Below, piece after piece: positions 1 through 64,000 of a stretch of 64,000 bases of DNA. Location: the NCBI RefSeq assembly GCF_900177375.1, contig NZ_FWZU01000008.1, forward strand, positions 1-64,000. The letters are read 5' to 3'. The stretch comes from Desulfovibrio gilichinskyi (GTDB taxonomy: Bacteria > Desulfobacterota > Desulfovibrionia > Desulfovibrionales > Desulfovibrionaceae). Made by a program: the position numbers and the translations under genes. A model generated the notes under the pieces. That model did no database searches. It was not told the origin of the DNA and saw only the letters and a list, made by a program, of their open reading frames with translations. Each line of letters starts with the position of its first letter. Position 1 is the stretch's first letter.

Positions 1-64
1 AACACAGACCTGTTCTGAATTTAATTAAGCTATCCTTAACTGAATAAGCATAGGATATAGGGCA

Positions 65-98
65 GGGCGGACATGAATAAGCCGAGTCAGGTCCGCCC
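65..98. repeat. Inverted repeat near the window edge
   Basis: An 8-bp stem (GGGCGGAC at 65-72, GTCCGCCC at 91-98) encloses an 18-nt loop. No T-tract follows on either strand, so it is not a clear intrinsic terminator. It may be the terminator remnant of a gene left of the window or a processed 3' end. Bases 1-101 show no other coding or RNA signal. Confidence 0.3.
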
Positions 99-101
99 AA
101 T

Positions 102-140
102 AAAAAAAGGCCGCAAATTTCATAATGAAATTTGCGGCCT
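102..140 (-). terminator. Intrinsic terminator (duplicated copy)
   Basis: The stem GGCCGCAAATTTCA/TGAAATTTGCGGCC has a 3-nt loop and is followed on the minus strand by seven T (102-108). It is identical to the terminator after clpB and would end minus-strand transcripts coming from the amidohydrolase gene. Confidence 0.85.
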
Positions 141-165
141 TCTCGTATCAATTTTATTTTAACTA

Positions 166-258
166 TTAACTGTTCTGGAAAGTAAGTCCGTCGTCGTTTG
201 CATCAATTGATACAGTCTGTTCCTCTTGCAACTTTCCGCTGATAATTTCTTTTGCCAG
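166..258 (-). pseudogene. clpB 3' fragment (31 codons, detached)
   Basis: This is an exact copy of the last 93 bp of clpB, including its stop codon, with no start or upstream part of the gene. It lies 10 bp beyond the stop codon of the amidohydrolase gene and now forms part of that gene's 3' untranslated region. It is a by-product of the duplication and not expected to be translated. Confidence 0.9.
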
Positions 259-268
259 TGAAGGTTTT

Positions 269-1291
269 CTATAAAAAATTTAAAGGATTGGTGTTTGCAA
301 TTTGCCAAAATTTATCTTCACCAAGTGTTGATCTAAGGAAAAGAGATAATTTTTTCTCAGGAAAACCTTTCTGTGTGCTGAGGTAAAAGTCTGACCCGAA
401 GAGAACTTTTGTTCTTAACTTTTCATTTTCAAGTAAGACTTTTAGTATCTTAGCGTTCTCTTTAAAGTTAAAAATAGAGTAGGATATATCTGTATAAAGA
501 TTCTCATATTCTCCTGACCCTATCATTGCCATTATTTTAGCCATCCAATTTGTATTTGCAGATGAGGTTAGACTAGGATTTTCCAGATAATCCTTCCAAG
601 CGGCTTCACCTCCGAAATGAGCTAAACATATTTTTAGGTCTTTATATTTTTTTAAAATTGATTTGTAGTGATCAGGATTTGCATAGTTACTGCATTCTTC
701 TTTGCCTAAATCACGGCTATGTACTGTGGCTGAGGCACAGTGTGCAATGATAGGAATGTTCTTTGTTTCTGCAAATTCATAAATAGGATTTAGTCTTTCA
801 TCATATGGAAAATATCCGAGTGGAGGATATAACTTAATTCCTTTGAATTGTTTTTTTTCAACTAAATCCTTAAGCATTGAAAGAACATCTGGACGGCGAG
901 GATCAATTGCAGCGAAGGGGATAATTTGATTTGGAAAAGAATCTCGAAGTTTTGCTAATTCATCATGTTGTTGTTCAATTGATTTTGAAGGTTTCCCCGC
1001 TCCCATAAACTCCATATCCATCGGTAATATCACAAATTTAGTTTCTGGAGGGTAACATTCACGTACTTTCAGAAAAACTTGATGCTGAGTTTTTTCTCCT
1101 GCTGTAGATAAGAAAGTTGCATACCGGTCAAACAAATCCTTGTTTTTGTGCGGAATTGTTATTCGGAGAAGTGACTGCAAAATTTTCCTCACGAAAGAAT
1201 TTTTTTGTAATAGCGTCAAATCTATACCGATAAATCGAGGTGGAACATGATCAATCGTGAAAGTGTGTAAGTGACAATTATAAATGATCAT
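269..1291 (-). CDS. Amidohydrolase-family metal-dependent hydrolase (Amidohydro_2 type)
   Basis: The protein looks like a TIM-barrel hydrolase of the amidohydrolase-2 group. An N-terminal HLH metal motif lies at residues 7-9. Mid-protein comes a GIKLYPP strand, then an IIAHCAS strand with a candidate ligand His, a CLAHFGG strand, and a C-terminal LFGSDF strand with the expected Asp. The substrate cannot be read from sequence. An upstream in-frame ATG at 1303 exists, but GGAGAG lies 6 nt before the ATG at 1291, which I prefer (340 aa). The gene is clearly more AT-rich than its neighbours, has its own promoter-like sequence, and sits between perfect copies of the clpB tail. Recent acquisition is likely. 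Confidence 0.8.
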   Translation of the reverse strand: MIIYNCHLHTFTIDHVPPRFIGIDLTLLQKNSFVRKILQSLLRITIPHKNKDLFDRYATFLSTAGEKTQHQVFLKVRECYPPETKFVILPMDMEFMGAGKPSKSIEQQHDELAKLRDSFPNQIIPFAAIDPRRPDVLSMLKDLVEKKQFKGIKLYPPLGYFPYDERLNPIYEFAETKNIPIIAHCASATVHSRDLGKEECSNYANPDHYKSILKKYKDLKICLAHFGGEAAWKDYLENPSLTSSANTNWMAKIMAMIGSGEYENLYTDISYSIFNFKENAKILKVLLENEKLRTKVLFGSDFYLSTQKGFPEKKLSLFLRSTLGEDKFWQIANTNPLNFL

Positions 1292-1329
1292 TTTACTCTC
1301 CATTTAGAAAAAATCTAATAATGATTTTT

Positions 1330-1358
1330 ATAATAATCTAAGTATATGATTAATACAA
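1330..1358 (-). promoter_or_regulatory. Sigma-70-like promoter for the amidohydrolase gene
   Basis: On the minus strand TTGTAT and TATTAT are separated by 17 nt, about 40 nt upstream of the preferred start. It lies in the unique part of the insert and downstream of the clpB terminator, so the inserted gene may carry its own promoter. AT-rich sequence raises the chance of a spurious match. Confidence 0.35.
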
Positions 1359-1407
1359 GTGGAGTTGTTATAAAATGTGCAAGTTTCAGCGGAATATCTC
1401 TTTCAAC

Positions 1408-1446
1408 AAAAAAAGGCCGCAAATTTCATAATGAAATTTGCGGCCT
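1408..1446 (-). terminator. clpB intrinsic terminator
   Basis: A 14-bp GC/AT stem starting GGCCGC has a short loop and seven T on the minus strand, about 26 bp after the clpB stop codon. Confidence 0.85.
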
Positions 1447-1564
1447 TCTCGTATCAATTTTATTTTAACTATTAACTGTTCTGGAAAGTAAGTCCGTCGT
1501 CGTTTGCATCAATTGATACAGTCTGTTCCTCTTGCAACTTTCCGCTGATAATTTCTTTTGCCAG
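1408..1564. repeat. Direct repeat copy 2 (native clpB tail plus terminator)
   Basis: This copy is identical to 102-258 and in register with intact clpB, so it is the ancestral location or the restored junction. The repeat unit plus the unique insert measures 1306 bp. Confidence 0.95.
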
Positions 1565-4093
1565 CGGTGTTTCAAGGTGAAGTTGGAGATACCTGCGCAG
1601 AGGTCTTGCTCCGTAAACCGGATCATATGCGCCATGGGCGATAAACGTCTTGGCTCTTTCTGTTACTTCCAGAGACATCTTATGTTCAGCCAGACGAGCG
1701 CGAAGTCCGCCCAGTTGCAGGTCAACAATCTGTTTCAGATCCTTTTCAAGCAGAGGTTTGAATAGCACAGTTTCGTCAACTCTGTTCAGGAATTCCGGCC
1801 TGAAATGTCCGCGCAGGACATTCATAACACTGTCTCCGACTCCTGCTTTAAACTCACCTTCTTCGTCAATTCCTTCTAACAGCAAATGCGATCCAAGGTT
1901 AGAAGTCATAATGATCAAAGTATTTTTGCAGTCTACAGTTCTACCTTGACTGTCGGTAAGACGACCGTCATCAAGAATTTGCAGCAGAACGTTGAAAACA
2001 TCCGGATGAGCTTTCTCCACTTCATCAAAAAGCACAACTGAATACGGTTTTCTTCTGATGGCTTCTGTCAGCTGACCGCCTTCATCGTAACCGATGTATC
2101 CCGGAGGAGCTCCGATGAGTCTGGCGACAGCATGTTTTTCCATGTACTCTGACATGTCTAGGCGTACAATGTTATCTTCAGTGTCAAACAGGGATTCCGC
2201 AAGGGCCTTACACAGTTCTGTTTTACCAACTCCGGTAGGACCGAGGAATATGAATGAGCCAATGGGGCGCGATGGATCTTTAAGTCCTGCACGCGCTCTG
2301 ATTACCGCATCTGATACAGCGCGTACTGCTTCGTCCTGCCCGATAACTCTGGCATGCAGAATTTCTTCAAGTCGCAGCAGCTTTTCTCTTTCACCTTCAA
2401 CCAGTCTGGTTACAGGAATACCTGTCCAGCGAGAGATTATTCCGGCTATGTCATCAGGGCCGACGAATTCTTTCAGCATGCGTGTTCTGGTCACAGAAGA
2501 ATCGTCATCACTGCCTTGAATATCTTTTTCAATTGCTGCAAGTTTCTTATCCAGCTCTAATAGAACTGAATATTTAAGTTCAGCCGCCTTGTTGTAATCA
2601 AGATTTCTTTCAGCTTTTTCAATTTGAATCTTAGTCTGTTCGATTTGTGATTTAAGATCACGTACCGTGTCGATTGATGCTTTTTCTTTTTCCCACTGCT
2701 CAAGAAGCTCGGACTGGGTTATTTTAAGTTCAGTCAGAGAGTCTTCAAGCTTAGCAAGTCTGGTACGCGATCCGCTGTCTTCTTCACGTCTTAAAGCTTC
2801 ACGTTCAATTTCAAATTGCAGAATCTGTCTATTGATTTTGTCAAGCTCATATGGCTGTGAATCAATTTCCGTCCTGATCATGGCTGCTGCTTCGTCAATC
2901 AGGTCAATGGCCTTATCCGGCAGCTGTCTGTCAGGCAAGTAACGGTGTGAAAGTGTTGCAGCCTCAATAAGAGCTGCGTCACTGATGCGCACGCCGTGAT
3001 GAACCTCAAACCTTTCGCGGAGTCCGCGCAGGATTGATATGGTATCCTCAACAGAAGGTTCGTCCACCATGATAGTCTGAAAACGTCTTTCAAGCGCAGG
3101 ATCTTTTTCAATATATTTACGATATTCATCCGTGGTCGTAGCGCCTATGCAGTGGAGTTCACCTCTGGCGAGCATCGGTTTCAGCAGGTTACCTGCGTCC
3201 ATTGCGCCATCGCTTTTACCTGCACCGACTATGGTGTGGATTTCATCAATGAAGATGAGAATCCGGCCTTCGGATTCCTGAACTTCTTTTAATACTGCTT
3301 TGAGGCGTTCTTCAAATTCACCACGATATTTAGCCCCGGCAATAAGCGATCCCATGTCGAGCATAAAAACAGTTTTGTCTTTCAATCCTTCAGGTACATC
3401 CTGCTTGACGATACGCTGCGCCAATCCTTCAATAATCGCTGTTTTACCTACACCGGCCTCACCGATCAGAATAGGATTGTTCTTTGTGCGCCTCGAAAGA
3501 ATGCGGACAACTCGTCTGATTTCAGAGTCACGTCCGATGACGGGGTCAAGTTTGCCTTTACGGGCTTCTTCAACAAGGTCGCGTCCGTATTTTTTAAGCG
3601 CGTCATAAGTGGCTTCAGGGTTGTCAGTTGTTACTCGCTGATTTCCTCTGATGGTTGTCATTGCTTCCAGAACCTTATCTTTAGTCAGGTTGAAGGATGC
3701 GTTGACTTTGCCTGCTCCGGTTGAACCGTGCTCGCCCATGATGGCCAGAAATAAATGTTCAACACTTACGAATTCGTCATGCATGCGTTTGGCAACTTGC
3801 TCTGCCTCAACCATTACACGGTTAAGCCGCTGAGTAACAAAGACCTGCCCGGGCTGTGCTCCGGGGCCGCTGACGCTCGGTAGTTTGTTGATTTCTTTTT
3901 GAACTGCCGCTTTATATGCAGCGGGGTCAATTCCGCTTTTCTGCAGAATTTTAGTGACAATGCCGTTTTCCTGTTCAACCAGCGTGAAGAGCAGGTGCTC
4001 AACTTCTATTTGCTGCTGGCCATTTGAAATGGCCAGAGATTGGGCTTCGGCAATTGCGTCGTTTGTTTTTTTTGTGAATTTATTCGGATCCAT
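1472..4093 (-). CDS. clpB: ATP-dependent disaggregase ClpB
   Basis: ClpB is a cytoplasmic hexameric AAA+ disaggregase that works with DnaK/DnaJ to rescue aggregated proteins. The 873 residues show the Clp N domain (about 1-150), a first AAA+ module with Walker A GEAGVGKT at 211-218 and Walker B FIDE near 281, a long coiled-coil M domain (about 405-525) typical of ClpB rather than ClpA/C, and a second Walker A GPTGVGKT at 618-625. AGGAGA precedes the ATG. It lies downstream of cbpA-cbpM in the same direction, fitting a heat-shock cluster. Its last 93 bp are duplicated at 166-258; this full-length copy is intact. Confidence 0.97.
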
Positions 4094-4197
4094 ATAGAGT
4101 CTCCTTTCTATCAGGTATTGATGACTCGCAAAAAGATTCCAAACTCACTCATTTCGATCGAGATTAAATCCCGGTCTTACGTTGCCGGACGCATTTA

Positions 4198-4219
4198 AAA
4201 GTTCGTTGAATCAACGAAC
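4198..4219 (-). terminator. Hairpin between cbpM and clpB
   Basis: A perfect palindrome (GTTCGTTG, 3-nt loop, CAACGAAC; 4201-4219) is followed on the minus strand by TTTTAA. It lies about 80 bp after cbpM and 105 bp before clpB. It fits a weak intrinsic terminator or attenuator inside the chaperone cluster; a regulator-binding palindrome is the alternative. Confidence 0.5.
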
Positions 4220-4297
4220 ACTTCCGGTTTTTGAGGCAGGAGTCAGAATCCTGAATATGTAGCAAGTCAATTTTAACATTATTTAAAATTGCACAAA

Positions 4298-4612
4298 TTA
4301 AATAAGTTTGCGCATTTCTTCAACTCGAGCTTCCAGTTGTTCAACTCTGTCCAGAAGGTCCACAATAATAGACCCTCCGGCTGCGGTAATTTCCAGATCC
4401 CGGCATAACCTTGAAAGTTTGCTGAGCCTGTAAAGATCCCGCGTTTCAAAAAGATATTGTCCATCACCGGTTGTAGCAGGGGAGACCCATTCAAGGCTGA
4501 TAAGTTCCAGAACAGTTTCTTCTTCAAGCCCTGTCATTTCTACAATCTGCGCGAACAATAATCTGCGTGAGCGACTGGGAGGATTGGCCTCTGTTCTTTT
4601 CTTAATATCCAT
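4298..4612 (-). CDS. cbpM: CbpM-like chaperone modulator (MerR-type HTH)
   Basis: This 104-aa protein has an N-terminal winged-HTH-like segment (FAQIVEMTGLEEETVLELISLEW) and a C-terminal amphipathic helix (LLDRVEQLEARVEEMRKLI). This is the layout of CbpM/MerR_2 proteins, which bind and inhibit the J domain of CbpA. GGGAG lies about 10 nt before the ATG. It starts 14 bp after the cbpA stop codon, the usual cbpA-cbpM arrangement. Function is inferred from size, domain and partner gene. Confidence 0.8.
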   Translation of the reverse strand: MDIKKRTEANPPSRSRRLLFAQIVEMTGLEEETVLELISLEWVSPATTGDGQYLFETRDLYRLSKLSRLCRDLEITAAGGSIIVDLLDRVEQLEARVEEMRKLI

Positions 4613-4626
4613 GGGCTAAATCTCCC

Positions 4627-5610
4627 TTAGAATGATCTCGGGCTGAATTTTGTTTTTTCAGATAATTCTTCCCAAAGTTTTTTTACTTCATCGGAATCTG
4701 CAACAGGCACTTGAATCATTATTCTGATGAACTGATCACCTTTCTTAGGTCCGGCTCCCAGTCCACGTCCTTTAACTCTCAGTTTTTTACCGCTTCCCAT
4801 TCCTGCCGGAATATTCATTTCAATCATTCCGTCAAGAGTCGGGACTTTAGCTTTAACGCCAAGGGCTGCTTCCCAAGGAGCGAGCGGAAGATCCAAAATA
4901 ATATTGTTTTCTTCCACCTTATAAAGAGCGTGCGGAGCTAATCTTATTTTCAGATAAAGATCACCGGAAGGACCATCTCCTGGGCCGGGTGCTCCCTGAT
5001 TTGCCAGACGTATCTTTTGACCGTCTTTAATTCCGGCAGGTATATTCACGTCAAGATTTTTTGACTGAACCATTGGATGACCGCCGGGGCCGGTTGTACG
5101 TTCCTGAACTGAAATAGATTTTGATCCGCCTTTATATGCTTCTTCAAGTGTCAAAGTCAGAGCTGTTTCGGAATCAGCTCCTTTCTGGGGACGTTGCTGA
5201 AATCCGCCGCCGCCGAACCCCTGTGCTCCGCCGAATCCGCCGCGACCTCCGCCGGCTCCGCCGAAAATGGTTTCGAAGAAGTCACTGAAATCGCCGCCGG
5301 CGAATCCCTGTGCACCGCCGAACCCCTGTCCGCCGAAGTTCATATTTTCATGTCCCGGAGGTGGCTGAAAGTTCTGACCGTGTTCCCAGTCAGCACCGAA
5401 CTGGTCATACATTTTACGCTTTTTGGGGTCTTTCAGGACTTCATAAGCTTCGTTTATTTCTTTAAACTTCGTTTCGGACTCTGGATTATCATGATTCAAG
5501 TCGGGATGATGCTTGCGCGCCAGCTTTTTGAATGCTTTTGATATTTCATCCTTAGAGGCGGAGCGCGAAACTCCCAGAAGTTTATAGTAGTCTTTATATT
5601 TTACACTCAT
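4627..5610 (-). CDS. cbpA: DnaJ-class co-chaperone CbpA
   Basis: The protein has a J domain in the first ~70 residues with the HPD motif (KHHPDLNH), a Gly/Phe-rich linker (about 80-150) and two DnaJ C-terminal beta domains. It lacks the CxxCxGxG zinc repeats of DnaJ, so it is a type II J protein (CbpA). I place the start at 5610, where AAGGAG is 10 nt upstream; the in-frame ATG at 5640 has no ribosome-binding site. It stimulates DnaK and is probably regulated by the adjacent CbpM. Confidence 0.92.
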
Positions 5611-5667
5611 CTCGTCAGTACTCCTTAAATATTTCGCCATCGTAGCAGAACGGCGTCACCATATCAA

Positions 5668-5693
5668 AGTATATCGCCATTAGATCAAGTCAA
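5668..5693 (-). promoter_or_regulatory. Possible promoter of cbpA
   Basis: The minus strand reads TTGACT, 14 nt, TATACT about 60 bp upstream of cbpA. The spacing is short for sigma-70, and I see no convincing sigma-32 match (CCCCAT-like -10) or CIRCE element, so the call is weak. Confidence 0.25.
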
Positions 5694-5805
5694 GCGTAAT
5701 GATTGGATTTAGATTGTAGTTTAAACGAAAATTCCGGTAAATATACCCGGGAATATAGAATTTCCCTATGTTCAGGAGGAGAATTGATACAATGAAAAAA
5801 TGCAA

Positions 5806-6537
5806 TTAAAAATCATCCGGCAGTTCGTAGTCCTTTTTTGCATGGTCATAACAGTATTTGCAGCGATCTTTTTTGATGAAGAAGCGTACTAAAATTAAGC
5901 CTGTAACAAACCCTCCGATATGTGCTCCCCATGCAATTTGTTGTGTTCCGCCTGAAATCTGTTCTGCAAAACCGGAAAAGATTTGAAGGGCAAACCATAT
6001 TCCCAAAAAAAGTCCGGCCGGAATTTTAAAAAAAAGCGGCACAATAATGATAGGGATGAGAGTTAAAACACGTCCGTGCGGGTAGAGAACGAAGTAGGCA
6101 CCCATTATTCCAGCGACGGCTCCGGAAGCACCTATGATCGGTGCATTGGCAGACGGGGTGAGCAATATCTGCGTTGCAATGGCACTGAGTCCGCAGATTA
6201 TATAAAAAGCTAAAAATCTTATATGGCCCATGGCATCTTCAATGTTATCAGCGAAAATCCAAAGCATCCACATGTTCAGTATTATGTGAATCCAGCCGCT
6301 GTGAAGGAACATGTAAGTGAAAAAGGGGAGCATTCCCGCAGATGGATAACCTGTCGCAACCGCCCATTCTGGACTCATATAGCGGGCAGGCACAACCCCT
6401 AATAAATGGAAAATTGCCAGTTTTGCGGGGGGGGCAAGGAACATCTCCATCAAAAAAGTTGTGATATTGGCCGTCATCAGTGCCCAAAGGACATAAGGGC
6501 TGATCAGGCAGGGAACATTATCTCGGATGGGTATCAT
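5806..6537 (-). CDS. Rhomboid-family intramembrane serine protease
   Basis: This polytopic inner-membrane protein of 243 aa carries the rhomboid catalytic pair: Ser about 138 in GASGAVAG and His about 206 in AHIGGF, plus HIILNMW in the second helix region. The start MIPIRDNVP is the classical N-terminus of this subgroup; the longer frame begins with TTG inside a terminator hairpin and is rejected. No strong Shine-Dalgarno is visible. The C-terminus ends with a short cytoplasmic CKYC tail. The substrate is unknown. The start codon lies 15 bp after the terminator of the upstream RNA, so the gene may rely on read-through or a promoter within the RNA region. Confidence 0.9.
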   Translation of the reverse strand: MIPIRDNVPCLISPYVLWALMTANITTFLMEMFLAPPAKLAIFHLLGVVPARYMSPEWAVATGYPSAGMLPFFTYMFLHSGWIHIILNMWMLWIFADNIEDAMGHIRFLAFYIICGLSAIATQILLTPSANAPIIGASGAVAGIMGAYFVLYPHGRVLTLIPIIIVPLFFKIPAGLFLGIWFALQIFSGFAEQISGGTQQIAWGAHIGGFVTGLILVRFFIKKDRCKYCYDHAKKDYELPDDF

Positions 6538-6552
6538 TTCGTTGCCGAATAT

Positions 6553-6580
6553 AAAAAATTCCCGCCGCAAAAGCGGCGGG
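6553..6580 (-). terminator. Terminator of the candidate RNA
   Basis: The minus strand shows CCCGCCGC, TTTT loop, GCGGCGGG, then AATTTTTT. This is a very stable, textbook intrinsic terminator. Confidence 0.85.
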
Positions 6581-6764
6581 AATTGTAGAGGGTTGGTTGA
6601 TAGGTTTACTACGGGTCTTCACTCCCGAAACACTATACTAAACCTGATGCCGAAAGCGTGGTTGGACTAAGGTGAGAATTCTCGTATGTAAAATGGGCAT
6701 TAAGCCCTAACGTATAATATATGTTCATTCTCTCGCTGCTGTCCTGACCAACGCTTCAGGTCTT
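6553..6764 (-). ncRNA. Candidate structured non-coding RNA, ~210 nt
   Basis: No ORF is present, yet the minus strand has a good promoter (TTGACT-16-TATTAT), a start about 6764 and a strong terminator ending about 6553. The 5' half folds into a rod: ACCTGA (6761-6756) with TCAGGT (6647-6642), AAGCGTTGG with CCAACCACGCTT allowing a 3-nt bulge, GAGAAT (6732-6727) with ATTCTC (6679-6674), and a GGGC/GCCC tip at 6707-6695. A second hairpin, AGGTTTA/TAAACCT (6602-6608 with 6639-6645) around CGGG/CCCG, overlaps the base of the rod. The rod with a central open region recalls 6S RNA, but I cannot match it to any family. A cis leader for the rhomboid gene is the alternative. Confidence 0.6.
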
Positions 6765-6770
6765 AATTTA

Positions 6771-6798
6771 ATAATAAGCCTAAAGGAGGCGAAGTCAA
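6771..6798 (-). promoter_or_regulatory. Sigma-70 promoter of the candidate RNA
   Basis: TTGACT (6798-6793), 16-nt spacer and TATTAT (6776-6771) lie on the minus strand just after the rluA-coaE stop. This predicts transcription start near 6764, exactly where the pairing rod begins. Confidence 0.6.
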
Positions 6799-6813
6799 GA
6801 GATAGCAATTAAA

Positions 6814-8466
6814 TTATTGGTCCTCTTCCTGCTTAAAGAGGGCTTCAAGAAATGCGTTAAACTTTTCAGCTTTTGTTTCACGTATTTTTGTTAAAACTGA
6901 TAACGCTTTTTCTGTGCTTGATTTTAATGCTTCCAAATCTGAATCATTATTAATTATTGCTGTGCAGCAGTCCATTTTAGCTTTTTCATCCCACTGCCAT
7001 GAGTCGAAAATAGCAAGAGTTTCAGCATTAAGATTACGCTTTTCTCTTAGTTCTCCAGTCCTTTTATCTACAGGGCATTGGATTCCGATAACAACATCAA
7101 CCTGTTTTTGCGTATGCCAGCCAGCTTCTAAGAGCAGTGGTACTTCAGCAACAGCTATCGGTTTATTTGCGTTATCCTGAAAGAACTCATTTGCTTCGTG
7201 CTGAACAATCGGATGGACAATATTCATTATTTCGCGGCGGATATCACTGTCTTCACACATTGCGTTGAATATTTTCTTTTTATCAATATTTCCGGTTTCG
7301 GTTTCAGTAAACTGGTTGCCGAATCTCTGGCGGATCATTTCCCATCCGGCTCCGTCTTTATTATATGTGTCGGAAACTGATTTATCCGCACTGAATACTG
7401 GAATGCCGAGGTCTTCAAGAATTTTGAGCACGGTAGATTTTCCGCAGCACGGCATGCCGATAAGTCCGACACGCTGCACAGATTTGCTCAGCTCTTTCAG
7501 CAGGGTAATGAAATCGTCAGGAGGTGTCAGCTTGAAATTCAATTTTTCATCTGTTTCAGGATGATTAAAAGAAAGACTGTACGCATGAAGCATCTGGCGT
7601 GAAGCAAGTTCAGAAAGAGGTTTGCCCTTAGCTACCCATTTTGCGTGCTGCTGTGGTCCGTAAACCTGATCACCTACAAGAGGGTGACCGATATGCGCCA
7701 TATGAACTCTGATCTGGTGAGTTCTTCCGGTGTAAATTTTGACTTTTACAAGGCTGGCCCGTTGTGACGGATCCGTCCAGAGAATTTCATAGCTCGAGCG
7801 GGCATCTCTGCCGCCTTTTAACACCACAGCCATTTTGGTTTTATGAATAGGGTGTCTGCCGATAGGCATGTTTATATCAGCAAAATCTTTTTCCGGGACT
7901 CCGTGAACAATTGCAAGATAGGTTTTAGATACTTCCCGTTCTGCAAAAGATGCGGAAAGAGCAAGTCTGTCATGTTCATTTAAGGCAACAGCAATAAGTC
8001 CTGATGTAAACTTATCAAGTCTATGCACAATACCCGGACGCCATTCATTCATGCCTTGAATTTCAGGAAAATGATGAATAAGGCGATGCACTAGCGTTTC
8101 TGTCGGGCAGCTCGGGGCAGGGTGAGTTGTCAGTCCTGCAGGTTTGTTGATGACCACAACACGCCCATCATTAAATATAATATCCAGAGGCTTATCTTCC
8201 GGTACCAGAGAATTGTCTTCAAGCTCACCTTTAAGGGTAAGCTTTTCGGTTCCAATTATTTTGTAATTGGGTTTTGTGCACAATACTCCGTCAACTTCGG
8301 CAAGACCTGCCTTAATCCAGTCTTTTGCTTTTCCTCTGGAAATACCTTCATTTTCAAGTTCTGTTCCCCAGAATTTGTCCAGTCTGGTGTTGCGGTCTGA
8401 GTACTGAGCTTCTCTTGCCCAGATTTCAGAAAAATCATTTTCATCAACGCTATCATTATTATTCAT
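6814..8466 (-). CDS. RluA-family pseudouridine synthase fused to dephospho-CoA kinase
   Basis: Two enzymes lie in one 550-aa frame. Residues about 25-85 resemble an S4 RNA-binding domain. Residues about 90-325 are an RluA/RluD-type synthase with the HRLDK motif and catalytic Asp151. From about 331 the protein is a CoaE-like P-loop kinase with GMPCCGKST at 337-345, catalysing the last step of CoA synthesis. There is no frameshift or stop between the parts. RNA modification and CoA synthesis have no obvious link, so the fusion probably reflects co-expression. I believe this fusion occurs in other Desulfovibrio genomes but cannot check. The start is supported only by a weak GGA. Confidence 0.92.
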   Translation of the reverse strand: MNNNDSVDENDFSEIWAREAQYSDRNTRLDKFWGTELENEGISRGKAKDWIKAGLAEVDGVLCTKPNYKIIGTEKLTLKGELEDNSLVPEDKPLDIIFNDGRVVVINKPAGLTTHPAPSCPTETLVHRLIHHFPEIQGMNEWRPGIVHRLDKFTSGLIAVALNEHDRLALSASFAEREVSKTYLAIVHGVPEKDFADINMPIGRHPIHKTKMAVVLKGGRDARSSYEILWTDPSQRASLVKVKIYTGRTHQIRVHMAHIGHPLVGDQVYGPQQHAKWVAKGKPLSELASRQMLHAYSLSFNHPETDEKLNFKLTPPDDFITLLKELSKSVQRVGLIGMPCCGKSTVLKILEDLGIPVFSADKSVSDTYNKDGAGWEMIRQRFGNQFTETETGNIDKKKIFNAMCEDSDIRREIMNIVHPIVQHEANEFFQDNANKPIAVAEVPLLLEAGWHTQKQVDVVIGIQCPVDKRTGELREKRNLNAETLAIFDSWQWDEKAKMDCCTAIINNDSDLEALKSSTEKALSVLTKIRETKAEKFNAFLEALFKQEEDQ

Positions 8467-8580
8467 ACAATTTTCCGATTATTTGTTATAGTTTGCCAAA
8501 AATTCATTCTAATTAATATTGGTTATTTTAAGTATTGCCAAGTGCTGATGACTTTATCTCAAAAATAATTTAAATATTTC

Positions 8581-8607
8581 TTGACCGAGAAGTGCGTGGA
8601 ATATAGA
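8581..8607 (+). promoter_or_regulatory. Promoter candidate for upp-uraA
   Basis: TTGACC and TATAGA are separated by 15 nt, about 60 bp upstream of the upp GTG. The spacing is shorter than optimal. Confidence 0.4.
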
Positions 8608-8669
8608 AACACGAAGTTTTGACTTTAAGAAATTTAATAACACGTAACATTGAGATCAAGGAGGCCACC

Positions 8670-9296
8670 GTGGCGGTTCATGTGGTAGACCATCCTCTGG
8701 TAAGACACAAGCTTGGAATTCTCCGGGAAGCGGGCATCAGTACTAGTCGTTTCCGGGATTTGGCTCTTGAGATTTCAAGACTCCTCACCTACGAGGCGAC
8801 TAAAGACCTTGTCACCGAGCATAAGACTATTGAAGGCTGGGCCGGAAAAGTTGAAGTCGAGATGATTAAAGGTAAAAAAATCACAGTAGTTCCTATCCTC
8901 AGAGCCGGACTCGGCATGATGGATGGTGTGCTTGATATGGTTCCGGGAGCACGAGTCAGTGTAGTCGGTTTTTATCGGGATGAAGAAACTTTGCAGCCTG
9001 TAGAATATTACGTCAAGCTTGCAAAGAACATTGATGAGCGTAGCGCGCTTATTCTCGACCCTATGCTCGCAACAGGCGGGACATTGCTTGCAACAATTGA
9101 ACTTCTTAAGAAGTCAGGATGTACCGATATTAAAGGTCTTTTCCTTGTTGCAGCTCCTGAAGGGATTGAAAGAGTTGTCGCCGCTCATCCTGACGTAGAT
9201 ATTTATACTGCATCTATAGACGAAAAGTTAAATGATGCAGGATATATCCTCCCAGGCTTAGGCGATGCGGGAGATAAAATTTTCGGCACCAAATAA
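8670..9296 (+). CDS. upp: Uracil phosphoribosyltransferase
   Basis: The enzyme converts uracil and PRPP to UMP (pyrimidine salvage, cytoplasm). The 208-aa length is exactly that of the family. The PRPP-binding loop is [12 protein letters not shown], and the C-terminus has the uracil-site [12 protein letters not shown]. The GTG start at 8670 is set by AAGGAGGCCACC directly upstream; longer in-frame starts lack a ribosome-binding site. It is followed by uraA, the matching uracil permease. Confidence 0.97.
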
Positions 9297-9310
9297 GGTG
9301 CCTTTTTTTT
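9285..9310 (+). terminator. Terminator overlapping the upp stop codon
   Basis: GGCACC (9285-9290), a loop containing the upp TAA, GGTGCC (9297-9302) and eight T. Terminating ribosomes would cover the stem, so it may reduce rather than block transcription into uraA, 25 bp downstream. Confidence 0.75.
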
Positions 9311-9334
9311 GTCACATTTTTAGGGGGATAAAAG

Positions 9335-10588
9335 ATGAGTATTTCAAGTACCGAGTATAATTTTAGAGCCAGAGATATAATTCTCGGCGCACAGATGTTG
9401 TTTGTAGCTTTCGGAGCTTTGGTTCTGGTTCCGCTTCTGACGGGACTTAATCCGAACGTAGCCCTGTTTACAGCAGGACTTGGAACTCTTGTTTTCCAGT
9501 TGGTAACCGGCGGAAAAGTTCCGATTTTTCTAGCTTCCTCCTTTGCTTTTATTGCTCCTATTATTTACGGAGTTCAAACTTGGGGGATTCCTTCAACACT
9601 CTGTGGTCTGGCTGCGGCCGGTGGTTTCTATGTTATTCTCAGCCTGCTCATCAGCTGGCGCGGAACAGATGTTCTGAGAAGAATACTTCCCCCGATTGTA
9701 ACAGGTCCTGTCATTATGGTTATCGGTTTGATTCTCGCTCCGGTTGCTGTCTTTATGGCAACTGGTAAAACCGGTACCGGATCAGCTGTTTTGTATCCTG
9801 AAAAAACAGCACTGACTCTTTCAATGATATCTCTCAGTGTAACTGTCGTAGTTTCCATTTTCGGTAAAGGCTGGCTTAAACTTATTCCTATCCTGAGTGG
9901 TATTGTTGCAGGATATTGCGCAAGTATTTTCATGGGACTTGTCGACTTCAGCTCTGTCGCAGCAGCCCCTTGGTTTGCGATGCCTGCATTTACGTTCCCG
10001 ACATGGAATCTTGACGCAATATTATTTATCGTTCCGGTAGCAATTGCTCCTGCAATTGAACATTTCGGCGATATCCTTGCTATCGGTTCAGTTTCCGGTA
10101 AGGATTATGTAAAAGATCCCGGTATCCACAGAACAATGATGGGTGACGGTCTTGCAACGTCACTGGCTGCATTCCTTGGCGGACCTCCTAATACAACCTA
10201 TTCTGAGGTAACAGGAGCGGTTGCTTTGATTAAAGTCTTCAACCCTGCTATTATGACATGGGCTGCTATTGTTGCAATCGCTTTGGCATTTGTCGGCAAA
10301 GTCGGCGCTTTTTTACAGACTATTCCTTCGCCTGTAATGGGTGGTATTATGGTTCTGCTTTTCGGAGCAATCATGGTTGTCGGTATGAACACTCTTGTTC
10401 GTGCAGGGGATGACTTGATGGAAGCCCGCAATCTTGCAATTGTCGCACTTATTGTTATCTTCGGTGTAGGCGGCATGTCCGTGCCTACTCCTTTCAGTGA
10501 TCAGTTCAGACTCGGCGGTATCGGACTGGCAGGAATTCTCGGTGTTTTCCTGAATCTGATTCTTCCTAGAGGTAAGAAAGAAGCCTAG
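9335..10588 (+). CDS. uraA: Uracil permease (NCS2 family)
   Basis: This 417-aa inner-membrane protein has about 12-14 hydrophobic segments. Family features include a central motif with conserved acidic residues ([16 protein letters not shown], with Glu in the substrate site) and [10 protein letters not shown] downstream. It imports uracil by proton symport, feeding Upp encoded directly upstream. AGGGGG precedes the ATG at good spacing. Confidence 0.95.
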
Positions 10589-10641
10589 ATATATACCGGA
10601 TTATTCCGGTAAGAATTCAGGCCGAATTTAGATAATATCAG

Positions 10642-10685
10642 ACGCTCGGACATCTTCTGAAACAGAAGGGTTCGAGCGTTTTTTT
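10642..10685 (+). terminator. Terminator after uraA
   Basis: ACGCTCG (10642-10648) pairs with CGAGCGT (10673-10679), with an inner CTTCTG/CAGAAG stem and a run of seven T. Confidence 0.8.
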
Positions 10686-10696
10686 GGGAGATCCAT

Positions 10697-11785
10697 ATGG
10701 AATCAAGTTTTAGCTATCCGGAACTTATGTCGCTGGTTGGTGAGCGTAAAATAGCGGTCGCTGTCAGCGGCGGGGCAGACAGTTTGCTGTCCATGGTACT
10801 TCTTAAAGAATTCGGCGCAGATGTGATTGCTGTTCACGGGTGTTTTCTGGGAAGTGAAAAGTCCAAGACGGCTGTCGCAGGTCTTGAAGTACGGTGCGCT
10901 GAACTCGGAATAGATCTTCATGTTTTTGATTTTAAGGCTGAATTTGATAAAATGGTGATTGACCCGTTTGTTAAGGCTTATCTTGACGGGAATACCCCTA
11001 ATCCTTGTGCGCAGTGTAATCCGCAAATTAAGTTCGGTGTTTTGTATGAAGCTGTTCGTAAATTGGGAGCAGAACTTTTAAGCACCGGACATTACGTGCG
11101 CATTGCAGACCATGCAGAATATGGCAGGATGATAGCGCGCGGGGCGGAAATCGGTAAAGATCAGAGTTATTTTTTATCGTTAGTTCCCAAAGAAAAAGTT
11201 TTAAACGCGGTGTTTCCTCTTGGAAATCACAGCAAGAGTGAAACTTATTCCGAACTGGAAAGACGCGGTCTTAGAATTCCGCTTCCAACCGAAAGTCAGG
11301 AAATATGCTTTGTTCCGGATGACGATTATCGGCAGTTTCTAATGGAGCGTAATATAAAATTGCCCGGTCCCGGAAATGTAGTGCTTTCAACCGGAGAAAA
11401 GTTAGGACGCCACCAAGGTTTGTGGCGGTATACTCATGGCCAGCGCAAAGGGCTCGGAATTGCTTGGAAGGAGCCGATTTATGTAATAGAAAAGGATTTA
11501 GAGCGGAATTTACTTGTTTTAGGGACTAAAGAAGAACTCGGCGCATCTGGTTGTGTTGCTGAGAAAGTGAATTTTCTGGTGGATTTTGAAAAATGGCCTG
11601 AAACTGTGCATATTCAAACTCGCTATCGGCAGAGGTCCATGTCTGCTAAAGTACGACTTGATGGTGACAACCTTGTTTTTGAATTTGTTGAGCAGCATTC
11701 AATGCCGACTCCAGGTCAGATTGTCGCAGCATATACTGAAGACGGAGCTGTTCTCGGGGGCGGCATAATCCGTAACGCGCTTTAG
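10697..11785 (+). CDS. mnmA: tRNA 2-thiouridylase MnmA
   Basis: The enzyme thiolates U34 of tRNA Lys/Glu/Gln. The PP-loop reads SGGADS (usually SGGVDS) near residue 25. Both catalytic cysteines appear: one in NPCAQCNPQIKF, one in ESQEICFVPDD. The hallmark KDQSYFLS lies between them. Length (362 aa) is normal. It starts just after the uraA terminator, so it probably has separate transcription; tag follows 14 bp downstream. The V-to-A change in the PP-loop is conservative, so I keep the MnmA assignment. Confidence 0.9.
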   Translation: MESSFSYPELMSLVGERKIAVAVSGGADSLLSMVLLKEFGADVIAVHGCFLGSEKSKTAVAGLEVRCAELGIDLHVFDFKAEFDKMVIDPFVKAYLDGNTPNPCAQCNPQIKFGVLYEAVRKLGAELLSTGHYVRIADHAEYGRMIARGAEIGKDQSYFLSLVPKEKVLNAVFPLGNHSKSETYSELERRGLRIPLPTESQEICFVPDDDYRQFLMERNIKLPGPGNVVLSTGEKLGRHQGLWRYTHGQRKGLGIAWKEPIYVIEKDLERNLLVLGTKEELGASGCVAEKVNFLVDFEKWPETVHIQTRYRQRSMSAKVRLDGDNLVFEFVEQHSMPTPGQIVAAYTEDGAVLGGGIIRNAL

Positions 11786-11799
11786 AAAAGGGAAAAATT

Positions 11800-12372
11800 A
11801 TGGAAAGATGTGAATGGGCAAATACAGGTGAGCTTGAAATAAAATATCATGATGAACAGTGGGGCGTGCCTGTCCATGATGATAGGCTCCTTTTTGAAAT
11901 GCTGATCCTTGAAGGTGCTCAGGCCGGGCTCAGCTGGTCCACTATCCTTAAAAAGCGCGAAGGTTACGTAAAGGCTTTTGATAATTTTGATGCAGAGAAA
12001 ATTTCGAAATATTCAGACGTAAAAATCGCGGAATTAATGAGTAATGCCGGAATCGTTAGAAATAAACTGAAAATTAATGGAGCAATCACAAACGCAAAGA
12101 TATTTCTTGAAATACAGAAAGAGTATGGATCCTTTGACAGATATATTTGGTCTTTTGTGGATGGTCATTCTATAAACAATAAATGGGCTGTTTTATCTGA
12201 TGTTCCTGCAAGTTCTACAGAATCAGATGAAATGAGCAAAAGTTTGAAGAAAAAAGGGTTTAAATTTGTCGGCTCTACGATTTGTTACGCATATATGCAG
12301 GCAGTCGGGATGGTTAACGATCATCTGATTTCCTGTTTCAGACATTCCGAAGTGAAGAAGCTGCAAAATTAA
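11800..12372 (+). CDS. tag: DNA-3-methyladenine glycosylase I
   Basis: The enzyme removes 3-methyladenine from alkylated DNA (base excision repair). The 190 aa include the N-terminal MERCEWA and YHDEQWGVP motifs, the helix-hairpin-helix region, and C-terminal NDHLISCFRH. Cys4, His17, and the C-terminal His and Cys form the Tag zinc site. It follows mnmA by 14 bp and probably shares its transcript. Confidence 0.95.
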   Translation: MERCEWANTGELEIKYHDEQWGVPVHDDRLLFEMLILEGAQAGLSWSTILKKREGYVKAFDNFDAEKISKYSDVKIAELMSNAGIVRNKLKINGAITNAKIFLEIQKEYGSFDRYIWSFVDGHSINNKWAVLSDVPASSTESDEMSKSLKKKGFKFVGSTICYAYMQAVGMVNDHLISCFRHSEVKKLQN

Positions 12373-12453
12373 TTTTAACCGAAGGGTCAGCACCCGGGTA
12401 ACTGGTTTAAAAATAAAAGAGAAAGAGCTTAACCTTTATTTGTTCTGATCTAG

Positions 12454-12482
12454 TTGACCTTGTTAAATATGCTGGCTATGTA
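12454..12482 (+). promoter_or_regulatory. Sigma-70 promoter of the psd operon
   Basis: TTGACC, a 17-nt spacer and TATGTA lie about 70 bp upstream of psd. Spacing and hexamers are both near consensus. Confidence 0.6.
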
Positions 12483-12551
12483 TAGCTCAGTTTTGTATAA
12501 CTCCGTCTTATATTTGATGGTTCATATTAACTTAAATACAAGGTAGAAAAC

Positions 12552-13193
12552 ATGCGTCAGCCTTCCGTTGGGGTCAGTCTTGAAGGATTGCCATATATAT
12601 TTTTAAGTGCGTTCACCACCGTTTGTTTTGCAATTTTAGGTTGGTGGATTGCCACTCTTGTAATGTTGGGACTTACCGCTTTTATCGGTCATTTTTTTCG
12701 TGATCCGGAAAGAGTCGCTCCTGAAGATATTGATGCGGTGGTTTCTCCTGCTGACGGAAAAGTTATTAAAGTTGAATACGCTCCGGACCCTCTTACCGGA
12801 GAGCTTCGTCAGTCGATCTGTATTTTTATGAATGTTTTTAATGTTCATGTTAACCGCATGCCTGTTTCCGGAAAAATTGAGCGGATCAGGTATATCCCCG
12901 GTAAGTATTTCAACGCATCATTTGATAAAGCTAGTACTGATAATGAACGCAATGTCGTTGAAATAATTGGTAAAGGTAATCAGAGATTTACTATGGTGCA
13001 GATTGCCGGACTTATCGCCAGAAGAATTGTCTGCTGGGCTGAAAAGATGGATAAACTTAAACGAGGCGATCGTTTCGGTCTGATTAAGTTCGGTTCGCGG
13101 GTTGACCTTTACTTGCCTGAGGGGTATGAACCTTCCATACAAGTTGGTGACAAGGTCATCGCTGGTGAAACAGCTCTTGCTCACAAGGTTTAA
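12552..13193 (+). CDS. psd: Phosphatidylserine decarboxylase, short form
   Basis: The enzyme makes phosphatidylethanolamine from phosphatidylserine at the inner membrane. At 213 aa this is the short Psd class. N-terminal membrane segments come first, then FFRDPER and the conserved SPADGKV motif. The C-terminal FGSRVDLYLP (about residue 178) contains the Gly-Ser pair where self-cleavage creates the pyruvoyl cofactor. AAGGT precedes the ATG. pssA, the enzyme for the preceding step, lies 50 bp downstream. Confidence 0.95.
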   Translation: MRQPSVGVSLEGLPYIFLSAFTTVCFAILGWWIATLVMLGLTAFIGHFFRDPERVAPEDIDAVVSPADGKVIKVEYAPDPLTGELRQSICIFMNVFNVHVNRMPVSGKIERIRYIPGKYFNASFDKASTDNERNVVEIIGKGNQRFTMVQIAGLIARRIVCWAEKMDKLKRGDRFGLIKFGSRVDLYLPEGYEPSIQVGDKVIAGETALAHKV

Positions 13194-13242
13194 TTAACAG
13201 TTAATAAAGTTTGGAAATTTAATATATTTATAAGTGATTATT

Positions 13243-14013
13243 ATGGCTAAGGAAAAAAGAATACCTAAACACAAGGCAGTATATATTCTGCCGAACATGC
13301 TGACCATAGCGAGCCTCTTTTGCGGCTTTCTGGGGATGACATGGGCTGTGGAAGGTAAATTTGAACTTTGTGCAGTTTCTATCTTGGTCAGCTGTCTTTT
13401 TGATGGTCTTGATGGTAAAGTTGCTAGGTTGACCGGGACAAGCAGTGAATTCGGTGTACAGCTCGATTCTCTCGCTGATTTGGTTGCTTTCGGTGTTACT
13501 CCTGCTTTCATGGCCTATGAATGGCAGCTTCATAATTTCGGCAGACTGGGACTCTTGGCATCATTCTTAATGATCGCCTGCGGAGCTCTCAGACTTGCCC
13601 GTTTCAATGTTCAAGCCGGAACCACTTCTAAAGCTCATTTTATCGGATTGCCTATCCCTGCTGCGGGTTGTACTTTGGCAACTTTGATCCTTTTTGCTCC
13701 TTTCATGCCTACGGCTTTAGCTAATGCTGTTCTTCCTGTTGGAACTCTGATTCTTGTTTATATCGTGTCTTTCCTGATGGTAAGTTCTGTCCGCTACAAT
13801 TCTTTTAAAGAAGCAGGCGTTTTCAAAGCTCATCCATTCAGCTCTATGGTAACTGTCATTGCTTTGTTTGTGATGGTTGCATCTCAGCCCAAGTTCTTGG
13901 GATTCATTATTTTCGCTTGTTATATTATTTCCGGTCCTATCTACACTATTTTCTTCCTATCACGCAGAAGCTCTAAGCTACTACTAAGAAAGTCCTCCAA
14001 AGATTTGTCATAG
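13243..14013 (+). CDS. pssA: CDP-diacylglycerol-serine O-phosphatidyltransferase
   Basis: This inner-membrane CDP-alcohol phosphatidyltransferase joins serine to CDP-diacylglycerol. The signature begins DGLDGKVAR and continues with G and two spaced Asp residues (EFGVQLDSLAD). Several membrane helices follow. I use the ATG at 13243; a GTG three codons upstream is in frame, and neither has a good ribosome-binding site. It is paired with psd, giving the two-step route to phosphatidylethanolamine. Confidence 0.94.
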   Translation: MAKEKRIPKHKAVYILPNMLTIASLFCGFLGMTWAVEGKFELCAVSILVSCLFDGLDGKVARLTGTSSEFGVQLDSLADLVAFGVTPAFMAYEWQLHNFGRLGLLASFLMIACGALRLARFNVQAGTTSKAHFIGLPIPAAGCTLATLILFAPFMPTALANAVLPVGTLILVYIVSFLMVSSVRYNSFKEAGVFKAHPFSSMVTVIALFVMVASQPKFLGFIIFACYIISGPIYTIFFLSRRSSKLLLRKSSKDLS

Positions 14014-14047
14014 CCTCGGTTCACACCAGCTAGTAAAACATAAAATC

Positions 14048-14080
14048 TTTTGGGGGACGGTAAATCTTAGTCTCCCAAAG
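14048..14080 (+). other. Hairpin in the leuA leader
   Basis: CTTTTGGGGGAC pairs with GTCTCCCAAAG across an 11-nt loop, allowing one G-U pair. No T-tract follows, so it is not a clear terminator. No T-box or leucine-rich leader peptide is visible. A second small stem (CTGCC/GGCAG) lies directly before the leuA ribosome-binding site. Confidence 0.35.
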
Positions 14081-14159
14081 TGTTCTATAGCTATATCCAG
14101 TGAAATTTTGAAATAATCTGCCTAACGGCTTTATTTTACAGGCAGACAGGAGAATAAAA

Positions 14160-15707
14160 ATGTCCGAAAAAGTATATATTTTTGATACGACCTTACGTGA
14201 TGGTGAACAGTCCCCCGGCGCAACCATGAATATCAACGAAAAAATTACCATGGCCCGTCAGCTGGAAATGCTTGGAGTTGATATTATTGAAGCAGGTTTT
14301 CCTGCTGCAAGTCAGGGCGATTTTGAAGCTGTTAAAGAGATAGCTCAGTCGGTAGATAAAATTCAGGTTGCCGGACTTTGCAGGGCTCTTATCTCTGATA
14401 TCGACCGTGCTTACGAAGCTGTGAAATATGCTAAAAATCCCCGCATCCATACCTTTATTGCCACATCAGATATTCACATGAAGCATAAGTTCAACAAAGA
14501 ACCTGCTGAAATATTAGAAATGGCTAAGAAGGCAGTACGTCATGCTGTTTCACTGACTCCTAACGTTGAATTTTCTGCTGAAGATGCTTCCCGTTCACGC
14601 TGGGAATTTTTGGCAGAGATTGTTGAAGCTGTTATTAATGAAGGCGCAACAACAATCAACATTCCAGATACAGTCGGTTACGCACAGCCGGAAGAATTCG
14701 GCAGATTAATCGCTTATTTGCTGAAAACTGTCCCGAACAGTCATAAGGCTGTTTTCAGCGTTCATTGTCATAATGATCTCGGCCTTGCGACTGCAAATAC
14801 TCTGGCCGCAATTAAAGCCGGAGCCAGACAGGCAGAAGTCACTCTTTCCGGTATCGGTGAACGTGCAGGTAATGCCTCGCTTGAAGAAGTTGTTATGGGG
14901 CTGCACACCCGCAAAGATTATTATGATATCGAAACTTCCATTGTAACAGAGCAGTTGTTTCCGGCATGCCGCAGACTTGCAAGTACAATCGGACAGCCTA
15001 TTTCGCCTTACAAAGCAATTGTCGGTGCTAACGCTTTTGCTCATGAGTCGGGAATTCATCAGGACGGAATGCTTAAGAATCGCCAGACTTATGAAATTAT
15101 GACTCCTGAATCCATAGGCAAAAAAGGCACTTCTATTGTGCTTGGCAAACATTCCGGCAGAAACGCCTTGGGATCAAAGCTTCGCGAGATGGGTTATGAA
15201 TTAAATGATGATCAGATTGCAGAAGTCTTTAAAGCTATTAAAATTTTAGCTGATAAGAAAGAACAGATTTTTGATGAGGACGTTGAAGCTCTTGTTTTGG
15301 AAAAAGCCTACCGCATTCATGACCTGTTCAGGGTTAAAGATTTGTCGGTTTTTTCAGGAACTTCGGGTGTTTCTCCTCACGCTGCTGTTGTTCTGGAAGA
15401 TTTCAGAAAAGATAAGGATAATCCGGTAGAAATTCGAGAAGTCGGTTTCGGTGAAGGGCCAATCAATGCAGTTTTTTCAACTATCAATAAATTGGTAGGC
15501 GGAAACCCCAAACTGGAACTTTATTCTGTAAACGCAGTTACTGGCGGCGCAGACGCACAGGGTGCGGTTATGGTCCATATTGTTGATGACGGTATAAAAT
15601 CTATTGGTCGAGGCTCTGACGAAGATATTATAGTTGCCAGCGCTAAAGCTTATATAAATGCCATAAACAGAGTTGAACGCATGAAACAGGAGAAGCACAA
15701 TGCCTAA
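14160..15707 (+). CDS. leuA: 2-isopropylmalate synthase
   Basis: The enzyme catalyses the first committed step of leucine synthesis (acetyl-CoA plus 2-oxoisovalerate). The N-terminal TIM barrel starts with DTTLRDGEQSPGA, and later has the metal motif HCHNDLG and the GIGERAGNA loop. The C-terminal ~120 residues form the LeuA regulatory domain for leucine feedback. Length (515 aa) is normal. AGGAG precedes the ATG. Its end overlaps leuC by 8 bp, suggesting translational coupling. Confidence 0.97.
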   Translation: MSEKVYIFDTTLRDGEQSPGATMNINEKITMARQLEMLGVDIIEAGFPAASQGDFEAVKEIAQSVDKIQVAGLCRALISDIDRAYEAVKYAKNPRIHTFIATSDIHMKHKFNKEPAEILEMAKKAVRHAVSLTPNVEFSAEDASRSRWEFLAEIVEAVINEGATTINIPDTVGYAQPEEFGRLIAYLLKTVPNSHKAVFSVHCHNDLGLATANTLAAIKAGARQAEVTLSGIGERAGNASLEEVVMGLHTRKDYYDIETSIVTEQLFPACRRLASTIGQPISPYKAIVGANAFAHESGIHQDGMLKNRQTYEIMTPESIGKKGTSIVLGKHSGRNALGSKLREMGYELNDDQIAEVFKAIKILADKKEQIFDEDVEALVLEKAYRIHDLFRVKDLSVFSGTSGVSPHAAVVLEDFRKDKDNPVEIREVGFGEGPINAVFSTINKLVGGNPKLELYSVNAVTGGADAQGAVMVHIVDDGIKSIGRGSDEDIIVASAKAYINAINRVERMKQEKHNA

Positions 15708-16959
15708 AACATTAGCGGAAAAAATTTTACAAGCTCATACTGATGAAGTTGTTAAAGAAGTCGGACAGATTGTACGTTGCAAAGTCTCTTTAGTCCTTGC
15801 AAATGACATTACTGCTCCTCTTGCAATTAAATCTTTCAGAGCAATGGGCGCAAAAGAAGTTTTTAATAAAGACAAAGTTGCCCTCGTCTGTGACCATTTC
15901 ACACCGAATAAAGACATTGATTCTGCAGAGCAGGTTAAAGTTGTCCGTGAATTCGCACACGAAAAAAATATTACTCATTATTATGAAGGCGGAGACTGCG
16001 GCGTAGAACACGCACTTTTGCCGGAGCTCGGCCTTGTCGGTCCTGCTGACATCGTAATCGGTGCAGACAGTCATACCTGTACTTACGGCGGCCTCGGTGC
16101 TTTTGCTACCGGTATGGGCTCAACTGATATTGCCGGAGCTATGGCTCTTGGTGAAACATGGTTCAAAGTTCCGCCTTCCGTTAAGGTTGAAATTGAAGGA
16201 ACTCCCGGCAAATATGTCGGCGCAAAGGATTATATCCTGCGTCTTATCGGTGAAATCGGTGTTTCTGGAGCTCTCTATAAAGCTCTTGAATTCAGCGGTT
16301 CAGCTGTAAATAATCTTTCTGTTGAAGGTCGCATGACCATTGCAAACATGGCAATTGAAGCCGGCGGTAAAGTCGGTCTGTTCCCTGTTGATGCAAAAAC
16401 TCTTGAATATTGCGTTGCTGCCGGAAGAACCGGAGATTCACTCCTTTCCGCTGACGCAGGCGCAGTATACGAAAGAATCGTAAAAATGGATGTGACAGGC
16501 ATGAAACCTCAGATTGCATGTCCTCATCTGCCTGAAAATGTTAAGCCTGTTGATGAAGTTAAAAACATGAAGATTAATCAGGCTGTTATCGGTTCCTGCA
16601 CAAACGGTCGTATCTCCGACCTTAGAGAAGCTGCTGCAATCCTTAAAGGACGTAAAGCTGATAAGAATGTAAGATTGATCATTCTTCCCGCTACTCCTTC
16701 TATCTGGAAACAGGCTCTTAAAGAAGGATTGCTCGAAATATTCATGGATGCCGGCGCAATTGTCGGACCTGCAACCTGTGGTCCCTGCCTCGGCGGTCAC
16801 ATGGGAATCCTCGCAGGCGGTGAAAGAGTAATTGCAACAACAAACCGTAACTTCAAGGGCCGTATGGGAAGCTTGCAGAGTGAAGTATTCCTTTCCAACC
16901 CTGCTGTTGCTGCTGCAAGTGCTATTGCCGGTGAAATCATCGATCCTTCAGCTTTGTAG
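15700..16959 (+). CDS. leuC: 3-isopropylmalate dehydratase large subunit
   Basis: LeuC forms the 4Fe-4S isomerase with LeuD. Aconitase-type motifs are present: GADSHTCTYG, GSCTNGR with the first cluster Cys, and ATCGPCLGGH with the other two. The 419-aa length matches the shorter bacterial/archaeal-like LeuC group. It begins inside the leuA end (8-bp overlap) with AGGAG upstream. Confidence 0.96.
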   Translation: MPKTLAEKILQAHTDEVVKEVGQIVRCKVSLVLANDITAPLAIKSFRAMGAKEVFNKDKVALVCDHFTPNKDIDSAEQVKVVREFAHEKNITHYYEGGDCGVEHALLPELGLVGPADIVIGADSHTCTYGGLGAFATGMGSTDIAGAMALGETWFKVPPSVKVEIEGTPGKYVGAKDYILRLIGEIGVSGALYKALEFSGSAVNNLSVEGRMTIANMAIEAGGKVGLFPVDAKTLEYCVAAGRTGDSLLSADAGAVYERIVKMDVTGMKPQIACPHLPENVKPVDEVKNMKINQAVIGSCTNGRISDLREAAAILKGRKADKNVRLIILPATPSIWKQALKEGLLEIFMDAGAIVGPATCGPCLGGHMGILAGGERVIATTNRNFKGRMGSLQSEVFLSNPAVAAASAIAGEIIDPSAL

Positions 16960-17013
16960 AAGTTTCACTAATAAATTTGATTTAATTAAATCCTAATCCC
17001 AAGGAGAATAAAT

Positions 17014-17508
17014 ATGACTATCACAGGTACAGCGCATAGAGTCGGAGCACATATTGATACCGACGCAATCATCCCTGCACGTTTTCTTGTTACTACCGAC
17101 GCCGCAGAACTCGGCGCAAACTGCATGGAAGGACTTGAAGCAGGCTGGATTAAACGCGTTAAAAAGAATGATATCATGGTAGCCGATGAAAACTTCGGTT
17201 GCGGATCATCTCGCGAACATGCTCCGATTTCCCTTTTAGGAGCAGGTATTCCAGTTGTTGTTGCAAAAAGTTTTGCCCGTATTTTTTATCGCAACGGATT
17301 TAACATGGGTCTCATCCTGCTTGAAGTCGGTGACGATTTTAAAAAGCTCGGTGACGGCGATCAGCTTGAAGTTGATGCTGAAAAAGGAACAATCAAGAAT
17401 ATCACAACCGGTGAAACAATCACATGTGCTCCTGTTCCTCCATTCATGAAAGAAATTCTGGATGCCGGCGGACTTGTTGATTACGTTAAAAAACGCATGG
17501 GTAATTAA
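17014..17508 (+). CDS. leuD: 3-isopropylmalate dehydratase small subunit
   Basis: LeuD is the swivel-domain subunit paired with LeuC. At 164 aa it shows the early [12 protein letters not shown] motif and [11 protein letters not shown], which contributes substrate-binding residues. AAGGAG lies before the ATG. The 54-bp gap to leuC has no terminator, so co-transcription is expected. Confidence 0.96.
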
Positions 17509-17588
17509 TTCGCTGAGAGTCAGGCGTGAAATATTTTCCATGTGGATAGATATTTTCAGCTTCTCTGTTTAATTCAGCGGCTAAAACC

Positions 17589-17604
17589 TTCACTAAGTAG
17601 TGAA
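17589..17604. repeat. Palindrome in the leuD-leuB gap
   Basis: TTCACTA and TAGTGAA flank 2 nt. The palindrome lies 24 bp before the leuB start, in the only sizeable gap of the leu operon. It could fold as a small hairpin near the ribosome-binding site or bind a dimeric protein. Confidence 0.35.
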
Positions 17605-17627
17605 GATAGATGAATAAGGATAAGACG

Positions 17628-18698
17628 ATGAAAATATGTGTTATGCCCGGTGACGGAATCGGGCCTGAGATAATGGCTCAGGGAATAAAAGTTCTTGAAG
17701 TTATCGGTGAAAAATTCGGTCATACATTTGATGTTACTGAAGCTCTTATCGGCGGTATTGCTATTGATAAGACCGGAGTTCCTCTTCCTGATGCAACAGT
17801 TAAAGCCTGCAAAGAAGCTGACGCCGTTATGCTCGGTGCTGTCGGCGGACCTCAGTGGGATACCATTGATCCGGCTATCAGACCTGAACGCGGACTTCTC
17901 GGAATCCGTAAAGAACTTTCTCTGTTCGCAAACCTTCGTCCTGCAGCTCTTTTTCCACAGCTCAAGAAAGCATGTTTTCTGCGTTCTGACATCGTTGAAA
18001 AAGGTATAGACGTAATGGTTGTCCGTGAACTTACCGGTGGAATTTATTTCGGCGAACCTCGCGGCACCGGCGTTGAAAACGGTGAACGTATCGGCTTCAA
18101 CACCATGGTTTACCGTGAGCACGAAATCAGACGTATCGCTAAGTTGGCTTTTGAAGCTGCACGAAAACGCAGCAAACGTCTCTGTTCAGTTGATAAAGCA
18201 AACGTACTTGATGTTTCCCGCGTATGGCGCGAGATTGTTATCGAAGTATCCGCTGATTATCCTGATGTAGAACTCAGCCACATGTATGTCGACAACGCTG
18301 CTATGCAGCTTGTTCGCGATCCTTCACAGTTTGATGTAATCGTAACAGGCAACCTGTTCGGCGATATCCTTTCTGACGAAGCGGCTGTTATTACCGGTTC
18401 AATCGGTATGCTTCCTTCCGCTTCTCTTGGTGAAGGCAATCCTGGTTTGTTTGAACCTATTCACGGATCTGCTCCTGACATTGCAGGACAGGATAAAGCT
18501 AATCCTCTTGCAACAATTCTTTCTGTTGCCATGATGCTGCGTTATTCTTTTGATATGGCTGCTGAAGCAACATGTATCGAAGAAGCTGTTGCTAAAACCC
18601 TCAGTCAGGGACTTCGCACAGGCGATATCATGGACGAGGGCGGTACCCTTGTCGGTTGTGTTGAAATGGGTCAGGCTGTTATCAAAAATCTTCAGTAG
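17628..18698 (+). CDS. leuB: 3-isopropylmalate dehydrogenase
   Basis: This NAD-dependent oxidative decarboxylase is the third leucine-pathway enzyme. [10 protein letters not shown] opens the Rossmann-like fold; GAVGGPQWD, the substrate arginines in [11 protein letters not shown], and [12 protein letters not shown] with metal-binding Asp residues follow. The ATG at 17628 has AAGGAT upstream and gives the usual N-terminus; the ATG at 17610 is in frame but worse placed. It ends the operon before a strong terminator. Confidence 0.96.
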
Positions 18699-18724
18699 AG
18701 ATTGTTGATAAAGATAAGTTTATT

Positions 18725-18766
18725 AAAACCGCATGCTTATTTAAAGCATGCGGTTTTAATTTTTTG
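18725..18766 (+). terminator. Terminator of the leu operon
   Basis: A 14-bp stem (AAAACCGCATGCTT/AAGCATGCGGTTTT) with a short loop is followed by TAATTTTTT. Confidence 0.88.
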
Positions 18767-18798
18767 ATAGAATAATTTGCCGCCGGAGGCATATTTAA

Positions 18799-20148
18799 AT
18801 GGCTGTTGACAGTCCTGCAAAACTTCATCCTTTTGAAGAACGTCCTAATAAGACACTTCTTTTTTTATCCATACCTGTTCTGTTTTCAATGATAGCAGAG
18901 CCTGTTACTGGACTGGTTGATACTGCCTTTGTTGCAAAAATCGGCGCAGAATCTCTGGCCTCTCTGGGCATCGGGACAATGATATTTTCGTCAATTTTCT
19001 GGGTGTTCGGATTTTTAGGAGTCGGAACACAGACCGAGGTTTCACATGCTCTCGGTAAAGGGGATATGGAAAGAGCTTCTTCCCTTTGCTGGCTTGCAGT
19101 GGCAATTTCAATAGTTTTGGGAATAGTTTTAGCCGTATGTCTATTGCCGCTTCTCGGTTATATTTCGAACATTATGGGCGCGGACGGTGATGTTCAGATC
19201 CTTGCCGTTGATTATATGAAATACAGGTTGATAGGAGCACCGGCTGTTCTGGTTACGCTTTCCTGCTTCGGGTCACTGCGCGGCTATCAGGATATGCGGA
19301 CCCAATTGTATGTTGCTGTCGGTATGAATTTAATTAACGTGTTTCTGGATTGGGGTCTTGTTTTCGGCCATGGGCCGTTTCCACAGCTCGGTGTCGGGGG
19401 AGCAGCACTGGCGAGTTCCATAAGTCAGTGGATTGGAGCATTCTGGGCAGTCTCTGTTGTTAAAAAGAATTACGGTTTTAATTTAGGTTTCAGCCTAAGT
19501 GATGCCAGAAGACTTTTTTCGATAGGCGGAGATATGTTTATCCGTTCAGGAGGAGTATGTTTATTTTTGCTTCTGTGTACCAGATTTGCAACCAAAGCCG
19601 GAGCTGATTCCGGCGCAGCGCATCAGGCTATCCGCCAGTTTTTTGTTTCCTTAGCACTTTTCCTCGATGCGTTTGCTATCAGCGGTCAGTCTTTAGTCGG
19701 GTATTTTATGGGTAGTGCAAACAGAGTGCTGGCGCGAAAAGTTGCAGTTTTGGTCTGCCAGTGGAGTTTCTGTACTGGAATTTTTCTTACACTAGCAATG
19801 TATTTCGGTCAGGAGCCCGTCAGTTGGCTGCTTGTACCGCCTGAAGCTGCTGCCGTTTTCGGACCGGCATGGCTTGCGGTTACTTTTCTGCAACCAGTTA
19901 ATGCTCTTTCTTTTGCAACGGATGGAATTCACTTAGGGACCGGAGATTTTCATTATCTTAGAAATGCTATGCTGATTGCTGTAGGTATAAGCTCCGGACT
20001 GTTGCTTGTCGTAGACTATTATAAACCTGAGCACATGTTGTTATGGATATGGATAATTGCCGGAATCTGGACTTCAATCAGAGCAATATTGGGGATGATC
20101 AGAATTTGGCCGGGAATAGGACAAGCTCCTTTATCTCTTTCAAATTAA
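18799..20148 (+). CDS. MATE-family efflux protein
   Basis: This 449-aa protein has about 12 transmembrane segments in two related halves (MatE repeats). It starts with the typical RPNKTLLFLSIPVLFSMI and has GLVDTAFVAKIG in helix 1-2. It belongs to the DinF/MATE multidrug or metabolite/cation antiporters; the substrate is unknown. AGGAG-like GGAGG lies upstream. It is transcribed alone, between the leu terminator and the cobalamin-riboswitch promoter. Confidence 0.9.
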   Translation: MAVDSPAKLHPFEERPNKTLLFLSIPVLFSMIAEPVTGLVDTAFVAKIGAESLASLGIGTMIFSSIFWVFGFLGVGTQTEVSHALGKGDMERASSLCWLAVAISIVLGIVLAVCLLPLLGYISNIMGADGDVQILAVDYMKYRLIGAPAVLVTLSCFGSLRGYQDMRTQLYVAVGMNLINVFLDWGLVFGHGPFPQLGVGGAALASSISQWIGAFWAVSVVKKNYGFNLGFSLSDARRLFSIGGDMFIRSGGVCLFLLLCTRFATKAGADSGAAHQAIRQFFVSLALFLDAFAISGQSLVGYFMGSANRVLARKVAVLVCQWSFCTGIFLTLAMYFGQEPVSWLLVPPEAAAVFGPAWLAVTFLQPVNALSFATDGIHLGTGDFHYLRNAMLIAVGISSGLLLVVDYYKPEHMLLWIWIIAGIWTSIRAILGMIRIWPGIGQAPLSLSN

Positions 20149-20235
20149 TTAATTAAATTATTTGTCTTCAATTGCAATTCAAGTCTATGCTGAATTTTAA
20201 AAAAAGTATTACCCGGAAAACATTTTTCTTCGTGA

Positions 20236-20264
20236 TTGACAGCAAAGGCTAAGCAGAATATCAG
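20236..20264 (+). promoter_or_regulatory. Promoter of the cobalamin-riboswitch operon
   Basis: TTGACA, a 17-nt spacer and TATCAG lie immediately before the riboswitch, predicting a start near 20271. Confidence 0.6.
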
Positions 20265-20265
20265 T

Positions 20266-20452
20266 TTTTCTCTTGTGGTGCTCGAAAGAGCTTAAAAGGG
20301 AATCCCGTTAAATTCGGGAACGGACCCGCCGCCGTAAGTCCTGTGAAGTTGACCCCCGTGTATGGTTTAAGCCGTACTAGCGTGCCACTGAAATTTATTT
20401 CGGGAAGGCCGGGTGAGATGGGATGAGTCGGAAGACCTGCCAAAGAATAACT
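20266..20452 (+). promoter_or_regulatory. Cobalamin (AdoCbl) riboswitch
   Basis: Conserved elements appear in order: AAAAGGGAA near 20294, ACGGACCCGCCGCCGTAA near 20321, GCCACTG near 20384, GGGAAGGCCGGGTGA near 20402 and the B12 box AGTCGGAAGACCTGCC ending about 20442. It precedes the cbiK-btuCDF-cbiL operon and is expected to repress it when corrinoid is plentiful. Confidence 0.95.
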
Positions 20453-20465
20453 TGTGCTCAGTTTT

Positions 20466-20554
20466 GACAGATAACGGGGCTTTTATCTGACAAAAATCCT
20501 TATGGTTGCATGTACTATATATGTAACTGTAGGGGCTGTATTAATTCAAGCCCC
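20466..20554 (+). promoter_or_regulatory. Putative riboswitch expression platform
   Basis: A hairpin (CAGATAA/TTATCTG, about 20468-20489) carries GGGGCT (20476-20481) in its loop. A second GGGGCT (20532-20537) can pair with AGCCCC (20549-20554) just before the cbiK ribosome-binding site. AGCCCC could pair with either GGGGCT, suggesting exclusive structures. No U-tract is present, so control would be translational. Confidence 0.4.
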
Positions 20555-20573
20555 CAAATTCAAGGAGACTGTT

Positions 20574-21473
20574 ATGCAGTGTCGTTTTGGGGTTCAACAA
20601 AAAGCTGTTTTTGCTTTTATCATTCTTTGTTTTCTTCTCATCCCTTCACTTGCTCTAGCCGGACACGGCGATTCCAAACCTGTTAAAAAGGGTATCCTTC
20701 TTGCGGCCTTCGGTTCAAGCATGGATCAGGCGCAGGTTTCATTTGATAACATCGACAAGGCTGTCAAAAAAGCATTTCCCGGTGTACCTGTCCGCTGGGC
20801 CTTCTCATCTTCTATAATCAGACATATTCTGGCAAAAGAAGGCCGCATCGTTGATTCTCCTGTCACAGCTCTAGCTAAGATGATGGATGACGGTTTTACG
20901 CATGTTGCCGTTCAGTCGTTGCATACTATCCCCGGAGAAGAATTTTCCGGTATTAGTGAAACAGCTATGAAGTTTGAAGGTATGCCTAAGGGAATGGTTA
21001 AGATTGCCGTTGGTAAACCTTTACTTTATTCAAACGAAGATATGGATAGAACTGTTAAAGCTATCATTGCCAGTATTCCAAAAGATCGCAAACCTAAAGA
21101 TGCTGTAGTGCTGATGGGGCACGGAACACCTGACAGTGCTAATATTTATTATCCCGGTTCACAGTATTATTTTACCAAGGCCGATCCTAAAATTCTTGTA
21201 GGTACGGTTGAAGGGACTCCTTCTCTTGATGACGTGATGGCTAAGCTTGCAAAAATGAAAGCAAAGAAAGTTTATCTCATTCCGTATATGTCTGTTGCAG
21301 GTGACCATGCCCGTAATGATATGGCCGGAGAAGATGCAGACTCTTGGAAATCTATTTTGACCAAAGCCGGATATAAATGCGTGCCGGTCCTTAAAGGTTC
21401 AGCTGAATATCCTCAGGTTGTGGATATCTGGGTTGATCATCTTAAAACCGCATTCAACAGTCTTGATCATTAA
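20574..21473 (+). CDS. cbiK: Periplasmic sirohydrochlorin cobaltochelatase CbiK
   Basis: CbiK inserts Co(II) into sirohydrochlorin in the anaerobic B12 pathway. From the ATG at 20574 (AAGGAG upstream) the 299-aa protein begins with a signal peptide (hydrophobic core AVFAFIILCFLLIPSLALA). The mature chelatase follows: GILLAAFGSS at its start, then LHTIPGEEF, LMGHGTPDSAN and VAGDHARNDMAGED with candidate metal His residues. A secreted CbiK is known from Desulfovibrio vulgaris, where it neighbours similar transporter genes; a role in periplasmic metal or heme handling has been suggested there. The ATG at 20502 would bury the signal peptide and is rejected. Confidence 0.9.
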   Translation: MQCRFGVQQKAVFAFIILCFLLIPSLALAGHGDSKPVKKGILLAAFGSSMDQAQVSFDNIDKAVKKAFPGVPVRWAFSSSIIRHILAKEGRIVDSPVTALAKMMDDGFTHVAVQSLHTIPGEEFSGISETAMKFEGMPKGMVKIAVGKPLLYSNEDMDRTVKAIIASIPKDRKPKDAVVLMGHGTPDSANIYYPGSQYYFTKADPKILVGTVEGTPSLDDVMAKLAKMKAKKVYLIPYMSVAGDHARNDMAGEDADSWKSILTKAGYKCVPVLKGSAEYPQVVDIWVDHLKTAFNSLDH

Positions 21474-21501
21474 ACCGATTTAATTCAGGAGGCGGTAAGA
21501 T

Positions 21502-22557
21502 ATGGAAACAATGGAAAAAAGAAGGAGCAGAGCTGTTGCTGTGCTTTTATTTCTTGTTCCTGTTTCTGTATTTGCCGCCTGTTTGTTCGGTGCATACGAG
21601 ACTTCTGCTGCGCAGGTTTTTAATGTTTTTAAAAACGTTATCTTAGGCGGAGCGGAAGGTTCAAAATCATCTTTATCATTTATTATAACTGATCTTCGGC
21701 TCAGCAGAGTTTGTCTATCTTTCCTTGTTGGGATGTCGCTTGCTGTTGCCGGAACCGTTTATCAGGGGATTTTGCGAAATCCTCTGGCTGATCCGTTTAC
21801 GTTGGGAATCAGCAGCGGTGCGGCTTTCGGAGCCAGTCTTGCGATATTCTCCGGTTCAACCGTGCTTGGCGCTGGTTTGTGGCTGAAGTTCGGTTCGCTT
21901 TTTCTCCCTCTTGCCGCTCTTGCCGGAGCTATGGCTGCCCTTGGCGCAGTGCTTATGCTCGGCAGAATCGGCGGAACTCTTAGGCGCGAAACTATGGTAC
22001 TGGCAGGAATTGTCGTAGCGACTTTTCTTTCTGCGTTGATATCATTGCTAAAATCACTGGATGAAGACTCTGTTACAAGCATTGTTTTCTGGATAATGGG
22101 AAGTTTTCAGGGCCGTGGGTGGGAGCATGTAACACTGTTTCTGCCATACTTTATTGCCGGGATGATTCCCATAATTTATTATTCACGTGAACTTGATATA
22201 TTGTCACTAGGTGAAACTCAGGCCCGCCATCTTGGTATGGATGTATCAAGAGTGCGGCTGTTTTTGCTTGTCGGATCGGGGCTGTTAACCGGTGCGGCTG
22301 TAGCTGTTTCCGGAATCATCGGATTTGTGGGGCTTATTGTTCCTCATCTGGTGCGGATGTTTCAAGGTGCTGAACATCGGCCTTTGTTACTGTCATCCTC
22401 GTTGCTTGGCGGATTGCTTCTGGTCTGGTCCGACGTGATTGCCCGTTCATTACTCCCCGGCGGGGAAGAACTCCCGGTCGGAGTCGTAACGGCTTTGCTC
22501 GGCGGTCCTTTCTTCTGCATTGTTTTACGGGGCGGCTTCAAGGGAGCACGTTCATGA
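21502..22557 (+). CDS. btuC: ABC transporter permease, BtuC/FecCD family
   Basis: This 351-aa inner-membrane permease has about 10 helices, with the family stretch GILRNPLADPFTLGISSGA and a C-terminal GLIVPHLVRM coupling region. It forms the channel for a cobalamin or iron-chelate importer with the next two genes. The cobalamin riboswitch upstream argues for a corrinoid substrate, though iron-siderophore homologues are equally close by eye. GGAGG precedes the ATG. It overlaps btuD by 4 bp. Confidence 0.9.
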   Translation: METMEKRRSRAVAVLLFLVPVSVFAACLFGAYETSAAQVFNVFKNVILGGAEGSKSSLSFIITDLRLSRVCLSFLVGMSLAVAGTVYQGILRNPLADPFTLGISSGAAFGASLAIFSGSTVLGAGLWLKFGSLFLPLAALAGAMAALGAVLMLGRIGGTLRRETMVLAGIVVATFLSALISLLKSLDEDSVTSIVFWIMGSFQGRGWEHVTLFLPYFIAGMIPIIYYSRELDILSLGETQARHLGMDVSRVRLFLLVGSGLLTGAAVAVSGIIGFVGLIVPHLVRMFQGAEHRPLLLSSSLLGGLLLVWSDVIARSLLPGGEELPVGVVTALLGGPFFCIVLRGGFKGARS

Positions 22558-23339
22558 TTACCGTTCAGAATCTTTCTGCCGGATATGGAAAGCGGGAAGT
22601 TCTTCAAGGTATGAATTTAAGCTTTCCAGCCGGATCAATGACTGCTGTGCTCGGTCCTAACGGAAGCGGCAAAACTACTCTAGTTTCATCTCTTTCAGGA
22701 GTGTTATGTCCGATTTCGGGAAAAGTTGAGATTGCCGGGAAAAATGTACGTGATTATCGTCCCCGTGAGCTTGCAGGGATAATGGCAGTTCTGCCGCAGA
22801 AGGTTGAACCTGCATTTGGTTTAACGGTTAAGTCCATGGTTATGATGGGCCGATATGCGCACGGTTCGGGCTTTTTCGGTTATGATAGTGAAGACGAAGA
22901 TATCTGCGGTGAAGCCATAAGAATGATAGGTATCAATCATTTGATTGATCGGCCCGTGTCTGAGCTTTCAGGCGGGGAATTTCAACGGGTTTTGATGGCT
23001 CGCACTGTATCGCAGCAGGCAAAAATAATGGTCCTTGATGAGGCTGCATCTGGCGTTGATGTTGCCGGAAAAATCGAACTTTTTGATATGCTTAAAAAAA
23101 TGAATCGGCAGGGCGCAACTATAATTTGTGTAATTCATGACTTGAATCTTGCCGCGCTTTATTTTGATCGTTTGGTCTTTTTATCAAACGGTAAAGTAAA
23201 GCTTGACGGCTCGCCTGCTGAAGTCGTTACAAAGGATAATATTTCAAATGTTTATAAGACATCTGTTTCAATTGTCGAACATCCGCAACTCGGTGTTCCT
23301 CAAGTTCTTTTTTCTCCTTCTGGCGATTATTCCTGCTAA
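22554..23339 (+). CDS. btuD: ABC transporter ATPase, BtuD/FecE family
   Basis: The 261-aa ATPase has Walker A GPNGSGKTT near residue 35, signature LSGGEFQRVLMAR, and Walker B MVLDEAASGVD. The ATG overlaps the btuC stop codon. It energises the riboswitch-controlled importer. Its 3' end overlaps btuF by about 90 bp in a different frame. Confidence 0.92.
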   Translation: MITVQNLSAGYGKREVLQGMNLSFPAGSMTAVLGPNGSGKTTLVSSLSGVLCPISGKVEIAGKNVRDYRPRELAGIMAVLPQKVEPAFGLTVKSMVMMGRYAHGSGFFGYDSEDEDICGEAIRMIGINHLIDRPVSELSGGEFQRVLMARTVSQQAKIMVLDEAASGVDVAGKIELFDMLKKMNRQGATIICVIHDLNLAALYFDRLVFLSNGKVKLDGSPAEVVTKDNISNVYKTSVSIVEHPQLGVPQVLFSPSGDYSC

Positions 23340-24168
23340 TTCTGTTTTTGCAGGAGTTTCTGTAACTGATGATTTTGGAAACAAAGTTGTTCTGAAAGCT
23401 CCTGCTAAACGGATTATCGCTTTGTACGGCGCATTTAATGAGATCCTTTTTGCTATGGATTTAGGTGACACAATTGTTGCTCGTACTTCCGGTGATGATT
23501 ATCCGGCGCAGATTATAAAATTGCCCTCGATCGGAACTCATATGCGGCCTAATCCTGAGCTTATTGTCGCGCTTAATCCCGATCTTGTTTTACAAATGGC
23601 GGGAAGGCCTCAGGCAGAGTCAGCCCTTGAGCCGATAAAGGAACGCGGAATTCCGACCGCAATGTTTACGGTTACATCGTTTAATGATCTTTACGCTTTG
23701 ATAAATAAAATCGGTATATTAACAGGTGAACCTGAGCGGGCAGACAAACTTATAAATTCAATGGCTTCCAGACTTGATAAGGTTAATGAAAGATTTAGCA
23801 CTGTAAAAGATAAGCCTAGAGTTTTTTTTGAGATTCGTTATCCGAATCTTTTGGCTGCCGGACAAGGTTCAATCGTATCCGATATAATTGATAAGGCCGG
23901 CGGCGTTAATTGCGTGCAGAATTCCAAGAAGATTGTACGCATGGGAGAAGAGGAGGTTTTTCGTCTTGATCCTGAAAATTACGTTTATCAATCAGGAAGG
24001 ATGAATCAATCTCCGGTTGTTCCGGCGGATAGAGATCATTTTAAAATGATTAAAGCTGTGCGGCTTGGAAAAGTTTTAAAGGTTGATGAATCAGTTTTTT
24101 CGCGTCCCGGACCGCGTAATGTGGACGCAGTCGAAACTTTAGCTGACTTTTTATATAGTAAAAATTAA
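23248..24168 (+). CDS. btuF: Cobalamin/iron-complex substrate-binding protein, BtuF family
   Basis: This periplasmic binding protein (Peripla_BP_2 fold) starts with a hydrophobic signal segment (FLKFFFLLLAIIPANSVFA). Typical motifs follow: KRIIALYGAFNEILFAM, GTHMRPNPELIVALNPDLVL and FEIRYPNLLAAG. I choose the ATG at 23248 with AAGGAT about 11 nt upstream. This means 92 bp of overlap with btuD; a GTG further in (about 23293) would shorten both overlap and signal peptide. The start is uncertain, the family is not. Confidence 0.85.
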   Translation: MFIRHLFQLSNIRNSVFLKFFFLLLAIIPANSVFAGVSVTDDFGNKVVLKAPAKRIIALYGAFNEILFAMDLGDTIVARTSGDDYPAQIIKLPSIGTHMRPNPELIVALNPDLVLQMAGRPQAESALEPIKERGIPTAMFTVTSFNDLYALINKIGILTGEPERADKLINSMASRLDKVNERFSTVKDKPRVFFEIRYPNLLAAGQGSIVSDIIDKAGGVNCVQNSKKIVRMGEEEVFRLDPENYVYQSGRMNQSPVVPADRDHFKMIKAVRLGKVLKVDESVFSRPGPRNVDAVETLADFLYSKN

Positions 24169-24180
24169 AAGAGAATATTC

Positions 24181-24894
24181 ATGAGTAATTACGGTAAAAT
24201 ATATGGCATAGGTGTCGGCCCCGGTGATTCAGATTTGTTGACAGTGCGGGCGGTTAAGCTTCTTGGACAGGTTGATGTTGTTTTTGCTGCGTCTTCAACA
24301 AAAAATGATTTTTCGCATTCGCTCAGCATTGCGTCCGAGTATCTGCACGAAGGGTGCGAGATTGTGAGACTGGGATACCCGATGACTCGCGATAAAGCCA
24401 AGTTGCAGGAAGCGTGGGAAGAAAACGGTAAGATCGCGGCTAAATATTTAAGTGAAGGTAAAAACGCTGCGTTTCTGACTCTTGGTGATCCTCTGATTTA
24501 TTCTACCTTCGGGTACATGCTTCGCACCTTAAGAAAACATTATCCAGAAGTTGAAGTTGAAGTTGTTCCTGGAATTACTTCGTATCAGGCGGCAGCTGCA
24601 AAATCATGTCAGGTCCTTGTTGAATCGGGGCAGAATTTATTGCTGACTTCCGGCGTAGCGGATGCGGATGAGTTTGCCCATACCATTTCAAAAGCTCATA
24701 ATGCCATTATTTTAAAAGCATATCGCAATTTTCCGCAGCTGCGTAATGTTGTTAAAAAACTAAATAATGTTGATGTTAAATTTTATACCCGTCTTGGACT
24801 TGAAGGCGAAGCCATATATGATGATATAGACGCCGTACCCGACAAGACGCATTATCTCTCGCTGATGCTACTCACAGCGTCTGATAATGATTAA
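24181..24894 (+). CDS. cbiL: Precorrin-2/cobalt-factor II C20-methyltransferase
   Basis: The enzyme is SAM-dependent and methylates C20 of the corrinoid precursor, the step right after CbiK. It has the tetrapyrrole methylase fold: GVGPGDSDLLTVRA at the N-terminus, LTLGDPLIYSTFGYM near residue 100, and VEVVPGITSYQAAAA. Length is 237 aa. It is the last gene of the riboswitch operon. Its stop codon overlaps the stop of the convergent GIY-YIG gene. Confidence 0.94.
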   Translation: MSNYGKIYGIGVGPGDSDLLTVRAVKLLGQVDVVFAASSTKNDFSHSLSIASEYLHEGCEIVRLGYPMTRDKAKLQEAWEENGKIAAKYLSEGKNAAFLTLGDPLIYSTFGYMLRTLRKHYPEVEVEVVPGITSYQAAAAKSCQVLVESGQNLLLTSGVADADEFAHTISKAHNAIILKAYRNFPQLRNVVKKLNNVDVKFYTRLGLEGEAIYDDIDAVPDKTHYLSLMLLTASDND

Positions 24895-25199
24895 TTGTTT
24901 TGAGATGATTCATCTTCCTGCTTAAATTCACTACGCATCTTTAAAGCTGTTTTCCTTAGGAAGGCAGCTTTTTGCGTAGATGGCTTTTGCTTTACTGCGT
25001 ATTCCAGTTTGTAAGCTGATGTTTTGTTCGGCAGAGGTTCAGCCGCTTCTATTTCTACAGGTCTGCGTGAACGAGTATATTTTGCACCTTTTTTGCCGCC
25101 GTTGTTGTGCTCTTCAAGCCTGCGTGCCGGGTCAGTGGTGACCCCGCAGTAAAGTGAATTGTCATTACAACGAAGTAAATAGACATACCATGTTTTCAT
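24891..25199 (-). CDS. GIY-YIG domain protein (UPF0213/YhbQ-like)
   Basis: The single GIY-YIG nuclease-like domain is 102 aa: WYVYLLRCNDNSLYCGVT at the start, DPARRLEEHNNG and a downstream YTRSRRPVEI. A short C-terminal charged tail follows. Members are small stand-alone proteins of unclear role, possibly in DNA repair. GGAG lies 11 nt before the ATG. It is convergent with cbiL, with the stop codons overlapping. Confidence 0.85.
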   Translation of the reverse strand: MKTWYVYLLRCNDNSLYCGVTTDPARRLEEHNNGGKKGAKYTRSRRPVEIEAAEPLPNKTSAYKLEYAVKQKPSTQKAAFLRKTALKMRSEFKQEDESSQNN

Positions 25200-25481
25200 A
25201 AACGTGGTGTACTCCGGACAAGTGCGGAGGTCAAAACTACAACTCCGTTTTTGACTGGGAATATCGATAAGTTTTGTGAAAAATATATCTTAGATTTGAT
25301 TATGCCATTTCCCTTGCTTTCCTTGCTGCATGAAGATATTTTCCCTCTCTTACACTGAATAAATTTATGATCTATTTTGATATATGTGAAGGGCGGTCGC
25401 TTAAAAGCACAGTCTGCATTTCGTAAGCTTATATTATTTCTGATCTGCTTTTAAAGCTATATCCCCTCAATCGGAGAATTA
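25200..25481. other. Intergenic region between divergent genes
   Basis: This gap separates the GIY-YIG gene (minus) from the ABC-F gene (plus) and must hold both promoters. I see no convincing hexamer pair, hairpin terminator, tRNA or small ORF with a ribosome-binding site. Confidence 0.5.
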
Positions 25482-27476
25482 ATGCCTAAAGTTACTATTT
25501 CATCTCTCGAGAAATCATATAACGGAGAAGACCTCTTCAGCGATCTTACTTTTGAAGTTATTGCGGGAATGCGTCTTGCCGTAACCGGCCCTAACGGGTG
25601 CGGTAAATCTACTCTTCTCAAACTTGTTGCCGGAAAAATCGATCCTGATTCCGGTGTTATTGCTATCTCTAAGAACGCCAGAGTCGGTTATGTTGCTCAG
25701 GAATTTACTGAGGAAGACCTTGACCATGGTCTTTTAAGCTGGGTGCTTGCCGCGCTGCCTTCATGGAATTCCTTATGGGAAGAATGGGAAAAAGCCGCCA
25801 GTACCAATGATCAGGCGTTAATAGAAAGGCTTTCACAGCGTCAGGCCGACCTTGAACACCAGTTCGGATATAATCCGGAGCATAAAGCCCGTACAATTTT
25901 GACCGGACTCGGTTTTTCAGAGCATAATATGCTCAGTAAAATCGCAGAACTGAGTGGTGGATGGCGTGAGCGCGCCAAGCTCGGGCGGGTACTTTTGCAG
26001 GGCGCAGATATTTTACTGCTTGATGAACCTACCAACCATCTTGACCTTGAAGCGGTTGAGTGGCTTGAAAGTTACCTTTTGTCATTTAGAGGTGCGGTTA
26101 TATACGTAGCCCATGATCGTATTTTTCTTGATCGTGTCGGTACACATGTTTTGTATCTTGGATCCGGCAAAGCTGTTGTGAGACGCGGTTCCTTCTCGCA
26201 GTTTATTGAATGGCGCGCGGAAAATTCTTTGCAGCGTTCGCGCGAAGCTGCAAAATTGACTGCTAAAATTGATAACGAATATTCATATATTCGTCGCTTT
26301 AAGGCTCAGGCTAGAAAGGCTGCGCAGGCCCAGTCTAAAATGAAAAAAGTCAGCAAACTTGAAGACGATCTGTCCAAGATTCAAGATGAAACTGAGAGCA
26401 ATCGCGCCGGAAGGGCGCTTGCTTTTCGTATGCCTCCAACTGCTCGCGGTGATAAGGCTCCGATAACCGTTGTTGACCTAGAATTTTCATATGACGGAAA
26501 ACCGCCATCCTTGTGGCCGTTATTAAATTTTCAGCTGTTCCGCGGAACTAAAGTTGCTTTGGCAGCTCCTAACGGAGCCGGTAAATCAACTTTGCTCAAG
26601 GTTATTCTCGGAACTCTTGAAGCTAATGCGGGTTACGCAAGGATCGGCCCCAATACCAGCCTTGCATATTTCAGCCAGCATCAAAGTGAAATTCTCAGAA
26701 CCGAAGCAACTGCGTTGTCGGAAATAAGACGTTTATGCGACCCGGATACCACAGAAGAACAGCTTAAGGGCGTTTTGGGACTCTTTCTTCTAGGAGAATC
26801 TTATTTCGACCGTCCGGTCTCAGCTCTTTCCGGAGGTGAGAAAAACAGGCTTATACTTGCAAGTTTATTTCTTTCAAGGGCGAACCTGCTTATTCTCGAT
26901 GAACCTACCAACCATCTGGACCTTGAAAGTCGCGAAGGATTGATTCAGGCTCTTAAGGATTATGACGGGACTATATTCTTTGTAGCTCATGACCGTTATT
27001 TGCTTGGGGAAGTTGCAGAAGAGATCTGGTCGCTGACTGATACAGGTATTGAGGTCTTTCAGTCTTTTGCAGATTATGATGCCCACCGCAAGGAGATGCT
27101 TGCCGGTGGTGGCAGCAGTTCTGATTCAAAAACTTCAGACAGTGATTATAAACCTGAAAAGCGTAAACTGACTAAAGAAGAAAAACGTCGTCAGGCAGAT
27201 ATTAGAAATAATTTATATAAAGATTTGAAGCCGCGTCTTGCAAAGTACGAAAAGTTAGAGAAAGAGCTTGAAAAAGTTCTTGAAGAACTGGCGGAAATGG
27301 AAGAAAAGTTAAACGACCCTGAATTATATAACGACAGCGGCGCGGCTATTGAACTTAATTCTAAGTATTCCGAAGCCTCATCATGGTCTGAAAGTTTGAT
27401 GGAAGACATGGCTGTTCTTGAAAAAGAAATCGCTGAGATTGAAGAGCGCAAAAAGCAGCTTATGGATGAGGATTAG
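25482..27476 (+). CDS. ABC-F family ATPase (Uup/YheS-like)
   Basis: Two ABC domains lie in tandem without membrane helices: Walker A GPNGCGKST near residue 36 and APNGAGKST near 364. The signatures are LSGGWRERA and LSGGEKNRL, each followed by LLDEPTNHLDLE or LILDEPTNHLDLE. A linker rich in Arg/Lys (about 245-320) joins them, and a C-terminal charged coiled coil (about 555-660) follows. ABC-F proteins act on the ribosome or DNA rather than in transport. CGGAG precedes the ATG. The C-terminal coil suggests the Uup/YheS side of the family; the precise subgroup is uncertain. Confidence 0.9.
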   Translation: MPKVTISSLEKSYNGEDLFSDLTFEVIAGMRLAVTGPNGCGKSTLLKLVAGKIDPDSGVIAISKNARVGYVAQEFTEEDLDHGLLSWVLAALPSWNSLWEEWEKAASTNDQALIERLSQRQADLEHQFGYNPEHKARTILTGLGFSEHNMLSKIAELSGGWRERAKLGRVLLQGADILLLDEPTNHLDLEAVEWLESYLLSFRGAVIYVAHDRIFLDRVGTHVLYLGSGKAVVRRGSFSQFIEWRAENSLQRSREAAKLTAKIDNEYSYIRRFKAQARKAAQAQSKMKKVSKLEDDLSKIQDETESNRAGRALAFRMPPTARGDKAPITVVDLEFSYDGKPPSLWPLLNFQLFRGTKVALAAPNGAGKSTLLKVILGTLEANAGYARIGPNTSLAYFSQHQSEILRTEATALSEIRRLCDPDTTEEQLKGVLGLFLLGESYFDRPVSALSGGEKNRLILASLFLSRANLLILDEPTNHLDLESREGLIQALKDYDGTIFFVAHDRYLLGEVAEEIWSLTDTGIEVFQSFADYDAHRKEMLAGGGSSSDSKTSDSDYKPEKRKLTKEEKRRQADIRNNLYKDLKPRLAKYEKLEKELEKVLEELAEMEEKLNDPELYNDSGAAIELNSKYSEASSWSESLMEDMAVLEKEIAEIEERKKQLMDED

Positions 27477-27481
27477 CCCTC

Positions 27482-27886
27482 ATGGTTGCTCGGAATCCTG
27501 TTTCTGTTGTTGCCGGAATTGTTTGGAAAAATGGTTTATTTCTTTCGGCTGAACGGCCGAAAGGCAAAGATTACGAAAACTTTTGGGAATTCCCCGGCGG
27601 CAAAGTGGAAAAGGGAGAATCTCTTTCTGAAGCTCTTGTCCGTGAATTACAGGAAGAACTGGGAATTACACCTTTAAAATTTGATTTCTGGATGGAAAAG
27701 ATAGTTGATTATCCAGAGTATACTGTAAAATTAAGCTTTTTTGATATATGGGAATTTTCAGGAGATGTTACATCAATGGAAAATCAGTTGTTTGACTGGT
27801 TTGATCTTAATAATGTAGTTGATGTAAAGTTTTTACCTGTTAATTATGAGATTCTTGAATTACTTAAAGAAAGAGATCTGGGATAA
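27482..27886 (+). CDS. Nudix hydrolase, MutT-like 8-oxo-dGTP diphosphatase
   Basis: This 134-aa protein has a complete Nudix box (about residues 40-62: G, then E after 5, then REL.EELG after 7 more). The early VVAGIVWKNG and the FWEFPGGKVE stretch match MutT-type nucleotide sanitation enzymes. It starts 5 bp after the ABC-F stop codon, with an AGGA inside that gene's end, so the two are co-transcribed. Confidence 0.88.
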   Translation: MVARNPVSVVAGIVWKNGLFLSAERPKGKDYENFWEFPGGKVEKGESLSEALVRELQEELGITPLKFDFWMEKIVDYPEYTVKLSFFDIWEFSGDVTSMENQLFDWFDLNNVVDVKFLPVNYEILELLKERDLG

Positions 27887-27953
27887 AATAGGAATTTTAC
27901 AGCATAATTGTTGTAAATAGCGATGAATGTCCGTTGCCCAGTAAGGAGAGTGC

Positions 27954-28826
27954 ATGAAAATTGTAGATTTGATCAAAGAAAAAAAACCGTTTCTTTCTTT
28001 AGAATTTTTTCCGCCTAAGGATAAAGAGTCATGGCCTGCTTTTTTTGAAGTTGTTGAAAAGTTAAAGGTGCTGAATCCTCTTTTTGCATCTGTAACTTAT
28101 GGCGCAGGTGGCGGCACTCAAAGTAATTCCCTTGAAATTGTTAAGAAGATGAAGCAGGATATGGGAATTGAGCCTTTGGCTCATTTAACATGCGTTGGTG
28201 CAAGCCCTGAAAATATAAGCTATTTCATTAATTCATTGCGTGAAGCAGGGGTAGAAAACATTCTCGCGCTACGCGGTGATGCTCCTGCTGATGATGCTAA
28301 TTTTGATTTTAGCAAACAGGCGTTTAAGCAGGGCTCTGATTTAGTCACTTACGTAAACGAGAACCATCCGGGCATGGGAATCGCTGTTGCGGGATATCCT
28401 GAAGCTCACCTTGAATCTCCTTCAATTAAAGAAGATTTTAAGTGGATGAAATATAAAGTTGATGAGGGCGGGGAATTAATCATTACTCAGCTCTTTTTCG
28501 ATAACAGGGTTTATTTTGATTTTTGTGACAGGCTTTCCCAGATGGGTATTAATGTTCCGGTTGTTCCGGGTGTTTTGCCTATTATGAGCCTTAAGTCAGC
28601 TAAATTTATTCTTTCTTTATGCGGCGCGGCTATTCCCGGTAAATACCTAAGCGCGCTTGAAAAAGCGCACGCTGAAGGCGGGGATGATGCGGTTTATCGC
28701 CTTGGAATAGATTACGCCACAAAGCAGGCTCAGGGGCTTCTTGATGGAGGGGCTCCGGGGGTGCATTTGTATACCTTGAACAGAGCGAAAGCATGTCTTG
28801 AAATCGGACAGGCTTTGAAATTTTAA
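27954..28826 (+). CDS. metF: Methylenetetrahydrofolate reductase
   Basis: The enzyme reduces 5,10-methylene-THF to 5-methyl-THF for methionine synthesis (FAD TIM barrel). Motifs include SLEFFPPKD with the catalytic Glu, FASVTYGAGG, HLTCVGAS, LALRGDAP, GVAGYPEAH-like AVAGYPEAH and ITQLFFDN. Length (290 aa) is normal. AAGGAG precedes the ATG. Confidence 0.96.
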   Translation: MKIVDLIKEKKPFLSLEFFPPKDKESWPAFFEVVEKLKVLNPLFASVTYGAGGGTQSNSLEIVKKMKQDMGIEPLAHLTCVGASPENISYFINSLREAGVENILALRGDAPADDANFDFSKQAFKQGSDLVTYVNENHPGMGIAVAGYPEAHLESPSIKEDFKWMKYKVDEGGELIITQLFFDNRVYFDFCDRLSQMGINVPVVPGVLPIMSLKSAKFILSLCGAAIPGKYLSALEKAHAEGGDDAVYRLGIDYATKQAQGLLDGGAPGVHLYTLNRAKACLEIGQALKF

Positions 28827-28921
28827 TTTGTTAAATGTTGCGGTCAAGTTTTGATCATTATCACTAAAATTAAACCTGATCACTTTTTTAAGTTTCAGAC
28901 TATGAATACGGAGAAAAAGCC

Positions 28922-29950
28922 ATGAGTACTAAGAATCCTAGAGTTGCTGTTGTCGGTGCTACAGGCGCGGTCGGTCGCGAAATGCTCAAAGTCCTTGAGC
29001 AGAGAAATTTTCCCGCATCTGAAGTCGTTCCTTTTTCTTCTATCCGTTCCGCAGGAACAAAAGTTCCGTACAAAGACGACGAATTAATCGTTCGTGAGCT
29101 TAAAGAAGATTCCTTTGAAGGATTTGACATAGCTCTTTTTTCCGCAGGCGGCAGTACTTCCGAAAAGTTTGCTCCTCTGGCTGTAAAAGCTGGGTGCGTT
29201 GTAATCGATAATTCCAACGCATGGAGAATGGACCCTAAGGTTCCTCTTGTTGTTCCGGAAGTTAATCCCGATGATCTTGACTGGCATCCAGGCATAATCG
29301 CCAACCCGAACTGTTCTACAATACAGCTTGTTGTAGCTCTGAAACCTATTCATGATGAAGCTAAGATTAAGCGTATAGTCGTTTCTACATATCAGGCCGT
29401 TTCCGGCACCGGGCAAAAAGCTATCAATGAACTTGAAACTCAGGTTACCAGGCTTTTCAACGGCAAAGAAATTGTCTCCGATGTTTACCCGCATCAGATT
29501 GCATTTAACTGTCTGCCGCAGATTGATATCTTCCTTGAGAATGGATACACCAAGGAAGAAATGAAAATGGTCAATGAAACCAAGAAGATAATGGGTGATG
29601 ACTCCATTAAACTTACTGCAACAACAGTACGTGTTCCTGTTTTCTACTGTCATTCAGAGTCTGTGAATATTGAAACTGTTGAAAAACTTACTGTGAGAGA
29701 TTGCAGAAATATTCTTGCATCTGCTCCCGGAGTTACCGTTATAGACTATCCTGAAAAGGGTCAGTATCCTATGGCAATTGACTGTGCCGGTGAAGATGAT
29801 GTTTTTGTCGGCAGAATCCGTGAAGATGAAACCATTGAAAACGGTATTAATATGTGGGTTGTTTCAGACAATATCCGTAAAGGTGCAGCTCTTAATACTG
29901 TGCAGATTGCTGAAACTCTTATTGCACGCAACCTTGTTCGTGTAGCTTAA
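28922..29950 (+). CDS. asd: Aspartate-semialdehyde dehydrogenase
   Basis: The enzyme makes aspartate semialdehyde for lysine, threonine, methionine and diaminopimelate. The NADP loop GATGAVGREM lies at 13-22, and the catalytic Cys131 is in NPNCSTIQ; the later HSESVNIE contains the catalytic His region. Length is 342 aa. CGGAG lies upstream, and a strong terminator follows. Adjacent metF also feeds methionine supply. Confidence 0.97.
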   Translation: MSTKNPRVAVVGATGAVGREMLKVLEQRNFPASEVVPFSSIRSAGTKVPYKDDELIVRELKEDSFEGFDIALFSAGGSTSEKFAPLAVKAGCVVIDNSNAWRMDPKVPLVVPEVNPDDLDWHPGIIANPNCSTIQLVVALKPIHDEAKIKRIVVSTYQAVSGTGQKAINELETQVTRLFNGKEIVSDVYPHQIAFNCLPQIDIFLENGYTKEEMKMVNETKKIMGDDSIKLTATTVRVPVFYCHSESVNIETVEKLTVRDCRNILASAPGVTVIDYPEKGQYPMAIDCAGEDDVFVGRIREDETIENGINMWVVSDNIRKGAALNTVQIAETLIARNLVRVA

Positions 29951-29974
29951 TTTATATAATTTCAATATCATTTC

Positions 29975-30013
29975 AGGCCGATCTTCGTTTTTCGAAGATC
30001 GGCCTTTTTTTTT
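29975..30013 (+). terminator. Terminator after asd
   Basis: AGGCCGATCTTCG pairs with CGAAGATCGGCCT and is followed by nine T. Confidence 0.92.
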
Positions 30014-30181
30014 CAGTGCTGATTATTTAAACGGAATTAATAGAATAATCAGAGTTAATCACTTGCCGAATCTTACGATTGTTTTGTAAGTTGAAACAAA
30101 GCCGCTTAAATAATCATATTTTAACGGCATGTGGCGAAATCTGTCTCTTCGGGGATTATTAATAAATTTATGGAGTCTAAG

Positions 30182-31132
30182 TTGATCAAAAAAGTAGATA
30201 GCGAACAATATCTCGATGCGATGCTTAATGCTATGCGCGCCGGAACTGAAAAGGTCCGTGCTTTTTACGAGCATAGAATAGGGTTTGTATGCACTGATCC
30301 TAAATTAATGCTTATGCCGTGGGATGATCATCTGGTTCATCGCGGAGATGGCGTTTTTGAAACCATGAAATTTGTAAACGGAAAGCTTTATCAGCTTGAT
30401 CCTCATTTACGCAGAATGAAGAGATCTGCCACCACAATACATCTTCAGCCCCCATGTTCATGGGAGGAACTGTCCGAGATCATTTTGGATGTCTGCAGCG
30501 CAGCCGAATGTGAATCCGGTCTTGTGCGGGTTCTCCTTGGCAGAGGCGTCGGAGGTTTCGGTATCAGCCCGTACGAGTGTCCGGTTCCGTCATTATATAT
30601 TGTTGTTTATCAATACGATCCAAAGCCTGAGTCTTGGTATGAAAAGGGTCTTACAGCTTTTAAAACCTCAATACCGGCAAAACAGCCATATTTAGCAACA
30701 ATCAAATCAATTGATTATTTACCGAATGTATTGATGAAGCGTGAAGCTCTTGAACAAGGGTTTGATATGCCGTTTTGTTTCGATCGCATGGGCTTTTTAG
30801 CAGAAGGCGCAACTGAGAATGTCTGCATCGTTGATGCAGGCGGGACAATCAAAGTTCCCGAATTTAATAATGCTTTAGCTGGAACAACTATGCTCAGGGC
30901 TATTCAGTTGATAGCTGACGAATTTCCTGTAGATTATTGCGCAATTTCTGAAGAAGATATTCTCTTGGCAAAAGAAGTAATAGTTTGCGGAACCTCAATT
31001 GACGCAGTCGGAGTAGTCAGATTTAATAAAAAACCGATTCATGATGTAAGGCCCGGTCCTGTATGTAAACGTATGCGTGAATTGCTTGCGAAAGATGTAG
31101 AAGAAAATGGAACTGTTTTAAAGAAGTATTAG
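30182..31132 (+). CDS. Class IV aminotransferase (IlvE/DAAT/PabC fold)
   Basis: This PLP-dependent fold-type IV enzyme shows HRGDGVFETMK, a lysine in TIKSIDYLPNVLMKREA that should bind PLP, and EGATENVCIV. It could be a branched-chain or D-amino-acid transaminase or an aminodeoxychorismate lyase; sequence alone does not decide. The start is uncertain: TTG at 30182 has GGAG 6 nt upstream, while ATG at 30170 and GTG at 30131 lack a site. A bidirectional terminator follows. Confidence 0.82.
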   Translation: MIKKVDSEQYLDAMLNAMRAGTEKVRAFYEHRIGFVCTDPKLMLMPWDDHLVHRGDGVFETMKFVNGKLYQLDPHLRRMKRSATTIHLQPPCSWEELSEIILDVCSAAECESGLVRVLLGRGVGGFGISPYECPVPSLYIVVYQYDPKPESWYEKGLTAFKTSIPAKQPYLATIKSIDYLPNVLMKREALEQGFDMPFCFDRMGFLAEGATENVCIVDAGGTIKVPEFNNALAGTTMLRAIQLIADEFPVDYCAISEEDILLAKEVIVCGTSIDAVGVVRFNKKPIHDVRPGPVCKRMRELLAKDVEENGTVLKKY

Positions 31133-31146
31133 TGTTTTTGTTACTT

Positions 31147-31192
31147 AAAAACAGGTGGAAATTATCGAATGAAAATTTCCACCTGTTTTTTT
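31147..31192. terminator. Bidirectional terminator
   Basis: AAAACAGGTGGAAATT pairs with AATTTCCACCTGTTTT around a 9-nt loop and has T-runs on both sides. It serves the aminotransferase gene (plus) and the CAT-like gene (minus), whose stop overlaps its edge. Confidence 0.88.
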
Positions 31193-31901
31193 AAATATTT
31201 ATATGCTTTTCGGGGTTAGTGCACATTTCTCCGAATAACCTGAAGAATTCGGCTACATGTTTTCCATCTGCCAGACTGTGCAGTAATTCTATTGAGACAG
31301 GTAATATCTTCTTTCCTGTTTCTGATTCTGTCACTTGCCCGAAGATTATCCGCGGAACGGAATCAATGTTGCAGTCTCCCCAAGGGTTTGAGAGAGAAGT
31401 GAACGGAATTCCGACAGCAATACTGAAATATATTAGATTTTGTTTTTCGCCGTTTTCAGGCGTCAAGGTTGGATTTTTATCTGTGTTTAGACGGGAAATT
31501 TCTATGTTTTTTGCCTGCTGCGCGTAATTATCAGCATATTTTGCCAAACAGTTAGAGTGCAGAGTGCAACCCTTTGAAATATACGTGAAGGCGGGGTGAA
31601 CCTTGTCAAAAATGACAGGTTTTCCGTCTACAATTCTTGTCATGAATTCAGGAATTGCGTTAACAGATTTCATGGCGAAAAAATATAATACGTCGGAAAA
31701 GCGGATTGATTCGCCGGAATCCTTAATATTTTCTCTGAACTTTAAAAGTTCGGTAACATCCTGCTGTATGGTAACCCCGTAATTACATGATTTTAAATTC
31801 TGGAAGAAGGTAAAATGGTCACGCCTTTCCCAGCTTTCCATATCTAAATTACGCATAACGCTGTTTGTGTTAAGAGCTGATTCTAGTATATCATTCTTCA
31901 T
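31191..31901 (-). CDS. Chloramphenicol acetyltransferase-like acyltransferase
   Basis: The CAT trimer family is recognisable from the N-terminal MDMESWERR-type stretch (NLDMESWERRDHFTFF) and the C-terminal LLHSLADGKH, with catalytic His and the HxxxDG pattern. Length is 236 aa, near the family's ~215-220 with an N-terminal extension. AGGA lies 7 nt before the ATG. Many chromosomal CAT-like proteins have unknown acceptors, so resistance should not be assumed. It stands alone on the minus strand. Confidence 0.82.
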   Translation of the reverse strand: MKNDILESALNTNSVMRNLDMESWERRDHFTFFQNLKSCNYGVTIQQDVTELLKFRENIKDSGESIRFSDVLYFFAMKSVNAIPEFMTRIVDGKPVIFDKVHPAFTYISKGCTLHSNCLAKYADNYAQQAKNIEISRLNTDKNPTLTPENGEKQNLIYFSIAVGIPFTSLSNPWGDCNIDSVPRIIFGQVTESETGKKILPVSIELLHSLADGKHVAEFFRLFGEMCTNPEKHINI

Positions 31902-32071
31902 TGGAAATCCTGTTTAATATTTCATAACTAATCTGGAAAAGACACGATAATGATATCCTCAATATTGGCAAGTTTTGTTTTTAACTTCATAAATTGTTTT
32001 GCAGATCAAGACCTCTCCCGAAAGGTAATTCACCATTGTCACACCTAACTGAAATAGATTAAAGAAATCTT

Positions 32072-33754
32072 ATGACAAAACGTATATATACAGTCGAACC
32101 TGTCGAAGAATCTTCCAGACTCACCGATGTTCGAATTTTGATCGAAGGTAAGGTTTGGCATCTTTGGGGCCGTAAAGGGGATGAGCGAGAAAGAACTCTT
32201 GTCGGTGTATCTGATAAGGGAGCCCATACTCTTCCTGTTCTTTTCGGGGCAGGGTTAGGTGTCTGTATAGAAAAATTGCTTGAGCGCGGACCTGTGGCCG
32301 TTGTAGATAATGATCCGCAAATTGCAAAGCTGACAGGTGCTGATCGTTTCAGGGATCATCCTCAGGTTCTATGGATTGATGGAAAACCTGCTGAAGTTTT
32401 AAATTCACTTAAAGAATGGCAGAATGTTAATGGCGGGCGATCATTTGAAATTATTAAAATACCATTATATTTGCGCCTTGATCCAGATTGGTACGCAGTC
32501 ATTGCGAATACTCTCGCAGAGATGGAAAAAACTGAGGATGGTTTTGATTTTTGGGAGCAGGTAAAATATCCTAAGTTTCAAAATGTGAAACCTAAAATAC
32601 TTTTTTTAAACCGCCCATACTTTTTAACCGGTGAAATAATTTCTGCCTTGGATCGTCTAGGTATTTCTTATCGCACCGTTGATATCGGGCTGGGTGACAC
32701 AGTTCGTGATGGTTTTGTTGAAGATTTATTAAAATCAGTAGTTGAATTTAAGCCAGATTTTGCTCTCACTGTTAATCACTTTGGAATAGACAGGGAAGGG
32801 AAGCTGACGGATCTACTTTTGAAGTTAAAGCTGCCTTTAGCCTCATGGTTTGTGGATAACCCCCATTTAGTGCTTTACCGTTACAAGGATATTTCACCAG
32901 AACTTACGGCAATTTTTACTTATGATGCCGGTAATTTAGAAATTATGCATGATAAGGGATACGGTAACGTTTTTTATTTGCCGCTCGCTACAGATCCCTG
33001 TCGATTTAAGGCTGGCATAAAAGGTAAAAACAGTTGGCGGGCGAAGGTTTCGTTTGTTGGGAATTCTATGGCTGACGCGGTCGCAAACACTCTTTTAGGC
33101 GCAAAATTACCTGCGAACATCAGTAATAAATATCAACAGCTCGCAGCTGAATTTTGTGAATCTGCCGACATTTCCGTTGAAGAATATTTTAAGAAAAATC
33201 ATCCTCAGGTTTTAGAAGCTATTGAAGGATTTGCAACGGATGAACAAAAATTATCCTTTGAAGCTTTAATAACGTGGGAGGCAACACGTCAGTACAGGCT
33301 GTCATGCATCAAGGAGCTTCTTAGTTTCAACCCGCTTATTGTTGGGGACTGCGGATGGCATGTACTGCTTGATAATAAAGGTTGGCATTACCTTTCTTCT
33401 TTGGATTATTATACTGATCTTCCGGCCTTTTATCCAATGTCGGATGTCAGTTTCAATTGTACCAGCAGGCAGATGAAGGGGGCTGTAAATCAGCGTATTT
33501 TTGATGTTCCGGCATGCGGAGGCTTTATTCTTACAGATTACCGCGAGCAGATGGAAAACCTTTTCGAGCCGGAAAACGAGATTATTTCGTATAGAAATGT
33601 TAAAGAAATACCTCAGGTGCTGGAAAGATGTATTAAGGATAAGAAAATGAGAGCGAGAGTTAGTGCTGCCGCTCTGAAAAGGATATTATTCGAACATACT
33701 TATGAACACAGACTGATAAGCCTCATGGATAAAATGAGGAAAACCTTCGGGTAA
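32072..33754 (+). CDS. Glycosyltransferase (CgeB/DUF3880-like, GT-B fold)
   Basis: The 560-aa protein has an N-terminal region of unknown type (about 1-165), then a GT-B-like part starting [15 protein letters not shown]. The C-terminal portion reads [37 protein letters not shown] and [11 protein letters not shown], the typical end of CgeB-like glycosyltransferases. The acceptor is unknown; relatives decorate spores, flagellins or surface glycans. The next gene, 9 bp on, is also a glycosyltransferase. The ribosome-binding site is weak. Confidence 0.75.
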
Positions 33755-33763
33755 GGATACGAT

Positions 33764-35416
33764 ATGACAGGAACATTTTGGGATTTTTTAGATATAGAAT
33801 CGCGCTACAGGCTCTTAGTTTCCGGGCATGGCAAACCTCATCTGATGGATACCGCCAGTAGAATTTTAAATTCATCTGATAATAGAAAAGAGAGTGCTCC
33901 ATTAATCGATCTCGGGGTTGATCTACTGCTTGCCGCGTGGGAATCCAGCCCGCTTGATGGGCAACTGGCAACAAATCTTTTGTCAATCAATCGCCAGCTC
34001 AAATTTTTACCGGCTGAGCTTGTTGAAACACTTTCGTTTGTCTCAGGTAATAACAAAATTCCTGAAAATATAAGTTTTTTGCAACGTCTCATTGCAAAAG
34101 ATGACAAAGAAAAACTTCTTGAATATTTGGCCAGTCAGACCACTCGTGAGCCTGAGAATATTTTCTGGCTATCTCATTTCTTAGATTTATCATTTTTCTT
34201 AGGTCGTTATGAGTTGGCGCAAGAGGCCGTAGCGCGCGGCTGGCCTTCCGCCATGAAGATTATTAAGAATAAATATTCGGGTGATATTGCTTTTTGCTTG
34301 GGTGATTATGAACGTGCGGAAAATATTTATGCTGATGTTTCTGAAAATACTCTTATCTTAGGTGAAAGTCTTTTGCGCCTGGCAGAATCGCTTGACCGTA
34401 TGGGGCGCCGAGATGAAGCATTGATATTATGGCGGGACCGGATGACTGCAAGACCGTGGCAGGTAAATACATGGTTTAAAGTTCATGACAAAATTTACGA
34501 AAGTTCCGGTAAAAGCCTGCTAGACGGTAAAGTAGCGGTCTGCCTCTATACTTATGATAAGGCAGAGGAATTCAATGCAACTATGATAGCTTTAACGAAG
34601 TCTCCGCTTACTAATGTGCACGTTTTTGTTCTAAATAATGGAAGCACGGATGATACTAAACAGGTTGTGAGCCACTGGGACGAAAAGCTTGGTAATAAAT
34701 TAACTGCAATCAATCTTCCGGTGAATATAGGTGCGCCTGCCGCGCGTAACTGGCTTAAAACGTTAGAAGATATTAAAGAGTTCGATTATGTAGCCTATCT
34801 TGATGACGATGCGATTGTTCCTATTAATTGGCAGGCTCAATTCAATAAAGCGGTAATTTCATATCCCGACGCAGGAGTATGGGGGTGCAAAATTGTAAAT
34901 TATGATCATGAAGAGATTATTCAGCATGCAGATTTGCATCTGAAAGAAACTTCCGAAGATTTTAATGACAATACGCGAGGTTTTGAGTTTTTATATCTAG
35001 ATCCTCACAATCAGGATCTCGATTATGGACAGTTTGATTTTTGCAGACCGTGTACTTCTGTAACTGGATGTTTTCATTTATTTAAACAGTCTGTTTTAGA
35101 TGAGATAGGTAATTTTGATATTAGATTTACACCGACTCAATATGATGATGTTGACCATGATTTAATGATTGCTACTGCCGGAAGAACTGCTGTGTATCAG
35201 GGAAATTTAAAAGTGCTTCATAAACGTAAATCCGGTGCAGCTATTTCTTCAAGTTCAGCTGCGAGGGGCGGTGGAGTAGGAAATTTACTTAAGCTTGAAT
35301 CTAAGTATTCAGGTGCAGATATTTTAAAGATTATAAAAAATGATATTGAAAGGCTCGAGAAAGATTTTACTGAAAAATCTTTAAAGATTGCATCTGTGCT
35401 GCAAACTATGGCATAA
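33764..35416 (+). CDS. Family 2 glycosyltransferase with helical N-terminal region
   Basis: The first ~265 residues look alpha-helical and TPR-like (YERAENIYADVSENTLILGESLLRLAES region). A GT-A domain follows: VAVCLYTYDKAEEFNATM, VFVLNNGSTDDT, and the metal/nucleotide-sugar motif LDDDA near residue 345; CTSVTGCFHLFK and YDDVDHDLM are further on. AAGGA lies before the ATG. It is co-transcribed with the preceding CgeB-like gene. Acting on a protein or glycan at the cytoplasmic face is inference. Confidence 0.82.
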   Translation: MTGTFWDFLDIESRYRLLVSGHGKPHLMDTASRILNSSDNRKESAPLIDLGVDLLLAAWESSPLDGQLATNLLSINRQLKFLPAELVETLSFVSGNNKIPENISFLQRLIAKDDKEKLLEYLASQTTREPENIFWLSHFLDLSFFLGRYELAQEAVARGWPSAMKIIKNKYSGDIAFCLGDYERAENIYADVSENTLILGESLLRLAESLDRMGRRDEALILWRDRMTARPWQVNTWFKVHDKIYESSGKSLLDGKVAVCLYTYDKAEEFNATMIALTKSPLTNVHVFVLNNGSTDDTKQVVSHWDEKLGNKLTAINLPVNIGAPAARNWLKTLEDIKEFDYVAYLDDDAIVPINWQAQFNKAVISYPDAGVWGCKIVNYDHEEIIQHADLHLKETSEDFNDNTRGFEFLYLDPHNQDLDYGQFDFCRPCTSVTGCFHLFKQSVLDEIGNFDIRFTPTQYDDVDHDLMIATAGRTAVYQGNLKVLHKRKSGAAISSSSAARGGGVGNLLKLESKYSGADILKIIKNDIERLEKDFTEKSLKIASVLQTMA

Positions 35417-35470
35417 ATAATTCAAATGTCGTTCTGGTGAAGATCTTAAATACATTTCAGGAGTCTAATT

Positions 35471-35698
35471 ATGAAAAAAATCCTTGCCGTTCTTTTTGTA
35501 TGTACAGCTTTGTTTGCTTTTTCTGGATGCGGAACCAGCCACTATACCCTTATGAAAACTGATGGTTCCACAGTTGTCTCAGTTGGGCAACCTAAATATT
35601 CTGAGTCATCCCAGAGTTATGAATTTAAAAATTTGGATGGACAGAATATTATTTTAAAGCGTGAAGATGTTAAGGAAATTGAAGAAAATAAAGATTAA
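35471..35698 (+). CDS. YgdI/YgdR-like small lipoprotein
   Basis: This 75-aa protein has a type II signal peptide ending in a lipobox (FSGC, Cys20), then a small beta-rich domain with TLMKTDGSTVVS and IILKREDVKEIEE, matching the DUF903 YgdI/YgdR family. It is probably membrane-anchored in the envelope. AGGAG precedes the ATG. Function is unknown. Confidence 0.85.
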   Translation: MKKILAVLFVCTALFAFSGCGTSHYTLMKTDGSTVVSVGQPKYSESSQSYEFKNLDGQNIILKREDVKEIEENKD

Positions 35699-35717
35699 TA
35701 TTTAATCTGCATTAAAA

Positions 35718-35757
35718 CAAAAAAAGAGGAAGCCTCACAGAGCCTTCCTCTTTTTTA
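35718..35757. terminator. Bidirectional terminator
   Basis: AAAAGAGGAAG pairs with CTTCCTCTTTT, with A-run and T-run on either side. It is shared by the lipoprotein gene (plus) and the secreted unknown gene (minus). Confidence 0.88.
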
Positions 35758-35766
35758 TTGAAAAAT

Positions 35767-36309
35767 TTAATCAACTGCTGCGGTAAGTTTGTCAAAGTAC
35801 GGCCGGACGGCATCAATATCTGCTTTCGGAGCTTGCATCATTGATTCCGCCGCCTTCATTACGGCTTTCATTTGCTGTTTAATGGCATCTTTTTGTTCAG
35901 GAGACATATTGGGGTCCGAATCAATCTGAGCAATTGCTGCGTTCATGTTGTCCGTTCCGTCCGCCTGCTGTTGTTCCATAGCGATTGAAACAAAAGCTTT
36001 TAATACCCTGCTGGAAGTGTCCGGCCAAGTTTGAGCAGTAAATCCGTTGTCTTCAATTATTTTTTTAGCGTTTGCATTGTAACCGTATATAAGAGCACAT
36101 TCTTTTTTCATCATTTCCGGATCGAATATATCGTTGTGCTGAGCCCCTGATTCATTCATTTCCTTATCCATTTGATCCATATACGGATCAAGCTGCTCCA
36201 TTGTAGTTATTACTCTCTCAATTTCATCAGAAGTTAAGGGAGAAACAGCATAAGAGACCGAGGCTAACGAAAGAATAAGTGTTATAATGAGTAGCACTTT
36301 TTTAAGCAT
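35767..36309 (-). CDS. Secreted protein of unknown function
   Basis: I do not recognise the family. From the ATG at 36309, which has GGAGG 5-6 nt upstream, the 180-aa product starts with a clear signal peptide (KKVLLIITLILSLASVSYA). The rest is predicted helical and rich in Met, Gln and acidic residues, with two Cys-free helices around MEQLDPYMDQMDKEMNE and KDAIKQQMKAVMKAAESMM. A periplasmic location is likely. It is transcribed alone, between two terminators. Confidence 0.7.
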   Translation of the reverse strand: MLKKVLLIITLILSLASVSYAVSPLTSDEIERVITTMEQLDPYMDQMDKEMNESGAQHNDIFDPEMMKKECALIYGYNANAKKIIEDNGFTAQTWPDTSSRVLKAFVSIAMEQQQADGTDNMNAAIAQIDSDPNMSPEQKDAIKQQMKAVMKAAESMMQAPKADIDAVRPYFDKLTAAVD

Positions 36310-36470
36310 ATGATCCTCCGCGTAAGTTACATTTTTAGTAAATACAGAAGTCATACATATATATTTTTTGATATTACTCCAAGAAGAAAGTGCAGTTTTT
36401 TATATGATTAATGGATAACAACAAACTGGATTGCTTAATTAAAATTTATTCATAAGTAGCTAAAACGCAT

Positions 36471-36498
36471 GAAGCCCTGCTTTTTCAAGCAGGGCTTC
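36471..36498 (-). terminator. Terminator after glnN
   Basis: GAAGCCCTGCTT pairs with AAGCAGGGCTTC around a 4-nt loop. On the minus strand ATGCGTTTT follows, so the T-tract is displaced; still a strong stem 35 bp after the gene. Confidence 0.65.
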
Positions 36499-36532
36499 AA
36501 TGTGTATGGAGGTCTAAGGGGTATCTTGCTAA

Positions 36533-38719
36533 TTATTTTATGAAGAGCATTTCAGAGTAGCTTGGAAGTGACCAGAGGTCATCAGCTACAACATTTTCAA
36601 GTCCATCTGCATACTTACGGACTTCAAGCATTGCTGGAAGAGCTGTGTAGCAGAGGTAATGAGCTTGTTTCTCTGCATCGCTTTCAGTGTTGTTGTCCAT
36701 AATTTTCTGAAGAGCGACAACTGCAGCCTGCATTTTTCTGAGACCTTCAGTTACTTCCACAAGAACGTCAGTAGTGAAAGGTACATTGATTGATTTCATG
36801 TTGGCGCATGTTGCAGCCAGTTCATTCTGGTAGCGAACAGCACCCGGGAATATCTGAGTTTTTGCAATTTTCACAGTAAGTGCCGCTTCAGTAACTATAG
36901 CCTGATTATACTGTTCAAGGTATATTTCTTTACGGCTTTCAAGTTCTTTTTCGGTGAAGACATTGTACTTCGTGAACATTTCAACTGATTCAGGTGCGGT
37001 GATGGCCGGAATTGCTTCAACAGATGTCGGCAGGTTAGGAAGTCCGCGACCTTCTGTTGCTTCTTTGTGCCATTCAGCAGAGTAGCCGTCGCCGTCAAAG
37101 AGAATGGCACTGTGTTTGTCCATGATATCTTTGATTACTTTCTGAACTGCTCCGTTGAGTTTGGATGGATCACCTTTAGTTGCATTTTCAAGCTCAGTAG
37201 CAATGAAGTCTAAGGATTCAGCCATCATTGTGTTCAGTGCAACCTGAGGTCCGGCAATGGATGCATTGGAACCTACTGCTCTGAATTCAAAGCGGTTGCC
37301 GGTGAAAGCAAACGGACTTGTGCGGTTACGGTCGCCGGCGTCTCTTGGAAGAGTAGGCAGTGTGTCTACGCCGACTTTCAGGAATCCTGAACTTGTAGGG
37401 GTAGGGGAGTTGCCTTCCTGAATTTTCTGGAAAATTTCAGTTAAGTGTTTTCCAAGGAAGATGGACATGATTGCTGGAGGAGCTTCGTTAGCACCGAGAC
37501 GATGGTCGTTGCTTGCAGAGGCTACAACTGCACGGAGGAGTTTGCTGTGAGTATGTACGGCACGGATAGCAGCAGCGCAGAAAATCAGGAACTGAGCATT
37601 TTCATGAGGATTTTCGCCTGGATTGAAAAGACTGCCGTGTCCTTCACAACTTAGTGAATAGTTAAGATGTTTACCGGAGCCGTTGATGCCTGCAAATGGT
37701 TTTTCATGCAGCAGACAAACCATACCATGCTTTTTAGCAATGGATTTAAGGGTGGTCATAAGCATCTGGTTATGGTCGGTAGCGAGGTTTGCATGTTCGT
37801 AAACAGGTGCAATTTCAAACTGTCCGGGGGCAACTTCGTTGTGACGAGTTTTAACAGGCACACCAAGTTTATACAGTTCGTGTTCAACATCCATCATAAA
37901 AGACAGGACGCGGCGTGGAATTGCGCCGAAGTAATGATCGTCCAGTTCTTGACCTTTTGCAGGTTTAGCTCCGAAAAGAGTTCTGCCTGAAAGCTGAAGG
38001 TCAGGGCGTGCAAAGTAGAAGTTTCTATCTATAAGGAAGTATTCCTGCTCTGGGCCTGCATTAGAAACAACGCGGTTTCCTGATTTATCACCGAAAATAT
38101 TTAAAATACGCTGAGCTTGTTTATCAACAACCTGATTTGCTCTGAGAAGAGGAGTTTTCTTGTCGAGAGCTTCACCTTTCCAAGAAATAAATGCAGTCGG
38201 AATACAAAGGAACGTTCCGTTAGGATTTTCCAAAATATATGCAGGGCTTGTTACGTCCCAAGCTGTGTATCCGCGAGCTTCGAAAGTTGTGCGGAGACCT
38301 CCGTTAGGAAAGCTGGATGCGTCAGGTTCACCCTGAATGAGAAGTTTGCCTTCAAATTCAGCGATAGCACTTCCTTTGCCGTCAGGGCTGAGGAATCCGT
38401 CATGTTTCTCAGCTGTTAAACCGGTAAGGGGATAGAATACATGAGTATAATGTGTTGCACCTTTTTGCATTGCCCATTCTTTCATTGCGTTAGCAACAGT
38501 ATCGGCAATTGAAGGATCGATAGCTTCGCCTTTTTCGATAGTTTTTCTGAGAGATTTGTAAATTTCTTTAGGAAGTCTCTCTTTCATTACTTTATCGTTA
38601 AAAACGTTACAGCCGAAGAGGTCTGTGGGTTTCATGTCCGCAAAGTTCAGCGGAGTTGCTGGTGGAGTATAGTTAGTTACAGCTGTGATTGCGTTCTGAC
38701 GGGACTGGTTTGAACTCAT
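36533..38719 (-). CDS. glnN: Glutamine synthetase type III
   Basis: The enzyme makes glutamine from glutamate and ammonia with ATP. The 728-aa length and MFVFYPLTG-type start region ([18 protein letters not shown]) mark the GSIII class. Catalytic-domain motifs include [34 protein letters not shown] and the [12 protein letters not shown] substrate/metal region. GSIII lacks the adenylylation Tyr of GSI. The start at 38719 has AAGGAG upstream; the longer frame to 38788 is unsupported. A sigma-54 promoter match lies about 100 bp upstream, implying nitrogen control. It is divergent from glnHPQ. Confidence 0.95.
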
Positions 38720-39301
38720 TTCAAAAAGCTCCTTGAGATTATTTAAAATTAACCTCCGTTTACACGGAGTGTTGGTACTTATTTGCAAAACATGATTTTT
38801 ATAAAAGCAGAGAATGTGCCTAAATATATATATACTTAAAAAACAAGCTGTTAGATGATTTATATGTTTTTTATTAAATTAGTTTTTGACGAAAATGTTA
38901 AAAATAGGCTAAAATAAACCTACAAAGATACATTAATGTCATATTTTTTAAAATCCTGCTCAAAATTGTAAGTCTTCAATAATTAAATTCTGTTTTCGAA
39001 TTCGCTGATAGCTGTAGCAAACATATAGATAGCTCATTGTCTGAAATACATAAGCTGTATTATGTTATTTTTTAGTGAATTGAAATGTTAAAAATATATT
39101 TAATTCAGTTCATTATTTTTTCAATTTTTAAACATCGGTATGTTCTTTTCAGTTGTTCTTGAAATCTTGAAATTTTGAAATATTAGTGTTAATAATTAAA
39201 AATTACGTATAATTTGTTGGTGATTTTTGAAACATCCGGATCAATCTTCAGTTGTTAATTGGGAAGATTTTTAAAAAAACAATGCCAGTTTAGGGGGTTT
39301 T
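38720..39301. other. AT-rich divergent intergenic region, glnN-glnH
   Basis: These 582 bp hold the sigma-54 promoter of glnN (38807-38820) and a small hairpin in the glnN leader (CTCCGT/ACGGAG, 38754-38769). The rest is very AT-rich. I see no NtrC dyad, no sigma-54 match facing glnH, no tRNA and no small ORF with a ribosome-binding site. AGGGGG at about 39292 serves glnH. Confidence 0.6.
38807..38820 (-). promoter_or_regulatory. Sigma-54 promoter of glnN
   Basis: On the minus strand GGCACATTCTCTGC matches the -24/-12 pattern with GG and GC at exact spacing (consensus TGGCAC, 5 nt, TTGC). It lies about 90 bp upstream of the glnN ATG. rpoN itself begins at 63250. Confidence 0.7.
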
Positions 39302-40048
39302 ATGAAAAATTTATTGTCACTTTGTGTTGCTGCGCTGCTAACTGTTTTGATGGTTGGATCAGCTTTTGCTGATAAATTAACTGTTGCCTGTGATACCAGT
39401 TTTCCTCCTTTTGAGTTCAAAGATCCTGAAACTGGAACACATACTGGGTTTGATGTTCAGCTTTGGGATGCAATTGCGAAAAAAATCGGAACTGAATACA
39501 CCTTACAGCCCATGGATTTTAATGGAATTATCCCAGGACTTCAGTCAAATCAGGTTGATGTAGGTATTGCAGGGATTACTATTAAACCTGAACGCAGCAA
39601 AGTTGTCGATTTTTCAGATCCATACTACAATGCCGGTATTCTTATTCTTGTGAAAGCTGGCAATACCTCCATTAAAGATATTAAAGATCTTAAAGGAAAA
39701 GTAGTTGCAACTAAACTCGGCACTACTTCAGCTGACTTTGTTAAAACAAACTGCGGTGCTAAAGAAGTTAAACTTTTCCCTAACAGTGACGCTATGTTCA
39801 TGGAACTTGTTGCAGGCGGAGCTGATGCTGTAATGTTTGACTCCCCAGTTATCGGTGACTACGTACGTAAGGCTCCAAAAGGCCAGGTTGAAGTTGTCGG
39901 TCCATTATATCAGGGACAGTCTTACGGAATCGCTTTTCCTAAAGGAAGTGCTCTTGTAGCAAAAGTTAATGCTGCTTTGAAAGAACTTCGCGCTAATGGC
40001 GAATATCGCACTCTTTATGTCAAATGGTTTGGATCAGAACCTAAATAA
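39302..40048 (+). CDS. glnH: Glutamine-type amino-acid ABC transporter, binding protein
   Basis: This periplasmic binding protein of family 3 has 248 aa. The signal peptide ends at SAFA, and the mature start KLTVACDTSFPPFEF is typical of GlnH/ArtJ-like proteins. GLQSNQVDVGIAGITIKPERSKVVDFSDPYY contains the ligand-binding Arg and Asp pattern. AGGGGG lies upstream. Glutamine is the likeliest ligand given glnN next door, but other polar amino acids are possible. Confidence 0.9.
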   Translation: MKNLLSLCVAALLTVLMVGSAFADKLTVACDTSFPPFEFKDPETGTHTGFDVQLWDAIAKKIGTEYTLQPMDFNGIIPGLQSNQVDVGIAGITIKPERSKVVDFSDPYYNAGILILVKAGNTSIKDIKDLKGKVVATKLGTTSADFVKTNCGAKEVKLFPNSDAMFMELVAGGADAVMFDSPVIGDYVRKAPKGQVEVVGPLYQGQSYGIAFPKGSALVAKVNAALKELRANGEYRTLYVKWFGSEPK

Positions 40049-40072
40049 TATTTGTTTTTTCCTGTAATTTTA

Positions 40073-40095
40073 AGGGCGGCTTTATCGGCCGCCCT
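40073..40095 (+). other. Intercistronic hairpin, glnH-glnP
   Basis: AGGGCGGC pairs with GCCGCCCT across a 7-nt loop, followed by TCATTCTTTT. This fits an mRNA-stabilising or partial-termination hairpin that gives more binding protein than permease. Confidence 0.7.
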
Positions 40096-40121
40096 CATTC
40101 TTTTAAAAGGGTAGAGAAAGT

Positions 40122-40790
40122 ATGGCATTCGTATTTGAAACTTCAGTGTTCTGGGATACTTTCCCTATGCTTATGCGCGGTCTCAAACTTACTGTTGAGA
40201 TCGCTGTCGGGGGATTGTTCTGCGGATTTATACTCGGTAGTATTGCAGGGCTAATGAAGCTTGCGCGGTCTATTTTTACCAGAAAACTTGCCGGAGTCTA
40301 TGTTGAATCAATTCGCGGTACTCCTATGCTGGTTCAAGCAATGTTTCTTTATTATGGAATACCTATGGCTGCGGGTGTTCGAATTACACCTATTACTGCC
40401 GGTATCATAATTATTGCTGTAAACTCCGGTGCGTATATTGCTGAAATCGTGCGTGGTGCTGTTCAATCTATTGACCCTGGACAGGTTGAGGCCGGGCGTT
40501 CTATAGGGCTCACCCGTACTCAGACAATGTGTTACGTTGTCTGGCCGCAGGCTTTAAAACGTATGATTCCGCCTTTAGGTAATCAGTTTATTATCAGTCT
40601 GAAAGATACTTCTTTATTGATGGTTATCGGTGTCGGTGAGCTGATGAGAACAGGACAGGAGATTACATCCGTCAACTTCAGGGCGTTTGAAGTATACCTT
40701 GCAGTTGCGTGCGTGTATCTTGTTATGACTCTTTCAATAGCCCAAGCTATGAAAATGTTAGAAAAAAAGCTTAACACCACCCGGAGATAG
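40122..40790 (+). CDS. glnP: Amino-acid ABC transporter permease
   Basis: This 222-aa inner-membrane protein belongs to the HisM/GlnP family. It has about five helices, an early [29 protein letters not shown], and the EAA-type loop ([22 protein letters not shown]) that contacts the ATPase. It is probably a homodimer, since only one permease gene is present. Confidence 0.93.
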
Positions 40791-40794
40791 ATCT

Positions 40795-41526
40795 GTGATT
40801 AAAATTAAGAATTTACATAAAAATTTCGGAAATCTTCAAGTTATTAAAGGGATTAATTTACATGTCAAATCCGGTGAGGTTGTCTGTATAATCGGTCCTT
40901 CCGGATCTGGTAAATCAACGGTTTTAAGGTGCATTAATAAGCTTGAGGTTCCAAGTTCCGGCACTATTTTCGTCGATGGTTATGACATTATGGATAAGCA
41001 GACTGATATCAATAAAGTCCGTACTGAAGCTGGTATGGTCTTTCAGCAGTTTAATCTTTTTCCGCATATGACTATTTTGGAAAACGTTACTCTGGGCCCG
41101 ATCAAAGTTCGTAATATGAACAAAAGTGAAGCCAATGAACTCGGGCTGAAACTTCTTGATAAAGTAGGCTTGAAAGAAAAAGCGATAAATTATCCAGATC
41201 AGCTGTCAGGTGGGCAAAAACAGCGTGTAGCTATTGCCAGATCCCTTGCGTTACAGCCTAAAGTCATCCTTTTTGATGAACCTACTTCTGCGCTGGACCC
41301 TGAACTTGTAGGTGAAGTTTTGGATGTAATGCAGAAACTTGCAAGAGAAGGAATGACCATGATCGTTGTTACTCACGAAATGGGTTTTGCTAAAGAAGTT
41401 GCAGACAGGGTTATTTTTATCGATGAAGGAGTTATTCAAGAAGAAGGTAGCCCCGAAGAATTTTTCACTAAACCTAAGAACCCAAGATTAAAAGATTTTT
41501 TGGGTAAAGTGGTTTCGCATCTTTAG
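40795..41526 (+). CDS. glnQ: Amino-acid ABC transporter ATPase
   Basis: The 243-aa ATPase has Walker [10 protein letters not shown] near residue 35, signature [16 protein letters not shown], and [11 protein letters not shown], all typical of polar amino-acid importers. It starts with GTG, 4 bp after glnP, with GGAG upstream. It ends the operon before a terminator. Confidence 0.94.
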
Positions 41527-41549
41527 TCTTTGATAACATTGATTCTTTT

Positions 41550-41585
41550 AAGGCGGCTTCTCTAAGAGAGGTCGCCTTTTTTTTA
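41550..41585 (+). terminator. Terminator of glnHPQ
   Basis: AGGCGGCTTCTC pairs with GAGAGGTCGCCT (two internal mismatches) and is followed by eight T. Confidence 0.82.
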
Positions 41586-41673
41586 TACTTGTTAATAAAG
41601 TGTTGACGAATTCGGTTATATCCTCAATAAAATTAAGTCAGTCCTAAACCTTAATTTATTATGGAGTAACTCT

Positions 41674-42249
41674 ATGAAGAAGTCTTTATGCTTAAGTCTC
41701 GGTGTTCTGATTCTTATGGTTTTCAGTTCAGTCGCATTTGCAGCAGATTCGCCGGAACTGCGTGGTACATGGGGAGGGCAGGTTAAACTTATAACTAAAG
41801 ATGGCGACGTAAAAGCTAATAAAGCTGTTTTTGTTATCAATAAACAAGATGGCTCAATGTTCTCCGGCTATAAAATCTGGTTCGCAGATAATAATGAAAA
41901 TGCTCTGACTGAATCTTTCTGCGGTATTATTGATGAGGATGGATCGCATCTGTATTTTGCTGAAGATGAAGACGGCTATACATTGGGAACAATTACCGGA
42001 AAACAGACTCTTTCATTGTATTATATAGAGGGTGGTAGAAAAGCTAAGGCAATAAAATATAATCTCGAAAGAGTGCGTTTTACCAGAGGTTTTATTGATA
42101 TTGATAGCGATGGAGATAAAACTATAATTCGTTCCGAAGTCGTGCACGTATATCCCTTAAATGCTGAACGGATTATGCGTGAAGCTGACGTTAATAAAGA
42201 CGGAAAACTAAGTAAAACAGAATGGGATAATTGGAAAAAAGGGAAATGA
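41674..42249 (+). CDS. Secreted protein with one C-terminal EF-hand
   Basis: This 191-aa protein has a signal peptide (LCLSLGVLILMVFSSVAFAA). The middle is beta-rich and unrecognised. Near the C-terminus, DVNKDGKLSKTE matches the 12-residue EF-hand calcium loop, with D, N, D, L, S and E at the right positions. A lone EF-hand may act as a dockerin-like or calcium-stabilised element. GGAG precedes the ATG. It is monocistronic, with its own terminator. Confidence 0.78.
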   Translation: MKKSLCLSLGVLILMVFSSVAFAADSPELRGTWGGQVKLITKDGDVKANKAVFVINKQDGSMFSGYKIWFADNNENALTESFCGIIDEDGSHLYFAEDEDGYTLGTITGKQTLSLYYIEGGRKAKAIKYNLERVRFTRGFIDIDSDGDKTIIRSEVVHVYPLNAERIMREADVNKDGKLSKTEWDNWKKGK

Positions 42250-42274
42250 TAAGTCAAAAAAAGTGATTTTATTG

Positions 42275-42305
42275 AGGCGTAATCATAAGGATTACGCCTT
42301 TTTTA
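42275..42305 (+). terminator. Terminator after the EF-hand gene
   Basis: AGGCGTAATC pairs with GATTACGCCT around a 5-nt loop and is followed by six T. Confidence 0.88.
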
Positions 42306-42411
42306 TAATGAAAAAACGTTAAAAAACTCTAAGTTATAAATAAAATACTTTTCATATTGAATTCAAAAAAGGAATCTTCTTACCAAGAAGATTTTTAATT
42401 TCGATTGAACA

Positions 42412-42600
42412 TCACCTGCCGCGCGGGTTCATTTCTTTACATCTTGCAACGGTGCATGCTCCGGTTACATCTTTGATAGCAGTCAAAGAGTCAGCTCCTG
42501 ATGCAATGGCTTCCACAATTTCTCTTTTCGTAACAGCAGAGCAGTAGCAAACAATTTCGCTCTCAGGTGCCAGCAAAATATCTTCGGTAAACGTTGGCAT
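42412..42600 (-). CDS. BFD-like [2Fe-2S] small protein
   Basis: The 62-aa protein carries the BFD-type cluster motif CYC at 18-20 and, about 30 residues later, CTVARC (C-x4-C). The helix between reads REIVEAIASGADSLTAIKDVTGAC. BFD-like domains serve in ferritin iron release, in NirB or CopZ, or as electron donors. No bacterioferritin gene is adjacent. GGAG lies 5 nt before the ATG. Confidence 0.82.
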   Translation of the reverse strand: MPTFTEDILLAPESEIVCYCSAVTKREIVEAIASGADSLTAIKDVTGACTVARCKEMNPRGR

Positions 42601-42752
42601 TAACGCTCCAATTTTGATATTAACCGATGTTTTGATAAACTGGAATTTACTTCAATCAAAAATCACTTCGTAAGAAAATATCCGATAACTGTTGTTGTTA
42701 AAAGACAGATTGAATAAGGAAACATAAAATGGAAATTGAATCCGGCCTGTGT

Positions 42753-43163
42753 TTATTTGACGCCTTTATCAATTAAAAAAGAGCCGAATTTTTTATCAAT
42801 AATGAGTATATGGTTTCGCAGCCAGTCAGCGAGATATTTGAATATTTTAAGTGGCTCGAGATTCTCTTTATCAGAGTCATGCATGTTGTCTAAGGACGCT
42901 GCATATATAATGAAATGATTGTGCAACTTTTTGTGGCTTTCTATGTCCGGGTAGTCATGCTCTTTCATGAGACCTTCTTCTGTTGAAAAATGTTGCATGC
43001 CATATTGGCGCATATCGCTAACTAACCCTATTAACACTTTTTGCTCTTCCATACGTTCAATTGAATCACAGGCTTTGTTGATCATATCAATAAGTACCTT
43101 GTGATCATCGTCGATTATTTTGATTCCAACCGAATAGTTTGAATTCCAAGTAAGTAAAGGCAT
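42753..43163 (-). CDS. Bacteriohemerythrin
   Basis: This 136-aa four-helix oxygen-binding di-iron protein has the ligand set IIDDDHK (His), QHFSTEE (His and Glu), ESHKKLHNHF (two His) and NHILIIDKKFG (His and Asp). The ATG at 43163 has GAGGGG 6 nt upstream; the in-frame ATG at 43184 is less likely. Stand-alone hemerythrins are common in Desulfovibrio and help with oxygen sensing or delivery. It is transcribed alone. Confidence 0.93.
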   Translation of the reverse strand: MPLLTWNSNYSVGIKIIDDDHKVLIDMINKACDSIERMEEQKVLIGLVSDMRQYGMQHFSTEEGLMKEHDYPDIESHKKLHNHFIIYAASLDNMHDSDKENLEPLKIFKYLADWLRNHILIIDKKFGSFLIDKGVK

Positions 43164-43351
43164 ATTTGACCCCTCGTTTTGCATTTATAATTATACGTGT
43201 CTTTATGGTAAAGCAAGAAACAGCTTTTAATATCTTTGAAATAAGGAGGGGACTTTGCTCTTTAGATAAGAAGTGTTGTGGATTTGTTAAAGTTTAATTT
43301 TCTTGAATTGATTTAAATTGAACTTAGTGGTGATAAAAAAGATAAAATGTC

Positions 43352-43378
43352 TTGACAATATGACCTTTCTACTAGATA
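43352..43378 (+). promoter_or_regulatory. Promoter of the RRM-gene leader
   Basis: TTGACA (43352-43357) and TAGATA (43373-43378) have a 15-nt spacer, predicting a start near 43385. Confidence 0.45.
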
Positions 43379-43384
43379 AGAGTT

Positions 43385-43497
43385 TTCTACACACTAGCAA
43401 CGCGCGTGGATGCGTGGTCTGAATGTGACCGAAGCTAGTTTAAAATGAACAGGAATATCGAGGAGCAATGTGCATCTTGTACACTGCTCCTTTTTTT
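43385..43497 (+). ncRNA. Structured leader or small RNA upstream of the RRM gene
   Basis: Between the promoter and the RRM gene lies a folded region. ACTAGC (43393-43398) pairs with GCTAGT (43434-43439), enclosing ACGC/GCGT and GGTC/GACC stems. A terminator hairpin follows, AGGAGCA (43461-43467) with TGCTCCT (43485-43491) and seven T. It could be a separate small RNA or an attenuated 5' leader. I do not recognise a known family. Confidence 0.55.
43461..43497 (+). terminator. Terminator in the RRM-gene leader
   Basis: A 7-bp outer stem and an inner GTGCA/TGTAC stem are followed by TTTTTTT, about 50 bp before the RRM start codon. Confidence 0.8.
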
Positions 43498-43546
43498 GTT
43501 GACGCGAAGGCGTCATCGTCTTAACAATTTTTTAGGAGAATATATA

Positions 43547-43810
43547 ATGTCTAAAAAACTTTATGTTGGAAATTTGCCTTGGTCTGCTACTGAAGAAGAA
43601 CTCCGTGCTGCATTTGAAGCTTACGGTGAAGTTATTTCTATCAACCTCATCGAAGATCGTGAAACTGGCCGTCCTCGCGGTTTCGGTTTCGTTGAAATGG
43701 ATGATGCCGGTGCTCTTGAAGTTATCGACAACATGGACGGAAAAGATTTCGGCGGACGTAACCTTAAGGTTAACGAAGCTAAACCACGTGAAGAACGTCC
43801 ACGCTGGTAG
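43547..43810 (+). CDS. RRM-domain RNA-binding protein
   Basis: The single RNA recognition motif covers all 87 aa: RNP2 is LYVGNLPW at 5-12 and RNP1 is RGFGFVEM near 44-51. A short basic tail follows. Bacterial RRM proteins of this Rbp type often respond to cold and bind RNA. AGGAG lies before the ATG. A small hairpin (GACGC/GCGTC, 43500-43514) sits between the leader terminator and the ribosome-binding site. A longer in-frame ORF from 43445 crosses the terminator and is rejected. Confidence 0.93.
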   Translation: MSKKLYVGNLPWSATEEELRAAFEAYGEVISINLIEDRETGRPRGFGFVEMDDAGALEVIDNMDGKDFGGRNLKVNEAKPREERPRW

Positions 43811-43842
43811 TTAAAATTTTCGAATTTTAGTCCGGTATCCGG

Positions 43843-43879
43843 CGCCCGTCTCTCTTTCGGGAGACGGGCGTTTTTTTTT
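43843..43879 (+). terminator. Terminator after the RRM gene
   Basis: CGCCCGTCTC pairs with GAGACGGGCG around an 8-nt loop and is followed by nine T. Confidence 0.92.
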
Positions 43880-43910
43880 GCTTTTTTTAATGTTTAACGA
43901 GGAGATATCA

Positions 43911-44075
43911 TTGCCACCTAAGCGTAATTATAAATTTGAGAAACGTCAGAAAGATTTGGCAAAAGTGAAAAAGAAAGAAGAAAAGAAACAACGCCAATTA
44001 GCTAAGAAGCAGACAGGGTCTGATGAAAATGGTGAGGATGTTGAAGAAACTTCAGAAACTGAAGACACAATATAG
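43911..44075 (+). CDS. Small charged protein of unknown function
   Basis: The 54-aa product has a strongly basic first half (PPKRNYKFEKRQKDLAKVKKK) and an acidic tail (GEDVEETSETEDT). The start is TTG at 43911, with GAGGAG 6 nt upstream; the ORF's earlier ATG lies in the terminator and is rejected. The basic helix could bind nucleic acid. I recall similar small proteins in other delta-proteobacteria but no function. It follows the RRM gene terminator. Confidence 0.7.
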   Translation: MPPKRNYKFEKRQKDLAKVKKKEEKKQRQLAKKQTGSDENGEDVEETSETEDTI

Positions 44076-44111
44076 TGATGGAATAAATGTCTGGTCAGAA
44101 GCTAAGAACTG

Positions 44112-44155
44112 ATTCATCCGGTTTAATGTATATTTTAAACCGGATGAATTTTATT
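44112..44155. terminator. Bidirectional terminator
   Basis: ATTCATCCGGTTTAA pairs with TTAAACCGGATGAAT across an 8-nt loop, followed by TTTATTTT on the plus strand. It separates the small charged protein gene from the convergent MFS gene. Confidence 0.85.
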
Positions 44156-44217
44156 TTATAAGTCTAACTAATCTAAAAGAACTCATTTTTCAGAAAATCA
44201 CCTTTCATTTACCGTTC

Positions 44218-45384
44218 TTAACGGCAGACAGCCTTTTTCTTTGTAATACGATTCATTACCCACATGGTTATTAGCGGCACTGTTGAGCCGAACATTGCAA
44301 GCTTGCCGATTACAGCCGGTTTATTTGGCCAATCAAAAGCTATGAACTGCATTGCTATTGCTGCAAGTATGAAAATAGTAAATGTAAGCAAAGACGAAGC
44401 TGCTCCCACATATTTATCAACTTCTTCCAGAACCATATTGTTACTGATCGGTCGGCTAAGTCCCAGCAAATAAGACATTATCACCATGGGGCATATAAAC
44501 AATAAAGGTGTCGATCCGCCTTCAATCACTAGAAATGATGCCGTGATCAGTATGCCCAGTAAGGAAAATGTCAGAATTTTAAGCGGTGGAATACCTGAAC
44601 AGAATCTGGAGCATGTGAATGAACCCAGCAGCAGGCCGAGTGCGATAAGTCCAAAATAGTAACCGAATGCTTGCTTGCTGACTCCGTAGCCGGTAATAAA
44701 AATATCCGCCGATCCACCGATGAATGCAAAATGGCCTAGAGTCATAAGTGAGAATGCTACGGTGAATATCATGTAGCGGGTATTATGCATTATGACAAAA
44801 TAGCGCGACGCTACTGCCAGTAAACCTCCACTTGTTTTTTCTTTAAGTGGTTCTTTTAGTCTAAATGATCCATATAGTGAAACCAGTGCAAGGGTTGCCT
44901 GGCAAATAAAAATCCATCGCCATGAAGCAATCAGAAGAAGCCATCCACCGAGGGTAGGCGCAAGCATGGGGCAGAAAGCAAGAATTACGCCCATCCATGC
45001 AAGAATTTTCTGCCGCTGTGGCCCGTCATATAAGTCTTTAGACAGTGCCATTGAAAGAGTGAACGCCGCTGCCGCGCCTGCTGCCTGAATAATTCGTGCT
45101 CCAACCAGCCACGTTATTGATTGTGACGCCGCGCAGAGCAGGCTGCCGATTATGAAGAGAATTATTCCTCCAAGCAATACCGGTTTTCTTCCTATACGGT
45201 CTGAAAGTGGGCCATGTATCAGTAAAAAGATGCTGAAACTGATAAAAAAGGCAACAAGTGATATGTTGGCTTCTGCAAGGCTGATTCCCCAAATCGTTTG
45301 AAGTGTGGGGATGGCCGGTAAGTACATATCGGTAGACAGCGATGGGAATGTAGCTAGCAGGGCCAGCAATAAAAGATTGGGCAT
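44218..45384 (-). CDS. MFS drug transporter, Bcr/CflA family
   Basis: This 388-aa inner-membrane protein has 12 predicted helices. The start LLALLATFPSLSTDMYLPAIPTL is diagnostic of Bcr/CflA exporters (DMYLPA motif). Motif A between helices 2 and 3 is GPLSDRIGRKPVLL. It probably exports drugs or sulfonamide/bicyclomycin-like compounds by proton antiport; the real substrate is unknown. It is about 210 bp downstream of the SDR gene, past that gene's terminator. Confidence 0.9.
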   Translation of the reverse strand: MPNLLLLALLATFPSLSTDMYLPAIPTLQTIWGISLAEANISLVAFFISFSIFLLIHGPLSDRIGRKPVLLGGIILFIIGSLLCAASQSITWLVGARIIQAAGAAAAFTLSMALSKDLYDGPQRQKILAWMGVILAFCPMLAPTLGGWLLLIASWRWIFICQATLALVSLYGSFRLKEPLKEKTSGGLLAVASRYFVIMHNTRYMIFTVAFSLMTLGHFAFIGGSADIFITGYGVSKQAFGYYFGLIALGLLLGSFTCSRFCSGIPPLKILTFSLLGILITASFLVIEGGSTPLLFICPMVIMSYLLGLSRPISNNMVLEEVDKYVGAASSLLTFTIFILAAIAMQFIAFDWPNKPAVIGKLAMFGSTVPLITMWVMNRITKKKAVCR

Positions 45385-45518
45385 AGTTGATTCTCAGATA
45401 TTTAGTAAATTTAAGTGGAAAGTTATCAGGCAGGTTAAGACCGTAGTCGTTTGATCTGTTGATTGTGATCATACATATAGAGAAGTGAAGGTAAAAAAAA
45501 GGTTAATTTTGATCACGC

Positions 45519-45551
45519 AAAAAAAAAGAGACCTGAGCAAAGTCAGGTCTC
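45519..45551 (-). terminator. Terminator after the SDR gene
   Basis: On the minus strand GAGACCTGA pairs with TCAGGTCTC around a 6-nt loop and is followed by nine T. Confidence 0.9.
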
Positions 45552-45597
45552 GTGGTATACATAAAATTTTATTAAGGGGTATATCGACTATTAGTAA

Positions 45598-46302
45598 CTA
45601 AACTGACCGGGTAATTCCTCCGTCGACGCGTAAATTCTGCCCTGTTATATAGCTGGATTTTTTTGATGCAAGAAAAGCTATCGCTTCTGCAACTTCATCG
45701 ACTTTTCCATAGCGGCCCATTGGAATACGATCACGTCTTTCATCTTTTTCAGGAAGACTATCAATGAATCCTGGCAGCACGTTGTTCATCCTGATGGAGC
45801 TTGAAGCGTACTGGTCTGCAAACAGTTTAGTAAATGCGGCAAGTCCAGAACGGAAAACTCCCGATGTGGGGAACAACGGTTCAGGTTCGAAACAGGCGTA
45901 TGTTGAAATGTTGACGATAGATCCGCACCCCTGTTTAAGCATAATCGGAGTTACCAGTCTGGCTACTCTGATGACGTTCAGCAGGTAAACTTCCATCCCG
46001 GTTACCCAGTCTTCGTCAGTCATTGTGAGAATGTCGCCCTTAGGGCCGTGTCCTGCACTGTTCACAGCTACATCAATGCGTCCCCATTTATCCATAGTGC
46101 CGTTGACCAGAGCTGAGAGATCTTCAGGAACACGATTGGAACCGGTTACGCCGAATCCTCCGAGTTCTTTTGCAAGAGCTTCACCTTTGCCGGACGAGGA
46201 CAGGATTGCAACTTGATATCCTTCTGCAGCTAATTTGCGTGCGGCTCCTGCGCCCATACCGCTACCGCCGGCAGTAATTATCGCAACTTTACTTTGAGTC
46301 AT
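45598..46302 (-). CDS. Atypical short-chain dehydrogenase/reductase
   Basis: The 234-aa Rossmann protein has the cofactor loop TAGGSGMGAGAA near residue 11, the structural NSAGHG (NNAG-like) near 85, the catalytic-type Ser in VNISTYA, and a typical C-terminus (ITGQNLRVDGGITRSV). The usual YxxxK is missing: the aligned stretch reads PTSGVFRSGLAAFTK. A substrate-binding or divergent enzyme is possible. AAGGA precedes the ATG. Substrate unknown. Confidence 0.85.
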   Translation of the reverse strand: MTQSKVAIITAGGSGMGAGAARKLAAEGYQVAILSSSGKGEALAKELGGFGVTGSNRVPEDLSALVNGTMDKWGRIDVAVNSAGHGPKGDILTMTDEDWVTGMEVYLLNVIRVARLVTPIMLKQGCGSIVNISTYACFEPEPLFPTSGVFRSGLAAFTKLFADQYASSSIRMNNVLPGFIDSLPEKDERRDRIPMGRYGKVDEVAEAIAFLASKKSSYITGQNLRVDGGITRSV

Positions 46303-46359
46303 AATATTTTTCCTTTTGTGATCAATTGTATGGATTAAAAACGTTATATAGAATTTATA

Positions 46360-47253
46360 TCAATATACTTTTCGTTTAGAAAAACTTGATCCGACAACCG
46401 AGAACGTATTTTCAACTATGAAAAGAACATTAGCATCGTGACTGAATGCTATTTCTTCTAATTTCTTTAACTGAACATTATTGACAACCGTCATCAGGAT
46501 ATCTCTTTCCTGTTTTGTATATGCTCCGATACCTTTTATAAATGTTCCGCTTTGTTTAAGTTTATGGAGAACATCATTACTGATCTCTTCTGCTTTGTCG
46601 GAGATAATAAAAACGACTTTACGTTGGTTGAATAGTGATAAAGTTTTATCAACTATCATAGCGGATATAAAAACTAGGATCAGTGAAGCGATGATTAAGT
46701 CAAGTGAGAGTTCATAGAAGCTTAAACTGAAAATAACGGCATTGAAAATAATATATACTTTACCAATACCTATATTGAATCTTTGGTAAAGATAAACAGC
46801 TATTACATCAAGGCCGCCGTTTGAACCGAGCGAACGCAGCACAACTCCGGATCCGAAACCAGTTATCAAACCACATGCAACACAAGCGTAAAGCTGGTTG
46901 TCGACGTGCATAGGAATGTTTATCAGTTCATAAAATCCGGTTGTTGCCAAGGTTGCGTATGCGCTGTACCAGAAAAAACGTTTACTGACTTTTATCCACG
47001 CGAATACAAAAAGCGGTACGTTAAGAATAAGATAAATCCACCCCGGTGAGAGGATTCCTGTTTTATAAAAAATTAAAGATGCTAAACCGAAAATTCCACC
47101 CGGCATAAACTGGTAAGGAACTGCTAGACTGCGAAGTCCTATTCCGGCAATGATGGATCCGACTGTAATAAGTATTAAATTCCACCAGAATGAGTATGTA
47201 AAGTCGAGACTGAATGAAGAACCTTTACCAAGAGGATGTTTTTTTTGAGACAT
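46360..47253 (-). CDS. YitT-family membrane protein
   Basis: This 297-aa protein has an N-terminal membrane half with about five or six helices (YitT_membrane), including SLAVPYQFMPGGIFGLASL and LRSLGSNGGLDVIAVYL. A C-terminal cytosolic DUF2179 domain (about 205-290) contains GTFIKGIGAYTKQERDILMTV. Function is unclear; some members are proposed small-molecule transporters. It is transcribed alone with a weak ribosome-binding site. Confidence 0.9.
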   Translation of the reverse strand: MSQKKHPLGKGSSFSLDFTYSFWWNLILITVGSIIAGIGLRSLAVPYQFMPGGIFGLASLIFYKTGILSPGWIYLILNVPLFVFAWIKVSKRFFWYSAYATLATTGFYELINIPMHVDNQLYACVACGLITGFGSGVVLRSLGSNGGLDVIAVYLYQRFNIGIGKVYIIFNAVIFSLSFYELSLDLIIASLILVFISAMIVDKTLSLFNQRKVVFIISDKAEEISNDVLHKLKQSGTFIKGIGAYTKQERDILMTVVNNVQLKKLEEIAFSHDANVLFIVENTFSVVGSSFSKRKVY

Positions 47254-47416
47254 ATTACTTTTCTTTTTAAAGACTTAAGAATGAGTATAGTTAATTACTG
47301 CAATTAGCAGCAATTGCTGATTGCGACTTGCCATATCCGGCAGTTCTAACATGGACATAGCAGATTAACAAATCAAGCGGCGGGGGAGTTTTTTGATCCT
47401 GAGATATGTCTAAATT

Positions 47417-48253
47417 TTACTTTTCTTCCAGTATCCATTTATGATCTTTAATTCCAAGTTTTTTACACTGTTTTGTGGTGAGCCATGCTCCAGTGAAAGT
47501 GTCAGGAGAGAAAAAGACTTCTGCAAGTTTTGCTCCTTGCAGCTTTGAATCATAGAGATTTGTACCTAAAAGATTTGCACCTGTAAGATCGGCATTAATA
47601 AGGTTTGCCTGTTTCAGGTTAGCGCTGGATAAGTTTAGTGAATATTTTGATTTTAAACCTAACTCATCTAAGTTTCTGGTTACAAATTTCAACGCAATTT
47701 GAATGTCATTTCTGATCGCAGTTCCATTCTTTTCAATATTATTTTTTAGCTCTGGAGAATGAGTAAGAGAGGTTGCAGAGGGGGAGGTATGGGAAAGGTC
47801 GCGGATAAAAGCGCAAATAGTATCTAATATTTCTATTTTTTCGCCTTCAGTCTTTGTTTCTTTGGCTATGCGCCATAGTTCCGATAGAGCTGAAATACGT
47901 ACAAAAATTTCTTCACTTCTAAGCCTTGTTAATGCTTCATTAATTCTGTCTGTGAACAGGGCTTGTTTAACTGCTGCAGTTTTGCATAAATATTTCTTTC
48001 CGCACCATAAAAAGAAAACTATTACTATCGCTTCAACAAAGGAAAGAGAAAAGGCTCCAAGAGTTAGCCCAAGGTGACTATCGGTATCTTGAGGTAAATT
48101 GGCAGTGTACTTAATAATCTCTTCCCAAAAACACAGGGTGAGAATAAATACAGCGAAAGTTGAAATTGAAAACCATTCAAAGATTCTCAATGCAGTTAAC
48201 TTACAAGTAAAACTTTTTGTAAACTCATTTGATTTAATCATAATATGATTCAT
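47417..48253 (-). CDS. Membrane protein with pentapeptide repeats
   Basis: Two hydrophobic segments near the N-terminus (about 15-45 and 60-85) are followed by a helical cytoplasmic part. A short run of A(N/D)L pentapeptide repeats follows (SSANLKQANLINADLTGANL, then LGTNLYDSKLQGAKL). The repeat run is too short for a long DNA-mimic helix. The start is uncertain: GTG at 48283, ATG at 48253 and ATG at 48241 all lack a clear ribosome-binding site. Function unknown. Confidence 0.72.
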   Translation of the reverse strand: MNHIMIKSNEFTKSFTCKLTALRIFEWFSISTFAVFILTLCFWEEIIKYTANLPQDTDSHLGLTLGAFSLSFVEAIVIVFFLWCGKKYLCKTAAVKQALFTDRINEALTRLRSEEIFVRISALSELWRIAKETKTEGEKIEILDTICAFIRDLSHTSPSATSLTHSPELKNNIEKNGTAIRNDIQIALKFVTRNLDELGLKSKYSLNLSSANLKQANLINADLTGANLLGTNLYDSKLQGAKLAEVFFSPDTFTGAWLTTKQCKKLGIKDHKWILEEK

Positions 48254-48424
48254 ATTTTTAAGTTGCAAACTGTATATAAACACAAAAATAAATAAATTTG
48301 CAATCTTCGCTTAATTTTAATTAAGCTATGTATTTAAAATAACCTTATTATTAATTTATGCCCATCAAGACATAGTTTTTGTTTTCATGTTTATCACTGA
48401 ATTATATTGTCTTTCAAGCTGAAA

Positions 48425-49030
48425 TTAGCTCAGAAAATACGGAATAGTCCGGTCACAAAGTCTTGATATCAATGCTCCGTCATGACTGATGACAAGAAGT
48501 CCTAAGTTCCTTTTTTTTGCAACTCCCAGCACAACTTTCCATATTGCGGCCTGAGTAAGCGCGTCCAGCATTGAAGTCATTTCATCACAGAGTAAATATT
48601 TTACTTTGGGATTTAAAGCTCTGGCGAGACATATTCTCTGAAGTTCTCCGCCGGAAAGTTCGTGTGGATAACGTTCCAGCCATGCATTATTTATAGATAA
48701 CTCTTCAAGAAGGTTTTTATCAGGCGTTCCCGCTTCGCAGAGTGTTTCTTTAATTTTCCAGCGTGGATTAACCGCAAGTTCCGGATGTTGAAAAATAAGC
48801 TGTGCAGGACAAAATTCATTTAATCGCAGTGGACTGCCGTCAATAAGGACTTCGCCTGCTTCATGGGACGATAGGTATCCTGCGAGTATCTTCGCCAGTG
48901 TAGATTTACCGCGACCGCTGGGGCCGGGAAGTCCGACAATTTCACCAGGAGCGATGCTGAGATCAAAATCTTCAAAAAGCCACGGTTTGTTTTTTTCGTA
49001 TTTAAAAGTCAGGTTTGTAGCTTTAAGCAT
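48425..49030 (-). CDS. nikE: Nickel/peptide ABC transporter ATPase, NikE-like
   Basis: At 201 aa this ATPase is shorter than usual, ending soon after the H-loop (VISHDGALIS). Walker A GPSGRGKST lies near residue 36, signature LSGGELQRICLARAL and Walker B YLLCDEMTSMLD. It overlaps nikD by 8 bp. The missing C-terminal oligopeptide-transporter extension may be natural for this subtype. It is last in the nik operon. Confidence 0.85.
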   Translation of the reverse strand: MLKATNLTFKYEKNKPWLFEDFDLSIAPGEIVGLPGPSGRGKSTLAKILAGYLSSHEAGEVLIDGSPLRLNEFCPAQLIFQHPELAVNPRWKIKETLCEAGTPDKNLLEELSINNAWLERYPHELSGGELQRICLARALNPKVKYLLCDEMTSMLDALTQAAIWKVVLGVAKKRNLGLLVISHDGALISRLCDRTIPYFLS

Positions 49031-49946
49031 TCTGGCACCTTACCCGTCCGCCATTAAATTCGCGTAATTCCGGCAAAACTTCTCCGCACAGGTCACCGCG
49101 TTCGCAGCATGTTGCGCTGAACGGGCAACCTCCATTGTTTGCAGCATGTATTTTTTCCGGCAGGTCATTTACAAAATTATTTGTAGGAAGTGCGGCCCAT
49201 AGAGCTTGCGAATAAGGATGGCGAAGTTTGTTTTCGCCATAGAAATCACTCGCAAAGGCTTCTTCAACCGTAACACCTCCGCAAAAAACTGTGACCTTGT
49301 CTGCAACCTGAAGAGCGGCCTCAATGTCGTGTGTAATCAGCAGCACTGCTTTGCCGCAGTCAGCAAGCTGGCGCAGATGTTCGAGTGTTTCCTTTGCGGT
49401 ATCTTCATCAAGGCCGTTGGTAGGTTCATCTGCTAAAATAAGGCTTGCTCCGCCTATGGTAGCCGTAGCTGTCAGAATCCTGCGGGCCATTCCTCCTGAC
49501 AGTTGAAAAGGGAAATGCTTGGCCACTTCTTCATCTAATTTATAACGTTTTAGAGCTTTGATAGTTGAAGACCACGAAGATTTTGCGGCGATACCGCTAA
49601 GCTCCGCTGCGCGGGATATCTGAACCCCGACGTGGAGTAACGGATTTAGATAGGCCACAGATTGCGGAACAAGGGCAATTTCTCTGCCTCGCAGGCGGAC
49701 CATTTCTTTAGGCGTCAGCTCCATTCCCTTAAATGAAAGTGAGCCTGTTACTTGGGCGTTTCTTGGAAGAATGCCGAGCAGAGCATGTGCAAGCAGACTC
49801 TTACCTGCACCGGATTGTCCTACCACGGCAACGACTTCTCCGGCTTTTACAGATAAATCTAAACTGCGTATGGCGCATACTTCCTGCTTTTTAAGTCCGA
49901 ATGAATAGTTTGAAAAACATATCGAAAGCTGCTTTACGTCTAGCAT
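49023..49946 (-). CDS. nikD: Nickel/peptide ABC transporter ATPase, NikD-like
   Basis: The 307-aa ATPase has Walker A GQSGAGKSLL near residue 42, signature LSGGMARRI, Walker B LILADEPTNGLDE and the C-terminal OppD/F extension with a cysteine cluster (CPFSATCCERGDLC). It partners NikE as the second ATPase of an Opp/Dpp/Nik importer. The start is 11 bp after nikC. Confidence 0.87.
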   Translation of the reverse strand: MLDVKQLSICFSNYSFGLKKQEVCAIRSLDLSVKAGEVVAVVGQSGAGKSLLAHALLGILPRNAQVTGSLSFKGMELTPKEMVRLRGREIALVPQSVAYLNPLLHVGVQISRAAELSGIAAKSSWSSTIKALKRYKLDEEVAKHFPFQLSGGMARRILTATATIGGASLILADEPTNGLDEDTAKETLEHLRQLADCGKAVLLITHDIEAALQVADKVTVFCGGVTVEEAFASDFYGENKLRHPYSQALWAALPTNNFVNDLPEKIHAANNGGCPFSATCCERGDLCGEVLPELREFNGGRVRCQNA

Positions 49947-49957
49947 GTAAAACCTTC

Positions 49958-50794
49958 CTATTCTCTACAGGTTCTAGGGTCTAATAAAGCGCGAACATTG
50001 GTTCCTAAGATGTCAAAAGCTTTAACTGTAATAACAAGGGCAATTCCCGGAGTTACTGCGAGCCACCACATTCCCATTGAAAGGTAGCGCATGGATTCCG
50101 CAAGTAATACTCCGATTGCAGGAGTGTGCGGGGACATCCCGAAACCTAGGAATGTGAGCGCAGCAGCATGCAAAATTGCATGAGGAAACAGAAGAAGCAG
50201 CCCGACCATAAATTGCGGTGCTACATGCGGAAGCATATGATGTTTTGCAATAAAGAAAGGGCTTTTCCCGAGTTGCTTTGACATTTGAATATATTCTGCC
50301 GAGCGAAGTTGCATCACTTCCGCTCTGATTACTCTGGTCAGGGCCGGCCAGTGTGAGGCCGCAACCGCGATGAGAACACCTTTGGCTCCGCCTCCGCAGG
50401 CAAAGGATATAAGTATTAGAAGAACCAGATGCGGAGTTGCTATGAAGATATCGACAAGCCAAGTGATAATGCTGTCAACAGTTTTGCCCATGGTCGCAGC
50501 GGCAAGGCCGAATATTAAAGCTATGACTGACGAACACGTTGCTGCCGAAAGGCCGACGCCGAGGCTTATTCTAATTCCTTTTAAAGTTCTGGCGAGCATG
50601 TCTCTTCCAAGCCAGTCGGTACCGAACGGGTGAGGGAAGCTGGGTGATAGTTTACGGGAACCTAAGTTTGTTACTTCCCCTTGGCTTCCGTAGAGCCACG
50701 CAGAAATGAAAACTATTGAAAAGAAAATAAGGCAGCCGATTATGATTGCGATGGTTCTGCTTCTGCGGTCATGAAGTTTGAGTGCGTGAATCAT
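49958..50794 (-). CDS. nikC: Nickel/peptide ABC transporter permease, NikC-like
   Basis: This 278-aa inner-membrane permease has an N-terminal helix, a periplasmic FPHPFGTDWLGRDMLARTL motif diagnostic of DppC/NikC, and an EAA loop (SAEYIQMSKQLGKSP). The start ATG at 50794 forms TAATG with the nikB stop and has GGAG upstream, so translation is coupled. The in-frame ATG at 50809 lies inside nikB and is less likely. Confidence 0.87.
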   Translation of the reverse strand: MIHALKLHDRRSRTIAIIIGCLIFFSIVFISAWLYGSQGEVTNLGSRKLSPSFPHPFGTDWLGRDMLARTLKGIRISLGVGLSAATCSSVIALIFGLAAATMGKTVDSIITWLVDIFIATPHLVLLILISFACGGGAKGVLIAVAASHWPALTRVIRAEVMQLRSAEYIQMSKQLGKSPFFIAKHHMLPHVAPQFMVGLLLLFPHAILHAAALTFLGFGMSPHTPAIGVLLAESMRYLSMGMWWLAVTPGIALVITVKAFDILGTNVRALLDPRTCRE

Positions 50795-51786
50795 TATGCT
50801 GCGCTCCATTTTTTCCGCATTCTGGGGTCGACTATCAGGTAAATGAGGTCAGCAACGGTATTGCCGATAAAAACAAAAGTGGCACTGAAGAGAACTATTC
50901 CTAAAAGTAAAGGCACATCACCTCTGTAACCGGCTTCGACAGTAGCCCTTCCTAATCCCGGATATGAAAAAACCTGTTCTGCTAAAACTGCGCCGCCGAA
51001 TAATTCGCCAAGCGATGCAAATTGAAGCGTTACAGCTGGGATCGCAACGTTTCGCAGGGCATGACGGAAGGCAATCCCCAGATCTTTCTCGCCTTGAGCT
51101 CTTGCAAACAGGGCATAATCGCTGTGCATTGCCTCAACCGTTTTTTCACGGGTGTGAAGAGTAATCTGGGCAATTCCGACCAGCGAAAGAGTTATTGCCG
51201 GAAGTATGAGGTGATGAATTCTTTGAAATAGTGTGGCTTCCATTTCGCTTGATCCTACAGGCCATGCACAGCAAACCGGAGTCCAGCCCAGCTGAACCGA
51301 AAACACTGTGAGCAAGACTATCCCGACCCAGAATGTCGGCGTGGAGGCCATGGTATACGCATATAAACGAATTGCTTTATCCAGCGCAGAGTCTTCGAAC
51401 GCTCCGGCAAGTACGCCGAGAATAAAACCCAATCCGCCCGATAACAGCCACGCTACGGACATCAGCCAAAATGAAGTTACAAACCGTTTTTTTAAGACTG
51501 AAATGACAGGTTCGTTAAAAATTGTGGATTTTCCAAGATTGCCTTTTATTACCTGTTCGCCCCATTTAAAAAATCTTGTTATGGGAGGCTGGTTGAGCCC
51601 CCATCTCTGAGCGATTACTTCGCGTTGTTCCGGTGAAATTTTCAGTATTGACGGCCCGAGGTAAGCATCAATCGGATCAATGGGGGAAAAGCTGACCAAT
51701 GTATATGACAGTATTGCAACTGCAATGAGTAGCAATACAAGGTGAACAGCTTTTTTTGCGAGAAACTTAAGTATTCTTTTTGTCAT
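50794..51786 (-). CDS. nikB: Nickel/peptide ABC transporter permease, NikB-like
   Basis: The 330-aa permease of the DppB/NikB type has FSPIDPIDAYLGP near the N-terminus, six helices, an EAA-like loop (ALFARAQGEKDLGIAFRHALRN) and the EQVFSYPGLGRATVEA segment. It ends overlapping nikC. It lies 60 bp downstream of nikA, beyond a perfect intercistronic palindrome. Confidence 0.87.
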   Translation of the reverse strand: MTKRILKFLAKKAVHLVLLLIAVAILSYTLVSFSPIDPIDAYLGPSILKISPEQREVIAQRWGLNQPPITRFFKWGEQVIKGNLGKSTIFNEPVISVLKKRFVTSFWLMSVAWLLSGGLGFILGVLAGAFEDSALDKAIRLYAYTMASTPTFWVGIVLLTVFSVQLGWTPVCCAWPVGSSEMEATLFQRIHHLILPAITLSLVGIAQITLHTREKTVEAMHSDYALFARAQGEKDLGIAFRHALRNVAIPAVTLQFASLGELFGGAVLAEQVFSYPGLGRATVEAGYRGDVPLLLGIVLFSATFVFIGNTVADLIYLIVDPRMRKKWSAA

Positions 51787-51800
51787 GGTGTACCGGAATT

Positions 51801-51830
51801 TCGGTCAGGAAGAAATTTCTTCCTGACCGA
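51801..51830. repeat. Perfect 30-bp palindrome between nikA and nikB
   Basis: TCGGTCAGGAAGAAA is followed at once by its exact reverse complement. It would form a stable mRNA hairpin without a T-tract, placed to stabilise nikA mRNA and raise binding-protein output over the permeases. Confidence 0.8.
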
Positions 51831-51847
51831 TTTGTTCACTTATAAGA

Positions 51848-53446
51848 TTATTCAGAAATCCATTTCCACTCTTGAATGTTTGTTGTGATCGGCCAGCCGT
51901 GACCATGCGGTTCCATTTGGGATTTGCCTACATCCAGACTTTTATTCACAAAGTAGGTGTGGTCGAGGTTAACCAGCCATGCCCATGCAGCATCACCGGG
52001 AACAGTGAATCCTGTTTTTCCATCCCATTGAGCTTGTTTCCAATATGGAATTGATTCCTCAAAGGATTTTGCGGTACGGGCCTGATCTAAATATTTATCA
52101 ACAACTGGGTTGGAGTAGAATCCAGCGTTCCAGTACATAGGTTCAGGGCCGGAAGTGTGGTAAAGATTGTACATTTCGAGCGGGCTGTGATCGCCGAAAC
52201 CGTAAACAACGACATTTGAGTTAGTCAGATCGTTTTTGATGCGATCCCAGCTTACACCTTTTGGAGTAGCTTCAATGCCGATAGGGCGGAGCATATCGGA
52301 AATGGCAAGAGCCAATCCTTGGCGTAAAGAATCTTTGGAGTTGTAAAGAACAGTAAATTCAGCTTTAAGGCCGTTCTTTTCGCGAATGCCGTCACCATCC
52401 GTGTCTTTCCATCCGGCTTTTTCCAGAATGGCGATAGCTTTTTTAGGATCGTTGTCTTTGAAACGGATAGCTGCGTTATCCCAAGGAAGATCATCAACCA
52501 CACCGAAAGCGGGGCGGCCGTATCCGTCCAGAACACCTAGGACTAAAGCTTCTCTGTCAATGGCGTAGTTAATGGCTTTGCGGATGGCTATATCAGCAGT
52601 AACATTGTTGCCGATAGCCAATCCATTAGGAGTCTTTTGGCCGACATTTGGAACCATCGGGAACATTAAACCGCGGTTATCAACGCTTTTAACAACGTGC
52701 AGTTTCATGCCCGGTATGTCTTGGCGAGCAAGGTTGGAAGGTACGCCAAGTACGTCGACCTGTCCGGCACGTGCCGCCGCAAGGGCTGCATCTTCATCTG
52801 AAAAAAGGAAGACGAGTGTTTTAATTGAAGGCTGTTCTCCGTAATATTTATCATTGGCTTCAACTATCAACTGCTGTCCTTCGTCCCAGCGAACAAGCTT
52901 GTACGGGCCTGATCCTATTGGATTACGACCATAATTTGGACCGTAAAGTTTTGCAGGGACAATTCCTAATGTAATCAGATGCTGAATAAATGTAATGTCC
53001 GGCTCTTTAAGCTTAAGGGTGACAGTTGAATCGTCCACAGCGGTTGCTGATTCAAGCGGGGAAATATCTACTTTTCCGCCGGATTCAAGTGCCTTATTGT
53101 ATGTGAAGGCTACATCTTTGGCGGTTAGCGGTGAGCCGTCTGAAAAAACAACACCTTTACGGATTGTTACTGTCCATGTCTGGCGGTCTTTTGAAAGAGT
53201 CCATTTTTCAGCCAGGTCAGGAATAATGTTTAGATCTGAATCTCGTTTCAGCAATGTACTCTGAAATAAGGGATTACCATAAGCCCCCCAGCCTAAAAGC
53301 GGATCATACCCTTCAGCATTTTCTCCACCGACAGCGAGTACCAGTTTGTCTTTGGCAGCAAAGGCTGTGCAGGCAATGGTCAGCAAAAAAATGCTTAACA
53401 CGAAAACCTGCAAGAGACGTTTTCCAGTATAAGTTTTTTTAAACAC
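51848..53446 (-). CDS. nikA: Nickel-type ABC transporter substrate-binding protein
   Basis: This periplasmic SBP_bac_5 protein has 532 aa. The signal peptide ends near ACTAFAA. The mature chain shows PLFQSTLLKRDSDLNIIPDLAEKW and FSDGSPLTAKDVAFTYNKAL, standard for Dpp/Nik proteins. The GTG start at 53446 has GGAGG 5 nt upstream; the longer frame starts at TTG inside the ribosome-binding site. Nickel is inferred from the NikR-type operator, since by sequence alone peptide or metallophore binding is possible. Confidence 0.85.
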   Translation of the reverse strand: MFKKTYTGKRLLQVFVLSIFLLTIACTAFAAKDKLVLAVGGENAEGYDPLLGWGAYGNPLFQSTLLKRDSDLNIIPDLAEKWTLSKDRQTWTVTIRKGVVFSDGSPLTAKDVAFTYNKALESGGKVDISPLESATAVDDSTVTLKLKEPDITFIQHLITLGIVPAKLYGPNYGRNPIGSGPYKLVRWDEGQQLIVEANDKYYGEQPSIKTLVFLFSDEDAALAAARAGQVDVLGVPSNLARQDIPGMKLHVVKSVDNRGLMFPMVPNVGQKTPNGLAIGNNVTADIAIRKAINYAIDREALVLGVLDGYGRPAFGVVDDLPWDNAAIRFKDNDPKKAIAILEKAGWKDTDGDGIREKNGLKAEFTVLYNSKDSLRQGLALAISDMLRPIGIEATPKGVSWDRIKNDLTNSNVVVYGFGDHSPLEMYNLYHTSGPEPMYWNAGFYSNPVVDKYLDQARTAKSFEESIPYWKQAQWDGKTGFTVPGDAAWAWLVNLDHTYFVNKSLDVGKSQMEPHGHGWPITTNIQEWKWISE

Positions 53447-53487
53447 GGAGACCTCCAAGATTGTTTTTTAAAAGTCATATGTATTAA

Positions 53488-53514
53488 ATGTTACATATGT
53501 CAAGTTAGTAACAC
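53488..53514 (-). promoter_or_regulatory. NikR operator
   Basis: ATGTTAC, 13 nt, GTAACAC matches the consensus reported for metal-reducing delta-proteobacteria (GTGTTAC-N13/14-GTAACAC) with one mismatch. It lies 41 bp before the nikA start and overlaps a TTGACA (-35-like) on the minus strand, so Ni-NikR would block the promoter. A second perfect inverted repeat, CATATGTA/TACATATG (53476-53499), overlaps it. Confidence 0.78.
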
Positions 53515-53679
53515 CTAAAGAGGTTGTGTTTTTTTATTTTAAATATTTGAATCTGATAGGTTTTTATCGTGATTTGTTGGAGTGAGTGGTGGGTAAATGT
53601 GATAGTATTGATTGATGAGGGTTATAGTTGGGGGTGGTGGATTTTTCTTGGGCGGATTGAGATTGATTATAAAAAGGTA

Positions 53680-53709
53680 AAGGACTCAAACCGTACAGCT
53701 TGAGCCCTT
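53680..53709 (-). terminator. Terminator after the DUF1566 gene
   Basis: On the minus strand AAGGGCTCAAGC pairs with GTTTGAGTCCTT and is followed by TACCTTTTT. It closely resembles the tRNA-Ser terminator at 54933-54964 (27 of 31 positions equal, including the loop side). Confidence 0.7.
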
Positions 53710-53746
53710 AATTCTTTTCGATTCTTTATCCATCTAATCTGTCTGA

Positions 53747-54745
53747 TCACTTCAGTGAGTCACAAACAGGCCATACTAAGAAAGGTTCACCGGATTTAAA
53801 TCCAACCCCGATAGCACCTTTATTTAGGTACAAAGCCATGGCCCAGTTATATTCAAAGCTGCTTGATGTGGATGACCAGTAGGAGTCGCCAAGATTAGTG
53901 AATGGATGTGATGCAGTAAGTGCAGGGTAGGCGTTGGAGGCATCTACTAAGCTTTCCAATTCTCTAATAGTTGGAAGCCTCCAATTTGTGGAGCCTTGCT
54001 GTTTGTTGAAATTTTGCACTTTTTCTAATGCTTGTTCCCATGAAACAAGTCCGCATAAGTCGGCTTTTTTAAGCCACGTAAGACCCGTAAGTAAATCTGT
54101 TGCGGTTTGCTCGTTTACTTTGAAGCGTGGACTTGGCAGTGGTTCCCCGTTTTGCGTGTCACGTCCTGCGTGGTCATAGAGTATCGTCTGTCCGGTGGCT
54201 GGAAGTATTGAGCTTTCACCTGCTACCGGCCATAGCAGGGAATCTTCGGACTTATGACCGAAAAACATGCGGCCGCCTTCAGTATGCACGCGCCAAGCAT
54301 GGTCCGGTAATCCTGCGTAAGTGGTGCTGGACCAGTACCAACCTAGAAAAACTGAACCGAAAGGATGATCCGGCAAAGCTGGTTTTTTACGTGCAAAACT
54401 TATGAGGCTGAAAAGTTCCCGCCTGCTTGGCATTCGCCAGTCATTACGTCCTGCGAAATTATTTTCATTCATGGTGCTGATGAAATCAAAGCTTTCTTCC
54501 CAAGGTAGCGGGAATTCCGCCGGAGAGGAATTTGTCGTCCAGATCAGTCCGGTTAATAAATCTTGTGTAATGTCACCATCAGATTTGAATCTCGGCTCGG
54601 GCCACGGAATACCCTTAGCTAATTCACCGTCTTGCCCGCTGTTTTTGCACGGAATGATTTTTCCAGCAGAGTCGTAGCAGGAGCGTTGGCCTGTAGAGAG
54701 GGGGAGAATGGTTGAAATCTTTTTTGATTTATTTTGCTTATTCAT
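53747..54745 (-). CDS. Protein with two DUF1566 (Lcl C-terminal) domains
   Basis: The 332-aa protein has two related domains (about 20-175 and 180-330). Each starts with a LPxTGQ(R/T)-type stretch, then TxDLLTGLxW, a Trp-rich WRxPxxREL and YWSST. The second domain ends FLVWPVCDS. No signal peptide or membrane helix is visible. DUF1566 domains occur in secreted or surface proteins and in diversity-generating targets, but no reverse transcriptase or template repeat is nearby. Function unknown. Confidence 0.85.
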   Translation of the reverse strand: MNKQNKSKKISTILPLSTGQRSCYDSAGKIIPCKNSGQDGELAKGIPWPEPRFKSDGDITQDLLTGLIWTTNSSPAEFPLPWEESFDFISTMNENNFAGRNDWRMPSRRELFSLISFARKKPALPDHPFGSVFLGWYWSSTTYAGLPDHAWRVHTEGGRMFFGHKSEDSLLWPVAGESSILPATGQTILYDHAGRDTQNGEPLPSPRFKVNEQTATDLLTGLTWLKKADLCGLVSWEQALEKVQNFNKQQGSTNWRLPTIRELESLVDASNAYPALTASHPFTNLGDSYWSSTSSSFEYNWAMALYLNKGAIGVGFKSGEPFLVWPVCDSLK

Positions 54746-54932
54746 GGCGGCTTTATTGTTAAGAGATGTTTTTCGGGATGTATGCTTTTATTAAAACATT
54801 GATTAGATGATTTGGCAAAAAAATGATTTTTAACGGCAGGCTCTTGAATATAAGAAGGAAAGAGGGTGATGATGTTTAAATTTTAAGTCAATCACCTATA
54901 AAATCACCTATTGTAGTAATTTCCCCAAAATT

Positions 54933-54964
54933 AAAGGGCCCAAACTTTACAGCTTGAGCCCTTT
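54933..54964 (-). terminator. Terminator after tRNA-Ser
   Basis: On the minus strand AAAGGGCTCAAG pairs with TTTGGGCCCTTT around a short loop, followed by AATTTT. It starts 5 bp after the tRNA 3' end. Confidence 0.75.
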
Positions 54965-54968
54965 AAAA

Positions 54969-55063
54969 TGGCGGAGAGGGTGGGATTCGAACCCACGTAC
55001 GGGGATGAACCCGTAACTCGATTTCGAGTCGAGCGCGTTACGGCCAGACTTCGCTACCTCTCC
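54969..55063 (-). tRNA. tRNA-Ser (anticodon CGA)
   Basis: The 95-nt minus-strand gene has acceptor stem GGAGAGG/CCTCTCC, discriminator G and an encoded CCA. The anticodon loop is CTCGAAA between CTCGA and TCGAG, so the anticodon is CGA (codon UCG). A long variable arm (TACGGGTTCATCCCCGTA) marks a class II tRNA, and the T loop is GTTCGAATC. Confidence 0.97.
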
Positions 55064-55213
55064 TCATATATATAGTGGCTGAAAAAGGACTTCCAGCCTT
55101 GGGGAAGTGGTAGTCATATACATTCTTGATGTGAGACGCAAGAATATTCAGGCAAAAAATTGTGAAAGTTTTTGAAGTATGGGTGGAAATATTCGGTGAA
55201 AAATAAATTTGAT

Positions 55214-55729
55214 TTATTTTCGTCTTTGCAGAAAAAAACTTTGCAGCATGGTCCTGCATTCGTCAGCGCGGACTCCGCCTAGTACCCAGAATTTGTGATT
55301 GGCGAAGGTCAGGTCTGTGCCTTCCATATTCGAGACAACTGCTCCGGCTTTAATATCCGGCGCACCGAAAATTATGCCTGCCACTCGTGCATGAATAATT
55401 GCTCCTAGGCACATTATGCACGGCTCAAGAGTCACGGCTAAGATTGTCCCTTGCGGTAATCGGTAATTGTTCAGACTGTTGCAGGCTGAGCGTAAACATT
55501 TAATTTCTGCGTGAGCGGACGGGTCGTAATCTGTGACCGGACTGTTGCTTCCGGTTCCTAAAATTTTGCCATCCTGCGAAAAAAGAGCCGCTCCTATGGG
55601 AACTTCTCCGTTACTGCGCGCAATAAAGCCCTGCCTCATAGCAACGTCCATCATGTCGCGCCATGTCTGGCCTTGCGGAGGTGTAACGGGCGGATTGCCG
55701 CGGATAATTATTTCATCAGGATTATTCAT
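55214..55729 (-). CDS. tadA: tRNA adenosine deaminase TadA
   Basis: The enzyme converts A34 to inosine in tRNA-Arg(ACG). The zinc-deaminase motifs are HAEIKCL (the His and catalytic Glu) and PCIMCLGAI (the two Cys). The 171-aa length is normal. The N-terminal ~25 residues are an extension before MMDVAMRQG, and the start has no strong ribosome-binding site, so it could be shorter. It lies 73 bp downstream of purQ. Confidence 0.92.
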   Translation of the reverse strand: MNNPDEIIIRGNPPVTPPQGQTWRDMMDVAMRQGFIARSNGEVPIGAALFSQDGKILGTGSNSPVTDYDPSAHAEIKCLRSACNSLNNYRLPQGTILAVTLEPCIMCLGAIIHARVAGIIFGAPDIKAGAVVSNMEGTDLTFANHKFWVLGGVRADECRTMLQSFFLQRRK

Positions 55730-55802
55730 AATAAAATTGGAGGAAGAAATTTAATTCTCCCTCCATATAAGCTGTAAACAATTAGAGACAGATAATCTCG
55801 TC

Positions 55803-56612
55803 TTAAATAGACTTAAGGTAATTTACGCCGCCTTCAAGCAGAGCAAGCCCCAGAGTAGGCACGTTGCCTCTTGTCCATTTAGGGTGATTGGTGGTGTGGT
55901 TAAATGCTTCAGGATGCGGCATAAGGCCTAATATGCGTCCGGAAGGGTCTGTCAGGCCGGCTATGCCGAGCGGAGAACCGTTCGGGTTGGCAGGGTATTC
56001 AAGAGTGACTTCACCGCTGTCTTCATCGATATATTGCAGCGCGATGAGATTTTTTTCTACCAATTGCTCTAGAAGGGCATCAGTGTCAGGAATTATTTTA
56101 CCTTCACCGTGACGAACCGGCAAATGTAGTGTTTTAATATTTTTTGTGAAAATACAAGGAGATTCCGGATTAGCTTTGAGATGTACCCAACGTGCTTCGA
56201 ACCTTGCGGAATCATTGTAACTAAGTGATACCTGACGGGTGAAATACTCACCGCCTACAGCAGGTAAAAGGCCGAGTTTTACTAAAAGTTGGAATCCGTT
56301 GCAGATGCCGAGAATAATTCCGCCATCTTCAAAGAATTTTTTAATCTGATCTACAAGCGGGGATCCGTCAGCAGTTTGTGCATGCTTCCAGCGAAGGGCG
56401 GCGGCCTGCGCAGCTCCGAGGTCGTCTCCATCAAGGAAACCACCGGGAAATATAAGATAATTATATCCTTCAAGGCTTGTTTTGCCTGCGGCAAGATCAG
56501 AAAAATATGTGATATCTACTTCGTCAGCTCCAGCTTTTTTTGCTGCGTGTGCTGATTCCTGTTCACAATTGGTTCCGTATCCGGTAATGACCAATACTTT
56601 AACGCGGGCCAT
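55803..56612 (-). CDS. purQ: Phosphoribosylformylglycinamidine synthase subunit PurQ
   Basis: This glutamine amidotransferase subunit serves purine synthesis. It has the class I GATase catalytic Cys in LGICNGFQLL, an IFPGGFLDGDD loop, and His/Glu of the triad in the C-terminal region (MPHPEAF). At 269 aa it is the longer PurQ type. AGGAGG lies upstream. No purL or purS gene is adjacent. Confidence 0.95.
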   Translation of the reverse strand: MARVKVLVITGYGTNCEQESAHAAKKAGADEVDITYFSDLAAGKTSLEGYNYLIFPGGFLDGDDLGAAQAAALRWKHAQTADGSPLVDQIKKFFEDGGIILGICNGFQLLVKLGLLPAVGGEYFTRQVSLSYNDSARFEARWVHLKANPESPCIFTKNIKTLHLPVRHGEGKIIPDTDALLEQLVEKNLIALQYIDEDSGEVTLEYPANPNGSPLGIAGLTDPSGRILGLMPHPEAFNHTTNHPKWTRGNVPTLGLALLEGGVNYLKSI

Positions 56613-56737
56613 ATATTTTCCCCTCCTAGGTTGACAATCGAAATATTCAGAGACTAGTTTGTCCGTGTTTTGAAGAGAGGAACATAATTGCGGCTCTGCT
56701 TTCCGTCAACAACCTATATTCCTCAGGACGTACCGCT

Positions 56738-56811
56738 AACACAAAAAAATGATGTCGGATACGCCTGAATGTAGGATGTTTACTGGGGTGGTATCGTTTT
56801 GTGTTTTTTTT
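56738..56811 (+). promoter_or_regulatory. Terminator hairpin in the pyrG leader
   Basis: AACACAAAA (56738-56746) pairs with TTTTGTGTT (56797-56805), extended by TGAT/ATCG after a 3-nt bulge and GATAC/GTATC further in. Eight T end at 56811, 81 bp before pyrG. The strong plus-strand terminator lies upstream of pyrG with no other gene to end, so attenuation of pyrG is likely. The long apical part could hold an alternative fold. Confidence 0.6.
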
Positions 56812-56871
56812 AAATACGACTTTATTCGCTGTGCATTTTGTTTTATGTACAGTGAGCGTTTAAATAAATAA

Positions 56872-58524
<1,653 letters not shown>

Positions 58525-58549
58525 GATTAATTTAGGGAGCTGAATTATT

Positions 58550-59362
58550 TTGACCCCTGATGAATTATATTCCAAAAGTGTGCAGGGCCCGTTTATATTA
58601 GCGGGGCCCTGCGCCCTTGAAAGTTTCGAAGTAGCAATGAGCACTGCTAAAGTTCTGGCAGAGATAGCCTCACGTCTGGATGTGACGGTTATTTTTAAAA
58701 GCTCTTTTGATAAAGCAAACAGAACCTCTGTTGATTCTTTCAGAGGTCCGGGACTTGATGAAGGGGTGAAATGGCTTGCCCGCATCAAAGAAGAGACCGG
58801 TTTGCCTATCGTTACCGATATCCATTTACCTGAACAGGCTGCGCCCGTCGCCGCTGTTGTAGATGTTTTGCAGATTCCGGCATTCCTGTGCAGGCAGACG
58901 GATCTTCTTGTCGCGGCAGGAAAAACTGGGCGCGTTGTTAATGTCAAAAAAGGACAGTTTGTCGCTCCGCAGGATATGGCCCATGTGGTCGGAAAAATCC
59001 GCTCCACAGGCAATAACCGTATCTGGCTGACAGAGCGCGGTGCCAGCTTCGGCTATCACAATCTAGTTGTCGATATGCGTTCTCTTTCAATTATGAAAGA
59101 TCTCGGATGTCCTGTTGTTTTTGATGCAACTCATTCTGTGCAGCTTCCCAGCGGTCTCGGCGGAAAATCCGGCGGACAGCGGGAATTTGTGCCGGTTTTG
59201 TCGCGTTGTGCTGTTGCCGGAGGAGCTTCCGGTGTTTTCATGGAAGTTCATCCTGATCCTGATTGTGCTCTTTGCGACGGTCCGAACAGCTGGCCGCTTG
59301 ATAAAACGGAAGACCTGATTAAAGATTTACTTGCCGGGTGGAGCATTAAATATGCATGTTGA
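58550..59362 (+). CDS. kdsA: 3-deoxy-D-manno-octulosonate 8-phosphate synthase
   Basis: The enzyme condenses arabinose-5-phosphate and PEP to Kdo8P for LPS. Motifs include [39 protein letters not shown] and the NVKKGQF loop. It starts with TTG, GGGAG about 12 nt upstream. Length is 270 aa. It overlaps kdsC by 11 bp. The FLCRQTDLL Cys suggests the metal-dependent subtype. Confidence 0.95.
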
Positions 59363-59873
59363 GAAATTGGCAGCTAAAATTAAGCTCCTTATTCTGGATG
59401 TTGACGGAGTCCTTACTGATGGAGGTCTTTACTACGACCATCAGGGAAATGTGACTAAACGTTTTAACGTTCAGGATGGTCTCGGGATTAAGTTTGCACA
59501 GCAGGCTGGGCTTCAGCTTGCTGTTATAACTGGTCTTAACCACGGCGCAGTAGAGAATCGCATTAAAGAACTGGGAATTACAGAATATTATCCCGGACAG
59601 CGTAAAAAACTTCCTTTCTATGAAAAGCTGATACAAGAAAAAGGGCTTAAACCGGAAGAAGTCGCCTATATTGGAGACGACTGGATTGATGTCCCGGTGA
59701 TGCTTAAAGTAGGATTGCCTATGGCTGTTTGCAATGCTCAGCCTGAAGTTATCGGTATTTCCAAGTGGGTTTCCAAAAAGCCCGGCGGTCATGGAGCTGT
59801 AAGAGAAGCAATTGCCTTTCTGCTTGATTGTCAGGGACTCCTTGAGAATATCTGGCTCGAGTGGGCCGAATAA
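59352..59873 (+). CDS. kdsC: 3-deoxy-D-manno-octulosonate 8-phosphate phosphatase
   Basis: This HAD-family phosphatase releases Kdo from Kdo8P, the step after KdsA. The first HAD motif is [12 protein letters not shown], and motif IV is [12 protein letters not shown]. It is capless, as KdsC is (173 aa). The start at 59352 has GGAG upstream and overlaps the kdsA end. Its stop abuts the lptC start (TAAATG). Confidence 0.95.
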
Positions 59874-60461
59874 ATGGGCCGGATCAGCTCTGTTTGCGTG
59901 CTTCTTGCTGTGCTTTTTACCGGTATTGTTACCGGTACACTGCTTGGAAGTAAGTTTGCTCCGCGCCCACCTATGGCCGGTGGCCCGATCGATCCTCCTC
60001 CGCTGGGAGATGGTAGCAATTCTGATGTTTCTGCCGAAGGGATTGAATTGGTTCAGGGAACAGGCGGGGATATCGAGTGGGTTCTTCGCGCGGGAAATGC
60101 CGATTACGATCAGGAAAACGGTATTGTTAAAGCAGATAAGCCAAAAGTTACATATTATTTAGGCCGTGATAGAAAAAAAGTTTATGTCAAGGCTCTTTAT
60201 GGCGAAGTCAGTCAGCAAGGCAAGGGTCTCAAATTATGGGATCATGTTGAAGGTCATTATGAAGATATGAGGCTTCAATCTGATAAGCTGGATTTCAATC
60301 CTAAAGAAAATCTCATTTTTCTTGAAGGGAATGTAAAAGTTCAAAGCCCTTCGATCTATATTAGTTCTCAAAAAGTTAAAGTTGACTTAAAAACCAGAGA
60401 AATAATGATTGAAGACGGAGTGGAAGCCCTTATAGCACCTGATACGGTAGCAATGCCATAG
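59874..60461 (+). CDS. lptC: LPS export protein LptC
   Basis: This 195-aa bitopic inner-membrane protein has one N-terminal helix (VCVLLAVLFTGIVTGTLLG) and a periplasmic beta-jellyroll domain (LptC/OstA-like). It links the LptBFG pump to periplasmic LptA. The identification rests on topology, DUF1239-like residues (VKADKPKVTYYL, LKLWDHVEGHYEDMRLQSDKLDFNPKENLIFLEG region) and its place between kdsC and lptA. Confidence 0.9.
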   Translation: MGRISSVCVLLAVLFTGIVTGTLLGSKFAPRPPMAGGPIDPPPLGDGSNSDVSAEGIELVQGTGGDIEWVLRAGNADYDQENGIVKADKPKVTYYLGRDRKKVYVKALYGEVSQQGKGLKLWDHVEGHYEDMRLQSDKLDFNPKENLIFLEGNVKVQSPSIYISSQKVKVDLKTREIMIEDGVEALIAPDTVAMP

Positions 60462-60477
60462 TAGAAGCGAGTATAAA

Positions 60478-62124
60478 TTGAGTAGCATATCTGAAAATAA
60501 ATCATTGTTTCGCAGTTTCTGTCAGGCTGCATTCACGGCCTTTGCATATACTGCTTCGGCACTTATTTGTGCGGTATTATTTTTCCCTTTTTTTACAACT
60601 GATTCTATAGCCCATGCTGCAAAGGCAGAGCTTATGATCACTCAGTCTATCGCTAATATTAGAGAAAACCCTGATTTGAAAGCTGAAGTTGTCTGGGTTT
60701 TATCACCTGCGGAAAGTTTCAGTGTCGGTAAAGAGAAAGGCGGATGGCTCCCTGTTTATCCGGCTTCATCAAATTTGTCAGACTCACTTGTCGGTTATAT
60801 TTCTAAAAAAATTGTTGTTCCCGCTGCTAAAAACAGCCCCGTCGTTGACTGGGGTGATGTCAGATACGTGGGAACCCCTCTTGAGTATCACGCAGAGCGT
60901 TCTTTAAAATCAGCTGTCGCCGGTAAATTAGCAGAAGGCGATAAAATTAAAGTCGGCTTTTTGCATGGCGGCTGGTACGCAGTTTTTAATGCTGACAAAC
61001 CTGTTGTTTCGGAAAATGATGCTCTGGGTTTTGTTAAGGAAAGTTCTGTTAATATCAATCTTGATGATGCCAGAATTAGATATGCTGTACGAAAAATAAA
61101 TGTAATTAAAAAGCCTGTTGCATCGTCTAAAGCTGTAGGCGTTCTGAATCCTGGGTACCGTGCACAGGTCGGGAAAGAAAAGGGCGGAATGTACGCTCTT
61201 TATCGTATAGATACTATGGTAAAAGAAGATACTCCGGTGTGGGGATATGCTTGGGGACCATTTCTTGCTGCTTATCCTAAAAATCTGGAAAAGAAAAAAA
61301 TGGCGGGAATTGATACCCGTAAAGCTGAGCTGGAAGCTGAACAGAAAAAGAAAGAAGTTGAACTGAAAGAACGCGCCGACTCGCTTGCTTCCATGGATAA
61401 AGCTATGGATGCGGTTGTAAACGCACCGATTGTGACTAAATCAATGTTTGCTCAGGCTGTTCTTAATGTCCGTTCCGAACCTGATGTTAAGTCGCTTATT
61501 GTGGACAAACTTGAATTAGGGCAGGCGGTACTCGTCGGACCTGAAGAAGGTAAGTGGTTCCCTATTTTTAAGGCCGGAGATACTCCTGATAGCAAAATGG
61601 AGATAGTCGGGTATGTTTATAACGCATATTTGAGTACAGAACCTCCTGCAGAAGTTAAAAAGGAAGCACCCGCTAAGAAACGTGTTCCAGGCGGCCCAGA
61701 TGAAGTGCCTATTAAAATCACTTCCAAAAAGATGACTTTCAGTGAGAATAAGAATCAAATCACTTTTTCCGGCGATGTAACAGTTGTAAGACTTGATGTT
61801 ACCTTAACGTCGGATACTCTTACCGCTATGTTAAAATCAGGCGGAGATTCTCTTAAAGATACCCAAAATAAAATTAAAGAAATTATAGCAACAGGCAGCG
61901 TAAATGTTGTTATGAATAATCGCAAAGGTTCATGCGATAAACTGACTTTTGTTGTAGGTGATTCGATTATCCTTATGGAAGGGAATGCAAAGCTGCAAGA
62001 CGGTCCTAACTTAGTTCAAGGTAATTTGATCAAGTTTTATCTGAAAGACAACCGTTCTGAAGTTGTCGGTGGTGATAAGCCTGTTGAAGCAATCTTTTTC
62101 ACTCCTAAAAATGTCGCTCCATAG
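60478..62124 (+). CDS. lptA: LptA-domain protein with four SH3-like repeats
   Basis: Only residues about 409-548 are an LptA/OstA domain (IKITSKKMTFSENKNQITF; VVMNNRKGSCDKLTF), the periplasmic LPS bridge. Before it come an N-terminal hydrophobic segment (22-40) and four SH3-like repeats (about 51-112, 126-195, 200-265, 322-388), several with WVLxPGE/VGKEKGGW-like residues. A charged helix (270-315) lies between repeats 3 and 4. LptA is normally ~180 aa, so this 548-aa form is unusual. SH3-like modules may bind peptidoglycan or partner proteins. It starts with TTG; the site is weak. Confidence 0.85.
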   Translation: MSSISENKSLFRSFCQAAFTAFAYTASALICAVLFFPFFTTDSIAHAAKAELMITQSIANIRENPDLKAEVVWVLSPAESFSVGKEKGGWLPVYPASSNLSDSLVGYISKKIVVPAAKNSPVVDWGDVRYVGTPLEYHAERSLKSAVAGKLAEGDKIKVGFLHGGWYAVFNADKPVVSENDALGFVKESSVNINLDDARIRYAVRKINVIKKPVASSKAVGVLNPGYRAQVGKEKGGMYALYRIDTMVKEDTPVWGYAWGPFLAAYPKNLEKKKMAGIDTRKAELEAEQKKKEVELKERADSLASMDKAMDAVVNAPIVTKSMFAQAVLNVRSEPDVKSLIVDKLELGQAVLVGPEEGKWFPIFKAGDTPDSKMEIVGYVYNAYLSTEPPAEVKKEAPAKKRVPGGPDEVPIKITSKKMTFSENKNQITFSGDVTVVRLDVTLTSDTLTAMLKSGGDSLKDTQNKIKEIIATGSVNVVMNNRKGSCDKLTFVVGDSIILMEGNAKLQDGPNLVQGNLIKFYLKDNRSEVVGGDKPVEAIFFTPKNVAP

Positions 62125-62154
62125 TTTTTTATTAACAAATTTTATAGGATTTAT

Positions 62155-62877
62155 ATGTCTTCGATAATCGCCAACAAGCTGGTTAAAAACTACGGACAGA
62201 AAGAAGTTGTTCGCGGTATAAGCTTAAATGTTAAAGAAGGTGAAGTTGTAGGTTTACTTGGTCCTAACGGAGCAGGTAAAACCACCACTTTCTATATGCT
62301 TGTGGGTGTTGTTAAGCCTACTTCCGGCGATGTTTATCTTAATAAAAATCAGATCACCCGCTGGCCGCTGCATGAAAGAGCAAGGCATGGAATCAGTTAT
62401 CTTCCGCAGGAAAGTTCTATATTTAAGAAGCTTTCAGTTCGTAAAAATCTGGAAATTATTATTGAGCATACCGGTCTTTCCGGTAAAGCAATCCCTATGC
62501 GGGCGAATCAGCTTTTGGATCAGCTCGGAATTTTGCGGCTGGCAGAACAGAAAGCTCTTTACCTTTCCGGCGGTGAGCGCCGCCGTCTTGAGATTGCAAG
62601 GGCTCTTATTAATGATCCCAAATTCATTCTGCTTGATGAGCCGTTTGCAGGGATTGACCCTATCGCGGTTATTGAAATTCAGGATATCATTTCTTCGCTC
62701 AAAGATATGGGACTCGGAATTCTTATTTCAGACCATAATGTCAGAGAAACATTAAGTATCTGTGACCGGGCTTATTTGGTATATGAAGGGCGCGTAATTT
62801 TGAACGGTGCTCCGGCGAGCATTGTAAAAAATTCCAAGGCACGCCGTTTATACCTCGGAGACAGTTTCAGTCTCTGA
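62155..62877 (+). CDS. lptB: LPS export ABC transporter ATPase
   Basis: The 240-aa ATPase drives LPS extraction with LptFG (not in the window). Walker A is GPNGAGKTT near 37, signature YLSGGERRRLEIARAL, Walker B FILLDEPFAGIDPIAV, all with the LptB-specific spacing; HNVRETL has the H-loop. It is co-transcribed with lptC-lptA. Confidence 0.96.
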   Translation: MSSIIANKLVKNYGQKEVVRGISLNVKEGEVVGLLGPNGAGKTTTFYMLVGVVKPTSGDVYLNKNQITRWPLHERARHGISYLPQESSIFKKLSVRKNLEIIIEHTGLSGKAIPMRANQLLDQLGILRLAEQKALYLSGGERRRLEIARALINDPKFILLDEPFAGIDPIAVIEIQDIISSLKDMGLGILISDHNVRETLSICDRAYLVYEGRVILNGAPASIVKNSKARRLYLGDSFSL

Positions 62878-63249
62878 TTTCTTGCTGCATGCTTTGTTTA
62901 CGATCATATTCCCCCTTTTGGCCGGAAGATTTTGCGCGCATTCTGACCATTTTATCTTATCGGTTCTTGCTATAGCCCCCACTCAATTTAAGTAAATTTA
63001 CCAATGTAGATTTACACTGACGCAGAACATTGGTACACTTTTTTCATGTACAATTTTAAAATTTGAAAGGTCCTGAAATTACGGATAAATATGTACTAAT
63101 TCTTGCATGAGCTTCCTTAGTGTGGCATACTTAAATCAAGCTCAACGACAAGAAAAACATTTTTTTTGAAAATTTGTTGAAGGCCAATTTTATTGATCTG
63201 AATAATGTAAAAGATACTGCTTAAGCATATCAGAGGGTGGCAGGAATAT
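62878..63249. other. Intergenic region, lptB-rpoN
   Basis: These 372 bp carry a terminator-like hairpin (62999-63044) and AT-rich sequence likely to hold an rpoN promoter. No ORF with a ribosome-binding site and no tRNA is seen. TGGCATACTTAAATC near 63123 starts like a sigma-54 site but lacks GC at -12. Confidence 0.5.
62999..63044 (+). terminator. Terminator-like hairpin after lptB
   Basis: TACCAATGT (62999-63007) pairs with ACATTGGTA (63027-63035), followed by CACTTTTTT. The stem is perfect but AT-rich, so termination may be partial. Confidence 0.5.
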
Positions 63250-64000
63250 ATGGGACTGGAACTTAGACAACAATTAAAGCTTTCGCAGCAGCTGGTGATG
63301 ACTCCTCAGTTGCAGCAGGCAATTAAATTGTTGCAGCTCTCCCGATTAGAACTGCTTGATACTGTTCAGCAGGAGTTGCTTGAAAATCCTATACTTGAAG
63401 AGGCTGAGGCTTTAGAACGGACTGACAGCCCTGATACTGAGGCAGGAACCGCAACGGCAGAAGATATTGCTATATCCCGTGAGGCTGACTGGGATAATTA
63501 TCTCGGCGAATTTTCCAGTACTTCCAAGCAGGCCGGAACTAAAGAAACGGAGTCTCTTGACGAAGGGATGTCTTTTGAAGCACGGATGACCAAGGCAACC
63601 ACACTTGAAGGTCATTTATCGTGGCAGCTGTGTCTTTCAAATTTTACAGAGAAAGAGCTTGTTGTCGGTGAGTGTATTATAGGTAATTTAAGCAGTAATG
63701 GGTTTTTACGAATTGAATTAGATGATATTTGTGAGACATGCCATGCCGAAATGGAAGATGTTGAAAGGGTTCTGAACCGAATTCAAAGATTTGATCCTGT
63801 CGGAGTTGCAGCCCGTAGCCCACAGGAATGTTTGCTTATTCAGCTAGAGGTTCTGCGTCTTGATGATGACCCTATCCTTGTTTCGCTGGTTAGAGATCAT
63901 TTAGAAGATTTAGAGAAGAATAGATACAAGCCTCTTGCTCGAAAGTTTAAGCTTAGTATGGAAGATCTCAAGAGCTATATTGACCTGATGCAAACTCTTG
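63250..64000 (+). CDS. rpoN: RNA polymerase sigma-54 factor (5' part, cut by window end)
   Basis: From the ATG at 63250 (AGG at 5-6 nt) an open frame runs to the window end. The Gln/Leu-rich region I is plain (LKLSQQLVMTPQLQQAIKLL), followed by an acidic region II and the start of the core-binding domain (FDPVGVAARSPQECLLIQL). The C-terminal HTH and RpoN box are outside. Its place after lptB is the common proteobacterial order. It would serve the sigma-54 promoter seen before glnN. Confidence 0.97.
   Translation, partial: MGLELRQQLKLSQQLVMTPQLQQAIKLLQLSRLELLDTVQQELLENPILEEAEALERTDSPDTEAGTATAEDIAISREADWDNYLGEFSSTSKQAGTKETESLDEGMSFEARMTKATTLEGHLSWQLCLSNFTEKELVVGECIIGNLSSNGFLRIELDDICETCHAEMEDVERVLNRIQRFDPVGVAARSPQECLLIQLEVLRLDDDPILVSLVRDHLEDLEKNRYKPLARKFKLSMEDLKSYIDLMQTL

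Follow-up and report, generated by a model that had tools for sequence, protein, structure and literature searches.

A gene inserted between two copies of the clpB 3' end in Desulfovibrio gilichinskyi, most likely a scar of horizontal gene gain by single crossover

Structure of the clpB locus

The stretch of DNA analyzed here (the window) comprised bases 1-64,000 of contig C8 of the D. gilichinskyi genome (G000), a draft assembly of 14 contigs and 3.96 Mb. Read along the minus strand, the locus contained an intact clpB of 873 aa (1472-4093, named by eye from its sequence and from genus comparisons), a terminator, an amidohydrolase gene (269-1303), a copy of the last 31 clpB codons with the terminator, and a flank (1-97) running to the end of the contig. 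An earlier note on this DNA had described a perfect direct repeat, and the observation was confirmed as real: positions 102-258 and 1408-1564 were identical at all 157 bases. The match could be extended to 98-258 and 1404-1564, where 160 of 161 bases agreed and the only difference was T101 versus C1407; it ended at 258/1564, with no extension beyond. The start-to-start spacing of the copies was 1306 bp, the unit length that had been given. When the whole window was scanned for direct repeats of at least 40 bp (seed 16), this pair was the sole one returned, so chance is no explanation for it.

As had also been claimed, both copies contained the last 31 clpB codons including the stop codon (93 nt, encoding 30 residues) and a terminator hairpin. 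The first copy (1404-1564, minus strand) belongs to the intact clpB, and the second (98-258, minus strand) joins the flank, so that the insert is bounded by direct copies of a host segment. Past the repeat edges identity was 9/30 and 4/30. The inserted gene is separated from the second tail copy by a short junction (259-268), and since only 9 of the 30 bp beyond this copy matched clpB, the edge is abrupt.

A very stable hairpin followed by a T run was present in both copies (102-148 and 1408-1454, minus strand), with folding energies of -30.5 and -29.5 kcal/mol and z values of -7.9 and -6.9. A consensus terminator scan returned no terminator, perhaps because it requires a loop of 3-8 bases and has other limits. 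As the stop codon of the inserted gene lies 10 bp from the tail copy, the sole terminator seen behind this gene is the copied one of clpB. The earlier note had also assigned the gene its own promoter, which was not recovered: in the upstream region (1304-1403), the consensus scan of the minus strand at 1303-1403 gave nothing above threshold, and over positions 1-1700 it gave 7 matches with 5.6 expected. An Rfam search gave 7 matches at E values up to 1, every one of them under the gathering score of its family.

The flank (1-97, minus strand) contained a repeat of the kind found in rhs-type promoter regions, with a hairpin fold at about 64-99, and the same order beside clpB was seen in two sister species (G002 and G003). 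A segment of 95 bp in the flank was identical to C5:1-95 and C1:178065-178159. The clpB repeat thus lies 97 bp from base 1 of a contig that breaks in multi-copy sequence.

The inserted gene

Between the two copies there was one open reading frame of at least 50 aa, an intact gene of 344 aa at 269-1303 on the minus strand, in line with the single AT-rich amidohydrolase gene that had been proposed. A second ATG at 1291, which by eye stands behind GGAG, is the likelier start. The product matched PF04909 (Amidohydro_2; E = 4.7e-19) with 69.7 bits compared to a curated cut-off of 26.4, and is predicted to be a metal-dependent hydrolase; an NCBIfam search with it gave no match. Residues H11, H13, H188, H229 and D305, which we take to be those of the His/Asp metal-site motif, were invariant in all seven aligned proteins (the product and six homologues). 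The G+C content was 34.3% for the gene and 33.3% for positions 259-1403; clpB had 46.3% and the window as a whole 42.3%.

Among 17 genomes of the genus the gene was found only in its own and in none of the 16 others searched, and at E values of 1e-30 or below it was found in two of 395 genomes of the phylum, its own and G500. The nearest homologue, among 16 loci found in a collection of named species, was a gene at 52% in a SAR324 metagenome-assembled genome (MAG). No integrase or transposase was seen by eye among the listed neighbouring ORFs of the SAR324 MAG contig and of G500. Phage and viral contig collections gave no match to the gene, and the 41 plasmid records that did match all had less than 60% identity, with the best 20 of the 41 at 23-29%; an origin as phage or plasmid cargo was rejected on these grounds. 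The gene had no other place in its own assembly. From these sequence comparisons, a foreign origin of the gene is supported.

Empty sites and the neighbourhood of clpB in the genus

One genome per species was compared. Alignment of the region downstream of clpB, which the earlier note had proposed as a check, revealed empty sites in the two sister species G003 and G002, where window positions 1-258 were matched without a break at 83% and 82%, respectively. The unbroken stretch included the clpB tail, the terminator and the hairpin-bearing region before an rhs-type gene. In G002 this gene matched a YD-shell (PF25023) and an RHS repeat, and the gene in G003 grouped with it. Because the join of clpB to its tail and the join of the tail to the flank are both ancestral, the added unit consists of the cargo and one tail copy (1306 bp), and the empty site is single-copy and continuous in both species. 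The most similar clpB tail was that of G008, with 93% identity over the matched 108 bp; there, no ORF of at least 70 aa was found between clpB and the next conserved gene, and the terminator differed. A conserved convergent gene, FeoB-like by eye, was within the stretch covered in 13 of the 16 other genus loci.

Self-comparison of these 16 loci revealed no duplication of the clpB tail, with two loci (L060, 487 bp, and L057, 4000 bp) saying little. A recurring element at clpB, for which the earlier note had suggested looking for the same tail duplication in related strains, was rejected on the basis of these loci. Other cargo genes, which were part of the same suggested check, did occur at this spot in some of them: rhs-type genes in G002 and G003 and a relative of them in G011 lay between clpB and the next conserved gene, but without a tail copy. 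The clpB tail was also searched over 297 genomes of the order, where only the best matches were listed and duplications in other genera may be missed. As a separate observation, the spot in G011 (L061:548-2753) contained, besides the ORF with rhs-type relatives in G002 and G003, an internal repeat of 111 bp at 77% identity, arranged as in tip-displacement arrays; the ORF had no Pfam match.

A second case and a survey of repeats

A repeat survey covered 1.95 Mb of the same genome (C1:1-1,000,000, C4:1-550,000 and C5:1-400,000) and 0.4 Mb of G008. It gave 34 pairs in the own genome, which we sorted with labels assigned mostly by eye, and the window case is additional to these. There were 21 pairs in rhs-type arrays on C4, 7 among tandem paralogues (two at C1:75k, four at C1:912k and one at C5:260k), one formed by the hairpin repeat (C1:178k) and one beside a transposase-like fragment (C4:410k), and two of 50 bp (C4:113.5k) and 61 bp (C4:438k) were left without explanation. 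The pair C1:780082/780894 surrounds a parvulin-like gene in the same shape and was not counted, since the copies on both sides are remnants and the unit appears to have been exchanged among species. The remaining pair, the sole one that we count as clean, is hereafter called case 2. A scan with other limits also gave a few pairs less than 400 bp apart. In G008 three pairs were found, all among tandem paralogues, and this 0.4 Mb of one relative is the basis for judging how frequent such scars are outside the own genome.

In case 2 a repeat of 227 bp with 90.7% identity (C1:144962-145185 and C1:146217-146439) surrounded a desaturase-like gene, which has an intact yciI-like gene on one side and, on the other, a broken copy of the yciI-like 5' end followed by a STAS-like gene (all three labels by eye). 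The G+C content was 46% for the desaturase-like gene and 32% for the yciI-like gene. The region was single-copy in G008, G002, G011 and G004. At E values of 1e-40 or below the desaturase was found in 10 of 199 genomes of the family, its own included, and in none of the 15 other genus genomes listed.

The two copies were compared with G008 in blocks of 50 columns, T1 being the copy in the intact yciI-like gene and T2 the other. The counts were 41/44, 46/50, 46/50, 42/49, 34/46 and, in the last block, 4/11 for T1, and 30/44, 44/47, 46/50, 44/50, 42/48 and 9/12 for T2. T1 was therefore native-like on the yciI side (41/44) and weaker on the cargo side (34/46), and T2 was weaker on the cargo side (30/44) and native-like on the outer side (42/48), with a core shared between T1 and T2 (47/47, 50/50 and 46/49). 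A crossover with a diverged circle would predict such hybrid copies, and the pattern appears to fit, noisily; it is seen over short edges and with modest contrast (30/44 versus 41/44, with 11-12 columns in the last block). At the left edge T1 and T2 agreed at 18 of 33 positions without five core letters, a value reached by 24 of 100,000 shuffles, and at 23 of 38 with them, reached by 1 of 100,000. This edge is thus more likely diverged homology than unrelated DNA.

Origin of the insertion

The earlier note had suggested that a circular intermediate, or a single crossover with related DNA, would leave such a footprint; the intact clpB, the foreign cargo and the empty sites fit this suggestion, and the earlier reading is supported in part. 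On balance, we regard the clpB locus as an insertion-duplication by single crossover. A fragment with the clpB 3' end followed by the foreign amidohydrolase gene would have entered the cell or formed inside it, and its free ends would have been joined to give a small circle with one 161-bp piece of clpB tail and the gene. One RecA-type crossover between the tail piece of the circle and the chromosomal clpB tail would then have inserted the circle, with clpB left whole and the gene flanked by two tail copies, the second of which would terminate the cargo transcript. Gene conversion may have acted on the two copies afterwards and preserved their identity. No donor for such a circle was seen among phages and viral contigs, and the plasmid matches were distant. 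The locus is accordingly most likely the scar of a horizontal gene gain by single crossover of a re-closed fragment, and ordinary recombination accounts for it better than a new kind of mobile element would.

Several known systems have features of this arrangement. Unconventional circularizable structures resemble the clpB unit in having cargo flanked by long direct repeats and no recombinase, but they carry resistance genes, occur mostly in Gram-positive cocci and their circles have been detected. The minimal mobile elements of Neisseria have variable gene content between conserved neighbours, as here, but are not known to have a flanking duplication. The clpB unit itself consists of cargo between long direct repeats without a recombinase; it is 1.3 kb long, and its near-perfect repeats are made of a host gene end. 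In the Microcin H47 genomic island, recombinase-less cargo is likewise reported between direct repeats of about 150 bp (148 and 144 bp), but that island is 13 kb long with imperfect repeats, and RecA-independent excision was detected by PCR (PMC5426353). Direct repeats, most of them shorter than 30 bp, are reported to flank 10-18% of the small variable segments of E. coli, Staphylococcus aureus and Streptococcus pyogenes (PMC2884548), so by that report the 161-bp repeat is unusual whereas the shape is not.

The closest parallel is a laboratory one. According to PMC3240628, when linear DNA with one homologous end entered E. coli, 56 of 60 clones yielded a duplication PCR product, and in 14 sequenced clones the duplicated part of the lacZ end measured 109-950 bp, a range that includes our 161 bp; the remaining 4 of 60 were attributed to homology-facilitated illegitimate recombination with deletion. 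Its authors inferred partial end degradation, re-circularisation and a single crossover (PMC3240628). In both settings foreign DNA lies between two copies of a gene 3' end, but the reported one was a conjugation with a plasmid in E. coli, whereas the clpB locus is a natural single-gene insert. For rhs tip arrays, a circle and a single crossover have been proposed (PMC2935791), and rhs-type arrays are contained in the present genome. C-terminal tip displacement as proposed there also leaves a copy of a gene part downstream, but its cargo is a new tip fused to the gene (PMC2935791); at clpB the gene end is unchanged and the cargo is separate, not a tip fused to an rhs core. In the literature we found this route described only for crosses in the laboratory and, as a proposal, for rhs genes. 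A search for natural recircularised insertions returned none, which with strict terms and limited coverage counts for little.

A replication template switch is a serious rival, although it appears clearly less probable. The fork would have stalled at the strong terminator hairpin, copied the foreign gene and rejoined its template 161 bp upstream; the clpB end would thereby be duplicated in a single step. On the clpB side the junction does follow a hairpin of about -30 kcal/mol by a few bases, and abrupt edges with near-identical copies need no donor tail. In the window a hybrid signature is not visible, as the copies are identical and both edges are abrupt; with near-identical copies and such edges, this case alone cannot separate a crossover from a template switch. 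However, the switch would have to occur twice, onto and off unrelated DNA, and would leave the diverged edges of case 2 unexplained.

It is unlikely that a ready-made tail-gene-tail structure, arisen elsewhere, was imported from another strain of the same species by ordinary double crossover on either side, in clpB and rhs DNA. What lies between clpB and the next conserved gene does vary within the genus, and an import would be compatible with any origin of the duplication, but it postpones the question, and no second carrier was present in the 17 genus genomes, a set in which one genome per species makes strains invisible.

We consider it improbable that the assembly is at fault and that a single tail copy, or a miscounted tandem array of several tail-gene units, is really present. 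Such an error could be suspected from the position of the repeat, 97 bp from a contig end that breaks in multi-copy sequence, but an assembler should need both junctions in the reads, a single base (101/1407) distinguishes the two copies, and the assembly offers the cargo no other place.

Very improbable, finally, is a mobile element moved by an integrase acting in trans, with the clpB 3' end as attachment site and the gene restored by the copy that the element brings. An intact gene, cargo and a displaced tail, the shape seen here, are also what integrative elements leave when they sit in gene 3' ends, but the 157-bp identical stretch exceeds the usual att cores, and the 16 other genus loci, two of them short, had no clpB tail duplication. 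Furthermore, as the earlier note had stated, no integrase or transposase is encoded in the unit, where the hydrolase was the one ORF of at least 50 aa between the copies. A transposon or insertion sequence was rejected, as there was neither a transposase ORF nor terminal inverted repeats; four inverted pairs were found at 1-6000 (minimum 20), and only the terminator palindromes stood at the ends of the cargo.

Under the single-crossover reading, the clpB locus offers a clean natural footprint of the way in which a conserved host gene can gain one foreign neighbour from an insert that encodes no mobile-element enzyme. Together with case 2 it gives a searchable signature, a single gene between copies of a neighbour's end with an empty site in sister species, which could be used to measure the share of gene gain that comes from single crossovers of re-closed fragments.

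Hairpin repeat and other observations

The hairpin repeat of the flank (approximately CGGACCTGACTCGGCTTATTCATGTCCG; window 64-99; L067, L068, L069, L079 and L080) occurred in 11 copies with up to 5 substitutions in the 1.95 Mb and the window. Four copies precede rhs-type ORFs, at C1:178k and at C4:227k, 243k and 247k (by eye, with PF25023 for 247k), and three precede phage-matching ORFs, namely a protease and major head gene (C1:173k), a tail and internal virion gene (C1:179.6k) and an endolysin gene (C5:4.9k). These virion genes are distributed over contigs C1 and C5 and interspersed with ordinary genes, possibly a domesticated phage or a set like that of a gene-transfer agent; a gene-transfer agent (Dd1) has been reported from Desulfovibrio (PMC11841831, PMC11409702). 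It seems scarcely probable that the genus regularly, and not just rarely, gains single genes by circle closure and single crossover, with gene-end duplications of 150-240 bp left as datable scars; phage-like particles, whose split virion genes have the 5' hairpin in common with rhs loci, might then supply such a route.

The parvulin-like gene (by eye) and its flanks (C1:780082-781031; L161-L162) lie about 4.6 kb from a tmRNA gene, between remnants of the tail of one gene. Of the 16 other genus genomes, 8 had this unit at 93-96% identity and 7 at 82-90%, and 1 had no match; in four of the eight (G002, G003, G004 and G011) the clpB tail DNA was only 78-83% identical. Close to it, a sequence of about 100 bp (C1:779892-780021) had matches of 77-88% in 10 of the 16 other genus genomes, with more than one copy in G013 and G014.
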